Source of the DNA: Candidatus Saccharimonadota bacterium
GTDB taxonomy: Bacteria; Patescibacteriota; Saccharimonadia; Saccharimonadales; UBA4665
Assembly: GCA_027315225.1 (NCBI GenBank)
Contig: DAHUYJ010000003.1
Coordinates: 1-64,000, forward strand
Direction: 5' to 3'
DNA: 64,000 nt
In this document: piece by piece, positions 1 to 64,000 of the stretch
How the letters are laid out: the number at the start of each line of letters is the position of its first letter
Position numbering within the stretch: the first letter of the stretch is position 1
Program-made: the position numbers and the translations under genes
The notes under the pieces: generated by a model
What the model was told of the DNA's origin: nothing
Seen by the model: only the letters and a program-made list of their open reading frames with translations
Databases searched by the model: none

Positions 1-246
1 GGACCGTCCACCATCACTGGGTCCTCAGGCAGTTCCGGGCCTTCCAGCTCTGGAACGTCCACCAGCACCGAGTCGCCCACCAACACGGGCTTCCCCACGA
101 GCACCGAGTCGCCCACCAGCACCAGCTCCACCACCAGCTCCGGCTCCACCACCAATAAAGTCCAAAGCGCTCCAGCTAGCAGCAGTTCAAGCTCCACCAC
201 CCCCAGCTCGAGCAGCAGCAGCTCTTCTACTGGCTCAAAGCCGTAA
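1..246 (+). CDS. Ser/Thr/Pro-rich protein, C-terminal end (5' partial)
   Basis: Frame 1 is open from the first base to a TAA at 244-246, so this is the carboxy end of a gene that begins left of the window. The 81 visible residues are almost only Ser, Thr, Gly and Pro. They include two imperfect copies of an STSTESPT unit and end in runs of Ser. No hydrophobic segment, sorting motif or folded domain is visible. Such a low-complexity tail is typical of an extracellular linker or stalk of a secreted or wall-exposed protein, but that is inference. It is followed by a strong hairpin terminator shared with the convergent gene at 324-944. Confidence 0.6.
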   Translation, partial: GPSTITGSSGSSGPSSSGTSTSTESPTNTGFPTSTESPTSTSSTTSSGSTTNKVQSAPASSSSSSTTPSSSSSSSSTGSKP

Positions 247-268
247 TATAAGCGGCGGCCTAAAAGTC

Positions 269-297
269 AAAAACCCCTCCCCGAGTGAGGGGTTTTT
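269..297. terminator. bidirectional intrinsic terminator
   Basis: A perfect 11-bp stem (AAAAACCCCTC at 269-279 and GAGGGGTTTTT at 287-297) encloses a 7-nt loop. It has a T-run on either strand. It lies between the end of the rightward gene at 246 and the end of the leftward gene at 324, so it can stop transcription from both sides. It is the clearest intrinsic terminator in the window. Confidence 0.85.
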
Positions 298-323
298 GCT
301 ATGAATATAAGGTATGGCCCTGT

Positions 324-944
324 TTACCGGACAGTCCTTCGGAACCACCGGCGGGCCACAGACGTAATAACGAACAGCACTCCGCTCAATAGGGCGATTA
401 CCAGGCTCCAACCGGCCAGGTCGGGCGACCAAGCTGGAGAGACAAATGAGAATTCATACAAGGCAGTAGGGATTGTTGCTGCTGACGGCGCCACAGTGCC
501 ACCATGCGACTGTATATACTGCTCTATGCAAGGCACCCGGTAACCGCCCGAGAAACCAATCGGTATCTTCGCCTGGCAGTAATTTTGGGCGCTGGTGTAG
601 AGCTGCGTGCTGCTATCGACGGCTATGGCAGCATTTTGTTTAGCCTGCACAAGACGCTGGTAGGTATATTTAAGCTGTATCGGCGGGTACACTGAGGTCC
701 CAGTGCTCAAATCAGTGTTCATATGGGCAGTTACGTAGGCCTGCAGGTCATCAAGGGCCTTCTGGACACCGGATCCTTTACGGTCAGCCGCGTACACGGC
801 GCTTCGCAACTTGACCATGTGCTCGTTGTTAGCCCGGAGGGCAAAAACGCAGACCGCTCCGCTGACAACAGCGATTGCCAGAAAGTACCACGGCTTAATG
901 AAGCGAAGCCTGGTCCAGACGTGATGGAGGCGGCGTTTGTTCAT
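324..944 (-). CDS. membrane protein with two TM segments and an extracytoplasmic middle, unknown function
   Basis: A 206-residue protein I do not recognise. A basic N-terminus precedes one TM segment (about residues 20-37). A polar, mostly helical region of about 125 residues follows, then a second TM segment near the C-terminus (about 173-195) and an Arg-rich cytoplasmic tail. The topology puts the middle outside the membrane. Four Cys occur, two of them (around residues 123 and 139) in the extracytoplasmic part and able to form a disulfide. The start is supported by TATAAT ending 9 nt before the ATG, with GTAGGC between, so the message is probably leaderless. It diverges from the Mur ligase gene. 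Confidence 0.6.
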   Translation of the reverse strand: MNKRRLHHVWTRLRFIKPWYFLAIAVVSGAVCVFALRANNEHMVKLRSAVYAADRKGSGVQKALDDLQAYVTAHMNTDLSTGTSVYPPIQLKYTYQRLVQAKQNAAIAVDSSTQLYTSAQNYCQAKIPIGFSGGYRVPCIEQYIQSHGGTVAPSAATIPTALYEFSFVSPAWSPDLAGWSLVIALLSGVLFVITSVARRWFRRTVR

Positions 945-953
945 ATGCCTACG

Positions 954-959
954 ATTATA
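954..959 (-). promoter_or_regulatory. -10 box for the gene starting at 944 (probable leaderless)
   Basis: TATAAT on the minus strand, with 9 nt (CGTAGGCAT) between it and the ATG. The expected transcription start falls 2-3 nt before or on the start codon. Confidence 0.55.
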
Positions 960-1000
960 CCTGAGTAATGGATCGCTGCCCTACGGCGGCGCCGATGGCC

Positions 1001-1006
1001 TATAAT
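1001..1006 (+). promoter_or_regulatory. -10 box for the Mur ligase gene (probable leaderless)
   Basis: TATAAT is followed by GTAGGC and then directly by the ATG at 1013. The 6-nt gap places the transcript 5' end on or next to the start codon. No good -35 hexamer is seen. Confidence 0.6.
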
Positions 1007-1012
1007 GTAGGC

Positions 1013-2332
1013 ATGCACATCTACTTCTCAGGGATCGGCGGCGCCGGCATAGGGCCGCTGGCGCAGATCGCACACCAGGCCGGATACAGTGTCAGCGGTT
1101 CGGACAAGCAGGATTCCCAGTACATCCAGTACTTGAAGAAGCACGGCATCACCGACGTTCACATCGGCCAGACGCGCGAGGCCATCGCCGGAGTCCATGA
1201 GCGTGAACCTGTTGACTGGTTCGTGTATACGTCCGCTCTGCCGCTGGAAAATCCGAACGCGCCAGAACTACAGTATTGCCGCGATCAGGACATTAAGACC
1301 TCTAAGCGTGACGAGCTGCTTAACCTGATTCTGCAAGAGAAGAAGCTCAAGATGATTGCCGCGGCCGGAACGCACGGGAAGACGACCACTACCGCCATGT
1401 TAGTGTGGCTCTGCGTCAACCTCCAGGAAAAGTTAGGCGTGCCGATCAGCTACCTGCTGCCGGCCAAGACCAGCTTCGCCGAAATGGGCCGCTACAGCCC
1501 CGGCAGCCAATACTTTATCTACGAGGCTGACGAATTCGACCGGAACTTCCTGGCATTTGAGCCAGCTGTCAGCGCAATTACAGGGGTCAGTTGGGACCAC
1601 CACGAGATTTTCCCCACGCGGGAAGATTACCAGGAGGCTTTTCGGGAGTTCATCGGCCAGTCCAAGCATACGCTTATCTGGCAAGAGGATGCGGAGTACC
1701 TGGGCCTAGACTCGAACTCCAGCCAGGGTCAAGGAGTCAAAGCCCTGGACAGCGGCGATCCGCGTATCCAAAAGATAAAATTGCTTGGACAGTACAACCG
1801 GATGGACGCCTGGTTAGCCGTGCAGGCCGTACATCATGTCACCAACCATCCAATAGACAAGCTTATAGAGCTGGCCAACGACTTCCCCGGCCTTTCGCGG
1901 CGAATGGAGAAAATTGTTCCGAGCCTGTACAGCGATTACGCGCATACGCCGGAGAAGATCCGAGGCGCTATGAGCGTGGCGATGGAGACGGCTGCCGAGA
2001 GCGGCCAAAAGCTGGTTGTCGTGTACGAACCGCTGACTGACCGGCGGCAGCATTACATGATAAATGATTACAAAGATTGCTTTGCCGGCGTCGAGAAGCT
2101 CTATTGGATTCCCAGCTATCTGGCCCGCGAAGACCCCGCACAGCGCATTATTCCGCCAGCCGAGTTAATTTCGCATCTTGACGACCCGTCAATTGCCGAG
2201 CCGATGGAACGGAACGACGTCTTGAAGCGTGTCATCCGTAAGCATTTGGGCGCCGGCGACATGGTCGTTTGCATGGCCGGCGGCGGAGGCGGCAGCCTGG
2301 ACGACTGGCTCCGCCAAGAATTCCCCTTATAG
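1013..2332 (+). CDS. murC: Mur ligase, MurC/Mpl-like (UDP-N-acetylmuramate-amino acid ligase family)
   Basis: A 439-residue ATP-dependent Mur ligase of peptidoglycan precursor synthesis, cytoplasmic. An N-terminal Rossmann-like domain begins with HIYFSGIGGAGIG and a SGSD motif, as in MurC. The ATP loop GTHGKTTTT lies near residue 119, and a YEADEFD motif near 170 supplies metal and substrate ligands. A C-terminal ligase domain carries the YAHTPEK motif. MurC would add L-Ala to UDP-MurNAc; Mpl would recycle tripeptide. The N-terminus favours MurC, but the C-terminus is somewhat short. An upstream in-frame ATG (968) exists, but TATAAT lies between it and 1013, so 1013 is chosen. Its 3' end is 7 nt from the convergent MazG-like gene. 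Confidence 0.8.
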   Translation: MHIYFSGIGGAGIGPLAQIAHQAGYSVSGSDKQDSQYIQYLKKHGITDVHIGQTREAIAGVHEREPVDWFVYTSALPLENPNAPELQYCRDQDIKTSKRDELLNLILQEKKLKMIAAAGTHGKTTTTAMLVWLCVNLQEKLGVPISYLLPAKTSFAEMGRYSPGSQYFIYEADEFDRNFLAFEPAVSAITGVSWDHHEIFPTREDYQEAFREFIGQSKHTLIWQEDAEYLGLDSNSSQGQGVKALDSGDPRIQKIKLLGQYNRMDAWLAVQAVHHVTNHPIDKLIELANDFPGLSRRMEKIVPSLYSDYAHTPEKIRGAMSVAMETAAESGQKLVVVYEPLTDRRQHYMINDYKDCFAGVEKLYWIPSYLAREDPAQRIIPPAELISHLDDPSIAEPMERNDVLKRVIRKHLGAGDMVVCMAGGGGGSLDDWLRQEFPL

Positions 2333-2339
2333 CGCAGCG

Positions 2340-2672
2340 CTATCGGTTGTCGCCGGTGCCTTGGAGGACGCCGCGGGTTTTGCGGCTTTGTAGTTTATCA
2401 AGATTTTGTTTGGCAATATCGTCAAAAGATAAGCCTAGGTGGTGTGCGAAAACTGCCAAATACCAGAGCACGTCGCCGACCTCTTTGCCAAGTTCTTGCT
2501 TGTCCTGGTCGCTTACGACGCCGTTCTTGTCGCGAATGATCTTTTTGACCTTCTCGGCGACTTCGCCGGCTTCGCCGTTGATGCCCAATACCCAATGCAG
2601 CATGTCCTTGAACGCATCGTCATTGGAGATCACCGTAGTCAGGGCCTGCTTTTGGTAGTCGTCAAACTGCAT
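2340..2672 (-). CDS. MazG-like nucleotide pyrophosphohydrolase
   Basis: A 110-residue all-alpha NTP pyrophosphohydrolase of the MazG/iMazG type, which hydrolyses (d)NTPs or non-canonical nucleotides to NMP and PPi. The diagnostic acidic helices are visible: GEAGEVAEKVKK near residues 33-44 and KEVGDVLWYLA near 63-73. Together these give the EExxE...ExxD metal-binding pattern. The length is that of a single-domain house-cleaning enzyme. TACAAT ends 7 nt before the ATG with GTAGGC in between, pointing to a leaderless message. It is convergent with the Mur ligase and has no terminator between them. Confidence 0.8.
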   Translation of the reverse strand: MQFDDYQKQALTTVISNDDAFKDMLHWVLGINGEAGEVAEKVKKIIRDKNGVVSDQDKQELGKEVGDVLWYLAVFAHHLGLSFDDIAKQNLDKLQSRKTRGVLQGTGDNR

Positions 2673-2679
2673 AGCCTAC

Positions 2680-2685
2680 ATTGTA
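2680..2685 (-). promoter_or_regulatory. -10 box for the MazG-like gene
   Basis: TACAAT on the minus strand, followed by GTAGGCT and the ATG at 2672 (7-nt gap). Same arrangement as the Mur ligase and vapB promoters. Confidence 0.55.
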
Positions 2686-2760
2686 GCATCCGTTGTTATG
2701 ACACGCCTGGCAGCGAGTCAACCCGGTGCGGCTATGAGCCTATCTGCCTATCTACGCCTT

Positions 2761-2800
2761 CGTTTTGCAATATAACATATATGTTATATTGCCGAAAACG
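2761..2800. repeat. 26-bp perfect palindrome with extended arms
   Basis: Positions 2767-2792 form a perfect AT-rich palindrome: GCAATATAAC, then ATATAT, then GTTATATTGC. Flanking CGTTTT (2761-2766) and AAAACG (2795-2800) extend the symmetry after a 2-nt bulge. It lies downstream of tsaC and about 80 bp upstream of the MazG-like -10 box. It could be a terminator-like structure or a protein-binding site; it has no T-tract. Confidence 0.6.
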
Positions 2801-2832
2801 ATGCTTGGGTTGTAGGATTGTCCATTCGAGCT

Positions 2833-3390
2833 TTAGCTGTCGATCCGGACGGCACCCTGGCGAAGCACTTCGACGGCATCATCAATCATACGTATGACCG
2901 TTGACGACTGGCGGCCGGATAGGTCACCGCCATCAATGTAAAAGTCCACCTGGTCACCAAAGTAGTCCCTGGCCTGGCTTACATCTGCGGCCGGTTGCAT
3001 GCCGGGGGGGTTGGCGCTGGACGTAAGCAACGGGCCGGTGTCCCGGAGCAGCTGTTGCAGCTCGACGTCATCAGGAATTCGGACTGCCAGGCTCATTTTG
3101 CCCTGGTGTAAGTACGAGAGTGCCGGGCCGCTCACAGGAATGACCACACTGACGGCGCCGGGCCAGAACTGCTCGACGGCTTTCAGGTAACGGTGCTTGA
3201 TGCCAAGCTCCTCAAGCTGTGAGAGATCGGCGGCAATGACTGTCCCGGGTTTGGTCTCGCGATCTTTGATCCGGTAAAGGCGTGCAACGCCGTCAGGATC
3301 CCTGGCACGGGCGGCCAGACCGTAGACCGTGTCGGTCGGGATAATGCCGACCGCGCCGGGACGCAAAAACTTAGAGACAGCAGAATCCAT
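2833..3390 (-). CDS. tsaC: threonylcarbamoyl-AMP synthase (Sua5/YciO/YrdC family)
   Basis: A 185-residue YrdC-domain enzyme. It makes threonylcarbamoyl-AMP from Thr, bicarbonate and ATP for the t6A37 modification of ANN-decoding tRNAs. Family motifs seen: GIIPTDTVYGLAA near residues 15-27, the KDRETKPGT segment near 42-50, and LLTSSANPPG near 121-130. The length fits the short TsaC form without a Sua5 C-terminal domain. The start codon shares one base with the stop of the upstream gene (TGATG), so translation is probably coupled and the pair is an operon. Other t6A genes (tsaB, tsaD, tsaE) are not in the window. Confidence 0.88.
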   Translation of the reverse strand: MDSAVSKFLRPGAVGIIPTDTVYGLAARARDPDGVARLYRIKDRETKPGTVIAADLSQLEELGIKHRYLKAVEQFWPGAVSVVIPVSGPALSYLHQGKMSLAVRIPDDVELQQLLRDTGPLLTSSANPPGMQPAADVSQARDYFGDQVDFYIDGGDLSGRQSSTVIRMIDDAVEVLRQGAVRIDS

Positions 3391-3740
3391 CAGCGGCTTT
3401 TGATATACGCGTAAACCGCCAGGGCAGCCAGGCCAAGCACTATAATAACCGTAGCAAAAATGGCTCCGGCAACCCCTTGTTTCTTTTGTTTTTGTGCAGG
3501 TTTTGGCGGAACTGGCGGCGCATCTGTAAGGAGCGAGAGGTCCAGCTCCTTGCCTGATGAGTCCGACGGCTCTTCATCCTCTGGCGCCGGGGCCGGCTCG
3601 GGCTCCCCGGACCGGGGCGGAGCGGTCACGGAGTCGATGGGCTTCGATTGCACGGGGGAAGTGACGTCCATGATTGGTTCCGGAGATGTGGACTCCGGAG
3701 ATTCGGACGATGGGTTGGTAGCTGGCGTTTCGTCATCCAT
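3390..3740 (-). CDS. small tail-anchored acidic protein
   Basis: A 116-residue protein of unknown function. The first roughly 80 residues are disordered and rich in Pro, Ser, Glu and Asp. A short Lys/Gln-rich stretch and one C-terminal TM segment (about 88-111) follow, ending in KSR. The layout is that of a cytoplasmic tail-anchored protein. It resembles the next gene upstream (3810-4388) in architecture but not clearly in sequence. Its TGA overlaps the tsaC start by one base. A TATAAT on the minus strand at about 3775 could start a short leader. Confidence 0.5.
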   Translation of the reverse strand: MDDETPATNPSSESPESTSPEPIMDVTSPVQSKPIDSVTAPPRSGEPEPAPAPEDEEPSDSSGKELDLSLLTDAPPVPPKPAQKQKKQGVAGAIFATVIIVLGLAALAVYAYIKSR

Positions 3741-3809
3741 GCTGTTCTGCCTAACTCTATATACTCGTACGGATTATAGCACAAGCGCTTGCGCCTGGAG
3801 GCTGAGGCT

Positions 3810-4388
3810 TTAGCGGAACCACAAATAGGCGACTACTGCGACGCCAACTATGAAGAGCCAGAACCAAAAACTGCCGAAGACCGGGCCAAGAAAACCATGG
3901 TGTCCTGCTTCGTCGGCGTCGCCGGCGCGTTGACGTGCGACGGCGTCTTCCACGGCCAACTGGGTGTCCGCCTCGTGGGCTACGATATCTTCAACTGCTT
4001 CGTCCGTGTCGTGGTCGTCAAGCGGATCCGGTCCGGGGTCAGGAGAATCAGGCGCGTCACTCTCCTGTTGTGAGGGCTTCGGCGAAGGCTCCTCCGCTGG
4101 GTTTTCGGCGACTTCGGCCTTCTTGGTGACTTTGACCTTGACGTCTTTGATGTCAAGCGCTTTAAGCAATTTTGAGGACAGTTCCGGTGCGGTTGGTTGC
4201 GGGCTGAGTGCTTCGAGATTGGTAGCTGGCAAATCCGCGGGAGGTTCATCGGCTGCATCAGCTACACTGTCCGGCACAGCGGCCTTTGGCCGTTCAACGC
4301 TCATCATGGAATCAATACGTCGTTCCAGCTCTTGTTGTTCTCGCCGCTCATCTTCAGGCGGACGGGACTTCTTGTCATTGTCACGCAT
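3810..4388 (-). CDS. tail-anchored acidic disordered protein
   Basis: A 192-residue protein of unknown function. The N-terminal 165 residues are highly charged, with many Asp, Glu, Pro, Ser and Lys and no predicted fold. One aromatic-rich TM segment (about 170-190) ends the protein after Gly and Phe residues. The second of two neighbouring proteins with a disordered acidic region and a C-terminal anchor. TAGACT ends 9 nt before the ATG and may serve as a close -10 box. Confidence 0.5.
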   Translation of the reverse strand: MRDNDKKSRPPEDERREQQELERRIDSMMSVERPKAAVPDSVADAADEPPADLPATNLEALSPQPTAPELSSKLLKALDIKDVKVKVTKKAEVAENPAEEPSPKPSQQESDAPDSPDPGPDPLDDHDTDEAVEDIVAHEADTQLAVEDAVARQRAGDADEAGHHGFLGPVFGSFWFWLFIVGVAVVAYLWFR

Positions 4389-4431
4389 ATGCTTTTAAGT
4401 CTACCAGGAAACAACCTGAAGCAGCTACAGG

Positions 4432-5409
4432 CTAACGGTTAACCGTCGTCATATTCGGGTAGCGGTCTCCCGCAGTGACGCCCTTGGGTGCGGCAACGTT
4501 TAGCCGCTGCAGGTCTTCCTCGCTCAAGCGTGTGTCAACCGCCGCGATGTTCTCCTTGAGATACTCTACATGTTTAGTTCCGGGGATCGGCACTATATCG
4601 TTCCCCTGCGCTAACACCCAAGCCAAAGCCAGCTGTCCAGGTTTGACGCCCTTTTCTGCAGCGATTTCCTTGACCTTGTCGACAATTTCCAGGTTCTTGT
4701 AGAAATTACCCCCCTGAAAGCGCGGTTGGTTGCGGCGCCAGTCATTCTCGGGCAGATCTTCCGGCTTTTTCCAGCGGCCGGTCAGGAAGCCGCGGCCCAG
4801 CGGGCTGTAGGCCACGAACCCAATACCCAGCTCGCGTACCGTGTCGAGGATTTCCTCTTCAGGATCCCGGGTCCAGAGACTGTACTCGGTCTGCAGAGCG
4901 GTTATTTTATGAACTTTGGCAGCCCGCCGGATAGTTGCCGCGGCCGCTTCGCTCATGCCGAGATAACGGACCTTGCCCTCCTTGACGAGTTCTGCCATAG
5001 CGCCGATAGTGTCCTCGATCGGCACGCTGGTATCCACGCGGTGCTGGTAATACAGGTCGATGTGGTCGACGCCGAGCCGCTTGAGGCTCGCCTCACATGC
5101 TTTTTTAACGTATTCCGGTTTGCCGTTGATACCGACCCAGCTGCCGTCGGGATTCCGTTCGTTACCGAACTTGGTCGCCAGGACTACTTCGTCGCGACGA
5201 CCCTTTATGGCCTTGCCGACCAGCTTCTCGTTGGTAAACGGACCATACATGTCCGCGGTATCGAGAAAGTTTACGCCGTTATCCAGCGCATAGTGGATAA
5301 CATCGATGGCTTCTTGCTCGTTGGCGCTGCCGTAAAAGTCGCTCATACCCATGCAGCCCAGGCCGATAGCCGAAACTTTTAGGTCATCACCCAATACACG
5401 TGTTTTCAT
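4432..5409 (-). CDS. aldo/keto reductase
   Basis: A 325-residue NADPH-dependent oxidoreductase of the aldo/keto reductase (TIM-barrel) family, of the group related to YakC/pyridoxal reductase-like enzymes. The catalytic tetrad is visible: Asp50 and Tyr55 (in FLDTADMYG), Lys80 (LATKFG) and His123 (YYQH). The C-terminal part has the NADPH phosphate-binding segment IPIPGTK-like motif ([15 protein letters not shown]). The substrate cannot be inferred. The ATG at 5409 is preferred over an upstream in-frame GTG (5415) because AGGGGG lies 5 nt before it, a good ribosome binding site. Upstream DNA has a likely promoter around 5425-5460. Confidence 0.85.
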
Positions 5410-5496
5410 GAACACCCCCTTCTTTAGCTCTTATATTTCTATATTACTTTACTATGTATAGCTTGCGTAGTCTGTGAGTTTTTTGCGTGTGTTTCT

Positions 5497-5502
5497 TATA
5501 AT
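5497..5502 (+). promoter_or_regulatory. -10 box for the gene starting at 5509
   Basis: TATAAT, then AAAGGT and the ATG. The 6-nt gap predicts a leaderless transcript. Confidence 0.55.
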
Positions 5503-5508
5503 AAAGGT

Positions 5509-6066
5509 ATGAAGCCAGCCGCAGCCCGTTATGCAGTCTATGCCCAGGCGTGCCTATACATCGGCTTGATCTTCTGCATTGTTATACGCCCAAAGGGGTT
5601 GACTATTAACGGCGGAATCAGTTATTACGGCATCTACTTGGAAACTATCATACCGTATGTCTTCGCCCTGCTAGGTGCCAGCTTCTTTTGCATAAAAGCG
5701 GCCGGCCAATGCGTCGAATCGGACCTGAAGCCTATGAAGTACTCCTTGACCATCGTAGGTATACTCGTTATTGGCGTAATGGTAACTCCTGACTCAATCA
5801 GTGTTTTTATGGATGATGCCCACCAGGCGTTTGGTATCGCTCTGTTCGTGCTGCAGTTGCTTCTGAGCAGCTGGCTTATTATGCAGTTGCGGCGCGCCGC
5901 CCTGACTGTAGTTTTCACTACAGTTGAACTGGCCGGCGGCATAGCCTCGTTCATCTGGCTGTATCCGTCCCATGGTTATCTGCTGGAGTCACAAGTGGTT
6001 TTTCAGGCTGGTTTTGGCGCACTACTCATTTACGCCTCAAACCGGCTTACGGTGACAAGCGGTTGA
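5509..6066 (+). CDS. polytopic membrane protein, unknown function
   Basis: A 185-residue hydrophobic protein with five or six TM helices (about residues 8-27, 42-62, 77-95, 102-122, 128-148 and 157-177) separated by short loops. I recognise no family motif. The last 20 nt overlap the 3' end of aspS on the other strand. It has its own promoter and a probable leaderless message. Confidence 0.6.
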   Translation: MKPAAARYAVYAQACLYIGLIFCIVIRPKGLTINGGISYYGIYLETIIPYVFALLGASFFCIKAAGQCVESDLKPMKYSLTIVGILVIGVMVTPDSISVFMDDAHQAFGIALFVLQLLLSSWLIMQLRRAALTVVFTTVELAGGIASFIWLYPSHGYLLESQVVFQAGFGALLIYASNRLTVTSG

Positions 6067-7357
6067 TGTCGCGCGGGAAGAGCGTAGCTTCTTTGACGTT
6101 GTTCAAACCAATGAATTTTTCGGTCAGGCGCTCCAAGCCCATGCCGAAGCCGCCATGCGGCGGCATACCGGCCTGCATGGCCGTCAGTAGCGGTTTGAAG
6201 CCAGGGTCCTCGGGGTCGCCGCCGGCCTTTTCGCGCAGCTGCTTCATGACAACCTCGTACTCGTTCTCGCGCATGGAGCCGGTAGCAATCTCTACGCCCC
6301 GGAACAGTAGGTCGATGCGGTCCGCCAGTTCCGGCTGGCCTTTCTGGGCCTTGTGGTAAAATTTCATATCCGCGGCGGGCCAGTCAGTGACAAAAACGGC
6401 TTCGCTCTTTAGGTTCTTGGAGGCATAGTCACACACCCAGCGTTCCTCGTCGGGGCGCAGGTCTTTCTCGCCAACGGTATTTTGGTTGGTTTCTTTGCTG
6501 TAGCGCTCGTGGATTTCGGCCATCGACATAGCGGGAATCGCCTTGGGTAGCTCCGGTTTGGTGGCGCGCAGGAGCTTCAGCCCGGATTCGTGATGCTTCC
6601 ATAAATAGTCGTTTACGTAGTTTAAGAACCCGCTCAGCAGATCTTCCAAGCTTTTGATGTCTATAAATCCCATCTCGGCGTCTATAGAGGTGTACTCGGT
6701 CATGTGGCGGGTCGTGGCGCTGGGTTCGGCTCGGTACACTGGGGCGATCTCGAAAACACGCTCGTAGATGCCGACCATGATCTGCTTGTAGAACTGCGGG
6801 CTCTGGGCCAGCGTCGCTTCTTTGCCGAAGTAGTCGATCTTGAACACCTCGGCGCCGCCCTCGGTCGCTGCCGCCAGCAGTTTAGGCGTATGAATCTCGG
6901 TAAAATCATTCTCGTAAAAGTAGTCCCGGGCAGCCTTGGTAATTGCCGCCTGGACCTTGAAGATAGCCGTCTCCTGTAGGTTGCGCAGCCCGAGGGCGCG
7001 GTACTCGAACAAGGTGTCCAGGTTCTCCGGCTTGTGGCTCAAGGGTTTGTCGATCTCGATTGGCGGCTCTTCGGTTACCGGTACCAGTACGTTCAGCGTG
7101 GCGTCGTGCAGCTCAACGCCGCCGGGAGCCCGCGGCTCCTCGACCGCCTTGCCGTCAACGCTCAACACCGTACCGATCTGCAGGCCACGCAGTTTTTCGA
7201 CTTCGTCTTTGTTCTGGAGCACTACCTGTACCAGGCCGCGGCGGTCACGGACATTTATAAACGTCAGGCCGCCCAGCAGGCGCTTCTTGTGCAGCCAACC
7301 CCGGATGTGCACGGTCCCGCCGATGTGATCTTTAAGTTCAGTGCTGAGAATTCTCAT
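6047..7357 (-). CDS. aspS: aspartyl-tRNA synthetase, archaeal/eukaryal type, probably non-discriminating
   Basis: A 436-residue class IIb synthetase. The N-terminal OB-fold anticodon domain covers about residues 1-105, with GWLHKKRLLGG at 20-30. The class II catalytic core shows motif 2 (APVYRAEPSATTRHMTEY, about 205-222) and motif 3 (GFGMGLERL near 405). It lacks the bacterial GAD insertion (bacterial AspRS is about 590 residues), so it belongs to the archaeal type. His23 and Pro78 match residues reported to mark non-discriminating archaeal-type AspRS, which charges both tRNA-Asp and tRNA-Asn; GatCAB would then be needed. TAGAAT ends 8 nt before the ATG, inside the end of the upstream gene. 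The two genes are only 6 nt apart and may also be co-transcribed. Confidence 0.9.
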   Translation of the reverse strand: MRILSTELKDHIGGTVHIRGWLHKKRLLGGLTFINVRDRRGLVQVVLQNKDEVEKLRGLQIGTVLSVDGKAVEEPRAPGGVELHDATLNVLVPVTEEPPIEIDKPLSHKPENLDTLFEYRALGLRNLQETAIFKVQAAITKAARDYFYENDFTEIHTPKLLAAATEGGAEVFKIDYFGKEATLAQSPQFYKQIMVGIYERVFEIAPVYRAEPSATTRHMTEYTSIDAEMGFIDIKSLEDLLSGFLNYVNDYLWKHHESGLKLLRATKPELPKAIPAMSMAEIHERYSKETNQNTVGEKDLRPDEERWVCDYASKNLKSEAVFVTDWPAADMKFYHKAQKGQPELADRIDLLFRGVEIATGSMRENEYEVVMKQLREKAGGDPEDPGFKPLLTAMQAGMPPHGGFGMGLERLTEKFIGLNNVKEATLFPRDINRLSP

Positions 7358-7363
7358 AACGAG

Positions 7364-8407
7364 CTATTCTACCACTTCCTCATCTGTTTTAACAGGGGTT
7401 TCGTCTACTTCGGCCTGTTTTTGGTGGCGAGCCGCGACTGCCGTCGGGTCGGCGTATTGGTCGAAGTCATCTCCCGGCACATGGCCGAGCAGCTGTTCAA
7501 ACACATTGGTAATTGTCAGTATGCCGACGTACTCCTCGGAACTGCTGATGACCACGAACAGCGGGCAGTTGGTGACAAAAAGCGCGTGCAGGGCCTGGCT
7601 CAGACGGTCGTCTTCGTGAAGGTAATACACCGTGTCTTCCATGAGGTCCCGTACCTTGCCGCTGCTCTTTACGTCCAACCGATTAAATGCCAGGGTGCCG
7701 ACGAACGACCCCTTGCGCAGGCTCTCCCGAACCAGGGCGTACGGTTGCCCGCTCTTGTGAATTTCATCGATCAGGATAGGGCCGACAGTGTCATCGGGCT
7801 GCACCACTTTGACTGATTTTTGCGACACCATGACGTCCCCCACCTGGCGGTCGCCAAAGTGCAGAACGTGTTTTATAATATCCAGCTCTTCGTCAGTCAG
7901 CTTATTGTCGGCCTGTTTTTGCTGGCGTTCAATCAGGGCCAGCAGGTCGTCGCGTTCGAACAGACCGGTGTGAGCGTCAACCGTGTAGCGGCGCTCTACG
8001 GTGTCCGCTGCCCGGTTAAGCGACGGGTGAAGGTAGTTCAATATCCATACGAGTGGCGGCGTTACCAACGTAGTCAGCCAAAGCCCAACCCGGGTCGTGC
8101 GTGTTGCCGGCAGGAGCGAAAATGTTATCCAGAGCAGCGGGCCGACAATCAACAGCCCTGCCCAAACTGGCAACGTCCGGGCCAGCAGGATGAAGCTGGC
8201 CGCGCTGGTCAGTCCTATGTACAGCCACAACAAGCTGCGCAAGCTATTGCCGTAGGCCACGGCCCGGTACAGTTGTATAGCCGCGTAGTCGTGCCTGGCA
8301 GCCCGGCGCTTGATCTCGTGGGCCGGTATCGAATAATAAGTTTTGCGCACGGTAATGCCGGCCAATGCCAGCAGCAAGAGGATAATCGCAATAACAAGAT
8401 TCGACAT
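7364..8407 (-). CDS. membrane protein with CBS domain pair (CorC/CNNM-like)
   Basis: A 347-residue protein. The N-terminal part has about four hydrophobic segments (1-20, 60-78, 82-99, 107-125). A linker with DDLLALIERQ and the TDEELDIIKHVLHFGDRQVGDVM segment follows, which in this family leads into the CBS pair (about 195-310). This is the plan of the HlyC/CorC/CNNM group, linked to divalent-cation transport or its control by nucleotide binding to the CBS pair. The membrane part is degenerate relative to a typical DUF21 domain. The acidic C-terminal tail is probably disordered. A TATAAT lies 9 nt before the ATG. Confidence 0.72.
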   Translation of the reverse strand: MSNLVIAIILLLLALAGITVRKTYYSIPAHEIKRRAARHDYAAIQLYRAVAYGNSLRSLLWLYIGLTSAASFILLARTLPVWAGLLIVGPLLWITFSLLPATRTTRVGLWLTTLVTPPLVWILNYLHPSLNRAADTVERRYTVDAHTGLFERDDLLALIERQQKQADNKLTDEELDIIKHVLHFGDRQVGDVMVSQKSVKVVQPDDTVGPILIDEIHKSGQPYALVRESLRKGSFVGTLAFNRLDVKSSGKVRDLMEDTVYYLHEDDRLSQALHALFVTNCPLFVVISSSEEYVGILTITNVFEQLLGHVPGDDFDQYADPTAVAARHQKQAEVDETPVKTDEEVVE

Positions 8408-8416
8408 GCTGTCTCG

Positions 8417-8438
8417 ATTATACCCGATATTGTATACT
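8417..8438. promoter_or_regulatory. divergent -10 boxes between the CBS protein and DsbA-like genes
   Basis: On the minus strand TATAAT at 8417-8422 ends 9 nt before the start at 8407. On the plus strand TATACT at 8433-8438, with a TG two bases upstream (extended -10), serves the DsbA-like gene about 28 nt downstream. Confidence 0.5.
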
Positions 8439-8465
8439 GGTATCTAAGCTAACGAGGTTATGAAT

Positions 8466-9158
8466 ATGTCCAAACAGTTTATGGCAGTGATCGTTGTTAT
8501 CATTCTGGCCTTCGCTGGAATTATATTGGTCAGCAACCATCAATCGAACTCCGGTTCGGGTAAATCAGGCAGCTCCAGCGCACCTACCGAGCACATTGAA
8601 GGCCAGGGCTCAACTGGGGTAAAACTGGTCGAATACGGCGATTACGAATGCCCGTACTGCGGCCAATACTTCCCCATCGTCAAACAGGTCGTAGCTGAGT
8701 ACAACAAGCAGATTTACTTCCAGTTCCGCAACTTCCCGCTTGTCAGCATACACCAGAACGCGTTTGCCGGCGCCCGGGCAGCTGAAGCGGCGGCCATGCA
8801 GAACAAGTTCTGGCAAATGCATGACGCGCTATACGAAAACCAGAACCAATGGGTCCAGGCCAGCGATCCTACCCAATACTTCAACCAATACGCCCAGCAG
8901 CTAGGGCTTAACCTTACCAAGTTCAAGCAGGACTATGCGTCCAGCAAGGTCAACAACCTGATTAACGCCGATATGGCCGCAGGCAACAAGTTGAACATCC
9001 AGGGTACGCCTACGTTCTTCCTGGACGGCAAACAGATATCAGTAGGCGAGAGTATCAGCGACTTTCAGAAGCTCATCAACGCCGCGATCGCCAAGAAGAC
9101 CGGCAGCAACTCTTCGACGCCTTCCAGCGCCGGCACCACCAGCCAGACCTCAAAATAG
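8466..9158 (+). CDS. membrane-anchored DsbA-like thioredoxin-fold protein
   Basis: A 230-residue protein with an N-terminal signal anchor (about residues 3-22), a Ser/Gly-rich linker, and a DsbA/Thioredoxin_4 domain (about 50-210). The redox motif CPYC follows EYGDYE near residue 60, and the cis-proline loop is present as QGTPTFFLDG near 178. The C-terminal tail is Ser/Thr-rich. It is expected to oxidise or isomerise disulfides outside the membrane, which suits the Cys-containing pilin and wall hydrolase in this window. GAGG lies 8 nt before the second ATG (8466) but only 2 nt before the first (8460), so 8466 is chosen. Confidence 0.83.
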   Translation: MSKQFMAVIVVIILAFAGIILVSNHQSNSGSGKSGSSSAPTEHIEGQGSTGVKLVEYGDYECPYCGQYFPIVKQVVAEYNKQIYFQFRNFPLVSIHQNAFAGARAAEAAAMQNKFWQMHDALYENQNQWVQASDPTQYFNQYAQQLGLNLTKFKQDYASSKVNNLINADMAAGNKLNIQGTPTFFLDGKQISVGESISDFQKLINAAIAKKTGSNSSTPSSAGTTSQTSK

Positions 9159-9171
9159 CGCCGGAACCCGC

Positions 9172-9264
9172 TTAGTATTCCAGAAATTCCCGCCACAACG
9201 GGCGGTCGATGCGAACCGGCACACGCCGCTCCGGAGTAGTGATGATTTTTATTTTTACGGACAC
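9172..9264 (-). CDS. possible 30-residue small protein
   Basis: A GTG-started ORF of 30 codons (MSVKIKIITT...REFLEY) in the 238-nt space between the DsbA-like gene and nadD. A GAGGTGA sequence just upstream of the GTG is a plausible ribosome binding site. The composition is basic and balanced, ending in a WREFLEY segment, unlike random translation. No homology is recognised. TAGAAT/CATAAT near 9370-9376 could be the promoter, leaving a leader of about 100 nt. It may be a real microprotein or chance. Confidence 0.35.
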   Translation of the reverse strand: MSVKIKIITTPERRVPVRIDRPLWREFLEY

Positions 9265-9396
9265 GTCTCACCTCTTACACCCCGGCACGCAGGGCCGGCC
9301 GGGCAAATTGATTTAGTTTGTGGTTTTTGTCTCTCAGCCCGGATTTTTGTCAGGCCGATAAAGTGATTATGATTCTAGCAAAGCGCTTATGGCCTG

Positions 9397-10017
9397 TCAA
9401 CGTTTGGGTTTATCAAGCGAAACATAAAGCCAGTGGCGGTTGCTGTAGCGTTCGATGCTGCTCAGCAGTCCTGGGGTAGTCCGGTGGTTTCGCAGGGCCT
9501 CGCGTACCCCGCCCGAAGAAACATCCGGCGCGTAGCTCACAAACATCGTGAGGCTCTTCGGCGGGGTTGGCCAGGTCTCAATCTCGTGGCGCAGCCGGTC
9601 GTGGTCATCGCCCTTGCGTAAACCTATTACCAGTTCAGCAGTGGTCAATAGCTGGTCGGCGCCGGACCATTGGGGTAGATTCGTCAGTACGTCTGACCCA
9701 AACAAGAATACCAGCTCGTCTCCCTCGAATATTCGACGAAGCTCCGGCAGGGTCCGCTTAACTGTGAAGTTGGTATCCGCCAGGTGATCCAGGACCTCGA
9801 ACTGCTTATAGGGTCGGGCAGCATGCTTCAGCATGGCCGCGCGGTGGCCAAAATGCGTTGGCGCCTGCTTGTAGCGCGGGCGCCTTTCCGGCAAGAAGTA
9901 CACCTTGTCCAGTCTGGCTGCCTCGACAGACTGCAAAGCAAACGTAATATGGCCAGTGTGTACCGGGTCAAATGTTCCGGCGTAGATGCCGATTCGCCGG
10001 GAGTGTTTACGAGCCAT
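9397..10017 (-). CDS. nadD: nicotinate-nucleotide adenylyltransferase
   Basis: A 206-residue nucleotidyltransferase of the HxGH superfamily. It joins nicotinate mononucleotide and ATP to form deamido-NAD in NAD synthesis. The N-terminal GTFDPVHTGH motif sits near residues 14-23, and the FLFGSDVL segment near 103 matches the NadD adenylate-binding region. The C-terminal ISSTxIR motif is altered to SSGGVREAL. The gene follows the Zn-ribbon protein gene by 6 nt. TATAAT at 10024-10029, within that gene's last codons, ends 6 nt before this ATG, so nadD may also have its own leaderless transcript. Confidence 0.82.
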   Translation of the reverse strand: MARKHSRRIGIYAGTFDPVHTGHITFALQSVEAARLDKVYFLPERRPRYKQAPTHFGHRAAMLKHAARPYKQFEVLDHLADTNFTVKRTLPELRRIFEGDELVFLFGSDVLTNLPQWSGADQLLTTAELVIGLRKGDDHDRLRHEIETWPTPPKSLTMFVSYAPDVSSGGVREALRNHRTTPGLLSSIERYSNRHWLYVSLDKPKR

Positions 10018-10020
10018 CTA

Positions 10021-11511
10021 TTAATTATACGTCTTGGAACAGCCGCATGTGCCCGTGACACGCTTACCTCCATTAGGTAATCTGGTAACTTTAGTGTGGA
10101 CTTTCTTTTCGTGACATTCCGGACACTCTTCTGAAGTAAATTCGCAATCCTCGTTGGATCCCAGCCTTGTGCGGCTGCCCCGGCTACGGCCGCCGTATGC
10201 CGCTTGCGGGCCAGAGGTACCCCCGATGTCCGGGATTCCATCCTCTTCTTCACCCAGCTCAACCTGTCCGGGGCAGCCGCCATAGTAACGGCCGGCCTGC
10301 ACACCTGTCGAAACATTACCCGCCAACATACTGTTCATAAGCATAAGGTTGACTCCAGGTACCATAGCGGTAGTGACGACAGCGCGCGCTTCGGGTCGAA
10401 CGGCAACCCGTCCGGCCGGAGCGGAACCTCTAACATACGCCGGCAGCCCCTTTCTCAGTTCCTCAACTACAGCATAACGGATGACGGAATCCATGACCCT
10501 GGCAGATTGATAATCAAAGTTTTCAGAATTTGCTACTTTTATCAAAGTCCTCTTAATCTCTGGTTTGAGCCTGGCTATATCAGTATCCAGCAGCGTCCGT
10601 GCGAAGCCCTGCATAACCTCATTATTCCGGCGACTGTTAGCAGCATTGGCAAGCGACGGATAATAGGTATCGAAGAACGTTCCAGCTGTTTCGTTATGCA
10701 GCTTAAGGTATTCGCTGACCGAATGGCGTTTATGGTCAATGCCGCGTTGCTTGTAGTATTCCTGGCGCATATCGTGGGCAACCCGCTCCGCCTCTTCTGC
10801 TGAGGCGGTCAGCTCGAAACCGTAACGGATAAAGGTGTTGTCATCGGCTTCTGCGGGCACCTCTACGCCTCTTTCAGCAAACAGTTGCCGCCAAGTTTCT
10901 ATATGGCTTGAGCTGACTGAATAGGATCCGGCGACCAAGGTGTTCTGCTTGGTTTTTACATAGTACTGGATGTAAGCGATGTCCCGGTAGCCGAGCCGGC
11001 GATAGAGTTCTGAATAATCCTTAAGGGCCTGGTCGGGGTTGAGGCTGACGGCAAACAACGCCTGGCCAGGCTCCAAGGCATCGGCCCGTGCGGCAATAAC
11101 CTCGTCACCGCCGTCTCTTATAGCCTGGGGCTCCCACTCTTCATAGTCGGCTGCCAGCCTTTCAGAGCTACGGCGACCCTCGGCTATTATCTCTGCCATA
11201 GATTGTCCGTTTGGAGCCTGGGCCCTGCCGTCGACAACAGGGTGTTCTCTCCGGTCGTCTATGTCCAACAAGCTGCTGAACTCCTTGTCGGTGCGCAGCA
11301 TTTCCCTCAAGCTGCTGGAGTAGTCATTAAAATTCTGTTCCCGGAGTCCTGTTACGGCAAGCTCGCCACCCCACCTGACGAGATTGACCACAGAGCCGGC
11401 GTATTCGCCTTGCTGGAGCCGTAGCCCCGTTTCTCCTGCGGTCTCAAGATTTTCCTGATCTGGTAAGTGGAAAGCTTCCCGTACGGGAGCCTCCTGTGTA
11501 TTCAATCTCAT
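10021..11511 (-). CDS. unknown protein with C-terminal zinc-ribbon-like motif
   Basis: A 496-residue soluble protein I cannot assign. The first 370 residues are mostly charged and helical. A GNAT-like or other fold is possible around 150-260 (ELYRRLGYRDIAYIQYYVKTK), but no catalytic motif is clear. A Gly/Arg-rich linker (about 400-450) follows. The last 40 residues contain CPECHEKK and TCGCSKTYN, a CxxC...CxC pattern typical of a treble-clef or zinc ribbon. It sits between the DUF6580 gene (6 nt upstream) and nadD (3-6 nt downstream) in the riboswitch-led operon. Confidence 0.55.
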   Translation of the reverse strand: MRLNTQEAPVREAFHLPDQENLETAGETGLRLQQGEYAGSVVNLVRWGGELAVTGLREQNFNDYSSSLREMLRTDKEFSSLLDIDDRREHPVVDGRAQAPNGQSMAEIIAEGRRSSERLAADYEEWEPQAIRDGGDEVIAARADALEPGQALFAVSLNPDQALKDYSELYRRLGYRDIAYIQYYVKTKQNTLVAGSYSVSSSHIETWRQLFAERGVEVPAEADDNTFIRYGFELTASAEEAERVAHDMRQEYYKQRGIDHKRHSVSEYLKLHNETAGTFFDTYYPSLANAANSRRNNEVMQGFARTLLDTDIARLKPEIKRTLIKVANSENFDYQSARVMDSVIRYAVVEELRKGLPAYVRGSAPAGRVAVRPEARAVVTTAMVPGVNLMLMNSMLAGNVSTGVQAGRYYGGCPGQVELGEEEDGIPDIGGTSGPQAAYGGRSRGSRTRLGSNEDCEFTSEECPECHEKKVHTKVTRLPNGGKRVTGTCGCSKTYN

Positions 11512-11517
11512 GTGTGT

Positions 11518-12054
11518 TTATGTGTACTGCGTAGAACTTTTTGCCAAACGGCGGGACAGAGTAATCACTAATGCAGCTATGCCAAACAAGGCTCCTGTAT
11601 AGAACAAGTCTCCCAGCAAGGAGTTACGAAAGAAAGGCAAGGCCATGGCAAAGCACCTTTCCAGCCCGGCCAGGCTGTGCGCGTACATGCCGCTACTTGC
11701 CCACACGGCAAAATTGGTAGCCGCAAAGAAAAATGTTGAACTCGCTACGGTGAGCAAGCCGCCCCTTACCAACTTAGGCTGCTTAAGCCATTGGTGGCTT
11801 GCCAGGGCTATCAACGCGTAACAGGCCCAAACTACAAACATAACGCCAGGACTGTAAAAACCGACCAGGACATCCGAGATTATAGCTGCGGCTAAAGCCG
11901 TACCGACAGCGCTGCCCCGTGACAAATAAACTCCGCCAAAAATGGCTGCGGCCGTTAATGGCGCAAAGTTGTCCGGGTGCGGCAGCAGGCGCGCTATCAC
12001 GACATAAACTATCAGGGCGGCGGCGAGCAATAATTGTTTTTTGGCAGCGCTCAT
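11518..12054 (-). CDS. DUF6580-like / ECF S-component-like membrane protein
   Basis: A 178-residue protein with about five TM helices. The segment HPDNFAPLTAAAIFGGVYLSRG, in part, is characteristic of the DUF6580 family. These proteins resemble the substrate-binding (S) subunits of ECF vitamin transporters in size and topology. The ATG at 12054 overlaps the stop of the DUF4430 gene (ATGA), with GGAGG 8 nt upstream, so translation is coupled; the first in-frame ATG at 12069 is less likely. The cobalamin riboswitch upstream suggests a role in corrinoid uptake. The substrate is inferred from regulation only. Confidence 0.7.
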   Translation of the reverse strand: MSAAKKQLLLAAALIVYVVIARLLPHPDNFAPLTAAAIFGGVYLSRGSAVGTALAAAIISDVLVGFYSPGVMFVVWACYALIALASHQWLKQPKLVRGGLLTVASSTFFFAATNFAVWASSGMYAHSLAGLERCFAMALPFFRNSLLGDLFYTGALFGIAALVITLSRRLAKSSTQYT

Positions 12055-12434
12055 TGTTGCAGCCTCCATTGGATGACGTCCCCGTTATGAGTCACATAAG
12101 CAGCAGCTCCAACCTGCGACTCTTTGCCGTTTACATAATATATCCAGTACTTCTTGCCGCCGCCGTTATTGCCGTTTATAGCCGTTACGTAGACGCCTAT
12201 ACTCGACGTCTTGGTTTGCACTTTGGCGTGTTCCTTAAGCAGGGCCAGAGCTGTTTTGCCGTTCTGGCCGTGATAGGTCAAACGGGTGGTTAGGGCCGGT
12301 TTTGTGCTTGCCAGCGCCGGCGATTGTGTCTGGTTATGGGCTGCTGCGTCAAGCGCCACGCCGAAGGCCAGCGCAAAAACAATAAGAACCAGCGTTACGA
12401 TTTTTATTTTTACGGAACGAGTTGGACGACTCAT
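12051..12434 (-). CDS. secreted DUF4430 (transcobalamin-like) domain protein
   Basis: A 127-residue exported protein with an N-terminal signal or anchor (about residues 12-34) and a DUF4430 domain (about 55-127: GKTALALLKEH, GKKYWIYYVNGK, GDVIQWRLQ). This domain is related to the C-terminal domain of transcobalamin and intrinsic factor, and in bacteria it often accompanies corrinoid transport. The start at 12434 is chosen because GAGGAG lies 4 nt before it; an upstream ATG at 12464 lacks a site. It is the first gene after the riboswitch at 12517-12588. It probably binds a corrinoid at the cell surface and passes it to the next gene's product. Confidence 0.75.
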   Translation of the reverse strand: MSRPTRSVKIKIVTLVLIVFALAFGVALDAAAHNQTQSPALASTKPALTTRLTYHGQNGKTALALLKEHAKVQTKTSSIGVYVTAINGNNGGGKKYWIYYVNGKESQVGAAAYVTHNGDVIQWRLQQ

Positions 12435-12463
12435 ATAACTCCTCGTTTTGCTCTTTTGGCACA

Positions 12464-12469
12464 AGGAGT
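12464..12469 (-). promoter_or_regulatory. anti-Shine-Dalgarno element of the riboswitch leader
   Basis: In the mRNA the ACTCCT encoded here is complementary to AGGAGT (12438-12443), which contains the ribosome binding site of the DUF4430 gene. A second hairpin (GTCTAA/TTAGAC, 12468-12484) overlaps it. This suggests translational control by sequestering the ribosome binding site, with the aptamer deciding which pairing forms. Confidence 0.45.
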
Positions 12470-12516
12470 CTAAGAATGTTAGACGCCGCCCTTATGCGCG
12501 AAAGACGAACTTATTA

Positions 12517-12588
12517 GAAGCTGTATCGGACTTGCCCGGGGGCTTACCGTTGCGGCACAGTTCCGGATTTGCACCGGATTCCAGCTTG
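12517..12588 (-). promoter_or_regulatory. cobalamin (B12) riboswitch aptamer, compact form
   Basis: The minus-strand RNA carries the conserved cobalamin-riboswitch core in order: GGAAnCCGGTGCAAATCCGG, CTGTGCCGCAACGGTAAG, then the B12-box-like AAGTCCGATACAG. A P1 helix forms between AAGCTG (12582-12587) and CAGCTT (12518-12523). The aptamer is only about 72 nt, shorter than the usual roughly 200-nt class I elements. It lies about 85 nt upstream of the DUF4430 start, with a possible TACACT promoter at 12609-12614. Confidence 0.85.
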
Positions 12589-12646
12589 AATTGTTAAAAG
12601 TACCTAGTAGTGTAGCACCGGGCCGGCACGCTAGATATAGTATTAA

Positions 12647-13126
12647 TTACTGCAGCTGCTGCTTAAGCGCTGTCAGGCGGGGCATAAAACTTTGGGCCGC
12701 GCCTTCGAGACCAAGGATTCTCAGGGCGCCAACCAGTACATACAAGTGGTCAAAGCTGTCTTCAGCCAGCTCGCTGCCCAAGCTTTCGACTTGCTGAAAA
12801 GCGTGCTCAACCTTCTCTACCAGCCATCTTTCCTCTCCCGGCTCTATCCGGTTCGAGCTGACCTTGCTGGCCTTGTCGGCTTCCGGAGCCGATGCCAGCT
12901 CCAGCGAGCGGGCCGAACGGTCACGCTTATGCAGATGTCCTCGTTTGATAAGGTTGTTGACGTGCAATGCCACGGTAGCTACTGAATTGTACTGCAACCC
13001 GGTCATGATTTCCCGATAACTTGGACTGTAGCCGCGCCCTATAATAAAGGTCTCGATAAAACTCAGCAGTTCCTGTTGTTTTTTGGTCGGCCGGACCTTT
13101 TTTTGTGCTGTTTGCTTTTCGTTCAT
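12647..13126 (-). CDS. LexA-like HTH protein lacking the protease domain
   Basis: A 159-residue protein. Residues about 12-75 match the LexA N-terminal winged-helix DNA-binding domain: the TKKQQELLSFIETFI start, the RGYSPSYREIMTGLQ recognition region, then SVATVALHVNNLIKRG. Normal LexA is about 200 residues with an S24 Ser/Lys autoprotease; here the rest (about 95-159) is a different helical region without the cleavage site or catalytic residues. It is thus a repressor-like protein not controlled by RecA-stimulated self-cleavage. CATAAT ends 6 nt before the ATG and sits inside a 7-bp inverted repeat, suggesting autoregulation. Confidence 0.75.
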   Translation of the reverse strand: MNEKQTAQKKVRPTKKQQELLSFIETFIIGRGYSPSYREIMTGLQYNSVATVALHVNNLIKRGHLHKRDRSARSLELASAPEADKASKVSSNRIEPGEERWLVEKVEHAFQQVESLGSELAEDSFDHLYVLVGALRILGLEGAAQSFMPRLTALKQQLQ

Positions 13127-13149
13127 GTAACCATTATGTCACGGTTACA
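13126..13149. promoter_or_regulatory. inverted-repeat operator over the LexA-like gene promoter
   Basis: TGTAACC (13126-13132) and GGTTACA (13143-13149) form a perfect 7-bp inverted repeat with a 10-nt spacer. The spacer contains the -10 box CATAAT (minus strand, 13133-13138) of the LexA-like gene, and one arm touches its start codon. The other arm covers the stop codon of the upstream gene. Confidence 0.55.
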
Positions 13150-13753
13150 GCCTGCCGGCGATGGCTTCGCCCAGAAGCTCAAAAAACCTGGCAGGTAGCG
13201 GCCTGTAGCCCGGTTGTATGCCTCTGGCCGCCTCTGCGTAGATGTCCAACGCGCCTTTTCTGGGCCGGCCGTTATTACCGCCGGCCATCCGCAAGCTTAG
13301 GTCAGACGACATGGCCAGCTTAGCCTCGTCTTCCTGTTCAAAAGCTGGCGTAGCCACGTCCTTAAGCAATAAACTGTTGCGTTTACTAAAGTTCACATAC
13401 GAGTAAGCCTGCCCAGGCCTGATTTCCACTCCATCACCCTTTCTGAGGTCAACGGCATCAGCGCCGCCGCTTGCCAGCGCGAGGATTACGGCGCCCTGGC
13501 CCCTGAGAGTTTCAACGGAAAAACGGGCCGTGTGTTTTGGGTTGGTAACGAGTACCGGCTCGGTCATGCCCCGCGGGGCAATTCTAAATACTGCCGTGTT
13601 GGACCAGTACGGAACATCGTTACCGTGCTCATCAACTTCATAAGCAATGGTGTAGCCATATATTCGATTAGTATTAGTAACTTCCGCGTTAACCAGCTGG
13701 TGCGGTGCCTCAGGTTGGTAAAGTTCAGAAACAGGCCGGGGGGATGAATACAT
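13145..13753 (-). CDS. unknown protein, possibly cupin-like
   Basis: A 202-residue protein. The middle is beta-rich, with a cupin-like GDGVEIRPGQAYSYVNF segment (about 105-121), but the His ligands of a metal cupin are not seen. The C-terminal third is Gly/Arg-rich and then helical. The function is unknown. TATAAT ends 8 nt before the ATG, so the message is probably leaderless. Its stop codon lies in the inverted repeat that controls the next gene. Confidence 0.55.
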   Translation of the reverse strand: MYSSPRPVSELYQPEAPHQLVNAEVTNTNRIYGYTIAYEVDEHGNDVPYWSNTAVFRIAPRGMTEPVLVTNPKHTARFSVETLRGQGAVILALASGGADAVDLRKGDGVEIRPGQAYSYVNFSKRNSLLLKDVATPAFEQEDEAKLAMSSDLSLRMAGGNNGRPRKGALDIYAEAARGIQPGYRPLPARFFELLGEAIAGRL

Positions 13754-13761
13754 AGGGTAGA

Positions 13762-13767
13762 ATTATA
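13762..13767 (-). promoter_or_regulatory. -10 box for the gene starting at 13753
   Basis: TATAAT on the minus strand, 8 nt before the ATG. Confidence 0.5.
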
Positions 13768-13807
13768 ATACTATGTATGATTTCTTACAAATTTATTATA
13801 AAGCTGC

Positions 13808-14197
13808 TTATGCTCTTCTCTCCGGGAATACCCAGTACCTGTACCATAGCCAGCTCCAGACTGTAAAAAACGCCGAGGAGACAAAAAAGCCGATGTACGG
13901 CGTGATGCCGATAGCCTTCAAGCCCCAGATAATCAGGTAGTCGATTGCGAAACCGATGGACTCAATAAAAATGTAGCGGCCGGCGTGCTTCATTTCGCTG
14001 AGGTGTATCTGGTCAGAAAAAGCCCAGAAGCGTTGGATGAGATAATTGAGCGTCCAACCGATGGCGTCAGCCAGGACCTTGGACGGCAGCCAATCCCAGC
14101 CGAGCAGCGAGTAGCAAATAGCAAAAACGCCGTAGCCGACCCAAAAATACACGCTACCACCAGCCATGTACTTGAAGAACCGGCGGGTGGGCGACAT
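13808..14197 (-). CDS. GtrA family membrane protein
   Basis: A 129-residue protein with four TM helices (about 8-28, 37-53, 74-92, 100-121) and the GtrA pattern: an N-terminal FFKYMAGGSVYF start, a basic and aromatic loop (NYLIQRFWAFSD) and a C-terminal YRYWVF. GtrA proteins are thought to help flip or position polyprenyl-linked sugars for glycosyltransferases. It follows the O-antigen-ligase-like gene by 9 nt and so belongs to that glycan operon. Confidence 0.82.
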   Translation of the reverse strand: MSPTRRFFKYMAGGSVYFWVGYGVFAICYSLLGWDWLPSKVLADAIGWTLNYLIQRFWAFSDQIHLSEMKHAGRYIFIESIGFAIDYLIIWGLKAIGITPYIGFFVSSAFFTVWSWLWYRYWVFPERRA

Positions 14198-14206
14198 AAG
14201 TTAAGG

Positions 14207-15526
14207 CTACTCCTTGGAAGTTGGTTCTTTCTGGAGAACCGGAGCCATGGCGATGCCGGCCAGCCCCCACCAAACATAGGCTATCGTATCGTCCGTCCAG
14301 ACATGCGAGAGCAAACCGATGAAGCTGATGCCGATCAGGCTGGCAAACAGGCTGAGCGCCAAAGGGTCGTCACGCCGGAGAAACAGCAAATATCCGACTC
14401 CTGCGTTGATAAGCAGGAACATAAACAGGCCCAGCCAGCCGATTTCCTGCCCTATCTGGATGAAGTAGTCCTCGGCAATGCGCGGCGGGTGGTTGTTGTA
14501 GATGCTGGCCGGACCGGCAGTGCCCGGACCGCTGCCCAGCGGATGATGGGCCAGGTCATGCAGGCCCGCTTTGATAGCAGAGAAGTGCTGCTGGTCAGAA
14601 GTAGTCGGCACAGAGGAGTGGTTCTGGGTGTGCAGTACGAAGTTCTGAAAACTCACGTTGTGGCGAAATGTAATAGCCACGGCGGCGGCGGCCACTACCA
14701 GGCAGCCGGCGGCAATTGCCGATATGCGCTGTATTTTGTGGGACAGCTTGATCAGGAACAGGACTATAAGGATGCTTAGTGCGGCGCCGACCCAGGCGCT
14801 TCGCGAAAAAGTGAAAAACAACACGGCCAGAGACCCGGCCAGGAATAGCGCTTGTCGCCAGTTCCGGCGGGGACGTATCAGCAGCACCGTCAGCAAACTG
14901 ATCGGAACGACCAGGTATGCGCCGAGCGGGTTGGCGCCGCGCAGCGTTGAAGCGAAACGTACATAGTGCTGGTTATGGTTGATCGTCTCATATGGCAGTA
15001 TGGTAGCAGGGCCGTAGCCAAAGTGCTGCAAGAAGTCCTTTGGCAGCACAAAGACCTGCAATAGACCGAAGGCCACAACTACCAGCGCCGGCCACAAGAC
15101 CAGCTTTTGCCAGTTGGTTCTGAGCCTCCCAAGACGCAGGGCAACTCCCCAGGTAACCAAAAAGAATGTCAGGAAACGCAGATTAACGATCAAACCGTAG
15201 CCGAGGGCCTTTCGGGACACGGCGTTCTCGTTGAGCGCCAATATGCCCCATACTCCCGTGAGCAGCATGTACAGCAGAATTAGCCAGACCAGCCGCCGGG
15301 TAAGGGTGTGGCTGCGTATCTTATGGTCGGTGGCCACCAGATACAGGCAACCGATAACGCACAGTATCAGCAGGAACTCTTTCCAGAGGCGTAGGGCCGT
15401 ATAGTGGCCGATCAGGCTGGCGCCCCAGACCGTCAAAAAGGCATGAAAAGGTACGAGAAACAGGATTACCGCAATAATGCCGCTGACCCATGACAGTATC
15501 GTATACTTAAGTGCCGCCGCTCTCAT
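14207..15526 (-). CDS. O-antigen ligase / Wzy-like polysaccharide membrane protein
   Basis: A 439-residue protein with about 11-12 TM helices. A large periplasmic-type loop (about 305-365) contains HPLGSGPGTAG and an HPPRIAEDYFIQIGQEIGW motif, the signature region of the O-antigen ligase (WaaL/Wzy_C) family. Such proteins transfer or polymerise lipid-linked glycans on the outer face of the membrane. In a monoderm it would attach or polymerise a surface glycan. It is transcribed with the GtrA gene and diverges from the sugar transferase gene. Confidence 0.8.
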   Translation of the reverse strand: MRAAALKYTILSWVSGIIAVILFLVPFHAFLTVWGASLIGHYTALRLWKEFLLILCVIGCLYLVATDHKIRSHTLTRRLVWLILLYMLLTGVWGILALNENAVSRKALGYGLIVNLRFLTFFLVTWGVALRLGRLRTNWQKLVLWPALVVVAFGLLQVFVLPKDFLQHFGYGPATILPYETINHNQHYVRFASTLRGANPLGAYLVVPISLLTVLLIRPRRNWRQALFLAGSLAVLFFTFSRSAWVGAALSILIVLFLIKLSHKIQRISAIAAGCLVVAAAAVAITFRHNVSFQNFVLHTQNHSSVPTTSDQQHFSAIKAGLHDLAHHPLGSGPGTAGPASIYNNHPPRIAEDYFIQIGQEIGWLGLFMFLLINAGVGYLLFLRRDDPLALSLFASLIGISFIGLLSHVWTDDTIAYVWWGLAGIAMAPVLQKEPTSKE

Positions 15527-15588
15527 AATGCTACAATTTAGTATAGCCTAAGGCCGTTTATATATTCCTTCAAGTTGTTTATCATAGC

Positions 15589-17031
15589 ATGAAAAATAAT
15601 ACTTCGCTCATCTACAGCATAGCTCTGATAGTCGGGGACGCTCTGGCCCTTACCGTGGCCTTCACCATCGCCTACATCCTCAGGGTGTCGCTGGACCACA
15701 GCCCATTGAGCGCCCAGGTTCATGCTTATACTTATATTACTATCTTAACCAGCCTGTTGCCATTCTGGATTCTTTTCTTCAGTTTTTTGGGTCTTTACAA
15801 CTCACGGGTCTACGAGAAGCGCTTCTCTGAACTGGGCCGCTTGTTCGTCGGGACATTCATAGGCATTTTGTTCGTTATAAGCTACAGCTACATGACCAGC
15901 ACGGCGATCTTTCCGGCAAGACTGGTAACCGCGTACGGATTCGCCCTGGCCTTCGTCTGCGTGTTGCTGTTTCGCACTATGGCCCGGGGTATAAGGCGAG
16001 AGCTCTTTAACTACGGCTTCGGTATCAATAGCGTCCTGTTGGTAGGTGACACCAAGACGACGCACCGGCTGGTTGAGGCACTTAAAAACACCGCTGCTAC
16101 GGGGTATGAAGTTATCGGTGTCGTTGGCGGATTTAAGCACCCTATCAAGAAGGACGATTCCTACCGTCAGTACGGTAGCTTTAGCGAAGCGGTTTCTCAT
16201 CTCCGCAAACGACAGCTGCACACCATTATTCAGACCGAACTGTACGCCGACACTCAAAGAAACGATGAAGTCCTGACCTATGCCCAGGAGAACCACGCGG
16301 CTTATCGCTTCGTGCCCGGTAACAGCGAACTGTTTGTCGGCAAGATAGAGGTTGATTTGTTCCAGTCGGTACCGATTATTGCCGTGCACCAGACCGCCCT
16401 GATCGGTTGGGGCCGCGTCGTTAAGCGCCTGACCGACCTAATACTAGGCAGCGTCCTGCTGGTGATAGCTTCGCCTTTTATGCTGGTGGTAGCCATCGCT
16501 ATCCTGGTTACCGATGGTGGGCCGGTGTTTTTCCGGCAGGAACGCTTGAGCCGGTTTGCCGCGCGGGTACGGATCCTTAAGTTTCGCTCGCATAACCTCA
16601 GTTATAGCGGCATGACGCCGGAGGAAGCTTTCCGCAAAATGGAACGTCCGGACCTGCTCAAACAGTATCGTGAGAATGGCGACCAATTACGGCAGGATCC
16701 GCGCGTAACACCGTTAGGACGTTTCCTGAGGCGTACCAGCCTGGATGAACTGCCACAGCTTATCAACGTGGTGACCGGCGATATCAGCCTGGTCGGCCCG
16801 CGCGCCCTGGTAGCTGACGAACTCGATAAATACGACAGGAAGAACCTGATCCTCAGCGTCAAGTCAGGCATGACCGGCCTGGCCCAGATTTCCGGTGTCA
16901 GCGACCTCAGCTTCGGCGAACGGCGAAAACTTGACTTGTATTACGTCCAGAACTGGACCTTTTGGGGCGATATGGTGATTCTGGCCAAGACGTTTTGGGT
17001 TGTGCTGTTCCATAAAGGGACGCGGACGTGA
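15589..17031 (+). CDS. polyprenyl-phosphate sugar-1-phosphate transferase
   Basis: A 480-residue initiating glycosyltransferase of the WbaP/WcaJ type. Four N-terminal TM helices (about 10-30, 45-67, 85-105, 112-130) are followed by a Rossmann-like CoA-binding-type domain (about 145-265). A re-entrant hydrophobic segment (about 283-305) leads to the catalytic bacterial sugar transferase domain, with KFRS, the RVTPLGRFLRRTSLDELPQ-type motif and SLVGPRAL. It transfers a sugar phosphate from a UDP- or GDP-sugar to undecaprenyl phosphate, the first step in making a lipid-linked glycan. Its stop overlaps the GTG of the next gene (GTGA). Confidence 0.88.
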   Translation: MKNNTSLIYSIALIVGDALALTVAFTIAYILRVSLDHSPLSAQVHAYTYITILTSLLPFWILFFSFLGLYNSRVYEKRFSELGRLFVGTFIGILFVISYSYMTSTAIFPARLVTAYGFALAFVCVLLFRTMARGIRRELFNYGFGINSVLLVGDTKTTHRLVEALKNTAATGYEVIGVVGGFKHPIKKDDSYRQYGSFSEAVSHLRKRQLHTIIQTELYADTQRNDEVLTYAQENHAAYRFVPGNSELFVGKIEVDLFQSVPIIAVHQTALIGWGRVVKRLTDLILGSVLLVIASPFMLVVAIAILVTDGGPVFFRQERLSRFAARVRILKFRSHNLSYSGMTPEEAFRKMERPDLLKQYRENGDQLRQDPRVTPLGRFLRRTSLDELPQLINVVTGDISLVGPRALVADELDKYDRKNLILSVKSGMTGLAQISGVSDLSFGERRKLDLYYVQNWTFWGDMVILAKTFWVVLFHKGTRT

Positions 17032-18125
17032 AAGTCGCTATCGTTTGCGACTGGCTTACCGGCATCGGCGGAGCTGAACGGGTGGTGTTGGAATTGCACC
17101 GGCTTTACCCGGAAGCACCGATTTACACGTCCCAGTACGACCCCGAAAAGATCGACTGGTTTAAAGACGCCGACGTGCGCACCACCTGGCTGCAGACCTT
17201 GCCCAAGGGTCTCAAGAAGTTTTTGCCGCTGCTACGGGCCTGGACCTTCAGCCATTTGGATCTCAGCGAATACGACCTAGTACTGTCCTCCAGCGGCGCC
17301 GAGGCCAAGGGCGTGCATACCGGGCCGAATACGCTGCACATCTGCTACTGCCACTCGCCGACGCAGTACTACTGGACTCGCCGGGATGAATATATGCGGC
17401 GGCCCGGCTTTCCCCTGGGGCTCAACTGGCTAGCCAAGCTGGGTCTCAGGCTGCTTATCGGCCCGCTCCGCCGCTGGGACCGCCGGGCCGCCAAGCACCC
17501 GGATTACCTGATTGCCAACTCCACCCACACCCAGGCTATGATCAAGCGCTACTACCGGCGCGAGTCGACCATTATCGCGCCACCGGTGGATACGGACCGG
17601 TTCAAGCCTGGCGGCAAGGAACAACTCCGGCACGGCTTCGTGGTGGCTGGGCGGCAAACGCCGTATAAGCGCTTCGACCTGGCTATTGAGGCCTGCAACG
17701 AGCTCAAGGTTCCCCTGTTAGTCATCGGCGACGGGCCGGACCATCGCCGGCTGGAAAAGCTGGGCGGCCGCAGCACGACCTTTCTTACTAACGTAAGCGA
17801 TACCGAGATTGTCGACAAGTTCGAGTCGGCGCTCGGGTTCATCCTCCCTAACATGGACGACTTCGGCATCGTAGCCGTGGAAGCGATGGCTGCCGGAACG
17901 CCTGTTATCGCTTATAATAAAGGCGGCGCCCTGGATTACGTCGTATCGGGCAAGACCGGTCTGTTCTTTGAGCGGCAGACGGCCCAAAGCCTCGCCAAGG
18001 TGCTCGAAACAGCAACAACCAAATCGTTCAACTACCAGGCGATCGCCGAACACGCCCAGCAGTTTTCGGTAAACATCTTCATAAAAAACATGCGGGACTT
18101 CATTAAGCGGTGCGTGTCAGAATAG
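17028..18125 (+). CDS. glycosyltransferase family 4
   Basis: A 365-residue GT-B fold enzyme. The N-terminal domain begins with VAIVCDWLTGIGGAERVV. The C-terminal nucleotide-sugar-binding domain has the FGIVAVEAMAAGTPVIAYNKGG signature (about 280-300), including the EX7E-type acidic residues. It probably adds the second sugar to the lipid carrier primed by the preceding gene's product; the specific sugars are unknown. GTG start with 4-nt overlap (GTGA), so translation is coupled. Confidence 0.87.
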   Translation: MKVAIVCDWLTGIGGAERVVLELHRLYPEAPIYTSQYDPEKIDWFKDADVRTTWLQTLPKGLKKFLPLLRAWTFSHLDLSEYDLVLSSSGAEAKGVHTGPNTLHICYCHSPTQYYWTRRDEYMRRPGFPLGLNWLAKLGLRLLIGPLRRWDRRAAKHPDYLIANSTHTQAMIKRYYRRESTIIAPPVDTDRFKPGGKEQLRHGFVVAGRQTPYKRFDLAIEACNELKVPLLVIGDGPDHRRLEKLGGRSTTFLTNVSDTEIVDKFESALGFILPNMDDFGIVAVEAMAAGTPVIAYNKGGALDYVVSGKTGLFFERQTAQSLAKVLETATTKSFNYQAIAEHAQQFSVNIFIKNMRDFIKRCVSE

Positions 18126-18160
18126 TTCGGACTTGTCCGCTGCGGTCGGCCGTGTAGGTA

Positions 18161-18190
18161 TTGACATGGATACATAGTATCCACTATAAT
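18161..18190 (+). promoter_or_regulatory. vapB1 promoter with internal operator
   Basis: TTGACA (18161-18166) and TATAAT (18185-18190) with an 18-nt spacer. A perfect inverted repeat TGGATAC-ATA-GTATCCA (18167-18183) fills the spacer, as expected for autorepression by the antitoxin. TATAAT ends 9 nt before the ATG. Confidence 0.75.
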
Positions 18191-18199
18191 GTAGGCACT

Positions 18200-18472
18200 A
18201 TGGATGACACACTTCAGCTTACTATTCGCGGTATTGACTCAAGAACCAAGTCTGCTTTGGTAAAGAAAGCCAATCAGCAAGGTATAAGCCTAAACCGCTA
18301 CGTACTCAGGTCTCTGCAACAGAGCGCTGACTTAGATAATGGAGAAACACGTTACCTGAAATTAAAACAATTTCTTAACTCAAACAAGATAGACCGGAAA
18401 GACAAAGCTGCTTTCGATGAGGCTTTAGCCTGGTCTGACAGGGTTTCCATAGCAAAACAGAACAGGGACTAA
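18200..18472 (+). CDS. vapB: VapB-type antitoxin (ribbon-helix-helix)
   Basis: A 90-residue antitoxin. The N-terminal LQLTIRGIDSRTKSAL strand followed by QGISLNRYVLRSLQQ is the Arc/MetJ-type ribbon-helix-helix pattern. The C-terminal half would wrap and neutralise the toxin. The ATG at 18200 is used rather than 18161, since the earlier ATG lies in the promoter. The toxin gene starts one base after its stop. The operator between -35 and -10 is its likely binding site. Confidence 0.8.
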   Translation: MDDTLQLTIRGIDSRTKSALVKKANQQGISLNRYVLRSLQQSADLDNGETRYLKLKQFLNSNKIDRKDKAAFDEALAWSDRVSIAKQNRD

Positions 18473-18473
18473 A

Positions 18474-18875
18474 GTGACATTAGTGTTTGATACCACAGCA
18501 TTGTCCGCGCTGTTAAGCGATAAGGATTATGTAGTGAAGTCATTAGCGGAAGCAGAGTACGATAGGGCTATAATTCCACTGGCTACAGACGCTGAACTGC
18601 GGTTTGGTTTCGCAAACGGCAATAGGGCAGCAAAAAACCTTAAAAGTTATCGTGTTTTCAAACAACAGTTTAATATTGATGTTATATATCCAGACCAGGA
18701 TACGGCAATTATATATGCCGATGTGGCTACATGGGCGAAACAACACGGCCTGGCTTTATCAAATAATGATTTTTGGATTGCTTCAACTTCAGTTCAAGCC
18801 GGCGGAGTTTTATTTACGTTAGATAAGGACTTTAAGGGGCTACCTCAGTTGAGGGTTTTAATGCCGAGTCCGTAA
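18474..18875 (+). CDS. vapC: VapC-type PIN-domain toxin
   Basis: A 133-residue PIN-domain ribonuclease toxin with GTG start. The acidic metal ligands are visible: Asp6 (VFDTTALS), Glu41 (DAELRFG), Asp100 (NNDFWIAS) and Asp118 (TLDKDF). It forms a module with the RHH protein just upstream. It is convergent with a second VapBC module; the two toxin stop codons are 13 nt apart. The base composition is more AT-rich than the flanking glycan genes, suggesting transfer. Confidence 0.85.
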   Translation: MTLVFDTTALSALLSDKDYVVKSLAEAEYDRAIIPLATDAELRFGFANGNRAAKNLKSYRVFKQQFNIDVIYPDQDTAIIYADVATWAKQHGLALSNNDFWIASTSVQAGGVLFTLDKDFKGLPQLRVLMPSP

Positions 18876-18898
18876 AATAAGCTTGTGCTTAATTTTCC
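18874..18898. terminator. possible bidirectional terminator between two vapC genes
   Basis: AAAATAAGC-TTGT-GCTTAATTTT forms a short imperfect hairpin with A/T flanks on both sides, centred between the two convergent vapC stop codons. Confidence 0.4.
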
Positions 18899-19287
18899 AG
18901 ATGTAGTTTTAGGTGTTTGTAACCTAGGTGCTCGAAGTCTTTATCGAAAGTTACTAAGGCGACATCCCATTGTTCGGCCAAGGCGGCTATCCACAAGTCA
19001 TGCGCAGAAAGTTGCACACCCTTCTTACGGGCAAAGACCGCTATGTTTGTAAAGTAATCAGTTGTCGCATTGTCGGGCAATACAACACGTATCTTTTTAT
19101 TTGCAACGAACCTGCTAAGAAGCTGTTCGTTTTCTACTTGCCTTGTACCCAGTCTAAAACCATATTTTAGTTCAGCTATCACAAAGTTAGGTAAGAATAC
19201 AGTCTCGGCAGTATTTAGTATGTCAGCGACGGCCTTGTCGCCTTTAAGCATGTGGCTGTATGTTGTTGTATCAAAAAGGTAATTCAC
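18889..19287 (-). CDS. vapC: VapC-type PIN-domain toxin (second module)
   Basis: A 132-residue PIN-domain ribonuclease toxin. The acidic residues are in FDTTTYS (Asp6), IAELKYGF (Glu39), AHDLWIAA (about Asp97) and TFDKDF (about Asp115). It is clearly the same subfamily as the toxin at 18474-18875 (shared DTT.YS/ALS, AEL.(Y/F)GF, (D/N)D.WIA and (F/L)DKDF). Its start overlaps the antitoxin stop by 4 nt. Confidence 0.85.
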   Translation of the reverse strand: MNYLFDTTTYSHMLKGDKAVADILNTAETVFLPNFVIAELKYGFRLGTRQVENEQLLSRFVANKKIRVVLPDNATTDYFTNIAVFARKKGVQLSAHDLWIAALAEQWDVALVTFDKDFEHLGYKHLKLHLEN

Positions 19288-19535
19288 AGACGGGACTTTA
19301 GCTTATCGGCGGCTTTTAGCTCTTCTATAGCCTGCAGCGATGCGTTGTCCATAGTGTCCGCACCAATAATCCAGTCAAAATCTTCATCCGTTTGCTGTAA
19401 GTCGAGTTTTGTAGCCTGCTCGATGTAGTCCAGTACGGTTTGGTTTAAGCTTTTACCCCGTAACTGAGCCTGCCTGCGTAAAAAATTATCCAGGTTCTTT
19501 GGTATAGATCTGATAGTGTATTGTACGGTTGTCAT
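19284..19535 (-). CDS. vapB: VapB-type antitoxin (second module)
   Basis: An 83-residue ribbon-helix-helix antitoxin (VQYTIRSIPKNLDNFLRRQ, then RGKSLNQTVLDYIEQ). The acidic C-terminal half would bind the toxin. The ATG at 19535 is chosen because TACAAT ends 6 nt before it; the longer reading from 19583 would run through the promoter. It is paired with the vapC downstream and faces the first module. Confidence 0.78.
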   Translation of the reverse strand: MTTVQYTIRSIPKNLDNFLRRQAQLRGKSLNQTVLDYIEQATKLDLQQTDEDFDWIIGADTMDNASLQAIEELKAADKLKSRL

Positions 19536-19541
19536 GCCTAT

Positions 19542-19570
19542 ATTGTAGGCAGGGTGCCTACATATGTCAA
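19542..19570 (-). promoter_or_regulatory. vapB2 promoter with internal operator
   Basis: On the minus strand TTGACA (19565-19570) and TACAAT (19542-19547) with a 17-nt spacer. An inverted repeat TGTAGGC-N5-GCCTACA (19544-19562) covers the spacer and overlaps the -10 box. The start codon lies 6 nt past the -10. Confidence 0.75.
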
Positions 19571-19644
19571 GCGCTTTGTCCACAAATAGTCCGGCAACCT
19601 TGGACCTCGTGGTAATCTATAGTAATAAGATAGGATAAAAGCGA

Positions 19645-21471
<1,827 letters not shown>

Positions 21472-21473
21472 GC

Positions 21474-22247
21474 TTAAACGACGTGCAGGATGGCTTCGAC
21501 GGCCAAGGCCGTCTCTTGCCAATGTGATATTTCGATACTGTCGACACCAAACGCTTTGACCGGATAGTCGTTGCCTCCCGGCTGCAAGCGGTCGCCGATA
21601 AACAAGATGTCGTCTTTGGAGATGTCCAGCATCTCCATGAGCTTCTTCATGCCATAAGCCTTGTCGATGCCCTTCTTGGTAATGTCTATGGAAGTGACGC
21701 CGCCGACGCGGACCTCAAACTCGGGTATAAGCGGCGCGATGTAGTCGCGCAGCTTGTTCTTCTTGCTGTTATCGGGATCCCAGGCCTCTTTTTGGCGGAC
21801 GCCTTCAGGTCCCAGTTCGTCCACAATATCCTGGCCGAGCACAGAGAAAGTCACTTGGCTTCCCCGGTCTTCAATGCACTCTCCGTACGTCTTTTTGGCA
21901 CGCATATTGAGATCGTCAAACCCTTTGTTAAGGGCGGCGATAATTTTCTTTTTTTGCGGCTCTGTGAAGTCTTCGGCATAAACCTGCCGCCAGTCCTTTT
22001 TGACGATATCGTACACATGGTACCTCGTGCCGCAGGTCGGCATAATGTGCAGCCGCTCAAGCTGGGCTGGATCGGCTTCCAGGTTGCTTATCAACTGTTT
22101 TTCGAATTGCTGGAACTTACCTCCAGAGATTACGCAAACCTGGAACTTGTCCAGCAGCTGCCTGAGCAAAGCGGCCATGCGGTCATCGGCCGGTGACTTG
22201 CTGGGCGCTAATGTGCCGTCCAGGTCAAAGGCGATTAATTTCTTCAT
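21474..22247 (-). CDS. HAD-superfamily phosphomannomutase-like protein
   Basis: A 257-residue HAD (IIB cap) protein. The nucleophile motif is DLDGTLAPS (Asp8 and Asp10). Motif II and III regions and the segment SIDITKKGIDKAYG, followed by FIGDRLQPGGND, resemble eukaryotic alpha-phosphomannomutase (its FPEGWDKRY and SPGGND motifs). It overlaps the manC gene by 4 nt (ATGA). This suggests it supplies mannose-1-phosphate for ManC, or acts as a sugar phosphatase. The mutase role is inferred from motif similarity and neighbourhood. A generic HAD phosphatase is the alternative. Confidence 0.7.
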   Translation of the reverse strand: MKKLIAFDLDGTLAPSKSPADDRMAALLRQLLDKFQVCVISGGKFQQFEKQLISNLEADPAQLERLHIMPTCGTRYHVYDIVKKDWRQVYAEDFTEPQKKKIIAALNKGFDDLNMRAKKTYGECIEDRGSQVTFSVLGQDIVDELGPEGVRQKEAWDPDNSKKNKLRDYIAPLIPEFEVRVGGVTSIDITKKGIDKAYGMKKLMEMLDISKDDILFIGDRLQPGGNDYPVKAFGVDSIEISHWQETALAVEAILHVV

Positions 22248-23287
22248 GCCGCCTCCTTGTTGTTAATCCGTTTGCTCACTTTTCCGACCTTTTGGGCCAG
22301 GTCTTTGCGGGCGACCAACATGCCGTTCGGCGTATTAACTACTACGATGTTGTCTAGGCCAATGACCGCCAAAGGCTTGTCGCCCTCATTGTGCACGTAG
22401 GAGTTCGTTACCTCTTCCATCTCGACTTCTCCGTGCGTGTGGTTCCCTTGCCGGTCGCCGCCAATAGCCTTGTGCAAGTCGCCAAAAGACCCGAGGTCCA
22501 TCCAGTCAAACGACGCCGGTACGACGAGCAAGTCAGGCACTTTTTCCATCAGCGCGTAGTCGATAGCGATGTCTTCCAGGCTCAGGTAGGTCTTCTCATA
22601 GTCCTTGGCCGTAGCGGCAGCCAACTTTTCATAGCTTTTGTAGAGCTCGGGCGAATAGGCCTTCATGTTCTTCTTAAACGTGTTGACCGACCCGACAAAG
22701 TAGCTGCAGTTCCACAAGTAGTTACCGCTCTTTACGTAGGCTTTAGCAACGTCAAAGTCAGGCTTTTCCTTAAAGCTGTGCACGTTATAGACAAGCATGG
22801 TCTCGCTCAAGACGCCGTCCTTTTGGATATACCCGAATCCGGTTGCCGGGTAGTCCGGCTCGACTCCGACCAGTGTGATGCGCCTTTCTGACGTGGCGAC
22901 TTTCTCGGCCAGGCGAAAACTGCGGACAAATCCCGATGTGTCACGAATGTAATGGTCGGCCGCGATAGAAGCAATCGGCTCATCCGGATCATGCCGCTTG
23001 CCGATCTGTACAAGCGCGGCTACGATGCAGTTGGCTGTGCCGCGACGGGCCGGCTCAACGATGAAGTTATCGTCATCCAGGTCCTTGAGCTGCTCTTTAA
23101 CGTGGTTGATGTGCCCGGCCTCGGACACTACATACACGTCATCAGTCAGTTTTTTGGCGCGCTCATAGGTGTGCTGCAAAAGTGATAGTTTGTCGCCGTT
23201 GATTTTGAGCAGGTGTTTCGGGTAGTCGGGCGTGGACAACGGCCAAAGACGCGTCCCCGAACCTCCCGCGATAATTACGATTATCAT
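22244..23287 (-). CDS. manC: mannose-1-phosphate guanylyltransferase
   Basis: A 347-residue nucleotidyltransferase that makes GDP-mannose. The N-terminal signature is IIAGGSGTRLWPLST with PKHLL (pyrophosphorylase motif FVEKP is represented by SFKEKPDFDVA near 168). EPARRGTANCI and the IAADHYI metal motif are present. It lacks the C-terminal isomerase domain of bifunctional ManC/AlgA. TATGAT ends 8 nt before the ATG. Its product feeds Gmd and Rmd further right and probably mannosyl-transferases in the region. Confidence 0.9.
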   Translation of the reverse strand: MIIVIIAGGSGTRLWPLSTPDYPKHLLKINGDKLSLLQHTYERAKKLTDDVYVVSEAGHINHVKEQLKDLDDDNFIVEPARRGTANCIVAALVQIGKRHDPDEPIASIAADHYIRDTSGFVRSFRLAEKVATSERRITLVGVEPDYPATGFGYIQKDGVLSETMLVYNVHSFKEKPDFDVAKAYVKSGNYLWNCSYFVGSVNTFKKNMKAYSPELYKSYEKLAAATAKDYEKTYLSLEDIAIDYALMEKVPDLLVVPASFDWMDLGSFGDLHKAIGGDRQGNHTHGEVEMEEVTNSYVHNEGDKPLAVIGLDNIVVVNTPNGMLVARKDLAQKVGKVSKRINNKEAA

Positions 23288-23295
23288 CGCCTATT

Positions 23296-23301
23296 ATCAT
23301 A
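23296..23301 (-). promoter_or_regulatory. -10 box for manC
   Basis: TATGAT on the minus strand with AATAGGCG between it and the ATG at 23287 (8-nt gap). Confidence 0.45.
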
Positions 23302-23418
23302 ACAAATCTTTACCTTAATGTGCTTGAAACAAAATTCTGGTTGTGCCCCGATTCACTGTCAAGCTGCTTTGTTATATACTCAATAAGAAGTTTTTTGCAA
23401 CTCATCAGTGATGTACAC

Positions 23419-24366
23419 ATGAAATTATCAGTCGTAGTACCCGCATATAATGAACAGGAGAGCTTTCCTTCCTTTTATCCAAAGTTAGTTGAAGGAATAA
23501 AAAAGGCCGTTGGTGAGTCCTACGAGATACTGCTTGTTAACGATGGCAGCACCGATGACACATTACAAGCTGTGCGGGCTCTAGCAAAACAAAATAAACA
23601 ATTAAAATGCTTAGGCCTATCACGCAATTTTGGCAAAGAAATAGCAATAACGGCAGGGGTTCAACACGCAACTGGCGATGCAGTGCTGATCATAGACGCA
23701 GATGGACAGCATCCGGCAAAATTGATTAAGGATTTTGTTGATTTGTGGAAGGATGGTTATCAAGTGGTGGTTGGAATAAGGAAATCCAATAAGAAAGAGG
23801 GCGTAATCAAGCGTTACGGGTCGAAGTTTTTTTATAAGGCCTTTAACGCAACGAGCGACATAACCCTTATACCGAATGCGACCGATTTCAGGTTAATTGA
23901 TAGGGCGGTTCAAAAAGAGTTTATAAAATTCACTGAGAGAAACCGTATAGCTCGCGGCGTGATTGATTGGATGGGCTTTAAGCAAGCCTTTGTAACGTTT
24001 CACGCTAACAAGCGTATTGCGGGCAAGGCGTCATATAAGTTTTCAAAACTCTTCAGTTTGGCATTAGATAGCTTTATTTCATTATCGGTCGCCCCTTTAT
24101 ACGCAATCGGCTATGTGGGGTTTTTCATTACAGTGTGCTCGCTTGTGCTAGGGTTGTTTGTGCTAGTTGAACAGCTCATACTGTCGGACCCGCTAGGCCT
24201 TAGGATAACTGGAACTGCGATGCTGGTTATTTTGACACTATTCCTTGTTGGCATTATTCTCATATCTCAAGGTTTGCTGGCAATTTATCTCTCGCATATA
24301 CATAGTCAGACACAAGATCGTCCTCTTTTTATCGTAGACATGAAAAACTCAGTTAATATTGATTAG
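23419..24366 (+). CDS. GT2 polyprenyl-phosphate glycosyltransferase (DPM1/GtrB-like)
   Basis: A 315-residue membrane-bound GT-A enzyme. It has the VVVPAYNEQE start, VNDGSTDDT, the DADGQHP metal-binding DxD-type motif (near 95), and two C-terminal TM helices (about 225-250 and 268-292). Family members transfer mannose or glucose from GDP-/UDP-sugar to undecaprenyl phosphate, giving a donor for GT-C enzymes. The ATG at 23419 begins the conserved domain; earlier in-frame codons cross a likely promoter (TATACT near 23372). The next gene, a GtrA fusion, overlaps by 8 nt. AT-rich relative to the genes to its left. Confidence 0.85.
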   Translation: MKLSVVVPAYNEQESFPSFYPKLVEGIKKAVGESYEILLVNDGSTDDTLQAVRALAKQNKQLKCLGLSRNFGKEIAITAGVQHATGDAVLIIDADGQHPAKLIKDFVDLWKDGYQVVVGIRKSNKKEGVIKRYGSKFFYKAFNATSDITLIPNATDFRLIDRAVQKEFIKFTERNRIARGVIDWMGFKQAFVTFHANKRIAGKASYKFSKLFSLALDSFISLSVAPLYAIGYVGFFITVCSLVLGLFVLVEQLILSDPLGLRITGTAMLVILTLFLVGIILISQGLLAIYLSHIHSQTQDRPLFIVDMKNSVNID

Positions 24367-26548
24367 GCCTGTATTGAAGAAGTCTTCCTCTAACATGCTG
24401 TTCCGCTATCTTCTGGTAGGCGGAGGTGCCTATCTTGTAGAGATGGCAACACTCTTCTTGCTAAAGAAGGTGAGCCTAGGCAACGTGGAGTCCGTTGCCG
24501 TTAGTTTCTGGGTTGGGCTTATAGTGGCCTTTGTACTTCAGAAATCAATAACGTTTCGAAGCAGGGCTAAAAGCAAAAAGCATCTTACGCACCAGGCAAC
24601 ACTCTATCTATTGCTTGTTGCTATAAACTATTTATTTACTCTGGCTGTAGTAGCTCTCATCGGTAATGTTATTACGGTATTTGGTGCCAGAACCTTCGCT
24701 ATTGTAATAACCACCGCCTGGAACTACGCTATATACAAAATTATATTTCACGATAATCCGCGACTTTACATTAAAGAAATGGCGCAAAAGTATTCCCTGC
24801 GAAGCCGCATTAGAAACAACAGGCGTCCCATAATCATAGGTCTTTGCATGACCTTGCCGTTGCTTCTGTTTTTTTGGCAGTACTTGATGACTGGCTCGAG
24901 GCTCATTCCTGGAGACTTTGATTATTACTCGCAAGTATACGAGGCGTTCCGTATCAGCGTTGTTCATTTTCACCAATTGCCCCTCTGGAATCCGTGGATG
25001 TCAGGCGGGGTACCCTTGTTTGCCAACCCTCAGTTCGGATTATTTAGTTTGCAGTCATTGCTTGTTTTGCCATTCGGGGTCATATATGGACTGAAGCTAG
25101 CCTATGTTGTCTACGCTGTCGTGGGATTCTGGGGCATGTATACGTTAATGCGTACGATTGTTAAGGCCTCTCCTCTGAGAAGTGCGCTTATCGCATATAT
25201 ATGGATTTTTTGCGGATTTTTTGCTGGGCACAACATTAGCCATATAACTACGGCTTCGTTCTTTTTGCTCCCTTGGATTATATACTTTTTGATGAATCGT
25301 CATAAAAGATATAGCTGGCTTTGGTTTGGGATTATAACGTCAATAGTCGTCCTTGGCGCCATTGACTTCGTGCTGTTAATGATATTCTTTATTGCTGCTG
25401 TCTTGTGTGTATTCTATGCAATCCCTATAGTGGCCAATAGGCTTGAACTAGAAATTAAATGGCGTGTTACGCGTGATGACCTGCTGTTTGTAGTAAAGGC
25501 TGGCCTTCTGGTGCTAATTTTATGTGGGTACAGGTTCGCCATGGCTTACATCTACGTAGCAAATAACCCCAGACCAGTTGCGCTATTGCACGAGACAAGA
25601 CCTGGTATTTCCGTGCTGCTTAAAGGCTTGTTTTTACCTATTGGCACTTTGCTAAAAACACCTGCTCATTTGCAGTGGGGGTGGGGTGAATATTCAATGT
25701 ATATGGGTATGGGTGTGTCTGTAGCATTTTTTGTATGCTTACTTTTGTTGCTAATAAAATTATTTCAAAAACGAGGCCGTGGCACCTATGTGCTCTCGTC
25801 TTTTGTATGGTCGATGATAGCTATAGGCATTATAGGATTTTTGATTGCTATAGGAGATTTTGGAAAGTTTAGCCCTTACCACATCCTAAGGTCGCTTCCT
25901 GGTTTTTCTAAAACCAGGGTGTCTTCTCGCTGGTTGTTTTTATCAAATTTCGCAATATTAACATTTTTAGCCGCATGGAAATACAATAAGAAACTTATCG
26001 ATGTTCTCTTGGTACTTAGTGTTATAGAGCTTTTTTTTACGTTTGGCCCTCCAAGGATAAATGGCAGTGACGAGGTTAGGCTGCCGACTAGCCATTTTTC
26101 GAGTGTTTTTACTGAATACGATAATGGTAGACAGCACTCAGGCGTAAGCATGCATGCTATGCACTCCTATTATTATGCTACGTCAATGAACAAGGGACAG
26201 GTTTACAGTGACGAGCCTTTTGCCGATACATTAGATAAGGTCGTGGGGACAGACAGGTGCGGCTTAAACGCCGATGCTGCCTGCACCTTTGTTTTAACCC
26301 GTAACGCCAAAGTTACTTACTGGTCACCTGACAAAATATCCCTGAAGAGAACCGCACCTGGCAGTATAGCGCTCAATATGAATGTCTCCGGCGGCTGGAA
26401 GGTTAACGGCGTTTATCCTTTTGCCTCCATCAAGTCGATAGACCCCTCTCTAGAGTTCGTGCTGCCTGGCAATGCCCAAAGCTATTCACTGGAATATGCG
26501 CCGAGATTCTCTCCTGCATGGATATCGTGGCGCGTGGGGCGACTCTAG
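24359..26548 (+). CDS. GtrA domain fused to a GT-C/YfhO-like polytopic membrane protein
   Basis: A 729-residue integral membrane protein. Residues about 10-135 are a GtrA-like domain (FRYLLVGGGAYLVEM, QKSITFRSR, AWNYAIYKIIFH). From about 155 on, a further 10-12 TM helices and an extracellular C-terminal domain (about 575-729) follow the plan of YfhO-type or other GT-C glycosyltransferases. FDYYSQVYEAFRI and the MSGGVPLFANPQF loop match the first periplasmic loop of that family. It probably uses the polyprenyl-P-sugar made by the upstream GT2 to glycosylate a surface acceptor. TTG at 24359 overlaps the previous gene; an ATG at 24395 is a possible shorter start. Confidence 0.7.
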   Translation: MIRPVLKKSSSNMLFRYLLVGGGAYLVEMATLFLLKKVSLGNVESVAVSFWVGLIVAFVLQKSITFRSRAKSKKHLTHQATLYLLLVAINYLFTLAVVALIGNVITVFGARTFAIVITTAWNYAIYKIIFHDNPRLYIKEMAQKYSLRSRIRNNRRPIIIGLCMTLPLLLFFWQYLMTGSRLIPGDFDYYSQVYEAFRISVVHFHQLPLWNPWMSGGVPLFANPQFGLFSLQSLLVLPFGVIYGLKLAYVVYAVVGFWGMYTLMRTIVKASPLRSALIAYIWIFCGFFAGHNISHITTASFFLLPWIIYFLMNRHKRYSWLWFGIITSIVVLGAIDFVLLMIFFIAAVLCVFYAIPIVANRLELEIKWRVTRDDLLFVVKAGLLVLILCGYRFAMAYIYVANNPRPVALLHETRPGISVLLKGLFLPIGTLLKTPAHLQWGWGEYSMYMGMGVSVAFFVCLLLLLIKLFQKRGRGTYVLSSFVWSMIAIGIIGFLIAIGDFGKFSPYHILRSLPGFSKTRVSSRWLFLSNFAILTFLAAWKYNKKLIDVLLVLSVIELFFTFGPPRINGSDEVRLPTSHFSSVFTEYDNGRQHSGVSMHAMHSYYYATSMNKGQVYSDEPFADTLDKVVGTDRCGLNADAACTFVLTRNAKVTYWSPDKISLKRTAPGSIALNMNVSGGWKVNGVYPFASIKSIDPSLEFVLPGNAQSYSLEYAPRFSPAWISWRVGRL

Positions 26549-26594
26549 TGTATTGCATAACCGATTTTATGAGGTTAAAATATCAAGACTAGGC

Positions 26595-26600
26595 TAAAAT
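26595..26600 (+). promoter_or_regulatory. -10 box for the gene starting at 26607
   Basis: TAAAAT followed by AAATAT and the ATG (6-nt gap), predicting a leaderless message. Confidence 0.45.
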
Positions 26601-26606
26601 AAATAT

Positions 26607-27173
26607 ATGGCTACACAGCATGGACGGTTTAGTACGAAGGGCTATCTTCTTGGCTTATTGGTAATTGTGCTGATAGGGGGCGGCGTTATCTTATATGTAC
26701 AACACCATAATAAGAAAAACCCGAACCTTGCAGCCAGTAAAAACAACCATGTTACCGTTAAGGCTACTCCTTCCACGCCAACTCAACACCAACAATCCAC
26801 CGATAACAGCACCGGCCAAGGTGGTATTGTCGATCAGAAAGGACGGGTGGGCGGTAGCTTGCCCCCACCATCACAGTGGGTCTCGTCTACTTCAGGAAAT
26901 ATCATCCTACAACAGCCTTCCGCCAATACGATCGTGCGGTCTGGTGATACGTTAAGCGGTACGGCCAAGGTAAGCACTGTACACTTCATCCTCAAAGACA
27001 GCTCAGTAGGCTTAATTGCTCAGGGTAGCTTAAGCGTAGTAAATGGTAAATTCTCCGGAACATTAGAGTTTACTCCCCATTCAAAAAAAGGAAGTCTCGA
27101 GGTATACTATCCTAACCCTCAAAACGGAGCAGAAGAGGACATAATCGATGTCAATGTTAGCTACAACCCATAG
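26607..27173 (+). CDS. membrane-anchored protein with Gmad2-like Ig domain
   Basis: A 188-residue protein with an N-terminal TM anchor (about 12-31), a Thr/Gln/Ser-rich linker (40-85) and a C-terminal beta domain (about 98-188). The domain's SANTIVRSGDTLSGTAK, GKFSGTLEF and EDIIDVNVSY segments resemble the Gmad2 immunoglobulin-like domain of extracytoplasmic proteins. It may act in adhesion or as a partner of the lectin protein. Its last 26 nt overlap the start of the lectin gene in another frame, so the two are an operon. Confidence 0.65.
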   Translation: MATQHGRFSTKGYLLGLLVIVLIGGGVILYVQHHNKKNPNLAASKNNHVTVKATPSTPTQHQQSTDNSTGQGGIVDQKGRVGGSLPPPSQWVSSTSGNIILQQPSANTIVRSGDTLSGTAKVSTVHFILKDSSVGLIAQGSLSVVNGKFSGTLEFTPHSKKGSLEVYYPNPQNGAEEDIIDVNVSYNP

Positions 27174-29097
27174 AATTAAAAGGAACAGGCCGCATAATAT
27201 ATTGCCTGTTGCGGTACTTTTGCTGTGCACCGCGATTGTCGCAAGCGCATTCATTCTTCCCGCGGAGCAGGCTCACGCTTTTACTCCTAATTACAATTCT
27301 AGCAATCTCATAGATAACCCGACATTACTTAATGATGGCACTATGAGCGCGGGCGCCATTCAATCTCTTCTATCGAACGTAGGGAGCGGCCTGGCAGGGT
27401 TTTCAGATGTTGAGGCTTGCAGCAGCACTATAGCCCCCTATTATCACCACTGCGGTCAAACTATATCGGCAGCCCAGATTATTTATGATTCGTCACAGGC
27501 CTACAGCATTAATCCCCGGGCTATTCTAGCTACTCTAGAGAAGGAGCAGTCACTTGTAACCGACCCCTCCCCTTCGCCCTCTCAATTAAACTGTGCTATG
27601 GGATATAACTCCTGTAGCGGGTTTGTTGGCTTTTTCACGCAAGTAGATAACGGAACCTGGCAGCTACGATTAAGCTATGAGTTGGCAAACGGTAATAGTT
27701 ACTGGGGGTATTCACCCTCGCAATACGCTTGCGCTAACGGCCACGATACAAATCCCAACAATAATTTATACAGCACTGGTTTATACCCGGGACGAACTGT
27801 TACTTTTTATGATCCCGGCGGTACCGCCGAAACAATTACTATAGCTAATGCAGCCACGGCTTCTTTGTATTGCTACACGCCATATGTTGGACCCATAAGT
27901 GTAACAGGATACTCTGGTAGCTATAATTTCGTTTACTACTACGAGTTATGGTTTGGCTCGACTCAAGCTTCTGTAGCCTATGCCTGGAATTATGAATCCC
28001 AGTCAGCGTACTCCAATTCGGCCATGACAAAACCGTTAACCGGTATACCTACTGTAGCTCCAGGGGGCTTAATATACGCACAAGTCAAGGCAAGAAACGT
28101 CGGTTATCAAACGTGGAGCCAGCCATACTTACACCTAGGAACTTCTAATCCCGATGACAGGACTAGCGTATTTTATGACAGCAGCTGGCTTAACGCCCAA
28201 AGACCCGCCAGCTTGGTAGAGTCCTCTGTTGCGCCCGGGGATGATGGAACGTTCAATTTTGCTCTGCATGCTCCTACGCAAACAGGAACATACAGGGAGT
28301 ACTTCAGCCTCGTTGATGACGGAACAACTTGGCTGAATGACCCGGGCCTTTACTTTCAGATTAATGTTGTTAGCTCTGTAACAGCCCCTAATTCCAGCGA
28401 TACTACTATGGTGCCTGGCCAAACAATTACTCCTGGGCAATATATAATATCCCCCGACACGCAAAGCGTGCTGGTACTACAAAAGAACGGTAATTTAGTA
28501 CAATACAATGACTTTGAGACCTACTGGACCTCCAGCACCTCAGGCACTTCTGCGAGTCGCTTAGTGATGCAAACAGATGGCAACTTAGTGCTCTATGACC
28601 AAAGTGGCAAAGCGTTGTGGGACAGTCAAACCCAAAATAATCCTGGAGCGTGGCTCAACCTTCAGCCGGATGGCAACTTGGTCATATATAGCGCCTCTAA
28701 TCAACCCCTCTGGTCAACATCAGCTATAAATAATCCCAACAACTTGTCTTACGTCAACACTACGATGCAAGACTCTTATATGTTCGCGGGCCAATCACTA
28801 TACACCGCTAATAGGACATACCGTTTAGTGCTGCAAACAGACGGCAACTTAGTGCTCTATGACCAAAGCGGCAAAGCGTTGTGGGCAACCGGTACCAATG
28901 GAATACCGCCAGGCTTCTTGGCCCTTCAGCCGGATGGCAACCTAGTGCTATATAGCCAAGACGGTAGACCAATATGGTATACGAAGACCGCAGGCTACTC
29001 GGGAGATAGCCTGGTGATTCAGCAAGACGGCAACTTGGTCTTGTACAGTCAATATCAAACCCCTCTTTGGGATACACAAACAGGCGGCATGCCGTAA
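27148..29097 (+). CDS. secreted mannose-lectin (B-lectin) adhesin with muramidase-like and Ig-like domains
   Basis: A 649-residue secreted protein. The signal peptide (1-44) ends with an AHA cleavage site. An N-terminal domain (about 50-270) contains AQIIYDSSQAYSINPRAILATLEKEQSLV and resembles wall-associated lysozyme-like domains common in Actinobacteria, with Glu in LEKEQ as candidate acid. An Ig-like domain (about 290-410) resembles the NBR1-type. The C-terminal 225 residues form two bulb-type (GNA/B-lectin) modules with five QxDGNLV(L/I)Y mannose-binding motifs. GAGG lies 9 nt before the ATG. It would bind mannose-type glycans on the cell itself or a host. Confidence 0.8.
   Translation: MSMLATTHRIKRNRPHNILPVAVLLLCTAIVASAFILPAEQAHAFTPNYNSSNLIDNPTLLNDGTMSAGAIQSLLSNVGSGLAGFSDVEACSSTIAPYYHHCGQTISAAQIIYDSSQAYSINPRAILATLEKEQSLVTDPSPSPSQLNCAMGYNSCSGFVGFFTQVDNGTWQLRLSYELANGNSYWGYSPSQYACANGHDTNPNNNLYSTGLYPGRTVTFYDPGGTAETITIANAATASLYCYTPYVGPISVTGYSGSYNFVYYYELWFGSTQASVAYAWNYESQSAYSNSAMTKPLTGIPTVAPGGLIYAQVKARNVGYQTWSQPYLHLGTSNPDDRTSVFYDSSWLNAQRPASLVESSVAPGDDGTFNFALHAPTQTGTYREYFSLVDDGTTWLNDPGLYFQINVVSSVTAPNSSDTTMVPGQTITPGQYIISPDTQSVLVLQKNGNLVQYNDFETYWTSSTSGTSASRLVMQTDGNLVLYDQSGKALWDSQTQNNPGAWLNLQPDGNLVIYSASNQPLWSTSAINNPNNLSYVNTTMQDSYMFAGQSLYTANRTYRLVLQTDGNLVLYDQSGKALWATGTNGIPPGFLALQPDGNLVLYSQDGRPIWYTKTAGYSGDSLVIQQDGNLVLYSQYQTPLWDTQTGGMP
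28561..28884 (+). repeat. internal duplicated lectin segment
   Basis: Positions 28561-28620 and 28825-28884 are 60-nt direct repeats with 57 identical bases. Each encodes an LVxQTDGNLVLYDQSGKALW motif. The 264-nt spacing equals one lectin module, so the second module arose by a fairly recent duplication or conversion. Confidence 0.85.
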
Positions 29098-29161
29098 AAG
29101 TTAAAAGTAAGTAATCCGCATGCCTATAATATCCCCTCGATTTGCTACAATAAAACCCTAG

Positions 29162-30334
29162 ATGAAGAGACCAAGAATCTATATTGATGGCCTTGGCCTT
29201 GTTGAGGGTCATTTCAGTGGAGTGGGTCAATACATCCTCGGTATACTACGCGGCTTAGATGAGCTGCTTGACGAAGCAAAGTACGCCAACAAGCCAGTGC
29301 CAGAAATTAGCGTCATCGTGCCATATGACACAGTACCTCGCTTCCGTGAATTTGCTTTTAAGAACATCGGCTGCAAGCCATTTCCCTTGTCTTTTCGATT
29401 GATGAGCGCGCTGTGGCACAGAAACAGGCTGCCCCCTCTGGACCTATGGTGTGGCAGGGGGACTTATGTATTTCCCCGCTTTGTGGACATGCCACTGGCT
29501 TTTAGCAGGTCTGCTGCACTGGTCATATTTGACCTGTCGTTTGAGCTGTACAGACAATATTCTGATGAAGGTAATGCGATCTTCTTGTCAAAAGGCGTAA
29601 AGAGGTCTATTAAGAATACTCGTAAAGTTATCACTATTTCGCAAAGCGCAAAGCAAGAAGTTGCTGATTTTTACAGGCTAAGAGCAGAGGATGTTGTGGT
29701 AGCAACGCCTGCGGCAGACCCTACGATTTTCTATCGTCGTAGTGCAGAAGAGATCGAGAACGTAAAAAGATCATATGGAATCGAGGGCGGCTACATTCTG
29801 GCCTTATCTAACCTAGAGCCCCGTAAAAATCTTGAATCATTAGTGGACGTCTATTGTAAACTGCCGAAAAGGATTACCAAGAACACTGCCCTCTTGTTGG
29901 TAGGAGTTAGCGGATGGAAGACCGAGGAACTCTTTCAAAAGATTGTTAAACGTGTTGGGGAAGGGCACAACATTATACGACCTTCCCGCTACGTGTTGGA
30001 CAACGACAAGCCGGCCATAATTTCTGGCGCAAAGATGCTCGTATATCCAAGTCATTACGAGGGTTTTGGCATGCCTCCGTTAGAGGCTTTGGCTTGTGGT
30101 GTACCAGTGATTACAGCAGATAATTCCTCGCTGCCCGAGGTAGTAGGTGGTGTAGGCACTATGGTGCCTAGCGACGACGAGGACAGGCTTTACCAAGCAA
30201 TACTAAACTACCTAGAGAATGATGAAGTAGTAACAAAAAAAGCTATAAGAGAAGGGCCCGAAAAGGCTCGTGAATTTTCTTGGAAAAAAAGCGCTAAAAT
30301 CTTTCTTGATGCAGTTATAGGGAGTTCCGGGTGA
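29162..30334 (+). CDS. glycosyltransferase family 4
   Basis: A 390-residue GT-B enzyme. The N-terminal acceptor domain includes the GLGLVEGHFSGVGQY loop. The C-terminal domain has ALSNLEPRKNLE and the donor motif YPSHYEGFGMPPLEALACGVPVITA (about 300-322), in which the two Glu form the EX7E pair. Mannosyl- and rhamnosyl-transferases of D-rhamnan and mannan clusters have this type of signature. TACAAT ends 10 nt before the ATG. It overlaps the next gene by 4 nt (GTGA). Confidence 0.85.
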   Translation: MKRPRIYIDGLGLVEGHFSGVGQYILGILRGLDELLDEAKYANKPVPEISVIVPYDTVPRFREFAFKNIGCKPFPLSFRLMSALWHRNRLPPLDLWCGRGTYVFPRFVDMPLAFSRSAALVIFDLSFELYRQYSDEGNAIFLSKGVKRSIKNTRKVITISQSAKQEVADFYRLRAEDVVVATPAADPTIFYRRSAEEIENVKRSYGIEGGYILALSNLEPRKNLESLVDVYCKLPKRITKNTALLLVGVSGWKTEELFQKIVKRVGEGHNIIRPSRYVLDNDKPAIISGAKMLVYPSHYEGFGMPPLEALACGVPVITADNSSLPEVVGGVGTMVPSDDEDRLYQAILNYLENDEVVTKKAIREGPEKAREFSWKKSAKIFLDAVIGSSG

Positions 30335-31632
30335 CTATCGGCGTAGATATATCTTCATTGCAAGGAGCCCACCGCATGCGTGGAATTGGCTACACATTGA
30401 TTAATCTTATAAACAATATTAATGATGCCGATCGAAAGAAGCACCATTTTGTTTTTTACGCCTACCCCTTCAACGAAAACGACAGCCCGCTGGACATCTT
30501 GAACCTAAAAGGACTCAAATACGAGATAAGAGAGCTGCGGAAGCGGCAGCGAATTCATAAAAAATGGCCAGGCAGGTTGAACTTATTAGCCAGTACACTG
30601 AACCAATTAATCGACATCAGGGATCTACATTTTGGAGACTCACGCATTGCCGACCTTAAGGGTGTTGACTTCTTTCTTCAAACGGATCAATCCCAGTGCT
30701 TGCCTAGGAAAGCAAAGCTACGCAACGGCCTTATTATTTATGACATTATTCCCTACGTCTTGGAATGGGAATATATGTGGTCATATAAAACAGCCCGGCG
30801 GCACGGCTTCTCCCGTAAAGCCGCTTTGAGAGTGCATGTTCGTAGACTTCTCTACGCGTACAAAATAAGGATCAATTCGGCTAGGGCCGATACCCTCTTC
30901 TCAATATCAGAGTCTACTAAGCAAGATTTTGTGGAGTATCTAGGTGTTCGTGAAAATAAAATTAATGTTGTGCTGCTTGGAACCAATCCGCCGCCTGTAG
31001 CCATTAATAAGACGCCCGTGTTGAAGCACTACGTTAAGACGAGCTGGGGCTACATGCAGAGAGACTTGAAGCGATTCGATCAAAAAACTCCTTTCTTGCT
31101 CTATGTGGGCGGGGCAGATAGACGACGCAAGTTAGAGGACTTGGTATCAGCTTTTAACATGCTTCGTGCTCAAGACATAAACATAAGGCTTGTGCTTGCT
31201 GGCGATTCCATGCAAGGACCCGAAAATATCGCAACGGAACAGATCCAGCACGCGCTAAAATCCTCTTCATATAAAGAGGATATTATCTTTGTAGGGTTTG
31301 TTGATGATGATACAAGGGACTGGCTATATAGGAGGGCTCTCGCGTTTGTTTTTCCAAGCAGGTATGAGGGCTTTGGCTTGCCTGTCTTAGAGGCCATGAG
31401 CTACGGCACACCCGTTATCAGTTATGACAACGAAGCGACCAAGGAGGTCGCGTTAAACGAACCCATGTACGTGCATGATGCTGATGGAATATATGTAGCT
31501 GTGACCCAGCTACTGGGCTGCTCAAAAAAAGAGCTGCAAAGCATAAGCAACCGTAACAAAGAGCATGTCAAAAACTGTACTTGGGAAAAAACCTCTCAAC
31601 AGGTACTGAGTATCATTGAAGCTTATAAGTAG
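30331..31632 (+). CDS. glycosyltransferase family 4
   Basis: A 433-residue GT-B enzyme with GTG start. The N-terminal segment has SSLQGAHRMRGIGYTL. The C-terminal domain shows LLYVGGADRRRKLEDLV and the signature FPSRYEGFGLPVLEAMSYGTPVIS (near 350-372). It is the second of two tandem GT4 genes and probably extends the same chain. Its last 20 nt overlap the convergent methyltransferase gene. Confidence 0.85.
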   Translation: MTIGVDISSLQGAHRMRGIGYTLINLINNINDADRKKHHFVFYAYPFNENDSPLDILNLKGLKYEIRELRKRQRIHKKWPGRLNLLASTLNQLIDIRDLHFGDSRIADLKGVDFFLQTDQSQCLPRKAKLRNGLIIYDIIPYVLEWEYMWSYKTARRHGFSRKAALRVHVRRLLYAYKIRINSARADTLFSISESTKQDFVEYLGVRENKINVVLLGTNPPPVAINKTPVLKHYVKTSWGYMQRDLKRFDQKTPFLLYVGGADRRRKLEDLVSAFNMLRAQDINIRLVLAGDSMQGPENIATEQIQHALKSSSYKEDIIFVGFVDDDTRDWLYRRALAFVFPSRYEGFGLPVLEAMSYGTPVISYDNEATKEVALNEPMYVHDADGIYVAVTQLLGCSKKELQSISNRNKEHVKNCTWEKTSQQVLSIIEAYK

Positions 31633-32872
31633 AAAAGTGCGGTGCGGGAAAAATCATCACGCCGCCTTTTTCAAGGTATTCTTTTTCCCTTTCAATAAAA
31701 GTATCTCTGAAAAACCATGGCAAAATAAGCAAGTAATCAGGCTGGGCTTTACGCATGTCGGCCTCTGAATAAATAGGAATGTTAGTACCTACTGTATGGC
31801 GACCCCACTTGAAATCTTGTTTTTCGGCTATACCATCAATTAGACTGTTGTCTAGTCCGAACATCTGCAGTAAGGTGTTACCTTTAGTGCTAGCACCATA
31901 CCCCCATATCGACTTTCCCTCAGCCTTGGCTTTTCTGATAAAGCCCACAGTCTCTTTCTTGAGTTCTAATATGCGTTCATAAAAGTTTTCGTATGTTTTT
32001 GGGTCATTAAAACCGGCCTGCTCTTCCCACAGCAACAATGACTCAACTCTAATTTTGCAGATATCGCGATCGGCTGGGGTCAAGTAATTTTCTGGAGCAC
32101 TTTGCTTTTGCAGGTACAACCGTATAGAGCCGCCATTAACATTATTAAGTTCTACGTCTTTAATGGTAAGGCCGACCCGGTCTACCATCCACTTCAGTGA
32201 CGTAAGGTTGTAGTAACTAAGATGTTCGTGACATATTACGCCTAGCTCGGTCTGGAGAATATTAGCCGGGGTATAAGAGACTTGGAGCGTAAATAGGCCG
32301 TCGTCTTCTAAAATATCATAAACATCTTTTAGGAATTTCTCCGGTTCATTGATGTCATAAAAGCAGGCGGCACAACTGATTCGTGAAGCTTTGGTATAGC
32401 CTGCCTTGTTAAAAGCTTTGGCTGAAAAGTATTCGCGTATGTTAACGTCTGCATTGTCTTCTGCCTCAGGATAGTCTGAGGGATCAATACCGACCCTTGT
32501 GTACTTTCCTTTATCTACAGTGGACAGTAGATAACCATCATTAGAGGCAATGTCTAGATACACCGATTTTTTAAAGTTTTCTGGGATAGATTTGCAGGTT
32601 TTCTCCGCTAAATCTTTAAGAGCCTCTCGCATTGCAGGGTTCACGGAGCTTCTATAATAGTACATGCTGCCCCACATCAACGAGGCGTCAGGCTGTTTGG
32701 TGAGCTGTACGGCTTTACTTACGGGGTCAAAGCCAAGAGCCATCTCACACGGAGGACCCTTTGGCTCCTCACCTTCCTTAAGGAAATCTGACACGTATAG
32801 CTCGCCTATGCTAAAAAGTGGCAGCAACGCAGCGCCAGAGACTATACTTTTTTTATACTCTGTCATAGACAT
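31613..32872 (-). CDS. SAM-dependent C-methyltransferase family protein (TylCIII/NovU-like plan)
   Basis: A 419-residue protein with the layout of NDP-sugar C-methyltransferases. It has a short N-terminal domain with GELYVSDFL, a SAM-binding Rossmann core (about 110-215; YLDIASNDGYLLS and GIDPSDYPE), the CHEHLSYYNLTSL active-site region and a C-terminal Rossmann-like domain (about 300-410; WGYGASTKGNTLLQ). The N-terminal zinc-binding Cys pairs usual in the family are mostly absent; only one Cys is seen there. It may methylate a sugar nucleotide or cap the polysaccharide exported by Wzm/Wzt. Convergent 20-nt overlap with the GT4 gene. Confidence 0.8.
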   Translation of the reverse strand: MSMTEYKKSIVSGAALLPLFSIGELYVSDFLKEGEEPKGPPCEMALGFDPVSKAVQLTKQPDASLMWGSMYYYRSSVNPAMREALKDLAEKTCKSIPENFKKSVYLDIASNDGYLLSTVDKGKYTRVGIDPSDYPEAEDNADVNIREYFSAKAFNKAGYTKASRISCAACFYDINEPEKFLKDVYDILEDDGLFTLQVSYTPANILQTELGVICHEHLSYYNLTSLKWMVDRVGLTIKDVELNNVNGGSIRLYLQKQSAPENYLTPADRDICKIRVESLLLWEEQAGFNDPKTYENFYERILELKKETVGFIRKAKAEGKSIWGYGASTKGNTLLQMFGLDNSLIDGIAEKQDFKWGRHTVGTNIPIYSEADMRKAQPDYLLILPWFFRDTFIEREKEYLEKGGVMIFPAPHFSTYKLQ

Positions 32873-32962
32873 TCATACTAGCAAACAAATAACAATGGGC
32901 CAAAGGATTGGTTTGGAAACACTACAGCTAATCGGACAACTTACTTGCTCGTGAAGAGCCTC

Positions 32963-34246
32963 TTACTTATTGCTATGCCTTTCGACAAGGTTACGTTTTA
33001 TGTGCTTTAGTGTGGTTACCGTTCTTCCGTACGCTAAGGCTTCTAGCGTATCGCCAAGGGGCTCAAGGCAGTATTGCCATTGAACCTTTTCCGCAAGCTC
33101 CATTTGCTTTTGACTACGTTTAACTTGGGCTGAGTCAATGGCATCGATTATGGATTGCTTAAAATTTTGTTGGCTATCGGCAAGGTGTATATTTGGTAAT
33201 GCTCTATATTCTTCAAAGGTACTGAAAGCCAATGTAGTTGCAACAACTTTCTTGTCAGCCAGTATCGCTTCGGCTGTTTTCAGGTTTGACCCAACACCGT
33301 AAACTATGGGTAGTACAATTACTTCGCTTTGTTGAATAAGTCCGGCTAAGTTATCATCGCTGAGACTGCCTAGCGGCCATGCCTTTTTCCAAAACTTTTT
33401 TGCCCAGGCTTTATCTGAGCCGTATTCCTGCTGTATATAGTTTGAGATGCCTCCGGCCAACATTATACATGCGGTATTAGGCAGAAAGCTTAAATCTGTG
33501 CCTATCATTTCATGGAAGCCTGTTAGGTTCGGTGGATGGGCACTTCCCACAAAGGTAACCAGTTTTTCTACCTTATGATCGTCTTTGAACTTTCGCCAAT
33601 GAGCAAGTGCTGCTGGGGTTGGAGTTATTTTTGCAATTCCATTGGGTATGACTATACATTTTTTTGCGCCTAGCTCCACATACTTTTGCGCATCGCTTTT
33701 ATTGACTGCTATAACTAAGTTAGCATTTTTTATCGCTCTCTTTTCAAGCCCCTCGATCTTTTCAAGCAGCCTTTCTTTTTCTTTCTTAGGCATTCTGATC
33801 CCCGAAAAAATATCCTTCTTTAGTCGAGTCTCGTCGTTCTGTGCGCTCAGAATTAACTTAGGCTTTAGAGAGATCTCGGGTAGAAGCAGCTCAATACCGG
33901 CAAAAGGATAGATCTGCTCCATTTGGATAATGTCTGGTCTGTACTGCTGGAGAAGCAGTTTTAAGCGTTGTCTGGTATTGGTGTCATAATATATGGCTTC
34001 ACCAGATATCAAATCACTTGCGAAGGGGGCCTCTTCCATGTTTTTTATAATGCCGGCATCCTCTATGGGTATATCATCCACCCCGTACTTGTCGAAGTAC
34101 TTTCGGTGGAAGACGGCAACAAATTTAACATCCAGAAAGTGGTCTTTGTAGAACTTAATTATGGCCTCGACTCTTTTCTGACCGCCATGCAGTGGTTCCT
34201 CTACCGGGTACGTAGAGAGTATTAGGATTTTTTTGTTGAGTATCAT
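32963..34246 (-). CDS. GT4-like glycosyltransferase
   Basis: A 427-residue GT-B protein. The N-terminal domain begins KILILSTYPVEEPLHGGQKRV. The donor domain includes VTFVGSAHPPNLTGF and VIVLPIVYGVGSNLKTAEAILADKKVV, the PxxxGxGxxxKxxEA form found in one GT4 subgroup. Overlaps the wzt stop by 4 nt (ATGA), so it is translated with the exporter. It probably takes part in assembling the exported glycan. Confidence 0.8.
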   Translation of the reverse strand: MILNKKILILSTYPVEEPLHGGQKRVEAIIKFYKDHFLDVKFVAVFHRKYFDKYGVDDIPIEDAGIIKNMEEAPFASDLISGEAIYYDTNTRQRLKLLLQQYRPDIIQMEQIYPFAGIELLLPEISLKPKLILSAQNDETRLKKDIFSGIRMPKKEKERLLEKIEGLEKRAIKNANLVIAVNKSDAQKYVELGAKKCIVIPNGIAKITPTPAALAHWRKFKDDHKVEKLVTFVGSAHPPNLTGFHEMIGTDLSFLPNTACIMLAGGISNYIQQEYGSDKAWAKKFWKKAWPLGSLSDDNLAGLIQQSEVIVLPIVYGVGSNLKTAEAILADKKVVATTLAFSTFEEYRALPNIHLADSQQNFKQSIIDAIDSAQVKRSQKQMELAEKVQWQYCLEPLGDTLEALAYGRTVTTLKHIKRNLVERHSNK

Positions 34247-35442
34247 TTAGTTACTTTCCGTTCTACAAGCGTGAAGGAGGGGTCTACAGCATAAAAAGGC
34301 AACTTGCGGTTTTTGCGAACGGAGAATTTTACCGCGTCTTCCCACCAGTCATAGACTTGTGAGGTGTCGCTGCTGTGTACTGTTGGGTCAACATAGTACC
34401 TACCCTCGCTTAAAATGTTAGGGAATTTCCATTGCAAAATGTACTTTTCGCCGGCCTTTTTCTTACCGAGTTTGTGGTTTTCAAGCACGGAGTTCGTCCC
34501 CGTAATGTGCTCTCCCGTAGCACTCTTGATCCGAAAACCGGCCACACAACTATCGATTGCCTTGTGGGCAGCTATAGTTTCGTTGATTGTTATGTAGTCC
34601 TTGTTAACTTCAACCGATATTGAAGCTACGGATGCTAGGTTACTCCCCCAGCGTTGTTGGTTTTCTTGATTATCATGGACTTGGCCTTCTTCAGTGCTGA
34701 AAAGCTGTTTGTAGTATTCTGCTACCCGGTCGGCAGGGCCGCTGTTGATAATTCGGCTTTCCTCAATAAGCATGGCACGGTCACAGTATTCTCTAACCGC
34801 TTCCATGTCGTGTGAGACAAATACCACTGTCTTCTTGTCCTTCTTAAGCTTTTTGAAGTAGTCGTAGCACTTGCGCTGAAAGTCGGCGTCTCCCACCGCT
34901 AGGACCTCATCTATGAGCAAAATGTCGGCTTCAGCGCGTACGGCCATGGAGAACGCTAGGCGCACCTGCATGCCCGAGGAGTAGTTTTTGAGCTTCTGGT
35001 CCATAAAACGCTCCAGCTCGGCAAAGTCTACTATCTCTTTGTACATTGCTGAGACTTCTTTTTCTGAGAATCCAAGCATAGCACCGTTCAAGTAAACATT
35101 CTCCCTGCCTGTAAGCTCAGGATTAAAGCCCACTCCCAGCTCAATAAATGGCACCAGCTTGCCTTTAGTGTGTACTTTGCCCGAGGTTGGCTGGTAAATA
35201 CCCGCCAGGATCTTGAGCAGCGTACTCTTACCGCTGCCATTGCGACCCACAATGCCAAAAAACTCGCCCTTTTTAATCTCAAACGAGATGTCGCGTAGCG
35301 CGTGCTGGGTTTCTTTGCCTTTTTGTACGTTATGGCGCTTTACCGCGCCAGTGAATAGGCTTTTTATAGAGTTCGCTTTCTCGTGGGGAAGAATGAAGTC
35401 TTTCGATACGTTGTTTACGCTGACAACTACTTCTTCTGACAT
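34243..35442 (-). CDS. wzt: polysaccharide ABC exporter ATPase with C-terminal glycan-binding domain
   Basis: A 399-residue ATPase of the Wzt/TagH type. Walker A is GRNGSGKST (near 70), the signature is YSSGMQVRLAFS (near 152) and Walker B is ILLIDEVLAVGDAD (near 172). Residues about 265-399 form a beta-rich Wzt_C-like domain, which in homologues recognises the capped end of the glycan. GGAGGAGGTG lies just upstream of the ATG at 35442, which is why the earlier ATG (35460) is rejected. Its start lies one base after the wzm stop. Confidence 0.9.
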   Translation of the reverse strand: MSEEVVVSVNNVSKDFILPHEKANSIKSLFTGAVKRHNVQKGKETQHALRDISFEIKKGEFFGIVGRNGSGKSTLLKILAGIYQPTSGKVHTKGKLVPFIELGVGFNPELTGRENVYLNGAMLGFSEKEVSAMYKEIVDFAELERFMDQKLKNYSSGMQVRLAFSMAVRAEADILLIDEVLAVGDADFQRKCYDYFKKLKKDKKTVVFVSHDMEAVREYCDRAMLIEESRIINSGPADRVAEYYKQLFSTEEGQVHDNQENQQRWGSNLASVASISVEVNKDYITINETIAAHKAIDSCVAGFRIKSATGEHITGTNSVLENHKLGKKKAGEKYILQWKFPNILSEGRYYVDPTVHSSDTSQVYDWWEDAVKFSVRKNRKLPFYAVDPSFTLVERKVTK

Positions 35443-35443
35443 A

Positions 35444-36250
35444 TCACACCTCCTCCGCAAAGTGTTTGGAGCGACTACGGAAATAAGTAACTGACAGGGC
35501 TACTACTACTAACGTTACCGCCAAGGGAATGGCCCATATCCAAACGTCGCCTCCAAATACTTGATAGATTGTCTGTGTCTTGTTGGTTACCAGCACATGC
35601 CTGGCATCTTGGATGATCTGGGCCATGGGGTTGAGAATTAGAACTTTGGCGTACTTGTGAGGTATAAGGCTCAGTGGGTACAGAATTGGGGTAGCATAAA
35701 AGGCCGCCTGTATAATAACCTCCCAGATATAGGTCACGTCCCGAAAGCGAACAAAGAGTGCGCTTAGGGAGAATGCCAGAGCGAGAGATAACACAAAGAG
35801 CTCAATGACTAGCGGCACCATTACAAGAGCCCCCCAGCCAACACCCACATGCCCCACTATCATGAAGACCGCTATAACGACAAAATTTATCAGCAAGTTA
35901 ATAAACGCTGAAAACGAGCCGGCAAGAATGATGACATACTTAGGGAAATTGATCTTGCGTATTAGATCTCCCTTGCCTACGATGGCAGCCACGCTGCCGA
36001 CAGTTGCCTCTACAAAGTAATTCCACAACACGATACCCAGTAGCAGATATACCGGGTAGTGCGGTATATTGCCTTTGGCTTTTAAGAACACACCAAAAAC
36101 AAGGTATAGTATCGCAAACAGCAGCAAGGGCCTTAGTAGCGACCATAGGTAGCCCAAGGCAGAACCCTGGTAACGTAACTTGAAATCAGTTTTAACCAGC
36201 TGCTTAAGCAGAATTATGGAGTAACGATAACGTCGTCTCAGATTTTTCAC
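35444..36250 (-). CDS. wzm: polysaccharide ABC exporter permease
   Basis: A 268-residue ABC-2 type permease with six TM helices. The N-terminal amphipathic LKQLVKTDFKLRYQGSALGYLWS motif is typical of Wzm/TagG. With Wzt it exports a complete lipid-linked polysaccharide. TAAAAT ends 8 nt before a GTG start with ATAGGCAA between, so this operon (wzm-wzt-GT4) probably has a leaderless GTG-started message. Divergent from rmd. Confidence 0.88.
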   Translation of the reverse strand: MKNLRRRYRYSIILLKQLVKTDFKLRYQGSALGYLWSLLRPLLLFAILYLVFGVFLKAKGNIPHYPVYLLLGIVLWNYFVEATVGSVAAIVGKGDLIRKINFPKYVIILAGSFSAFINLLINFVVIAVFMIVGHVGVGWGALVMVPLVIELFVLSLALAFSLSALFVRFRDVTYIWEVIIQAAFYATPILYPLSLIPHKYAKVLILNPMAQIIQDARHVLVTNKTQTIYQVFGGDVWIWAIPLAVTLVVVALSVTYFRSRSKHFAEEV

Positions 36251-36258
36251 TTGCCTAT

Positions 36259-36322
36259 ATTTTATCTGTAAGTGCCTCCTTAGGCAATCCGCCTTGGTCT
36301 AGCCCACAGCCTGCTGTACCCT
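36259..36322. promoter_or_regulatory. divergent promoters of wzm and rmd
   Basis: Minus strand: TAAAAT at 36259-36264, 8 nt before the wzm GTG. Plus strand: TTGGTC (36294-36299), a 17-nt spacer, and TACCCT (36317-36322), 6 nt before the rmd ATG. Both predict leaderless messages; the rmd -10 is weak. Confidence 0.45.
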
Positions 36323-36328
36323 ATTATT

Positions 36329-37267
36329 ATGAAAAAGGTTCTAGTCACCGGCTCTAACGGCTTCGTCGGCCAACACCTGGTTCGTGAGTTGGCCGAGAAC
36401 GGTATTACTGTCATCGGCGTTGGCGGCGCACAGGGCGCCAAAGACAAATCCCCTTACGTTGCCGACTACTTGGAGCTCGATCTTACCAAGCCGGAGGAAG
36501 CCGCCCGCATTGATTTTGGCGGGGTTGACGGTGTTGTCCACCTGGCCGGACTGGCGGCTGTGGGCCCGTCGTTTGATGATCCGATGCTTTACTTCAACGT
36601 CAACGTCGGTATTGAGGTTAACCTGTTCGAGGCAGCGCTAAAGCAAAAAACCGCGCCCCGATTCATAATTGTCAGTAGCGGCACGTTGTATGACCCCAAA
36701 GCAGCACTGCCGTTGACCGAAGAGTCGGCGATTGACCCCAGTTCGCCGTACGCGGTCAGCAAGATCGGCCAGGAACAGATGGCGCATTACTACAACAGCC
36801 GAGGGTTTGAATCTATTATCGTCCGGCCTTTCAACCACATAGGTCCGGGGCAAGGCCCAGGCTTTATAGTGCCGGACCTGGCCAAGCAGATTGTTGAAGT
36901 TGAGAAAGGCTCTGCCCGGAAAATTATGGTCGGCAACCTCGATGCTAAGCGTGACTATACCGACGTGCGGGATATTGTGAAGGCCTATCGGCTGTTGCTG
37001 GAAAAGGGCCGTCCGGGCGAAGTCTACAACATCTGTTCCGGACAGGCGCGGAGTGGTCATGAGATTTTAGAAGGCCTGTTGGCCCTGACCGACAACAAGC
37101 CGGCTGTCGAGCAAGACCAGGGCCGGATGCGGCCCTCGGACAATCCTGAGGTTTATGGCAGCTGCGATAAGCTATCGGCCGATACTGGCTGGCAACCGGA
37201 CATCCCGATTGAGACGACACTAGCCGACGTCATGGCTCGAGCAGTTTATCCAGCTGCAGGGGCGTGA
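36329..37267 (+). CDS. rmd: GDP-6-deoxy-D-mannose reductase-like epimerase/dehydratase
   Basis: A 312-residue short-chain dehydrogenase (extended SDR). NAD(P)-binding TGSNGFVGQHL is at the N-terminus, with catalytic Ser (VSSGTLY) and YAVSK (Tyr and Lys near 140-144). RPFNHIGPGQGPGF is characteristic of Rmd/RfbD-like GDP-sugar reductases. With Gmd it would make GDP-D-rhamnose from GDP-mannose via the 4-keto intermediate. Its last 38 nt overlap a PIN toxin gene on the other strand. A general NAD-sugar epimerase is the alternative. Confidence 0.82.
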   Translation: MKKVLVTGSNGFVGQHLVRELAENGITVIGVGGAQGAKDKSPYVADYLELDLTKPEEAARIDFGGVDGVVHLAGLAAVGPSFDDPMLYFNVNVGIEVNLFEAALKQKTAPRFIIVSSGTLYDPKAALPLTEESAIDPSSPYAVSKIGQEQMAHYYNSRGFESIIVRPFNHIGPGQGPGFIVPDLAKQIVEVEKGSARKIMVGNLDAKRDYTDVRDIVKAYRLLLEKGRPGEVYNICSGQARSGHEILEGLLALTDNKPAVEQDQGRMRPSDNPEVYGSCDKLSADTGWQPDIPIETTLADVMARAVYPAAGA

Positions 37268-37628
37268 TAATCTGGATGTTGTTGTGTTGCTGTAACTCCA
37301 GGAGGTCATTGTCTAACGTTACGATACAGATGGCCTTCCCCGTGACTGCGGCGGCCAGTATCGGATCGTCGTTCGGATCACGGGCTACTGGCGCAATATG
37401 TTCAGGCCGTACTACGGCCGCGACCCGGGCCAGTAAACGTACCCGTGACTTTGCGCCTTGTTTAGTCAAACCAAATTTGGCCGATAGCACTTTTTCAAGT
37501 TCGTTTAGTATAAACGGCGACGTGACTAAAGCTACGCTTTCATCAGATACGTTGGCTTGCAGCTTAAGAATTAAGTCACGGCGTGATAGTATCGTAGCCA
37601 GTACGCTGGTGTCATAAACGACACGCAC
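37230..37628 (-). CDS. PIN-domain toxin (COG1569-type)
   Basis: A 132-residue PIN-domain protein with GTG start. The acidic residues are in VVYDTSVL (Asp6), ILNELEKVL (Glu45), DPNDDPILAAA (about Asp89) and TLDND (about Asp109). This is the 'putative toxin, PIN family' group that pairs with RHH antitoxins. It starts 3 nt after the antitoxin stop. Its C-terminal codons lie antisense to the end of rmd for 38 nt. Confidence 0.82.
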   Translation of the reverse strand: MRVVYDTSVLATILSRRDLILKLQANVSDESVALVTSPFILNELEKVLSAKFGLTKQGAKSRVRLLARVAAVVRPEHIAPVARDPNDDPILAAAVTGKAICIVTLDNDLLELQQHNNIQIITPLQLDKLLEP

Positions 37629-37631
37629 GGT

Positions 37632-37901
37632 TTATCGTTTTTTGCTTGTTGATTGCCGAACTTCTTTGACGGCGCGCGCGAAATCTTTGTCCGTAGTGTA
37701 GCCGGCCCGCCCGGCTTTGTCCCGCAATTCGTCGGCTCCGGCAGCCAGCGACGACCAGGCATCTATGTCCTGAGCTCTTAGACGGCTGACAACCGCCTGG
37801 CGGATGTACTCGCTGCGGCTGGCATACCGGCTTTTAGCTGCATCGTCTATTTTCTTGACCAGTTCATTGGGTAGAGAGATATTAACTATTTGAGTTGGCA
37901 T
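37632..37901 (-). CDS. ribbon-helix-helix antitoxin (CopG-like)
   Basis: An 89-residue protein whose N-terminus (VNISLPNELVKKIDDAAK, then SRSEYIRQAVVSRL) is a clear CopG/Arc-type ribbon-helix-helix. The basic C-terminus ends in a KKR stretch. It neutralises the adjacent PIN toxin and probably represses the operon. AGGA lies 8 nt before the ATG, and AT-rich promoter-like DNA follows to 37940. Confidence 0.8.
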   Translation of the reverse strand: MPTQIVNISLPNELVKKIDDAAKSRYASRSEYIRQAVVSRLRAQDIDAWSSLAAGADELRDKAGRAGYTTDKDFARAVKEVRQSTSKKR

Positions 37902-37969
37902 ATATAAGTCCTATATTAATTATATACAAGTATTATATGGTATGTGCATAAATGTGTCAACCTGCAAGT

Positions 37970-38026
37970 GCCTAATAATATGTCGACCTCGGACGGCCAC
38001 ATGAAAGCCGGATTTTACTTGACTTA
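37970..38026 (-). pseudogene. decayed fragment of a gmd gene
   Basis: The minus strand reads VK*NPAFMWPSEVDILLG over 18 codons. This matches VKQNPAFMRPSEVDILLG in the intact gmd at 38695-39690. At the DNA level 40 of 47 bases agree between 37980-38026 and 38822-38868. The Gln codon has become a stop, and most changes are transitions. Similarity ends on both sides. It has the same orientation as gmd, and the Phd/VapC module lies between the two copies. Confidence 0.8.
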
Positions 38027-38047
38027 ACTTAGTCTAGTCTATATACT
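38019..38047 (+). promoter_or_regulatory. phd-vapC promoter
   Basis: TTGACT (38019-38024), a 17-nt spacer and TATACT (38042-38047), ending 7 nt before the ATG. The -35 box lies partly inside the decayed gmd fragment (the CTTGAC of gmd). Repeated TAGTC units in the spacer may be operator half-sites. Confidence 0.6.
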
Positions 38048-38054
38048 GTGGGCT

Positions 38055-38309
38055 ATGGATAAAGTAATTACTATTTATGACGCCAAGACCAATCTGTCCA
38101 AGTATATCAAGCAGGCTAAAGCGGGCCAGCCGGTGTACATTGGCGGTTTCGGACAAAAAGAGGTCGTATTAATGGCGGCAAAGCCGGAAAAGCCTAAAAT
38201 TAAGTTTGGCACGGCCGCCGGCCAGTTCAAGTACAAGGATAGCGACTTTGAAGGCACAGACCCCGAAATCCAAGAGATGTTTTATGGTAAAGGTTGGGAC
38301 AAACCTTGA
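38055..38309 (+). CDS. Phd/YefM-type antitoxin
   Basis: An 84-residue antitoxin. The start VITIYDAKTNLSKYIKQAKAGQPVYIGGFG is the Phd/YefM DNA-binding pattern (A/D-K-xxLSxxI...G.PV.I). The C-terminus (FEGTDPEIQEMFYGK) is the flexible toxin-binding tail typical of antitoxins paired with PIN toxins. Its stop overlaps the toxin's TTG start. Confidence 0.8.
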   Translation: MDKVITIYDAKTNLSKYIKQAKAGQPVYIGGFGQKEVVLMAAKPEKPKIKFGTAAGQFKYKDSDFEGTDPEIQEMFYGKGWDKP

Positions 38310-38698
38310 ACGTTTTGTTTGATACAAATATCTTAATATGGGCACTTGACAGCGTAGGAGGCAAAAAGTTTGGGCCTAGTGCTAAACGAATCGTACGAGA
38401 TGCGGAAGATGTTTTTGTATCTTCTGTGAGCATATTCGAGATCCGAGTCAAAGCCATGATAGGCAAGTTAGAAGCGCCGAAAAATCTTATAGAAACAGTT
38501 AACTCAGCAGGGCTAAAAAACTTGTCACTTAACGCGGATCACGCCGAGGGCATAGTTAACTTCCCCGCTCTAGCCCGGCATGATCCGTTCGACCGTATGT
38601 TGTTGGCGCAAGCAAAGGCAGAGGGGCTGTTCCTGCTGACGTCGGACCGGTTCTTGATAGACCAGGGTTTTGATTTTGTCTTAAACGCCCGCGATTAG
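38306..38698 (+). CDS. vapC: VapC-type PIN-domain toxin
   Basis: A 130-residue PIN toxin, with acidic ligands in VLFDTNILIWAL (Asp5), IFEIRVKAM (Glu41) and HDPFDRMLLAQA (about Asp94). This is the PIN subgroup that pairs with Phd-like antitoxins. TTG at 38306 overlaps the antitoxin TGA (TTGA) and is preferred over the TTG at 38294, which gives four extra residues. The last 4 nt overlap the convergent gmd stop. Confidence 0.8.
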   Translation: MNVLFDTNILIWALDSVGGKKFGPSAKRIVRDAEDVFVSSVSIFEIRVKAMIGKLEAPKNLIETVNSAGLKNLSLNADHAEGIVNFPALARHDPFDRMLLAQAKAEGLFLLTSDRFLIDQGFDFVLNARD

Positions 38699-39690
38699 AC
38701 CAGGTTGGTCGCCGACTCGATACCGATGTCGTACTCGACCATCAGCTTAACAAGACCCGGGAAGTCGACCTTGCGCTTCCAGCCCAGCACGCGCTCGGCT
38801 TTTGCCGGGTTTCCGAGCAGAATGTCTACCTCGGACGGCCGCATAAAGGCCGGGTTTTGCTTGACGTAGGGCTTCCAGTCGTCGATACCGATTTGCTTGA
38901 AGGACAGTTCCAGAAAGTCGCGGATCGAGTGCGTCTCGCCGGTAGCCAGGACATAGTCGTCGGGCTTGGCCTGCTGCAGCATCAGCCACATGCCTTCTAC
39001 GTAATCGCCAGCGTAGCCCCAGTCGCGTTTGGAGTCCAGGTTGCCGAGTTCGATGTGGTCCTGCTTGCCCAAGTGAATTCGCGCTACGGCGTTACTGATC
39101 TTGCGGGTTACGAACTCCAGACCGCGGCGTTCACCCTCGTGATTGAACAGGATCCCGCAACTTGCGTGTATGCCGTAGGCTTCGCGGTAATTCTTGGTGA
39201 TCCAGTGAGCGTATAGTTTTGCTACGCCGTAGGGACTGCGCGGGTGAAATAACGCGTCCTCATCATACCCCTTGCCCGGTCTGTTGTAGTCCAGGCCGCC
39301 GAACATCTCAGACGTACTTGCCTGATAAAACCGTATTGACTTGGTGCCGCCGGTCAGGCGAATGGCTTCCAACACGTTGAGCGTACCCTTGCCAGTAACA
39401 TCCGCCACAAGCTGTGGCGTTTTGAACGAGTAACCGACATGGCTGATAGCCGCCAGGTTGTAGACCTCGTCCGGCTTAGCCAGCTCGATTGCCCGGATAA
39501 GCGACGATTGGTCGGTAAGGTCGCCCTCGACCAGCTTTATGAACGGCTGTTCCTGCTCAAGACGCCCGCGCTTGGGGTTCTGCTGTCCGCGCATCAGCCC
39601 GTAAACCGTGTACCCTTTGGCATGAAGCAGCTCCGACAGATGGTACCCGTCTTGCCCGGTAATTCCTGTAATCAATGCCTGCTTTGCCAT
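38695..39690 (-). CDS. gmd: GDP-mannose 4,6-dehydratase
   Basis: A 331-residue extended SDR that converts GDP-D-mannose to GDP-4-keto-6-deoxymannose. The N-terminal ITGITGQDGYHLSELL is the Gmd signature. ASTSEMFG holds the Thr/Ser-Glu catalytic residues, and YGVAKLYAHW the Tyr and Lys. HEGERRGLEFVTRKI is the substrate/tetramer loop. The ATG at 39690 gives the usual Gmd N-terminus and has GGAGGG 10 nt upstream; an earlier ATG (39708) adds six residues. With Rmd it makes GDP-D-rhamnose. A decayed copy lies at 37970-38026. Confidence 0.92.
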   Translation of the reverse strand: MAKQALITGITGQDGYHLSELLHAKGYTVYGLMRGQQNPKRGRLEQEQPFIKLVEGDLTDQSSLIRAIELAKPDEVYNLAAISHVGYSFKTPQLVADVTGKGTLNVLEAIRLTGGTKSIRFYQASTSEMFGGLDYNRPGKGYDEDALFHPRSPYGVAKLYAHWITKNYREAYGIHASCGILFNHEGERRGLEFVTRKISNAVARIHLGKQDHIELGNLDSKRDWGYAGDYVEGMWLMLQQAKPDDYVLATGETHSIRDFLELSFKQIGIDDWKPYVKQNPAFMRPSEVDILLGNPAKAERVLGWKRKVDFPGLVKLMVEYDIGIESATNLV

Positions 39691-39872
39691 CGGCCGCTTG
39701 CCCTCCATCTAGATTTTATCGCTAGAGCCTAGTATACCATCTAACTGAGCCGGCGGCTTTTTCGGCATTTATAGTGGCGTCGCCAACCTTGGCGGTATTA
39801 CTATAGCGCGGCAAGGAGCATTAACGTTTTACTCTTGCATTAAGGATAAGCCGGGAGAACAACTGGTGAATA

Positions 39873-40553
39873 TCACTGGTAGTAGTATGAACTCAGGATT
39901 TGCTCCGCCGTGCTAAGGTCTTGTGAGTTGTTCATAGTGCCAGAGAAGTTTACCTCAGCATTGGCAGTGTTGTGGGCGGCAAACTGCAGATATGTATAAC
40001 ACTTGCCGCTATCGCCTACGGTGGGAGTCTGCCCGTTTTCTTTATCCTCCAGGCCGATCACGGTGCCGCTGATGTCGCTTCTGGTGCCCTCAACCAGGTA
40101 TAGGCCCTGCACGTGTGGCTCGGCCTCTACCTTGGTGTATATAAAGCTGGGTTTGGGCGGACACATGCCTCCACGGCCAGATATTTCTGAAGCAAAATCC
40201 AGGACGGATCCATCCTGGCTGGTAACCGTCACATTGTTAATTCCTGGACAGTTACTAGATGGGTTGCATTGGTCTTGAAAGCTCCACGTAGCAGGGTATT
40301 TAAAGCATGCCCTCTCGTAAGTTGAACAATACTGGCTCCACCCGGCATAAGGGTTCGGCGTGCTTGCCTTAGAGGGGCTCTTCTGTGCTGTCGTCTTGGT
40401 TGTCTTAGCCGTGTTGCTCGTAGCAACAACTGTGGGCTTATGATTATTGTTGTAGGCTAACAAGCCCACTATTACGATTAAAATTACTATGACCAGGACT
40501 AACACGACTTCAACTGCGCTGAATCCTTTTTCGTTTTTAGAAAACTTGCTCAT
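39873..40553 (-). CDS. type IV pilin-like protein with class III signal
   Basis: A 226-residue pseudopilin. The N-terminus has a basic leader, then G|FSAVE followed by a 20-residue hydrophobic helix. The Gly at -1, Phe at +1 and Glu at +5 are the prepilin-peptidase and assembly determinants. After a Lys/Thr-rich linker comes a globular domain (about 65-226) with six Cys, probably disulfide-bonded. No pilus assembly ATPase is in the window. It may form pili for attachment or DNA uptake. Confidence 0.82.
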   Translation of the reverse strand: MSKFSKNEKGFSAVEVVLVLVIVILIVIVGLLAYNNNHKPTVVATSNTAKTTKTTAQKSPSKASTPNPYAGWSQYCSTYERACFKYPATWSFQDQCNPSSNCPGINNVTVTSQDGSVLDFASEISGRGGMCPPKPSFIYTKVEAEPHVQGLYLVEGTRSDISGTVIGLEDKENGQTPTVGDSGKCYTYLQFAAHNTANAEVNFSGTMNNSQDLSTAEQILSSYYYQ

Positions 40554-40621
40554 GTGTTAAGCATAAGCCGAAAGGTATATAAAAGCAAAGTCCTTCACTT
40601 ACTTTTAAGATTCCCACGGGT

Positions 40622-40627
40622 TACTAT
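40622..40627 (+). promoter_or_regulatory. -10 box for the GT4 gene starting at 40635
   Basis: TACTAT followed by TAAGGCT and the ATG (7-nt gap). A TTACTT at 40599-40604, 17 nt upstream, may serve as -35. Confidence 0.45.
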
Positions 40628-40634
40628 TAAGGCT

Positions 40635-41741
40635 ATGGGCAAGATTGTCATCGATGCACGGGAATACAGCACCAGCACCGGCAGGTACATATTCCGGCTT
40701 ATCCAGTACTTGGAAAAGCTTGAGTCTCAGCACGAGTTCGTGGTGCTGATCAAGCCGCGGGACATGGGTTCCTACACGCCGGCCAACCCGCGCTTCAACA
40801 AGGCCGCCTGCAAGTACAAAGAGTTTACTTTTGGCGAACAGCTGGGGTTCAAGCGGCAACTGGACAGGCTGAAGCCGGACCTGGTGCACTTCGGTATGAC
40901 GCAGCAGCCGGTGCTCTACCGCGGCCGCGCAGTAACGACTATCCATGACCTGACTACGCTGCGCTTCAGTAACCCTGCAAAAAACCCGGCCACGTTCAAG
41001 CTCAAGCAGCTGGTCTACGCGCGAGTGGTCAAGCGCGTTGCGCGAAAGTCGGCGCAGGTCATAGTGCCTTCGCAGTTCGTCGCTGGCGACCTCGTCCGCT
41101 ACACCGGCATCAGCCCGGGCAAGGTTACGGTCACGCCTGAGGCGGCGAACCCTATCGCGGAGGACGCCGAACCGACGCGGGGGCTCGGCAATAAGCGCTT
41201 CATCATGTATGTCGGCCGTCCGACGCCGCACAAGAACCTGGAGCGGCTGGTTGAGGCTTTTGTTATCCTGCAGAACAAGTACCCGGAGCTCCGGCTGGTG
41301 CTGGCCGGCAACCGCGACGCCAACTACCAGCGGATTGAACGGCGCGTCAAAGACCAGGGGGTCAATAACGTCGCCTTTACCGGCTATGCCAACGACGCCC
41401 AGCTCCGGTGGCTGTACGAGCATTGTATGGCCTATGTTTTTCCTTCTCTCAGTGAAGGTTTTGGGCTGCCCGGCCTGGAAGCTATGGTGCACGGCGCGCC
41501 TGTGGTCAGCAGCAACGCCACCTGCCTGCCGGAAGTCTACGGCAACGCGGCCCGCTACTTTGACCCGTTTGATGTGCAAGCCATGGCCGTCGCCATTGAC
41601 GAAGTCCTGAGCGACAAGTCCCTGCGTGAATCGCTTATCGAGAAGGGCCGCGCCCAGGCGGCCGAATACTCCTGGCAGCGCATGGCCGAACAAACCCTCG
41701 CCGTCTACGAAAAGGCTCTGTCAGGCAGTACTGCATATTGA
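40635..41741 (+). CDS. glycosyltransferase family 4
   Basis: A 368-residue GT-B enzyme, close in plan to mannosyl/rhamnosyl-transferases such as WbpY/MtfB. IDAREYSTSTGRY is at the acceptor side, TIHDLTTLRF in the middle, and YVGRPTPHKNLERLVEAF with FPSLSEGFGLPGLEAMVHGAPVVS (about 282-305) form the donor site. ATG 40635 is chosen over 40554 because a -10 box lies between them and the family N-terminus begins here. GC-rich, unlike the AT-rich GT genes at 23-34 kb. Confidence 0.87.
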   Translation: MGKIVIDAREYSTSTGRYIFRLIQYLEKLESQHEFVVLIKPRDMGSYTPANPRFNKAACKYKEFTFGEQLGFKRQLDRLKPDLVHFGMTQQPVLYRGRAVTTIHDLTTLRFSNPAKNPATFKLKQLVYARVVKRVARKSAQVIVPSQFVAGDLVRYTGISPGKVTVTPEAANPIAEDAEPTRGLGNKRFIMYVGRPTPHKNLERLVEAFVILQNKYPELRLVLAGNRDANYQRIERRVKDQGVNNVAFTGYANDAQLRWLYEHCMAYVFPSLSEGFGLPGLEAMVHGAPVVSSNATCLPEVYGNAARYFDPFDVQAMAVAIDEVLSDKSLRESLIEKGRAQAAEYSWQRMAEQTLAVYEKALSGSTAY

Positions 41742-41766
41742 TGCGCTGATGCAAATATGCTACACT
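41738..41766 (+). promoter_or_regulatory. promoter of the RHH/RelE-type module
   Basis: TTGATG (41738-41743), 17-nt spacer, TACACT (41761-41766), then GGCCTC and the ATG (6-nt gap). Starts within the end of the preceding GT4 gene. Confidence 0.55.
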
Positions 41767-41772
41767 GGCCTC

Positions 41773-41991
41773 ATGAGGACAACTATTACCCTAAACGATA
41801 AAATCTACAAGGCGCTCAGGTTGCGGGCAGCCGAGAGCGGCGAGTCCATTTCTTCTATGGTAGAAGACGCCGTTAAGTACCAGATCCTTGAGGACCTGGA
41901 CGACATGCGTGCGATCAAAGAACGGCAGGATGAACCGGCCGTCGACTTGCAAACCTTCCTGAAAGAGCTCAAAGCCGATGGCCTCCTATAG
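41773..41991 (+). CDS. ribbon-helix-helix antitoxin
   Basis: A 72-residue antitoxin with TITLNDKIYKALRLRAAESGESISSMVEDAV, a ribbon-helix-helix motif, followed by an acidic and basic C-terminal tail (DLQTFLKELKADGLL) that should bind the toxin. It overlaps the toxin gene by 14 nt. Confidence 0.78.
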   Translation: MRTTITLNDKIYKALRLRAAESGESISSMVEDAVKYQILEDLDDMRAIKERQDEPAVDLQTFLKELKADGLL

Positions 41992-42244
41992 GGTTGAGGT
42001 CAAAAGATCAGCGCAAAAAGAAATCCGCAAACTGCCTGTCACTACCCGCAAGCGCGTGGTCACAAAAATCAGGCGCTTGTCTGCCGATCCCTTGCCCGCA
42101 GGAACGGAAAAGATTAAGGGTGCCGACAACGCGTACCGGCTGCGGCAAGGCAATTATCGGATTGCCTATGCTTTGTTCAAGCAGAAATTGACGGTCATCA
42201 TTGTACGCGTCGGACACCGCAAAGAGGCCTACCGTAATCTTTGA
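41978..42244 (+). CDS. RelE/ParE-superfamily toxin
   Basis: An 88-residue protein with the RelE/ParE fold pattern: YRVEVKRSAQKEIRKLP, a central KIKGADNAYRLRQGNYRIAYAL strand pair, and a C-terminal VIIVRVGHRKEAYR. RelE members cleave mRNA in the ribosome. The Arg and His of the last strand and the Tyr of EAYR are conserved in that group. Paired with the RHH antitoxin upstream. Confidence 0.83.
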   Translation: MASYRVEVKRSAQKEIRKLPVTTRKRVVTKIRRLSADPLPAGTEKIKGADNAYRLRQGNYRIAYALFKQKLTVIIVRVGHRKEAYRNL

Positions 42245-42261
42245 TCTGGTGCGTTCCCAGG

Positions 42262-42735
42262 CTAGCTTTCAGGTTCGCCGGTCTTGAGCACGATGTGCCG
42301 GTCACGGCCCTCGCCAACAGATTCGCTGGTCAGGCCGTACTCAGAAGCCAACTGGTGGACGACCCGCCGGTCGGCAGCGTTCATCGGCTGCAGGTCCATA
42401 GGCTCGCCGCTGTCGCGCACTTGCTTGACCCAGTCCTCGGCCCGGTCGCGCAGGCGCTCGGCCCGTTGCTTCTTGTACTCGGCAATGTCGACGTTTACCC
42501 GGTTGTGCTCATAGTCGTTGTTCTTTAGCGCCGTGCAGGTCAGGTACTGCAGCGAGCGCATGTTGTCGCCGTGCTGTCCGATCAGAAACCCGTTCATGTG
42601 CGAGCTGGGTACGTTGAGCTGGATGACCTCGTCGTCGCTGGTGGCGTGCACCTCAGTGTTCAAGCCGAAAAACGAGAGCAGGTCTTCCAGATACTTCTTG
42701 GCGTAACGAATAGCGTCTTCCAGCGAATCGTTCAT
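42262..42735 (-). CDS. jag: Jag/KhpB RNA-binding protein (KH-R3H)
   Basis: A 157-residue protein with a KH domain (about 30-90; GFLIGQHGDNMRSLQYLT) and a C-terminal R3H domain (about 90-150; RERAED-like helix, then PMNAADRRVVHQLASEY). It corresponds to KhpB/EloR/SpoIIIJ-associated protein, lacking the N-terminal Jag-N domain. It binds RNA and is linked to envelope growth. It overlaps yidC by 4 nt in the conserved origin-proximal order. Confidence 0.88.
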   Translation of the reverse strand: MNDSLEDAIRYAKKYLEDLLSFFGLNTEVHATSDDEVIQLNVPSSHMNGFLIGQHGDNMRSLQYLTCTALKNNDYEHNRVNVDIAEYKKQRAERLRDRAEDWVKQVRDSGEPMDLQPMNAADRRVVHQLASEYGLTSESVGEGRDRHIVLKTGEPES

Positions 42736-43685
42736 CGTTTCTTCCTCCTCTTAGCTTTTTTGGAGGATTTGCCGTCTGTTTTGGTGGTTTTTGAGGCACC
42801 CTTGTCCCGGGGAACGACTTCGGCCTCCGGAATCTTGGAGACATCCTTGCCCTTCTTGTCATCTCCCATCGCTTCCATCTCGGTCTCGTCCTGGCGAAGT
42901 ATGTAGGCCTGCTGTATGTAGGCAACCACACTGCTGGTCAACCAGTACAAGCTCAGCGCCGAGGCCAGGTTAACTGTAAAGATGAAGATCATGACCGGCA
43001 GGAAGTACCTTGTGCTGCTGCCGACCGCGGCGTTAACCTCAGATTGGTCAGCATGTTTGCCCTCGCCGGCTTCCTTTAGGATGGCCCGCAGACCGCGCTG
43101 GTTCTTGCCGGTAGGCAGGAGTTGCTTGCTCTGGAAGTACTGGGCCACTGCGCTGCCCGCCACTATAATCATGGCCGGCCAGTAGATTCCCCCTCCGTGG
43201 CTCAGGGCGGCCTTGCTCAGGCTGACCGCGCCGAACAGCGTGTCATCGAACAGGTGGATGTTGTGTGACAGCGTTTGCATCCAGCCAAGATGCTGCAGCG
43301 CCGGATAGGCGAAGCTGACTATCTGGTGCGGGTCATCGATGACCCGGCGCAGGCCGCTATACAGGCCAAGCAATATCACCAGCTGTATGATAAGGATCGG
43401 GAAGGTGCTGAAGGGGTTGATGTCACGCTCTTTGTATAGCTCCATGAGCAGCCGCGACTCTTCCTGCCGGTCGCCTTTGGTGGCCTGCTTGATACGCTTG
43501 ATCTCCGGCTGCAAATCGCGCATGGCCTTGGCCTGGTGCAGCTGCTTTTTGACGAGCGGCCACAGTATCAGCCGGACAATAATCGTGAATATTATCAGGC
43601 TCAGGCCAAAGTTATGGCCAGGCAACAGGTCGTAGACCAGCACCAACAGGTTAAAAATAGGTTGGACGATAAATGTCGTAAACAT
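42732..43685 (-). CDS. yidC: membrane protein insertase YidC
   Basis: A 317-residue Oxa1/YidC/Alb3 insertase. Hydrophobic segments lie near 8-22, 27-44, 95-115, 160-180 and 212-240, with the conserved Arg in the first core helix region (IIVRLILWPL). The cytoplasmic coiled loop (about 46-85) follows. A short Gram-positive-like form without the large periplasmic P1 domain. The Lys/Arg-rich C-terminal tail probably contacts the ribosome. Inserts membrane proteins alone or with SecYEG. Confidence 0.92.
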   Translation of the reverse strand: MFTTFIVQPIFNLLVLVYDLLPGHNFGLSLIIFTIIVRLILWPLVKKQLHQAKAMRDLQPEIKRIKQATKGDRQEESRLLMELYKERDINPFSTFPILIIQLVILLGLYSGLRRVIDDPHQIVSFAYPALQHLGWMQTLSHNIHLFDDTLFGAVSLSKAALSHGGGIYWPAMIIVAGSAVAQYFQSKQLLPTGKNQRGLRAILKEAGEGKHADQSEVNAAVGSSTRYFLPVMIFIFTVNLASALSLYWLTSSVVAYIQQAYILRQDETEMEAMGDDKKGKDVSKIPEAEVVPRDKGASKTTKTDGKSSKKAKRRKKR

Positions 43686-43744
43686 ACTATTATTTGCCTT
43701 TTACTATAGCACGAGCTCCCGGCACCCCAAGACGCTGCGGCACG

Positions 43745-44089
43745 TTATTGCCGGGCGGTCTTGCTGAGCAAGCCGCTGACAATGGTTTGCAGTTTTGCTG
43801 ATTCAAGCTTGGCCAGCTGCTCGTCGAACACCGTGAACACCAGGTCGGTACCTGGCGTGACGTCCTTGTCGCTTGTGCGCACCAGTTCATAAATCCGCCG
43901 CCTGATACGGTTGCGTACCACGGCCGACTTGCTGACTTTGCGGCTGACCACGACCGCTACGCGGTACGGACGTCCGGGATCGCGGTGAACAAAGCGGAGG
44001 TTCATCATCGGTCCGCGAATGCTCTGCCCTCTTTGGTACACCCCGCGCAAGCCGCCGTGTCCGTGAAAGCGGTGCCGAAGCGCAATCAT
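43745..44089 (-). CDS. rnpA: ribonuclease P protein component
   Basis: A 114-residue basic protein with the RnpA core: RVAVVVSRKVSKSAVVRNRIRRRIYELVR (the RNR-type motif near 57-72). It binds RNase P RNA to process tRNA 5' ends. Upstream of it on the same strand is rpmH, as in most bacteria. The RNase P RNA gene is not in the window. Confidence 0.9.
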   Translation of the reverse strand: MIALRHRFHGHGGLRGVYQRGQSIRGPMMNLRFVHRDPGRPYRVAVVVSRKVSKSAVVRNRIRRRIYELVRTSDKDVTPGTDLVFTVFDEQLAKLESAKLQTIVSGLLSKTARQ

Positions 44090-44120
44090 AATCCTTTAGG
44101 CTCCTGCGTCCCTGGGGCTC

Positions 44121-44258
44121 CTAGGCCGACAGCTTGGCGCGGCCTTTGGCCCGCCGCCGTTTAAGCACGTTACGGCCTGCGCTGGTAGACATGCGCTTGA
44201 GAAAGCCGTGCTCCTTGGCCCGGGAGCGCTTCTTGGGCTGATAGGTTCGTTTGGGCAT
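44121..44258 (-). CDS. rpmH: ribosomal protein bL34
   Basis: A 45-residue, very basic protein ([18 protein letters not shown], then [20 protein letters not shown]) that matches bL34 over its whole length. AGGA lies just upstream of the ATG. First gene of the leftward rpmH-rnpA-yidC-jag cluster. Confidence 0.95.
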
Positions 44259-44539
44259 AATGTTTCCTTACGTTCAGATAACTATAGCACTCTTACCCCT
44301 GTGTGTAAAATCCGGCGGGCGGATCGGGCTTTTTGTGGTTTTGACAATAATTACGCACGGTTCCGGAGGGGTTTTCCACCTGGTTTTTGGTATTGTCCAC
44401 AGATTAACAGATAAGCTCGGGGCTTGTGCATAAGTACACCCCTGTGTTAGATTTTTGACACATTCCGTGCAAAAAGTCCGGGCAGGTGTGGAAAACCCGC
44501 TGCAAATTGAGTATATTAGGTGACGTGGTAGGAGGAACA
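44259..44539. other. rpmH-dnaA intergenic region with DnaA boxes (part of oriC)
   Basis: This 281-nt gene-free region separates leftward rpmH from rightward dnaA. DnaA-box-like 9-mers, one or two mismatches from TTATCCACA: TTTTACACA (minus, 44302-44310), TTTTCCACC (44372-44380), TTGTCCACA (44393-44401), TTGTGCATA (44424-44432) and TTTTCCACA (minus, 44487-44495). It holds both promoters and probably the DnaA-binding half of the origin. Confidence 0.7.
44281..44309 (-). promoter_or_regulatory. rpmH promoter overlapping a DnaA box
   Basis: On the minus strand TTTACA (44304-44309), a 17-nt spacer and TATAGT (44281-44286). The -35 overlaps a DnaA-box-like TTTTACACA (44302-44310), so DnaA may influence rpmH transcription. 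Confidence 0.55.
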
Positions 44540-45976
44540 ATGCAAGAAGACGCCCTGTGGCAGGCGGTGTTGGGTGAGATTGAGTTATCTGTGTCGCGGG
44601 GCAATTTCGTAACCTGGTTCAAGAACACCTCCCTGGTCAAAAACTCAGACGAAACCGTCGTGATCGGCGTGGCCAACATTTTTATCAAGCAGCAGCTGGA
44701 GCGCAAATACGGCGACCTCATTTCCCAGACACTAGCCAAGAACGGGTTGTCTCCCAAATTGGTCGAATACCGGATTGTGTCCTCTGTTCCCTCCTCGCCT
44801 TCTTCTCCAGAGGCAAGCCGCCACAGGTCACCATCAACAGACTTCGCCCAGGATTCCGAAGGTCCTGCGGAGTCCTTCCAAACATCGCCTGCCACCCCCG
44901 TCATGGTCACTGCCAAAAAGTCTTCCAACGCCGGCGGCCTTACGCTTACACACTCATACCGCCAGGGGTTGAATGAACGCTATACGCTTGACGGCTTCGT
45001 GGTTGGCGGCAGCAATGAACTGGCCTTCGCCGCTTGCCAGGCCGTCGCGGACCGTCCGGGAACCAAATATAACCCGCTCTTCCTCTACGGCGGCGTCGGC
45101 ATTGGCAAAACCCACCTGATCCAAGCCGTCGGCAACATCCTGACAGCCAAGCACCCCGACGCCAAAATCCTCTACATTTCCATGGAGCAGTTCGTCCAGG
45201 AGTTTGTAGACGCCTTGCGTTTCCGCAAGACCGCGGCTTTTGCCGGGCACTATCGCACAGCCGATGTGTTGATCGTCGATGACGTACAATTCATCGCCGG
45301 CAAAGAAAAGATGCAAGAGGAGTTCTTCCACACCTTCAACGCCTTGCACCAGGCCAACAAGCAGATCATTATCAGCGCTGACAAGCCGCCAAAGGATATA
45401 CCGACCCTGGAAGACCGGTTGAAGTCGCGCTTCAGCGGCGGAATGAGCATTGACATGCAAGCGCCGGACTTTGAGACCCGGTGCGCGATCGCCCAAACCA
45501 AGGCTCAGGCCCACGGCATTGCCCTGGACAGGGAGTTGGTCGAGTACCTGGCTAACAGTATTCAAACCAACATCCGGGAGCTTGAGGGCGCCCTAAACCA
45601 GCTGTTGGCGTACTGCGAGGTGCGAAACCTGGCGCCGTCGCTCAATATCGCTTCCGGTCTTTTGAATGTGAACCGCACACGGCCCAAGCACTTGAGCGCC
45701 CGTCAGATTATTGAGCGTACCGCCAAACATTTTCAGATACCAGTAGAAGACATTGTGGGCCCCAAGCGCGACAAAGACATTGTGGTGCCTCGCCAAGTGG
45801 CCATGTATATGCTTCGCAACGAGCTGAAGTTAAGCTTCCCTAAAATCGCGAGGGAGTTGGGCAGAAAAGACCACACCACCGCCATCCACTCCGTCGACAA
45901 AATTGACCGGGAGGTCCGGCTAGACGCCACGCTGCGAATGGCGATAAGCGAAATACGGGAACATTTATATGCTTAA
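44540..45976 (+). CDS. dnaA: chromosomal replication initiator DnaA
   Basis: A 478-residue initiator. N-terminal domain I (about 1-80), a linker, and an AAA+ domain with Walker A GGVGIGKTHL (near 184) and Walker B LIVDDVQF (near 242). The C-terminal domain IV has the DnaA signature GRKDHTTAIHSVDKI (near 445). GGAGG ends 4 nt before the ATG at 44540, which fixes the start. The linker region is Ser/Pro-rich. Marks the origin together with dnaN and recF. Confidence 0.96.
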   Translation: MQEDALWQAVLGEIELSVSRGNFVTWFKNTSLVKNSDETVVIGVANIFIKQQLERKYGDLISQTLAKNGLSPKLVEYRIVSSVPSSPSSPEASRHRSPSTDFAQDSEGPAESFQTSPATPVMVTAKKSSNAGGLTLTHSYRQGLNERYTLDGFVVGGSNELAFAACQAVADRPGTKYNPLFLYGGVGIGKTHLIQAVGNILTAKHPDAKILYISMEQFVQEFVDALRFRKTAAFAGHYRTADVLIVDDVQFIAGKEKMQEEFFHTFNALHQANKQIIISADKPPKDIPTLEDRLKSRFSGGMSIDMQAPDFETRCAIAQTKAQAHGIALDRELVEYLANSIQTNIRELEGALNQLLAYCEVRNLAPSLNIASGLLNVNRTRPKHLSARQIIERTAKHFQIPVEDIVGPKRDKDIVVPRQVAMYMLRNELKLSFPKIARELGRKDHTTAIHSVDKIDREVRLDATLRMAISEIREHLYA

Positions 45977-46188
45977 ACTAGTCCACAGGGCCTGCGTAAA
46001 AACTGTGGGTAGGTTGGGTGTTGGTTTATTTTTTACCCAAAATATACCAAGCTTATACCAAGCTTTTTCCACTAACTTTTTAATGTCAAATACTCTGTTC
46101 TTTTCCGGGTTTTACCAAACTTCCCCAACACCAATAACAACAACGTGTTTATATAAAACTAGTTATTAATATTTCCGGAGGCCTGTGC
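45977..46188. other. dnaA-dnaN intergenic AT-rich region (possible unwinding half of oriC)
   Basis: A 212-nt gene-free region, clearly AT-rich. It contains TAGTCCACA (45979-45987), a looser box near 46003, a tandem 11-bp repeat (ATACCAAGCTT at 46044-46054 and 46055-46065) and an AT-run near 46148-46172. The arrangement suits a bipartite origin with the unwinding element here. A ribosome binding site (GGAGG) for dnaN is at its end. Confidence 0.55.
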
Positions 46189-47280
46189 ATGAAACTGCAA
46201 GTCACACAAGAAAACCTAAATCGGGCACTCGGCTCGGTAGCCCGCGTAGCAAACAGCCGCGGCACGTTGCCAATACTCGCAAACGTTTTAATTAAAACCT
46301 CTAATAACCGCTTGAGTTTATCTGCCACCAACCTTGATATCGCCATAACCCACTACATTGGCGCGAAAGTTAAAGAAGAAGGGTCTATCACTGTTCCTGC
46401 CAGGCTAATGCAAGACTTCATTAACAGTCTCCCGTCCGGGGTTATAGACCTTGATTTACAAGAAACCAAATTGCACGTCACTACAGACAAATACCAATCT
46501 GTTATAAATGGCATAGTATCTGATGATTTTCCAGTGATGCCGGCTATAAGCGGCGATAAAAAATGGTCAGCCAAGAGCGGGTTGTTTAAGAAAGCCCTCC
46601 AACAGGTGGTGTTTGCCGCTTCAAATGATGAAACGCGCCCTGTTTTGACCGGAATACTACTCCACACAAATGACGGTAAATTATTTATGGCCGCCACAGA
46701 CAGCTACCGCTTAGCAGAGAAGCAGCTTGGCGACAACAAACAAGACGTACACCTTCTGGCTCCAGCTTTTGCTATGCAGGACTTACTTCGGGTAATAGGC
46801 GATGACGAGCAGGAGGTCCAGATTACCCATGACGACCAGCAGGCGCTATTCAAAATGGGTGATATAGAATTAGTGACACGCCTAGTTGACGGTAAATACC
46901 CGGACTACACAAAACTCATCCCCTCCAAGTTTAATACCAAAGCAACCCTTAAGCGCGCCGACCTTATAAACGTCGCTAAAGTTTCCAGCCTTTTTGCCCG
47001 CGAGAGTGCCGGCAGCGTGACAATCGCCATTGACGAAAAAGCACAAGAGCTAAGTATTCGCTCGGCCGCTTCCCAGCTTGGTGAAAACACCGCGTCCGCA
47101 GCCGCGAAAATTACCGGCAACGGCAGCATTACCCTGAACTCCAGGTATTTGCTTGACGCGCTCAACGCTTTCTCGGGAGACGATATCACATTTGGGTTTA
47201 ATGGAAAACTCGAGCCCACCCTCCTGAGCGACCCTAAAACAGCCGACTACCAGCACGTTATCATGCCCCTGAAGTCGTAG
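46189..47280 (+). CDS. dnaN: DNA polymerase III sliding clamp (beta)
   Basis: A 363-residue clamp with three tandem clamp domains. The N-terminal KLQVTQENLNRALGSVAR and SLSATNLDIAI are family features, as is the C-terminal YQHVIMPLKS. The C-terminal residues normally are MPMRL; here they end in MPLKS, a moderate divergence. GGAGG precedes the ATG by 8 nt. More AT-rich than dnaA and recF. Confidence 0.93.
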   Translation: MKLQVTQENLNRALGSVARVANSRGTLPILANVLIKTSNNRLSLSATNLDIAITHYIGAKVKEEGSITVPARLMQDFINSLPSGVIDLDLQETKLHVTTDKYQSVINGIVSDDFPVMPAISGDKKWSAKSGLFKKALQQVVFAASNDETRPVLTGILLHTNDGKLFMAATDSYRLAEKQLGDNKQDVHLLAPAFAMQDLLRVIGDDEQEVQITHDDQQALFKMGDIELVTRLVDGKYPDYTKLIPSKFNTKATLKRADLINVAKVSSLFARESAGSVTIAIDEKAQELSIRSAASQLGENTASAAAKITGNGSITLNSRYLLDALNAFSGDDITFGFNGKLEPTLLSDPKTADYQHVIMPLKS

Positions 47281-47284
47281 GTTC

Positions 47285-48340
47285 ATGATAACGGACTTGC
47301 GGTTGCAGCACTTTCGGTCTTTTAAAGACTCGTCTTTTGAACTGAGTCCCGGCGTGAACATTATTGTCGGTCCGAACGCCAGCGGCAAGACCAACCTTCT
47401 GGAGTCTATTCTGGTTCTTTCCAGGGGATCATCCTATCGGGCTGGCACGAGCGAACTTGTGGCGCTTGGCCGATCCTGGGCCCGCCTGGACGGACACGAC
47501 AACCTGAGCCGGCAACGCACCGTCAAACTGGTCAACGAGCCGGCACCCGGCAAGCGGTACGAGCTGGACGGCAAAGAGTACAAGCGGATAGGCCTGAAGC
47601 AAACGATACCGACCGTATTGTTTGAACCCAACCACTTGCAGATGTTTGTCGGCGGACCGGACCGCCGCCGGGAGTACCTGGACGACCTGTTAGAGCAAAC
47701 TATACCCGGGTTCGGCCAGGTTAGGCGGCAGTATCGCCGCGCACTCACCCAGCGCAACCGCCTTCTCAAGCAGCCCGGAACTGCCGCGCCGCAACTTTTC
47801 CCTTGGGATGTCCGGTTGAGCCAACTAGCCGGCCAGATAGTCCGCGCCCGGAGCAACCTCTTGGAAGCCATAAACGTTGACTTGCCTGCCCTATACAGGC
47901 AGTTATCCCAGACCAGGGCTAAAGTCGGCGCCGCGTACAGCGCCCGTTACCCGATTGAGTCGTACGAAAGCCGGCTGTTAAAAGACCTGGAAGCCCGTGC
48001 CGACGATGACCGTCGCCGCGGGTTCACCGGCAGCGGCCCTCACCGCGAGGACCTGGTAGTGACAATCGCCGGCCACCTCGCACAAGATACGGCCTCCCGC
48101 GGCGAAGTCCGCACTATTGTGCTGGCTCTCAAAATCATTGAGCTCAAGCTGAGCAAGGCCGCCCGCGACGGCCAAACACCGCTGTTACTATTGGATGATG
48201 TCTTCTCTGAGCTCGACGGGCGCCGCCGCCACGCCCTGACCGACTACCTCAAACCATACCAGACGTTTATAACTACCACCGACGCCGACCTGGTCGTCCA
48301 GCACTTCACCCAGGACTGCAACGTGATCGCGCTGGGGTAG
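47285..48340 (+). CDS. recF: DNA replication and repair protein RecF
   Basis: A 351-residue SMC-like ABC ATPase. LRLQHFRSFKDSSFEL is at the N-terminus and Walker A is GPNASGKTNLLE (near 30). The signature FTGSGPHREDL is near 248 and the Walker B LLLDDVFSELD near 302. It loads RecA at gaps. It follows dnaN by 4 nt in the conserved order. Its 3' end is 6 nt from a convergent gene of the secretion operon. Confidence 0.93.
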   Translation: MITDLRLQHFRSFKDSSFELSPGVNIIVGPNASGKTNLLESILVLSRGSSYRAGTSELVALGRSWARLDGHDNLSRQRTVKLVNEPAPGKRYELDGKEYKRIGLKQTIPTVLFEPNHLQMFVGGPDRRREYLDDLLEQTIPGFGQVRRQYRRALTQRNRLLKQPGTAAPQLFPWDVRLSQLAGQIVRARSNLLEAINVDLPALYRQLSQTRAKVGAAYSARYPIESYESRLLKDLEARADDDRRRGFTGSGPHREDLVVTIAGHLAQDTASRGEVRTIVLALKIIELKLSKAARDGQTPLLLLDDVFSELDGRRRHALTDYLKPYQTFITTTDADLVVQHFTQDCNVIALG

Positions 48341-48346
48341 ACAGGG

Positions 48347-48907
48347 TCATGGCTGCGCAGTGAAATATTGTATGGTCATTGTTGACGGGTCGTAGCCCTG
48401 GCTTTTTATCCAGGCAACTGCAGCCTGCTGGTCTTGAGCCGTGGGCGCGGTGATTATAATAACCGGCTTTGAAAAGGCCTTATTAAAGGTGTATGTGTAA
48501 GTAATCTGGTACTGGAAACCGGGGCCCGTAAATGGCAATAGTTGATCTATCAATTTTATGGCTTCCAAGTCCGCTCTCGAGGGCTTATTGTGATTAACTG
48601 GTGCTCTAGCGGAGAGAGCAGTTGTCGACTTGTTCCTAATAACAAATTGCTTTGTGTCTTGGTTCCTGTTTTTTGTGACAAGAAGCTGGTATGCGCCGGG
48701 CTTTAACCGTACGCGCGTTTCACCTCTACCGAGGTTCACGGCCTGTTTGCCAGATCGCTCCACAGTTAAAAACACTCCCGAGCCTAATGGTTTTATCTGT
48801 AGAATGCCAGTAGTTTGAGAGACATACACTGACGATACTAGCTCATATATCGATAAAATAGTTACACAAACAAGAAGAGCTAGTAGCAATCGCCTTCTAG
48901 TGATCAT
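48347..48907 (-). CDS. membrane-anchored protein with PEGA-like domain
   Basis: A 186-residue protein with one N-terminal TM anchor (about 6-29). The next 60 residues (GSGVFLTVERSGKQAVNLG, then RVRLKPGAYQLLV) resemble a PEGA-like beta domain found on extracytoplasmic proteins. The C-terminal part (about 105-186) is alpha/beta. Last gene of the leftward secretion-like operon, overlapping the previous gene by 4 nt. Function unknown. Confidence 0.6.
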   Translation of the reverse strand: MITRRRLLLALLVCVTILSIYELVSSVYVSQTTGILQIKPLGSGVFLTVERSGKQAVNLGRGETRVRLKPGAYQLLVTKNRNQDTKQFVIRNKSTTALSARAPVNHNKPSRADLEAIKLIDQLLPFTGPGFQYQITYTYTFNKAFSKPVIIITAPTAQDQQAAVAWIKSQGYDPSTMTIQYFTAQP

Positions 48908-49314
48908 GAACCACCCCCAGCCAAGTAGTTTATGAGATCAGACGGCAAATTATCCGACTCGAGCTTGCTCTTGCTAAAGGACTCGCTGCTCGGTCCCAAC
49001 ACAGGCTGGTACGAGGAGCCCTTCTTCTGAAGTATGATAACCCCCGAGTCTGAAAAACCGCCTAATGGGGAGATGTGAACCAATATCCACTGGTTGTTAT
49101 CAAAATAATCGGTGCTGCTGATTTTGTAGTCTTTTCCATCAATTGGCCTATACAGCTTTCCGCCGGCAGCGTACAGGGCTGTTTCCACGCCCGCATAATA
49201 AGGACTGCCGGGTAACGTCAGGGGTTGCGCCCCGCTAAGTATAAAATACCGTCCAACGAACGTTGCTGCCAGGACGACCGCCGCCGCCACCAATACGATA
49301 AACACCCGTTTCAT
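48904..49314 (-). CDS. small membrane-anchored extracytoplasmic protein
   Basis: A 136-residue protein with an N-terminal TM/signal anchor (about 3-28) and a roughly 100-residue outside domain. No family recognised. The start directly follows the stop of the murein hydrolase gene, with GGAGG upstream, so it is in the same operon. Confidence 0.6.
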   Translation of the reverse strand: MKRVFIVLVAAAVVLAATFVGRYFILSGAQPLTLPGSPYYAGVETALYAAGGKLYRPIDGKDYKISSTDYFDNNQWILVHISPLGGFSDSGVIILQKKGSSYQPVLGPSSESFSKSKLESDNLPSDLINYLAGGGS

Positions 49315-51420
49315 CTAAGGACTGCCTCCTGGGCCAGTCCAGTGCCAGGCACCTTGGCTCCAATAGCTCGACGGCGCATTTGTTGGCCCTGTCTTGACGC
49401 CAGGGCTATGAGAGCCGAACGTATACACAGTGTTACCTTTTACGTACATGACGATTTCGACGTGTCCATCACCAGGGCTACCATTTCCCGCGTTGGTGGT
49501 TACTATGTCCCCTGCCTGAGCTTGGCTGATTGGGATACTTTTCCAATAGTTGGATCCAGAACCCACCATAAAACCGGTGCTGTTTGAAACAGACCAAGTA
49601 AAGCTTTGGTTAAAAGCCGCGTCTACCGCAACACTTACCAAGCCGCTGCAGTCGGTACCGCATGGTCCCGGATTGCTCACAGTGCTTGAGCCCGCGGCGC
49701 TCGACAGGGCGCTCAATGGGCAGTTCTGCCGAAAAGTCGAATAACTTTCGTGCCCACCGCCCCACAAGTAATATATGCCGGCGTATTTTTCAGCTTCGCA
49801 CAGGATGGCCGCATTCCCGGTCACGCTGCCGGCGGACACCCCGCCGCTGGTGCAGTTTACAGAGCCGCAACCGCCCGGACTGCTCGGGTTGCTGACTGCA
49901 GGGCCACTCCCCCCAGTAGTCAGTTTTATGAGCTGTTGGGTCCACGATTTGATGTTGGCGATATACTGTGCGGTGTTATTTTGGCCTGGGGGAGAATATG
50001 CCTCCATTAAGGCCACGAGATTGTTGCCGCTTATGCTGCTGCCGTACTGGTCTCTTAAGTAAGTAGCCATGTCGCCCCCTCCGGGTATATTTTTGTTCTC
50101 CGGAGCTGTGTAGTCAACGCTGGCCTCTACGGACGACCACTTATACCATGACTTGGCTCCCTGAAAACTTGGTTGACCCGGACCTGCCGTACGGCCGAAC
50201 GAGTTGTGCGCATGGATCACGTTATAGTCGCCGGGGTCAGACAGGCTGGACTCTTCTTTGGCGATCGAAACTATAAGGAACGGGTTGACGTTCGAATTTT
50301 TAGCGCTGGCAACAATGGTGGAGCCCAGGCCGCTCAGCTTACTCTGCGGATTTTCCTGCTTTATCCATGTATTAATAGCACTTGCCATGGCGGCCGGATC
50401 AAGATTCGGGAATGCTGCTCCGTCTGGGGCGCCAGATCCGGCGGAAACCGATCCGGTTGAGCAGCTGCAGGTGCTGCCGCTGACGCCGGGAGCGGAGCCT
50501 GGCCCCGGTATGGGCACGATGTTTTCTATTCCTTTCGCCACACCATCCGCATATTTACTGAGCAGGCCGGGGCTGACTGAAGCACCTGGGGCGTCCTGGG
50601 TCTGCTCGGCATACACCCAGGGAACCTTGGCAAAGTACTGGGTGGTCAGCATGTTGCCCTTCATGACCGTACCGGTAATAGGATCGGTCCTGCTGATGGG
50701 GCCGTAGATGTTGGCGTACGTGCCGGCGTGCCATGGCTGCCCTTCTACGTTTTGCAGCGCACTTGCCATGGCCGAGGCATCCTTTTGGTCGGTGTTTGCC
50801 AAGCCACTGTTAGTGTAAACATCATGAGTTCCGGTAGTAGTGACTACGTAGTTACCGACACCGGGATAGAAGACGTTGTTGTCATGCGACGGGTTCCCGG
50901 GCGTGGTATGCAGCGATACTCCGAGGGCGGCGTTGGCGTTATTAGCAACCTCGGCACGCTTTTTCAGGTTGGTTGAGCTATCATCAAGCGAACTTTTGGT
51001 AAGCAGTACAGTGTAGCCGTCATTTTGCAGCGTGTTCTTTACATCTTGAGCCACTTGCCATACCTGTGCCATCTCAGGATCATTCTCGTAGTCAAATACC
51101 GGCAGCTTCGTGGCCGGGTCCACGGCCTCGTTGGCCTTGGGGGCATGACCGGGGTCCAGGACTATGGTAGTCGCTCCGGAAGCGTTGCCTGAGGGGGCAG
51201 AGGCCGCGCCGGACACCCCGCATGCAGAACCTGTTACCCAGTTTGGGTATTCATTTAGGGCCTGGAGTTCGCCGGTGGGGAGAGGCTGTACGTAAGAAGC
51301 GGCAGCTACAGGAGCCACAGGCAAAACGACCATCCACAGATTTGCAAGAGCTGCAAGACAGAATAAAACTCTCTTGGGAGCTATCGACAGGGCGTTTCTC
51401 ACAGGTGTTTTGATTTTCAT
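49315..51420 (-). CDS. three-domain murein hydrolase (amidase, muramidase/glucosaminidase-like, NlpC/P60)
   Basis: A 701-residue secreted enzyme with a signal peptide (about 1-42). Domain 1 (about 85-285) is an Amidase_3-type N-acetylmuramoyl-L-alanine amidase: VLDPGHAP for zinc, SLHTT and WVYAEQTQ. Domain 2 (about 340-510) resembles lysozyme/glucosaminidase: NPFLIVSIAKEESSL with the likely catalytic Glu near 388. Domain 3 (about 570-695) is NlpC/P60 with CGTDCSGLV (Cys near 590) and GDGHVEIVM (His near 655). Three different wall bonds would be cut. In the VirB4/PrgI locus it resembles the wall-opening subunit of Gram-positive conjugation systems. Confidence 0.85.
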   Translation of the reverse strand: MKIKTPVRNALSIAPKRVLFCLAALANLWMVVLPVAPVAAASYVQPLPTGELQALNEYPNWVTGSACGVSGAASAPSGNASGATTIVLDPGHAPKANEAVDPATKLPVFDYENDPEMAQVWQVAQDVKNTLQNDGYTVLLTKSSLDDSSTNLKKRAEVANNANAALGVSLHTTPGNPSHDNNVFYPGVGNYVVTTTGTHDVYTNSGLANTDQKDASAMASALQNVEGQPWHAGTYANIYGPISRTDPITGTVMKGNMLTTQYFAKVPWVYAEQTQDAPGASVSPGLLSKYADGVAKGIENIVPIPGPGSAPGVSGSTCSCSTGSVSAGSGAPDGAAFPNLDPAAMASAINTWIKQENPQSKLSGLGSTIVASAKNSNVNPFLIVSIAKEESSLSDPGDYNVIHAHNSFGRTAGPGQPSFQGAKSWYKWSSVEASVDYTAPENKNIPGGGDMATYLRDQYGSSISGNNLVALMEAYSPPGQNNTAQYIANIKSWTQQLIKLTTGGSGPAVSNPSSPGGCGSVNCTSGGVSAGSVTGNAAILCEAEKYAGIYYLWGGGHESYSTFRQNCPLSALSSAAGSSTVSNPGPCGTDCSGLVSVAVDAAFNQSFTWSVSNSTGFMVGSGSNYWKSIPISQAQAGDIVTTNAGNGSPGDGHVEIVMYVKGNTVYTFGSHSPGVKTGPTNAPSSYWSQGAWHWTGPGGSP

Positions 51421-51448
51421 ATCGTAAGAGCCGGAGCGGCCGGGCTAA

Positions 51449-51682
51449 CTAGCCTCCACTGCCGCTACCGCTTCCACCCTCATAGAATTGAAACAGGTCC
51501 GCCCTAACGCCATCGACGCTCTTCTGGGTTTGGGAAACATTCTGCTGGAGCTTCTTAACCAGGGATTGCGTGCTTGACAACGTCTTGTTTGTTTCGTAGG
51601 TCCGGAACACCAGGAACACGTTGCTTGCTACCAGCAACACTATAACTGCTATAAGTAGTAAGGCTGCTTTTGTGGGACTCAT
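51449..51682 (-). CDS. small membrane protein with coiled-coil
   Basis: A 77-residue protein: an N-terminal TM segment (about 6-26), then a helical region with heptad-like Leu, Val and Gln (32-62), then a Gly/Ser tail. Function unknown. It lies between the murein hydrolase and the giant phosphoesterase fusion and may tether or space subunits. Confidence 0.55.
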   Translation of the reverse strand: MSPTKAALLLIAVIVLLVASNVFLVFRTYETNKTLSSTQSLVKKLQQNVSQTQKSVDGVRADLFQFYEGGSGSGSGG

Positions 51683-51725
51683 AGCATTCCTCTTCTATAC
51701 GTATTGTAAAGCATAACCATGAACA

Positions 51726-54700
51726 TTATCCACCGGAGCCGCTGCATGTGCCACCTACGCCTGTGTCTGTGCAAACTGTTCCGCCTGACAATATTAGGGG
51801 TGGCCGCGGTGCCTGGCTAAAGTCAAAGTCGCTGGTCAGGTCGCCGGTCAGGGGGCTATTCTCGCGAACATCCGGCCGCGGGTCTGGGCGGCCATCAGTC
51901 GAAGGATCAAGCCGCTGCCCGTTTAGAAAGTCGTCCTCGATGAATTTTAGATAGGCGTCGTGGCTGGTCTGCTGGTTGTCTATATAGCCTTTCTTCGCAT
52001 AGGGGCTGATAACCAGGCCAGGCACCCTGATACCCAGACCGTTGTTATCCAGTTGCGGGGGTGGTACATGGTCGTAAAAGCCGCCCCAGTCGTCCCACGA
52101 CAGGAATATAGCAGTACTATCCCAGTCAGGACTTTGCATAATAGTATTTATAAGTCCTGTTACGTAGCTCTGGCCGGTACTTACCAGGGCGGGCGGATGT
52201 TCGCTGACTATATTGTTCGGGTCAATCCAGCTGACAGCCGGAAGGTTTCCGCTGGCGGCCTGCTGGTAGAAGTTACCCAAAGGTTGAATGTTGCCGAGTT
52301 GGTTGTCCTGGTGGACATCAGTAAATGACGGTAGAGGATTCCAGATCCCGGGCGTGTAATAATTTTGCTTGGGCGGATTGGGGCAAGATGTGGCTCCGGG
52401 GTTCGGACAGTCCGGATCCCCTCCGTCAAAGACGTAGTAACCCCACGGCACATTGTCTTTGTGCAGCAGATAGGTCAAGTCCGTCCACGCATAAACTGGA
52501 TCGGGCGGCTGGGTGGTTTGCCCTTTACACATTATGTCTATGGGGCATTGGGGACTGAGTCCGTTGCCTATGGCGCCTACACAGGACATCGGGTTAGAAG
52601 CAGGCAGGCCGTTCAAGCCGCATCTGGCAGACCATCCCGAAACCATGTAAAGATGCTCAGGAAAGCTCCAAGAGCTGCTGGATTCGAACATGTGGTCCTG
52701 AAGCACGAAGTTTTTGGCGTACTGCCAGTAGTTATAAACGGTCCCGGTCCCTTGCGTGTTGCCGGTATGGTATCCCATCACGTCATTCACGGCGTTTGGC
52801 TGGCTACAACCTGGTGAGTCCTGATTAACGATACAGGCACAGGCGTCCTTATCCTGATTTGCTTTTATGCTACAGTACGCTTCCAGGTTTTTGTACTTAT
52901 TCTTATTATTGTCTATAAGCTTTTGCTCGTGGGAGTAAAAGCCGTCCATTTTTCCGCCGTCCACGTCATTTGCATAACTACCGTAATCGTGGGAAGAGCC
53001 GTAGTTTTTGTCAGTATTATTTATGTACGGGCACACCTTTTTGCCGCTAGGATTGGACAGGTCGGCAGGAATGCACACCCCCGGCTTAAGCGAGCCGCTG
53101 GAAGTAAAGAGACCGTCAGCCCCCGGATAGGCGCCGAAGTACGTATCAAACGAACGGTTCTCCTGCATGATGACCACCACGTGCTGGATCTTGTGTATCC
53201 CGCCTGTCGGCTTGCTCGCCACGGGCGTAGAAGGACTACAACTACTGCTGGTATCTGCTAGGTCGTCGGTGGTGAGCAAGCTGCAATTGAGAGCGCCCCC
53301 GGCACTACCGACCGTGGCCTTGATGAGCAAGCACGGATTTGTCGACGTATTCTCGGGCATTCCCGTGCTCGAATCAGTAGTGGCGGCCGCCTCACCGTTC
53401 CAACCTTGTCCATTTCCCGAATGCTGATAGTCGTAGTTGTTTTGATAGGCTTGGGCGGCATTATCGGAGCAGTGATTGTCCCAGTAGGTCCCCGGGTTAG
53501 GCGGTATAGACGGTGTAGGCCCGGACGGGTAGCCATACTGCGTTACCCCGAATGGGTCAGGCTGTGCCGGGGTGGCAGCGCTCGCTCTCGCCGAAAAAAT
53601 GGAGCCGAAACTCTGCGCTAGGGTACCGAATGGATCGCCTACCAGGCTTGCAAAAGAGCCTGCGGAACTGCTCACGCTGCTCGGCATATCCAGGGCAAGC
53701 TTGGATACTAGCGAATACTGGCTATTGGTATCGAACATTCGCGCAAAAAACGATTCATTGGTGAATTGCTGTTGGGCCTGGTCCTGTTGCTGGTTCATAA
53801 TAGCGGCCGCCTGGGTTGCCGACAGCTTCTGCCCGCCCAAACCTGTATGAGCATAGTCGTTGCCTGATACATCCGCACCGGCCGCCATCATATCGAATGT
53901 GCGGCCACCGCTCATGTTGGTGCCGAAAGGATCGGGAATAACACTACTAATCACTGCGCTATATACAGGTTTAAGGGCTTGGCTGATCAGGCTACTTAGG
54001 CTGCTCACTCCTGGGATATGGCTGATAAGAAAGCCAAGCACGTCGTTTACTATGCCAAAGACGCCGCCCAGAATGCCATGTATGACTCCGGCAGCGCTAG
54101 TGATAATGCTTATGCCGGGCAGGTTTAGGAACGAAGTTATGGTATTAGCAATTCCGTTGCCCTGACCAAGCACTTCCTCCGGACACACCAGTTTGCCGGC
54201 AGGAATCGGCTTATTTCCTGAGCAAAGATAGCTGCTGGAAGCATTAGTGCTCTTTTTGGTGGCTGCGTATGCCTTAGCAGGCAACACATCGTTAAGCAGC
54301 GAAGTTGTGGTCGACGGGGACCCTCCGCCGTTCATTAAGCTGTTATACAGCGGCGTAGCCTCGGCTCCGGCCGTACCGCCGACTTCGGGATCATTAGAAT
54401 TGCCGTTGTTGCCGGGCCCAAGCGAATTTGTGAACGACCCAACTTCCGTAGCGTCGACATGTCCGGTGTGGACCTCATCGGCATAGGAACGGTACTCCAT
54501 ATACAGGCTTACCGCCGCCGCCGCGTTGGTTATGTAGGATAGTTTTTTGATCTTGGGCCCTATGTTTTTCAAGGTTGAAATCAGACTAGATATTCGGTTA
54601 ACCCAGCCTATGACAGGGGCTGCACTGGAAATCTGGTCGCTTAACTCGCTCAGGCCCAGTTTTTCCAGTGCGGCGTCAAGAAGGTACTTTGAATAGCCAT

Positions 54701-56033
54701 CTTCCGAGATAGTCTCATACTCTTTGATCATTTTTTTGACAGCGCTTTTATCTGTTATTCCGTAGCGTGTTGCAAGCTCTTCGAGGTTGGTACGCACCTT
54801 GGTGTCCGTCTCGGGGTTTTCCGGTGCACCGCTTAACTCGCCCGTCGTCCCGTCCTGAGGAGTCGTCGGTTGGGTTTGTTCTGGGTCGCAGCCGGGATCA
54901 AATAGGCATTGCAAAACAATCCCTAGCGTGTCGGTTCTCGGGACTATAACCCTTTTGGCTAAAAAGATTTTGGCGGCATTTTTCTTTTGGTTAGCAAAAT
55001 CATGCAGTGCGTCCTTGGTGCCACAGAAGAGAATGCAGCGCTTGATGCCATATTTTTCTTCGAGCAGCCGTCCGACCTTATAGCGCATCATTACCTGCTT
55101 CCATTTGGTTTCATTTTGCACAGCGTCATTTATAGCGGTACGCATAGCGGATCGGTCAGCTCGCTGGAAATCGCTGTTGAGCTTTTGGCCATCGGAACCA
55201 ATATTATCGCCTACGCCGCTTGTACCTGGCGCCTTGAGGTACCATGACTTAGTAGTCCTGTCGTACTTAAACTCTATGCCGTATTTGGTCGCCAATTTAT
55301 TCTCAAGCCTGTTAGCAGACCAGGTCTTGTATAGCCTCTCTACGGGGTTATTGCCCGAAATAGTGACCTTGCAGTTTTTGCTGACCGTTGTTCCGCAACG
55401 CTTATAGAATGGCAGGGCCTTTTTGATGTAACTTTCCAACATGTTGTCTGTTTCTTTCTGTACAGCGCTGTCAGCGCTGGAAAAGAAGTGACTCTCCAGA
55501 TTTTGGACCATATTTTCGACCTTTAGAGGTATAAGCAAGAAGAATATGAGAACACCTGTACCGGTTGCTCCTGCTAGGGCGCCGCCGCCGATAATTGCCC
55601 GGCTTTTGGTAATTCTGAACCTGGCTTTTTTGTTGCCGGTGGAGCTTGAGTTGCCATATGTATATCCTTGGCCAACGCGGTCATCTGGCTCATCCTCCGG
55701 CGACTCCTCGGCGCTTCTGAGAGAGCTTGGTATCCCGCCGGTGTTGGAGCTTGCGCCACCGGCTCTGCTTCCCACCTGCCGCCTTGGGCCGCCTGGACGG
55801 GTTCTGCCTGTAGCCGAAGACGAGGTATTGCTACTGGCTCCGCCGGATTGCGAGCGAGTACTGCTGCGTGCACCTCCGGCCTGGGAATCGGTTCTGTCGC
55901 TTGCATGCCAGAAACCGCCTCCGGCCGTGTTGTTGGCGATACCTTCGCGGGCTTGCAGGCCTGATTTTGTTTCCGCACGGGGATCTTTCTCACTATCACG
56001 TGCAGGATCTTGCTGTTTAGCTGGTTCTGCCAT
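51726..56033 (-). CDS. giant membrane protein fused to a phosphoesterase (phospholipase C/acid phosphatase family)
   Basis: A 1435-residue protein. Residues 1-145 are low-complexity and charged. A TM helix lies at about 148-173. A long exported region follows (175-600), then a hydrophobic patch (about 628-700) and Gln/Ser-rich linkers. Residues about 945-1420 are a PF04185-type phosphoesterase: HVVVIMQENRSFDTYFG, HDYGSYANDVDGGKMDGF, SSWSFPEHLYMVSGWSA and FLSWDDWGGFYDHVPPP are metal-site and substrate motifs of phospholipase C/AcpA enzymes. It is encoded between VirB4 and the murein hydrolase. It is probably a surface-presented phospholipase or phosphatase. Confidence 0.8.
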   Translation of the reverse strand: MAEPAKQQDPARDSEKDPRAETKSGLQAREGIANNTAGGGFWHASDRTDSQAGGARSSTRSQSGGASSNTSSSATGRTRPGGPRRQVGSRAGGASSNTGGIPSSLRSAEESPEDEPDDRVGQGYTYGNSSSTGNKKARFRITKSRAIIGGGALAGATGTGVLIFFLLIPLKVENMVQNLESHFFSSADSAVQKETDNMLESYIKKALPFYKRCGTTVSKNCKVTISGNNPVERLYKTWSANRLENKLATKYGIEFKYDRTTKSWYLKAPGTSGVGDNIGSDGQKLNSDFQRADRSAMRTAINDAVQNETKWKQVMMRYKVGRLLEEKYGIKRCILFCGTKDALHDFANQKKNAAKIFLAKRVIVPRTDTLGIVLQCLFDPGCDPEQTQPTTPQDGTTGELSGAPENPETDTKVRTNLEELATRYGITDKSAVKKMIKEYETISEDGYSKYLLDAALEKLGLSELSDQISSAAPVIGWVNRISSLISTLKNIGPKIKKLSYITNAAAAVSLYMEYRSYADEVHTGHVDATEVGSFTNSLGPGNNGNSNDPEVGGTAGAEATPLYNSLMNGGGSPSTTTSLLNDVLPAKAYAATKKSTNASSSYLCSGNKPIPAGKLVCPEEVLGQGNGIANTITSFLNLPGISIITSAAGVIHGILGGVFGIVNDVLGFLISHIPGVSSLSSLISQALKPVYSAVISSVIPDPFGTNMSGGRTFDMMAAGADVSGNDYAHTGLGGQKLSATQAAAIMNQQQDQAQQQFTNESFFARMFDTNSQYSLVSKLALDMPSSVSSSAGSFASLVGDPFGTLAQSFGSIFSARASAATPAQPDPFGVTQYGYPSGPTPSIPPNPGTYWDNHCSDNAAQAYQNNYDYQHSGNGQGWNGEAAATTDSSTGMPENTSTNPCLLIKATVGSAGGALNCSLLTTDDLADTSSSCSPSTPVASKPTGGIHKIQHVVVIMQENRSFDTYFGAYPGADGLFTSSGSLKPGVCIPADLSNPSGKKVCPYINNTDKNYGSSHDYGSYANDVDGGKMDGFYSHEQKLIDNNKNKYKNLEAYCSIKANQDKDACACIVNQDSPGCSQPNAVNDVMGYHTGNTQGTGTVYNYWQYAKNFVLQDHMFESSSSWSFPEHLYMVSGWSARCGLNGLPASNPMSCVGAIGNGLSPQCPIDIMCKGQTTQPPDPVYAWTDLTYLLHKDNVPWGYYVFDGGDPDCPNPGATSCPNPPKQNYYTPGIWNPLPSFTDVHQDNQLGNIQPLGNFYQQAASGNLPAVSWIDPNNIVSEHPPALVSTGQSYVTGLINTIMQSPDWDSTAIFLSWDDWGGFYDHVPPPQLDNNGLGIRVPGLVISPYAKKGYIDNQQTSHDAYLKFIEDDFLNGQRLDPSTDGRPDPRPDVRENSPLTGDLTSDFDFSQAPRPPLILSGGTVCTDTGVGGTCSGSGG

Positions 56034-56128
56034 GTTGGTTTCCGGTTGCCCTACCTAACCATTACTGTTTTGTATTATAGCCTTCTTTACGGAATCAGGC
56101 CACATAGCGATTCGCCCTGTTTTAGTCT

Positions 56129-58102
56129 CTATACGCTGCCGGCACTTCCCGGTGTCAGCCGGTTGTTGAGGTCTATGGTACCCTGGGGCTGGTTAAACTC
56201 TCCGGCGCTCGGCCCTATCCCGAAGCCGCCGCCTTCCTCGTTTGCTCTTGCCTCTTGAATGGCCTGCACCTGCTCGGGATTGGTGGTGATGAGTTCGGTT
56301 TCTGTAGGGCTGGCTACCACTTGGATATGCACATGGTTTTGCCCGGCAAAGAACAGCCCCTGCCCGACCGGGAACTGGCTCAACCGCTTGCGTTCCTCGC
56401 TTGTCAGCTTGAATACATCTGTCAGCACGTCCACCGCCGTGGGCGACTGCTTGAGTAGGAACTGCATGGAGGCGTTGGCGACAATGGCCCGGCCCATGCG
56501 CGAACCCATGAAGTCCTCGACGTCCTGGGTGATAGTCGTGACGCCCAGGTTGTATTTGCGGGCGCGCTTAGCAAGCGAGAACAAAAAGCCGGCGGAGTCC
56601 TCGTACTTCATTAATTGCCAGGCCTCATCAACTATCAGGATACGGCGCCTCTCGTCGGTCTTGGTCTTGTTCCAAATGTAGTTGAGTACGATGTACATGG
56701 CGACTGGGCGGAGTTCGTCTTCCAGGTCGCGCAGATTGAACACTACCAGTGGGTTGTTAATGTCCACATTGCTTTGCTGGGAGAAGATACCGGCGAACGT
56801 ACCGGTGGTGTATTTGCGCAGACGCTGCGCCAGCTGCGGCCCGGTTCCGCCCATGTGCAGGAGAGTGTCGTACAGGTCATTAATAGTCGGCGGCGTGCCG
56901 GTATGGGTTAGCGGATCGTTGGTTATGCCGGCCCTGGCGTAGGTTTCGATCAGGGCGGCATCCAGGTCGGCCTCCTCGCTTGGCGCCAGGGCCGGCGTCA
57001 TTCGGCCGGCATCGGCCCCAGCCATTTCGATCTGGGCTCCGCCCATCATCAGTCGCAGCAGGCCATGCAATGTGATCAGGTTGCTGCGCAACGCACTGTC
57101 GGCCTCCTCGCTGTCTACGACTTTTGGCAGGTCAAATGGGTTGATTCGGGTCGAAGAGTTCAAACTGAGCTGGACGTACGCCCCATCCACAGCCTCACAC
57201 ATCCGCTGGTACTCGTTCTCCGGGTCGATGATGAAGATTTCCGTGCCGAACATCATGCTGCGCAGGGCCTCCAGCTTGACGGTGAAGCTCTTTCCAGCAC
57301 CGGATTTGGCAAACACTACGGAGTTGCCGTTTTCCAAGCTGAACCGGTCGAAGATAACCAGTCCGGAATTGTGCATGTTGATGCCGTAGAGGATGCCGTT
57401 GTCCTGGCTGAGGTCTGCGCTGGTGAACGGAAAGCTGGTAGAGAGCGCGCCGGTGCTCATATTGCGCCGGATCTGTAGCTGGTCAATGAGTTGCGGCACC
57501 GTACTGTTGAGTCCTTGTTCTTGTTGGGAGGACGCCGGCTTGCTATAAACCAGCTGTTGCCCAAGCATTGACTCCACCTTGTGCGAAATAAAGTCCAGCT
57601 CCTCCATGCCGCCGCCATAGATAGTAAAGTAAAGCCCGAACCGGAAGAACCGTTCCTCGCCGACCTGCAGCTTGTCGCGCATCTCTTCGGCGTCCATGAT
57701 AGCCGCTTCTTTGCCGGGGTCGCGGACACGGCCTTTTTCGGCCTCAATCTGGATGCCGGCCTCCAGCTGTGTAACTTTCTTACGCAGGTTTTCCAGCACC
57801 ACCTGGCTTTCTACCGGATACACATACATGCTGATGTCGATCACCTCGTCCAGGTTTATCAAGCCGCTTAGCCAACCGGTGTACAGCTGCCTGGGGTAGC
57901 CATACACATAGTAGGTTCTAGCGTAACGCGTACCGATCTGGAAATGCGTGCTGCTGAACTCAATCGAGCTAGGCGCAATGAAGTCACGCAGTGCGGTAAT
58001 GCCCTTCTGAAAGGCGCTTTGGACTTCCTGCTGCTCACGTTCCCGTTGGGCCTGCGCGACGGCCATCGGATCCGGCGGCGGTTGCTTTTTACGCCCCAGC
58101 AT
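56129..58102 (-). CDS. virB4: VirB4/TraC-type secretion ATPase
   Basis: A 657-residue ATPase of the type IV secretion family. Walker A is AKSGAGKSF (near 266) and Walker B is RRILIVDEAWQLM (near 488). SLNSSTRINPFDL and ITQDVEDFMGSRMGR are typical VirB4 motifs. The N-terminal region is short because part of it seems to be encoded by the gene upstream. GGAGG lies 9 nt before the ATG, 13 nt after the previous stop. Energises assembly and transport. Confidence 0.92.
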   Translation of the reverse strand: MLGRKKQPPPDPMAVAQAQREREQQEVQSAFQKGITALRDFIAPSSIEFSSTHFQIGTRYARTYYVYGYPRQLYTGWLSGLINLDEVIDISMYVYPVESQVVLENLRKKVTQLEAGIQIEAEKGRVRDPGKEAAIMDAEEMRDKLQVGEERFFRFGLYFTIYGGGMEELDFISHKVESMLGQQLVYSKPASSQQEQGLNSTVPQLIDQLQIRRNMSTGALSTSFPFTSADLSQDNGILYGINMHNSGLVIFDRFSLENGNSVVFAKSGAGKSFTVKLEALRSMMFGTEIFIIDPENEYQRMCEAVDGAYVQLSLNSSTRINPFDLPKVVDSEEADSALRSNLITLHGLLRLMMGGAQIEMAGADAGRMTPALAPSEEADLDAALIETYARAGITNDPLTHTGTPPTINDLYDTLLHMGGTGPQLAQRLRKYTTGTFAGIFSQQSNVDINNPLVVFNLRDLEDELRPVAMYIVLNYIWNKTKTDERRRILIVDEAWQLMKYEDSAGFLFSLAKRARKYNLGVTTITQDVEDFMGSRMGRAIVANASMQFLLKQSPTAVDVLTDVFKLTSEERKRLSQFPVGQGLFFAGQNHVHIQVVASPTETELITTNPEQVQAIQEARANEEGGGFGIGPSAGEFNQPQGTIDLNNRLTPGSAGSV

Positions 58103-58115
58103 CAGACATTCCTCC

Positions 58116-59069
58116 TCATTGCGGCAACTCCTGCTGGAGATGGGCCTGCGGCGCGCTGCCTCGGCCTTTGGTTACGACATCGGCCGTAAGATCGTTGAAA
58201 TTCTTGAGCTGTTGGCGGGTGGCAGTGTCCGGATTGTAAGTGTCATAGTAGAGCTCAATCAGCTCCTGGGTGTCCAGCGGCAGGCCCTGAACACTGCACT
58301 GCATAAGGCCGGACAGCACGGCCTGTACCCGGTTACGCAGCTCGGTTTTGGCGCTTTCCAGGTCGGCCTCGTTGATCACCACATGCTGTTCCTGCTTGCT
58401 GAATAACCCCCCGAGTCCGCTCAAAAAGTTCTTGCTTTGGGTCAGCGCTTTTTGCGCGTCTACGGTCGGGAAGAACGGGATCACCACGTAGAATTTTTTA
58501 TCCATAATGTTAGTCTGCTGGCTGAGGTTGGCTATATAGGATATATAGTCCTCCATGAGCAACGCCAATAGCATGTTGTCGTGCTCGGTACGTATTTTGT
58601 CCAGCTTCTCGATATAAGGCCCCAGGTCGACTTTTTGGGAACGGACAAAAATCTGGATCTGGAAGTACAGGGAATTTAAAAATCCCTGGTAGCTGTACTC
58701 GACAGCTTCCTGTTCCTGGGTGCTCATTAGGTCGAAGTTGATGCTCTTAGCCATTACCACCGACCGGAAAGACCCGTCGTTCATGATCACGATGCCGTCG
58801 CGAATCTCGGCGATTTGTAGAGAATTCTGGGTGCTGTTAGGATGGGTCTCGGGTTTAGAAGCCGGCTTTGGCGTGCCGGTAGGCATATTATATGGTGCCT
58901 GGGTTCCGGTACCGCCTTGTGCGTTAACAGGCGCCACTGACTGGCCTGGTATCAAGGGAGACGGTGCCGGCGTTGCGCTGGCTACCGACTGCAAGGCTCC
59001 GGTCTGGGGCTGATTGGGTTGCCCGGAAGCGTTTGGTTGGTCTGGTGTCGTTTGTGTTGACGGATCCAT
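58116..59069 (-). CDS. TraC/VirB4 N-terminal-like protein
   Basis: A 317-residue protein. A Pro/Gln/Thr-rich N-terminus (1-80) precedes a domain (85-300: LQIAEIRDGIVIMNDGSFRSVV, and SYQGFLNSLYFQIQIFVRSQ). This domain resembles the N-terminal part of TraC/VirB4 proteins. The ATPase part is the next gene. So the VirB4 function is likely divided between two proteins. No Walker motif is seen. Confidence 0.72.
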   Translation of the reverse strand: MDPSTQTTPDQPNASGQPNQPQTGALQSVASATPAPSPLIPGQSVAPVNAQGGTGTQAPYNMPTGTPKPASKPETHPNSTQNSLQIAEIRDGIVIMNDGSFRSVVMAKSINFDLMSTQEQEAVEYSYQGFLNSLYFQIQIFVRSQKVDLGPYIEKLDKIRTEHDNMLLALLMEDYISYIANLSQQTNIMDKKFYVVIPFFPTVDAQKALTQSKNFLSGLGGLFSKQEQHVVINEADLESAKTELRNRVQAVLSGLMQCSVQGLPLDTQELIELYYDTYNPDTATRQQLKNFNDLTADVVTKGRGSAPQAHLQQELPQ

Positions 59070-59121
59070 GATACGTTACCCACCTTGTTTATGATCAGGA
59101 GTCGTGCTTTTTGAAGTACAT

Positions 59122-60249
59122 TCAGTGCAACGAAACTACGACCTCGTCCGGCGAATGGCCTTCGTCCGCCTGTTTTTTGCTGGCCTGGCGAGCCAACGTT
59201 GCCACGTTGAGGTCGTTGTTTTTAGCCAATGACAGTATATCAGGGTCGCTAGGTGTTGTCACAACGGCAGGCTGATCTGCAGAGACCGTTTTTTGCTGGC
59301 TGGCGGGCTGCGGTTTAGGGGCAGACTGCACTGCCTGGGTCGTCTGGACCCCGAGTGGTTGCACTGTCCGGAGGTTGTTAAATGAGACATGCCGTGAGTT
59401 GCTGCGGGATGCCAACTCCGCGGCCAGGGCGGCCTCATTTTCTTTTTCCTTTTTGGCGGCAACGTCGTCGGATGCTCCGCCGGTATATGGCGGAACCGTG
59501 GCGGCCGCCGTAGCCATTGGCGCTCCGGGCGCCGCGGCCTGCCGCTGGCTCAAAAACCAGTTCGCGCTGCCCGCCTGCGAACTGGTTTTTTGGTCTTCCC
59601 GCACGTCGCTTAGGCGATCCATGAGCTCTTGGCGATGACTCTGGGTCGACTGGTTGATCATAGATGTGAACTGCCGGGCTATGGGACTGCTGGTTTCATC
59701 CATGACATCGTTGTAGGAGGCCGGGTCATCATTCGGCACTTCCTGCGGCAGGCCGCTTATGTCAATGAGGCGGTCAGAGCTTACGGCCGCGGTGGGCTGC
59801 ACATACATTCCAGCATCAATAGCATGTTTGATGGCCCAGCCGCGGCTGTCGAGCGTCTGGGCCAAAATCTTGAGTCGGCTATTAACCTCAGTTTGGCTCA
59901 GGCCATTTGTCAAGACGCGTTCTACTTTTTTGGGAACCGTGATTGTCACCAGCTCTTTGACGCCGCTCTGGTTCCAGATTCTCTTGCGCGGCTTGAACCA
60001 GAACCGCAGCTTGGCCAGTGCCCAGATTTCTGTCGGCTGGTCCCGGCCGAACGGCATCGCGAAAAAACCGAAGAACAGCGCCGGCGGCAGAAATAACACT
60101 AGGAAGAACTCAAGATGTTTGACGACCAACACGAAGCAAATATAAAAGAGGAACGCCGCGATCAGCGCGAAGATGAACTGCCTGAGCGTCAGCGGACCTA
60201 TAATGTGGTCCTCGGCCTCAATATCCTGAATCAGTTTGTATGTTGCCAT
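59122..60249 (-). CDS. PrgI-family T4SS membrane protein with long C-terminal extension
   Basis: A 375-residue protein. The first 110 residues fit the PrgI family: EDHIIGPLTLRQFIF, two TM segments (about 20-42 and 45-62), then FGRDQPTEIWALAKLRFWFKPR. PrgI equals the VirB3 component of Gram-positive T4SS. The remaining 265 residues are polar and disordered with coiled-coil-like stretches. The ATG at 60249 is preferred over a GTG two codons earlier. It lies beside an inverted repeat that overlaps its promoter. Confidence 0.8.
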   Translation of the reverse strand: MATYKLIQDIEAEDHIIGPLTLRQFIFALIAAFLFYICFVLVVKHLEFFLVLFLPPALFFGFFAMPFGRDQPTEIWALAKLRFWFKPRKRIWNQSGVKELVTITVPKKVERVLTNGLSQTEVNSRLKILAQTLDSRGWAIKHAIDAGMYVQPTAAVSSDRLIDISGLPQEVPNDDPASYNDVMDETSSPIARQFTSMINQSTQSHRQELMDRLSDVREDQKTSSQAGSANWFLSQRQAAAPGAPMATAAATVPPYTGGASDDVAAKKEKENEAALAAELASRSNSRHVSFNNLRTVQPLGVQTTQAVQSAPKPQPASQQKTVSADQPAVVTTPSDPDILSLAKNNDLNVATLARQASKKQADEGHSPDEVVVSLH

Positions 60250-60250
60250 A

Positions 60251-60281
60251 ACCACTAACAGTATAGCAAACTGTTAGTGGT
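60251..60281. promoter_or_regulatory. inverted repeat at the prgI promoter
   Basis: ACCACTAACAG (60251-60261) and CTGTTAGTGGT (60271-60281) form a perfect 11-bp inverted repeat with a 9-nt spacer. A minus-strand TATACT (-10-like, 60260-60265) lies in and beside the spacer. No T-tract follows, so an operator or an mRNA hairpin is more likely than a terminator. Confidence 0.55.
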
Positions 60282-60299
60282 GTTGCGCATTATGGAAGC

Positions 60300-60626
60300 T
60301 TACTGCGAGAGCCCTTCGTCAATAATTTTCTTTAGTCCTGTTGACGAGTGTTTTACGTCATGCACCAGAACCTGCCGCTCGTTCTCAATGGCATCCTCAT
60401 AATCGGGAATAGCTTGCTTAAGCCATACGGTAGCAGCATCATCACCTTTAGTGCTTACTTCCGCAAACTCTTCCAGTTGTTTATCGGTCAAGCGATGCTC
60501 AAGTACCAGGCCGGCCCGTATTCTCAGCGTCTCGTAGAACAAACCGATCCGATCGGTTTGTTTCTGATCGTCAAGGTGTTGCCAGCCGAGGTTATTGATT
60601 AGGGTTTTGTCATCTTTCGTAACCAT
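60300..60626 (-). CDS. DUF5663-like small protein
   Basis: A 108-residue helical protein. The order LINNLGWQHLDDQKQTDRI, then LTDKQLEEFAEV, then WLKQAIPDYEDAIENE resembles DUF5663 proteins, which are common in CPR genomes and have no known function. It belongs to the secretion-like operon, upstream of prgI. Confidence 0.6.
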   Translation of the reverse strand: MVTKDDKTLINNLGWQHLDDQKQTDRIGLFYETLRIRAGLVLEHRLTDKQLEEFAEVSTKGDDAATVWLKQAIPDYEDAIENERQVLVHDVKHSSTGLKKIIDEGLSQ

Positions 60627-60665
60627 GTCTTGTTCCTTTGTTTTTCGTTAGCTCGTAACCTGGCG

Positions 60666-62327
60666 TTAGTATAGCTTTCTGCCGGGGTAATCCGGAGGTG
60701 GAGGGCGGTGACCCAGACTGCTGCCAGGATCGCCATAGGCACCCAGGCTTTGTCCTATAACTTCTCCGAAATACGCGCCCATTAACATCGATGCAGCGGT
60801 TAGCCCCATGCGCAGCCGATTTTTCTTTACGCGGTCGTTGGTTCGTATTTCTGCAAGATAGGCGAGTCTTGTGCTCAACGGCCCGTCCTTACGGCCTCCC
60901 TGCACAGCAGCCACGAACCTTTCGTTATATATGTCCTCCCATCTTTGGTCGGCCACAGCGCGGCTCTTGTGTTTTTCCATCCTGGTGCTGAACATGGTTT
61001 GTGCAAAACGTTTGGAGGCGTATGCCCCACCTGCTACACCCAGGACCGGGCCAAGCAGCATGCTACCGGCAAAGGCGCTGGGTATGCCTATAGCAGTACC
61101 AATGGCCGCCGCCGTGCCTACCTTCTTGAGTCGTTTGACAAAAGGTGACTTGTTTATTTTTCTGGTCGTCTCCTTGCTGAAGAGCTTGCCGTCGCTATTG
61201 CGCTCCCAGGACTTGTTAATGAACTCCTGAAATGCTCTCATACCGCGTCCCAGGCGGGTCTTGGGTTCCACGCGCTCAACCTTGGCGATCCCGTCTTCAC
61301 CATAGACACGGCTGCCATCCACTATTTTTTCACGGTAGCCACCGCTGGCAAGAGCCTCCTGGTTTTGCATCTCCTTAGCAAGTTTGTACTCATCAGTCAG
61401 TACGGCAACCTCCAAAGCCTGGTTGAACAACGCGTTATCAACTTTCATGTCCTTCAGAAGGGTCAGCTCAGCTTCCATTAGCTTCTTGCGGTCATGCTCG
61501 TACTGCTCCCTGGCTCCGGCTATAGCTTTTTTCGAGAACTCTCCCTTGTAGGAATGAAGGGTACGGATGTTGCGGCCGGCCAAACGGCGGGCGTAGTCTT
61601 TGCGCGACATATCACGCTGAGCAATAAGCCGGCTTACTTTGGCGTTTAGCTCAGCGGAGCGCTCGGCAACCGCAACATCAGGGGTTTCATTCACCTTGTT
61701 TTCGTTGCTACTACCGTTGGGGTTTGTGCTGGCTGTTTTTGGCCTTATAGCTTCTTTATACTCACGGGCAGTGAATAAACCCTTTTCCTTGATAAGCATG
61801 ACGCGCCTATAATCTTTATTGGCATATAGATCACCAACCTTGACATCTGTGGCGCCAGCGTCCATATCGTCGTATGCTGACTTTCCGACTGTATTTTCAA
61901 ACATTATCTTTGCGGCCATACGAACCTTGTTTACCTTGTCGCGCTCACGAAGATCCATAACAAGCTTTGCTTGGCAAAGCTCAAGACCGCCGGCCATCAA
62001 ACCGTATACCTCGTTCTCGTATGCCCCAGCCTTTGCTTCGCGCTCGGCGGCGGATTTTCCATAACGTCGGTCTTCACGAATTTCGTTGACTATCCCTTTC
62101 ATGGGTGCAGTCAACGGCTGGCCAGTAGTTGGATCCATATAGCCGTCAGTGCGGCCGTTGGTTCCCCAGATTTCGCTCTGAGCAAGACTGTTGAGCTGTT
62201 GTACCTCGGGCGTAAAACGACGCGCCTCAATCGCTTCAGCCTGCTGTTTGGCTGCTATGTCAGCCTGGATCGCGTTTTCTGCTGCTACATAGGCGTCGAA
62301 ACCGGTGGGACGTGGTGCTTCGCTCAT
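60666..62327 (-). CDS. unknown protein with TM segments, secretion-operon member
   Basis: A 553-residue protein. The first 390 residues are highly charged and helical, with coiled-coil-like Ala/Lys/Glu stretches. A Gly/Ala-rich hydrophobic region (about 405-440) and a second near the C-terminus (about 510-535) may be membrane-inserted. The end is Pro-rich. No family recognised. Preceded by a strong sigma-70-like promoter, it may head the operon through prgI and virB4. Confidence 0.5.
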   Translation of the reverse strand: MSEAPRPTGFDAYVAAENAIQADIAAKQQAEAIEARRFTPEVQQLNSLAQSEIWGTNGRTDGYMDPTTGQPLTAPMKGIVNEIREDRRYGKSAAEREAKAGAYENEVYGLMAGGLELCQAKLVMDLRERDKVNKVRMAAKIMFENTVGKSAYDDMDAGATDVKVGDLYANKDYRRVMLIKEKGLFTAREYKEAIRPKTASTNPNGSSNENKVNETPDVAVAERSAELNAKVSRLIAQRDMSRKDYARRLAGRNIRTLHSYKGEFSKKAIAGAREQYEHDRKKLMEAELTLLKDMKVDNALFNQALEVAVLTDEYKLAKEMQNQEALASGGYREKIVDGSRVYGEDGIAKVERVEPKTRLGRGMRAFQEFINKSWERNSDGKLFSKETTRKINKSPFVKRLKKVGTAAAIGTAIGIPSAFAGSMLLGPVLGVAGGAYASKRFAQTMFSTRMEKHKSRAVADQRWEDIYNERFVAAVQGGRKDGPLSTRLAYLAEIRTNDRVKKNRLRMGLTAASMLMGAYFGEVIGQSLGAYGDPGSSLGHRPPPPDYPGRKLY

Positions 62328-62384
62328 GAGTATATGCCGTTCCTAAGGTGATTTAGTGAGTTTTGTATTTATTTAACTACTGAA

Positions 62385-62413
62385 ATAATAGCATATAAAA
62401 GTCACAGAGTCAA
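62385..62413 (-). promoter_or_regulatory. promoter of the secretion-like operon
   Basis: On the minus strand TTGACT (62408-62413), a 17-nt spacer and TATTAT (62385-62390), about 58 nt before the start at 62327. It sits in a 202-nt AT-rich gap (62328-62529) in which no other gene was seen. Confidence 0.7.
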
Positions 62414-62529
62414 TAATAAGTGCAATATCATTGCTGAGAAGGCAATAATATGCAAACTATAACGTAATTATAATTTATTTGCTCCAAGTGGTTGATAACT
62501 AGGCGACCAAGATTCGGGCATGCTTCGTT

Positions 62530-64000
62530 CTATGGTCCGCCACCTCCGCCGCCACCACCACCGCCGCCACCACCTCCGCCGCCAGGACCGCCCGATCCAC
62601 CGGCTCCTGGTATGCCCATAGATTCGGGCGACCTAGCCTCCATCATGTACATTCGACGCTCTTCTTGGGTAATTCCCATTTCGTGCATGGTTTGTTCAAG
62701 CTTAACCTTTGCACCAGGGTCAGATGGGGCATAGATACCGGCTTGCACGGCCAGGGTTTTGCGCAGTTCTCTCTGCTGAGGCGACAGCTTCGAGATATCA
62801 ATAACCGGCATTGCGTCACCGTTGTCATATTTATCCGTAGCACTGAGAATTTGCTTGCCTGTCGCTTGGTCGACAGCAACAGCGCCTTTTGCTTGCAAAT
62901 CCTGCGTGGTGCCGCCGTGAAACTTGTAAGCCTCCCTGGTGTCGTCATAGTATTCTCCTTTGCCCATGCCTACAGAGCCAGCCTTGGCTGTCATTAGTGC
63001 ATCTTCTGCTTCCTTGCTCTGATACGCTTCTATTGTCTCAGTCTCTTGGGAGCCGTCTGCACGGTAAACCGGCTGCCCGTCCTTTGTCTTAGGAACCGTT
63101 AGCTTATGGTTCCCCCACACCGAGTAAGCCTGTCCGTCGCTGTCGATTTTCACGCCTTTACCGCGTCGCAAGTCTTGGCGCTGCTGGGTAGCAGAACTCT
63201 CGAGATGGGACATCTCCATGCTGGCGAGTGCCTCGCCGTAAGGATCGCCGTTTGCCTCCTCGTGCAAGTGGTTTCGCATATGAGCAAGATCCTCTGCGCT
63301 TAATTTGCCTTCCTTCGCAGCAGTTAGTCCCGCTACGCTTTCTAGCGTAGCACGCTGCGTGTCCATGTGTAGCCCGAAACTACTGAGTAAGCCGGCCTTA
63401 CTTCCTAGCTCCTGGCTGGCATACTGTGCTTGAGACCCGTCCAAGCTTGAGGCGCCAAGGTCGCTGGCGTATGCGTGCAGACCTTCGAAGTCAGCATTTC
63501 TGGGAGCTTGCCATCGAACGGCTCGTTTACCGCTTTCGCTGACTCTATTGCCGTCCTCGTCCAAGCCGTATTTTTCGTCCATAGTACTTAGGCCTTCAGC
63601 CGTAAGGCCACTTGCTAACTTTTCGCGCATACCCAAGGCCGCCCAAGCTGACGAGTAATGCAGGTTGGCCTGCTGAGCGGCTTTGTCGGTGTGTTCCACG
63701 GCCCGCATGGCTTTTTGGCCACCCATTTCGCCGGCCATACGACCGAACAGTTTCTTGCTGCCGATCTTACTGGTCAGCTTGCCAACGCCGCTGCCGGATC
63801 CTAGGTCGTAGGGAAGTTGCTCGTCCGCGTCAAGACTGTAGAAACCGACCTTGTTAAGGAAGCCTGGGAGTCCGGTCTTCTTTCTATAAAGCCCTGCGCC
63901 GCGGGCCCGCTCCATACGCGACTTTCTCTGGTTTGCGCGAACACCCTGTAGTGCCTTGAAGCCGCCCTGAGCACGGCCTTGTACAAGATTACCCATTCCG
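62530..64000 (-). CDS. probable VirB6/TrbL-like protein, soluble C-terminal region (5' partial)
   Basis: An open frame runs from the right edge to a stop at 62530. An ATG lies at 63996, but the frame is open before it, so the gene probably continues beyond the window. About 490 residues are visible, all hydrophilic, Ala/Gly-rich and helical, with basic stretches. The C-terminus is a near-pure Gly run followed by Pro. In PrgI/VirB4 loci the polytopic VirB6/TrbL protein often has a long soluble tail of this kind. That assignment rests on position and composition only. Confidence 0.5.
   Translation of the reverse strand, partial: GMGNLVQGRAQGGFKALQGVRANQRKSRMERARGAGLYRKKTGLPGFLNKVGFYSLDADEQLPYDLGSGSGVGKLTSKIGSKKLFGRMAGEMGGQKAMRAVEHTDKAAQQANLHYSSAWAALGMREKLASGLTAEGLSTMDEKYGLDEDGNRVSESGKRAVRWQAPRNADFEGLHAYASDLGASSLDGSQAQYASQELGSKAGLLSSFGLHMDTQRATLESVAGLTAAKEGKLSAEDLAHMRNHLHEEANGDPYGEALASMEMSHLESSATQQRQDLRRGKGVKIDSDGQAYSVWGNHKLTVPKTKDGQPVYRADGSQETETIEAYQSKEAEDALMTAKAGSVGMGKGEYYDDTREAYKFHGGTTQDLQAKGAVAVDQATGKQILSATDKYDNGDAMPVIDISKLSPQQRELRKTLAVQAGIYAPSDPGAKVKLEQTMHEMGITQEERRMYMMEARSPESMGIPGAGGSGGPGGGGGGGGGGGGGGGGP

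Follow-up and report, generated by a model that had tools for sequence, protein, structure and literature searches.

A VirB4-adjacent membrane scaffold of Saccharimonadia with an exchangeable C-terminal enzyme slot, occupied in one genome by a phosphoesterase module

The window analysed here, a stretch of 64,000 nucleotides from a Candidatus Saccharimonadota bacterium, carries part of a T4SS locus, and the genes of this locus described below lie on the minus strand. The protein under study, P0001, is encoded by a single uninterrupted ORF of 1435 codons that spans exactly positions 51726-56033, as a preliminary description had reported without giving the strand, and the gene is genuine. Directly upstream lies the gene of the VirB4 ATPase (56129-58102), which matches NF045971 (CD1110-type VirB4, NCBIfam) with 357 bits, above the cut-off, and beyond it are encoded a TrsD-like (VirB4 N-terminal-like) protein (58116-59069; E=2e-6, below the curated cut-off) and a PrgI/VirB3-like protein (59122-60255; PF12666). 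A further, polytopic protein (62530-63996, its full ORF continuing past the window to 65010; 826 aa, approx. 7 TM segments) has no Pfam match, so that its VirB6-like label depends on topology and position. Downstream of P0001 is a murein hydrolase of 701 aa with Amidase_3 and NlpC/P60 domains (49315-51420), and several relatives likewise encode a separate murein hydrolase; the 305-bp gap between it and P0001 contains no ORF of at least 80 aa and hence no immunity-like gene of that size. These profile matches bear out the earlier placement of P0001 in a T4SS locus between virB4 and a multi-domain murein hydrolase.

P0001 appears to be a bitopic protein: a cytoplasmic N-terminal tail is followed by a single membrane-spanning helix and, outside, by a large helical domain that ends in an enzyme tip. 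The low-complexity tail (aa 1-145; 55599-56033) is rich in Ser, Gly, and Arg; its cytoplasmic location is suggested by the basic stretch that precedes the membrane helix and by the distribution of Cys (none in the first 145 residues vs. 12 and 14 outside). The only clear TM helix (aa 152-170; 55524-55580; Kyte-Doolittle 2.05) corresponds to helix H5-45 of the AF2 model of the scaffold and is probably oriented N-in/C-out. The conserved scaffold itself (aa 139-936; 53226-55619; profile A1/A4), with the C-terminal motif PCLLI.AtvGsaGG..d.sLLt, is predicted to be helical with good confidence (pLDDT 82, pTM 0.88), and a short linker (aa 937-945; 53199-53225) connects it to a PF04185 phosphoesterase module of the AcpA/PLC superfamily (aa 946-1420; 51774-53198), assigned from profile and structure matches. 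Thus, of the "disordered, TM-anchored N-terminal two thirds" described earlier, the single membrane anchor holds, whereas the disorder-like part shrinks to approx. 145 residues, and the remainder is a conserved folded domain.

The scaffold is widespread within the class, in which a profile search detected it in 133 of 393 genomes, including 47 of the 93 genomes of the GTDB family. In a sample of 333 genomes of the phylum, it was present in 15, every one inside the class, and none was found beyond it. Its position is constant in most genomes: in 90 of 100 fetched loci, the gene immediately follows virB4 and is read from the same strand, and several of the remaining 10 loci are cut by a nearby contig end. 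It is from this gene position that a physical assembly of the scaffold with the T4SS is presumed. The scaffold matched no family in Pfam, NCBIfam, or PHROGs and no model in the viral structure library BFVD; Foldseek returned no solved structure at E<=1e-3, and its profile gave only spurious matches to PDB sequences (PsbY and a designed helix). Two known T4SS components were considered as possible identities and rejected: VirB6, because P0001 has one clear TM helix rather than a polytopic topology and the separate polytopic protein mentioned above takes that place, and VirB8, with its NTF2-like extracytoplasmic domain, because the model is mostly helical and resembles no solved structure.

What follows the linker differs among relatives, and the linker marks the point at which their C-terminal domains are swapped. 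This slot may be filled by VanY, M15-like, M23, NlpC/P60-like, CHAP, amidase, SGNH, EEP, M14, or beta-lactamase-type modules, or it may be empty, as in about 25 of 100 loci. These assignments were made by reading the tail sequences, and they agree with the Pfam tallies wherever Pfam recognises a domain (VanY in 24 loci, M23 in 15, M15_4 in 5; further EEP, GDSL, M74, M14, Amidase_2, CHAP, and beta-lactamase2). The domains are recognised extracytoplasmic enzyme types, and most of the enzymes other than the one in the window are peptidoglycan hydrolases. On a scaffold tree of 88 rows, at least 45 module changes are required, which is close to the 53 expected after shuffling (minimum 47), and even the nearest relative, a sister genome (G074) whose scaffold is 52% identical, carries an M15-like module. 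This exchangeability is of greater importance than the single phosphoesterase fusion. The conserved scaffold and its slot form a larger feature, which the preliminary description had missed.

In the window, the slot contains a complete PF04185-type phosphoesterase, as already proposed, which belongs to the phospholipase C/acid phosphatase family. PF04185, the sole Pfam family matched in P0001, aligns with aa 949-1369 (E=1.2e-61, 209 bits vs. a cut-off of 23, profile positions 1-353 of 356), scores that exclude a chance match, and the motifs quoted earlier (ENRSF, HDYG, SSWSFPEH, and DDWGGFYDH) are all found in the translation. The catalytic positions of the AcpA/NPC4 superfamily follow the order E-N, H, S or T, H, and D-D or D-E (PMC9837106), and alignment places all seven residues in P0001, including those of the metal site and the nucleophile: E958 and N959 (53157-53162) and D1314 and D1315 (52089-52094) at the metal site, H1015 (52989-52991) and H1279 (52197-52199) at the positions of NPC4 H79 and H264, and S1123 (52665-52667) at that of the nucleophile. 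The roles of E958, N959, and the two histidines are taken from the same study; the histidine columns were matched by motif and conservation, and S1123 aligns with the AcpA serine and is invariant in 32 of 32 rows. The module also matches the folds of RePLC (8k3g), AcpA (2d1g), PLC-N/PLC-H (9gy2, 9gye), and NPC4 (8hav) in the PDB; its own predicted structure reaches a moderate pLDDT of 70.6. With 131.8 bits against TIGR03396 (phosphatidylcholine-specific PLC; curated equivalog cut-off 580) and 128.6 bits against TIGR03397 (acid phosphatase; curated cut-off 363), it scores far below both curated cut-offs, and as it also matches solved enzymes of either kind, the earlier label "phospholipase C-type" is one candidate assignment among others. 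It occupies a long branch of the module tree (1.0 vs. a median of 0.26), and of 130 positions that hardly vary in the family it deviates at 7, none of them catalytic; for both reasons its activity could have changed. Enzymatic activity and substrate are best treated as predictions from sequence.

The closest kin of the module (approx. 60% identical) come from soil Actinomycetota and Chloroflexota; they are enzymes that stand alone and appear to be secreted, as most of them have signal-peptide or lipobox-like N-termini. In the module tree, the window sequence lies among Actinomycetota, Chloroflexota, and others, and no single donor phylum is singled out. The close kin include a stand-alone TM-anchored protein of genome G193 that is 60% identical to the module, and the genome of the window itself encodes a second, stand-alone PF04185 protein. 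The slot probably gained its phosphoesterase by capturing the domain of a free-standing enzyme that was itself probably secreted. No second case of PF04185 in the slot was found among about 390 genomes of the class; the long frames of other PF04185-bearing genomes (G125, G373, G027, and G193) encode surface or stand-alone proteins and lack the scaffold. This uniqueness might be taken to indicate a misassembly or annotation artefact in which a foreign phosphoesterase gene was joined to a T4SS gene, as the preliminary description had cautioned. Soil Actinomycetota are generally GC-rich. Nonetheless, although many kin come from these bacteria, GC content and codon use show no step at the join (GC 0.530 and GC3 0.57 in the scaffold part, 0.535 and 0.62 in the enzyme part), a single frame runs through both halves, and the join coincides exactly with the site of domain exchange in relatives. 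An artefact is extremely unlikely, and since most relatives bear another enzyme at the same place, we consider it excluded despite the unique fusion.

Among the known systems closest to P0001 are the VirB1-type hydrolases of Gram-positive T4SS, such as PrgK of pCF10, TraG of pIP501, and Orf14 of Tn916, which are T4SS-encoded, membrane-anchored, and equipped with extracellular enzyme domains that vary between systems (PMC12857230). P0001 is likewise anchored and has a predicted extracellular domain; however, it lacks SLT, muramidase, CHAP, and LytM domains (many relatives do have a peptidoglycan-degrading domain), its scaffold of approx. 800 aa shows no detectable sequence or fold kinship to solved proteins, and its one slot changes content inside a single class and is here filled by an enzyme other than a wall hydrolase. 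AcpA, RePLC, PLC-N/PLC-H, and NPC4 share the fold and catalytic positions of the module, but P0001 differs in the fusion to a T4SS scaffold and in scoring below both subfamily cut-offs. MPF-FATA-derived T4SS of Patescibacteria likewise have VirB4, TrsD-like, and PrgI genes near dnaA, with hydrolase homologues immediately 3' of virB4, whereas neither the scaffold family nor an exchangeable C-terminus is mentioned in the relevant passages of the two surveys (PMC12102498, PMC10633639). The literature searched contains no T4SS component with this enzyme domain, in agreement with the earlier remark that none was known. Only by analogy can P0001 be compared with PilB of Streptococcus sanguinis, a modular (bimodular) type IV pilin that is also a machine component with a grafted functional module (PMC8179133); the protein and its machine are unrelated to P0001. 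T4SS genes are reported to be essential for epibiotic growth of Southlakia epibionticum, the one species tested (PMC10633639), as are the peptidase and lysozyme homologues immediately 3' of its virB4 (PMC12102498). The role of the saccharibacterial T4SS has been described as completely unknown (PMC11665869).

Scaffold conservation and position, slot exchange, the intact active site, family membership, and the extracytoplasmic kin of the module, all established computationally, form the basis of the reading that we favour and hold to be reasonably probable: a T4SS-associated bitopic scaffold presents an exchangeable outer enzyme, here a captured phosphoesterase that probably acts on the host envelope. 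The scaffold, encoded directly after the VirB4 motor, would display the enzyme at its outer C-terminus, docked on the T4SS of the epibiont outside the cytoplasm. The organism probably lives on other bacteria, and the tip would work outside the cell at the host contact, where it may cleave phosphodiesters or phosphomonoesters (in the host envelope, either the head groups of phospholipids or wall polymers that contain phosphate) by metal-assisted catalysis with a serine nucleophile. Such cleavage would breach the envelope beside the T4SS channel or set free lipid and phosphate that the epibiont perhaps cannot produce itself. A phospholipase C/acid phosphatase tip hints at a secretion system acting on a neighbour's envelope, and we infer that the host, rather than the epibiont's own envelope, is the target.

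The majority of wall hydrolases in the slot is equally consistent with work on the epibiont's own cell wall, in which case the tip would clear wall or surface polymer for T4SS assembly and the phosphoesterase would cut the cell's own phosphate-containing wall polymer or lipid carrier. Anchored extracellular hydrolases are indeed the VirB1 solution of Gram-positive T4SS (PMC12857230), but a murein hydrolase is already encoded by a gene of its own at this locus and at those of several relatives, the slot is empty in about a quarter of the loci, and near-random swapping of enzymes should not be needed for such a function, all of which makes this rather unlikely. Slightly less likely still is that the module is an extracellular nutritional phosphatase, tethered to a T4SS protein for placement at the host surface. 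When the module and its kin are combined in one profile, the acid phosphatase AcpA scores best (198 bits vs. 157 for PLCs), the close kin in soil bacteria are stand-alone enzymes that appear to be secreted, and the second PF04185 protein of the genome would also fit; phosphate scavenging, however, leaves unexplained why wall hydrolases are the usual content of the slot.

A conserved N-terminus joined to a variable C-terminal enzyme is the layout of polymorphic toxins, and it is also that of the present family, so that the whole protein or a clipped tip might be delivered to the host as a T4SS substrate rather than being a fixed component. This is improbable given the membrane helix, the invariant place after virB4 with a single copy per locus, the extracytoplasmic type of the slot enzymes, and the next gene, which encodes the murein hydrolase in place of an adjacent immunity-like protein.

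The favoured reading, of a T4SS-bound scaffold with an exchangeable outer enzyme, can be taken further. Possibly, though this is tentative, the class-specific and apparently new-fold scaffold is a universal docking platform of the T4SS, on which the tip is swapped like a tool head to suit the host envelope (here a phospholipase/phosphatase), and the T4SS would then be an envelope-breaching or lipid-harvesting device rather than an exporter of DNA or protein. Because the scaffold matches no Pfam, NCBIfam, or PHROGs family and has no solved-structure counterpart, it can serve as a marker for further tip enzymes of uncultured lineages. Its constant place beside VirB4, together with an outer enzyme that differs among lineages (usually a wall hydrolase, in this genome a phosphoesterase), suggests that the envelope is breached where the epibiont touches its host.

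The open reading frame at 51726-56033 was confirmed on the minus strand, with a single start and a single stop, and its placement between virB4 and a murein hydrolase gene also stands, the hydrolase (Amidase_3 plus NlpC/P60) being the next gene downstream. In transcription order, on the same strand, it is preceded by genes for a polytopic VirB6-like protein (62530-65010, extending past the end of the window), an uncharacterised 553-aa protein, a DUF5663 protein, PrgI, a TrsD-like protein and, directly before it, VirB4. dnaA and dnaN, identified from their translations, lie near the T4SS locus at 44.5-47.3 kb, and one account places many patescibacterial T4SS loci likewise near these genes (PMC12102498). 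No VirD4/TrwB coupling protein was matched in the whole genome with PF10412, in agreement with the Southlakia T4SS, which is described in one report as having no recognisable coupling protein (PMC10633639). Elsewhere in this genome, outside the window, contig C5 starts with six tandem T4SS_pilin genes (PF18895, VirB2-like; 119-2426), and a Gly/Asn-repeat reading frame is interrupted by the end of the window's own contig at 65630; the pilin array may continue the locus. The window's polysaccharide gene region also encodes an exported 649-aa protein (27148-29097), by eye a hydrolase-like N-terminal part followed by lectin-like QTDGNLVLYD repeats, which is a possible surface adhesin.

The C-terminal phosphoesterase proposed in the preliminary description is borne out by PF04185 (aa 949-1369, 209 bits), the sole Pfam match in the 1435-aa protein. 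In an alignment of the module (aa 946-1420) with 31 relatives, E958, N959, H1015, S1123, H1279, D1314 and D1315 occupy the positions required in plant NPC4 (E23, N24, H79, T158, H264, D299 and E300; PMC9837106), and N959, S1123 and D1314 are unchanged in every row. Three motifs (EN, Ser and DD) are matched directly by pairwise alignment with AcpA; both His positions were assigned from motif and column conservation. The predicted module fold (pLDDT 70.6, pTM 0.81) matches RePLC, AcpA, PLC-N/PLC-H and NPC4. With the catalytic positions filled and these fold matches, the module is very probably an active member of this phosphoesterase superfamily, phospholipase and phosphatase being indistinguishable by sequence; it scores far under the cut-offs of the NCBIfam PC-PLC (131.8 against 580 bits) and acid-phosphatase (128.6 against 363 bits) models.

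The part preceding the module is a conserved scaffold (aa 139-936). With aa 139-904 as the query, 47 of 93 genomes of the GTDB family yielded homologues, and the scaffold profile matches 133 of 393 class genomes at E<=1e-5; in a phylum sample (n=333), it matches only 15, all of the same class. The class is taken to be Saccharimonadia from the preliminary description, the gene content and this distribution across the phylum. The AlphaFold2 model from 88 sequences (pLDDT 82, pTM 0.88) is predominantly helical and has no significant match in the PDB or in a viral structure library. There is one clear membrane helix (aa 152-170), preceded by a basic stretch, and cysteines are absent N-terminal to it and frequent C-terminal to it, which together fit an N-in/C-out topology. 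Of 100 scaffold-bearing loci, 90 have virB4 as the immediately preceding gene in the same orientation; several of the other ten are interrupted by a contig end close to the virB4 place.

Past the final scaffold motif (...PCLLI.AtvGsaGG...sLLt), the relatives' sequences are wholly unlike. Sequence reading, with partly manual labels, placed an enzyme-type module in this slot in 74 of the 100 loci, none in 25 and an unclear one in 1. A Pfam search of the 91 C-terminal tails of at least 60 aa identified VanY (24), M23 (15), M15_4 (5), EEP, GDSL and M74 (2 each) and single cases of beta-lactamase2, M14, Amidase_2 and CHAP. Module type tracks the scaffold only weakly, given at least 45 changes on the scaffold tree (88 rows); shuffling the labels gave 53 changes on average and never fewer than 47. 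The scaffold nearest to the window's (52% identity, SH-aLRT 98; genome G074) carries an M15-like domain, and the next-nearest have a degenerate M23, M15-like or empty slot. The phosphoesterase fusion is a single instance, and the exchangeable slot is the generalising feature.

Individual slots are varied. M23-like tails in L100, L102, L115, L117, L139, L187 and L194 have DQGxD or similar as the first metal motif and no visible HxH; these LytM-like tips appear catalytically dead and may serve in binding. L158 (5267-7486) and L198 (817-2538) combine endonuclease/exonuclease/phosphatase-fold domains, two copies in L158, with a following M23 peptidase. Unusual enzymes at L167 (2856-4361), L173 (3386-4096), L122 (3340-4218) and L153 (5671-7185) include GDSL/SGNH hydrolase, accompanied in L167 by an NlpC-like part, M14 carboxypeptidase and a beta-lactamase-type domain with M23.

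The survey of relatives for the same fusion returned no match elsewhere among the 393 class genomes: PF04185 occurs in 28 and is joined to the scaffold in the window's genome alone. The nearest kin of the module, found by GTDB contig scan and inspection of reading frames, are stand-alone proteins approximately 60% identical to it from Actinomycetota, Chloroflexota, Eremiobacterota and others; by eye, the N-terminus of most resembles a signal peptide or a lipobox. To these is added a TM-anchored protein from G193, a different genome of the window organism's order. The scaffold was absent from every kin locus checked for it. No donor is discernible in the module tree, where the window's copy forms a long branch, and of 130 near-invariant positions this copy deviates at 7, all outside the catalytic set. 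GC content and codon use are alike in both halves of the protein, which implies that the module was not captured very recently or that its sequence has since been ameliorated. The same genome encodes a second, stand-alone PF04185 protein (C15, 8517-9182; 314 aa, exported-looking) adjoining a transporter gene, and proteins of this type occur in many family relatives.

All recognised slot enzymes belong to types that work, or could plausibly work, outside the cytoplasm, and kin of the module are apparently exported; the economical reading is that the C-terminal enzyme would form an extracytoplasmic tip. In Gram-positive T4SSs, VirB1/PrgK are membrane-anchored extracellular enzymes beside VirB4 (PMC12857230). 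The scaffold, however, has no detectable relation to solved proteins, and the protein would therefore be VirB1-like in its working at most. The separate downstream hydrolase suggests that wall clearance is partly done by another protein of the locus, and the near-random exchange of enzyme types suggests that the slot adapts to a target that varies, the host envelope being the most plausible one. As Saccharibacteria are described as generally lacking fatty-acid and nucleotide synthesis (PMC10633639), release of diacylglycerol, lipid or phosphate would benefit the epibiont.
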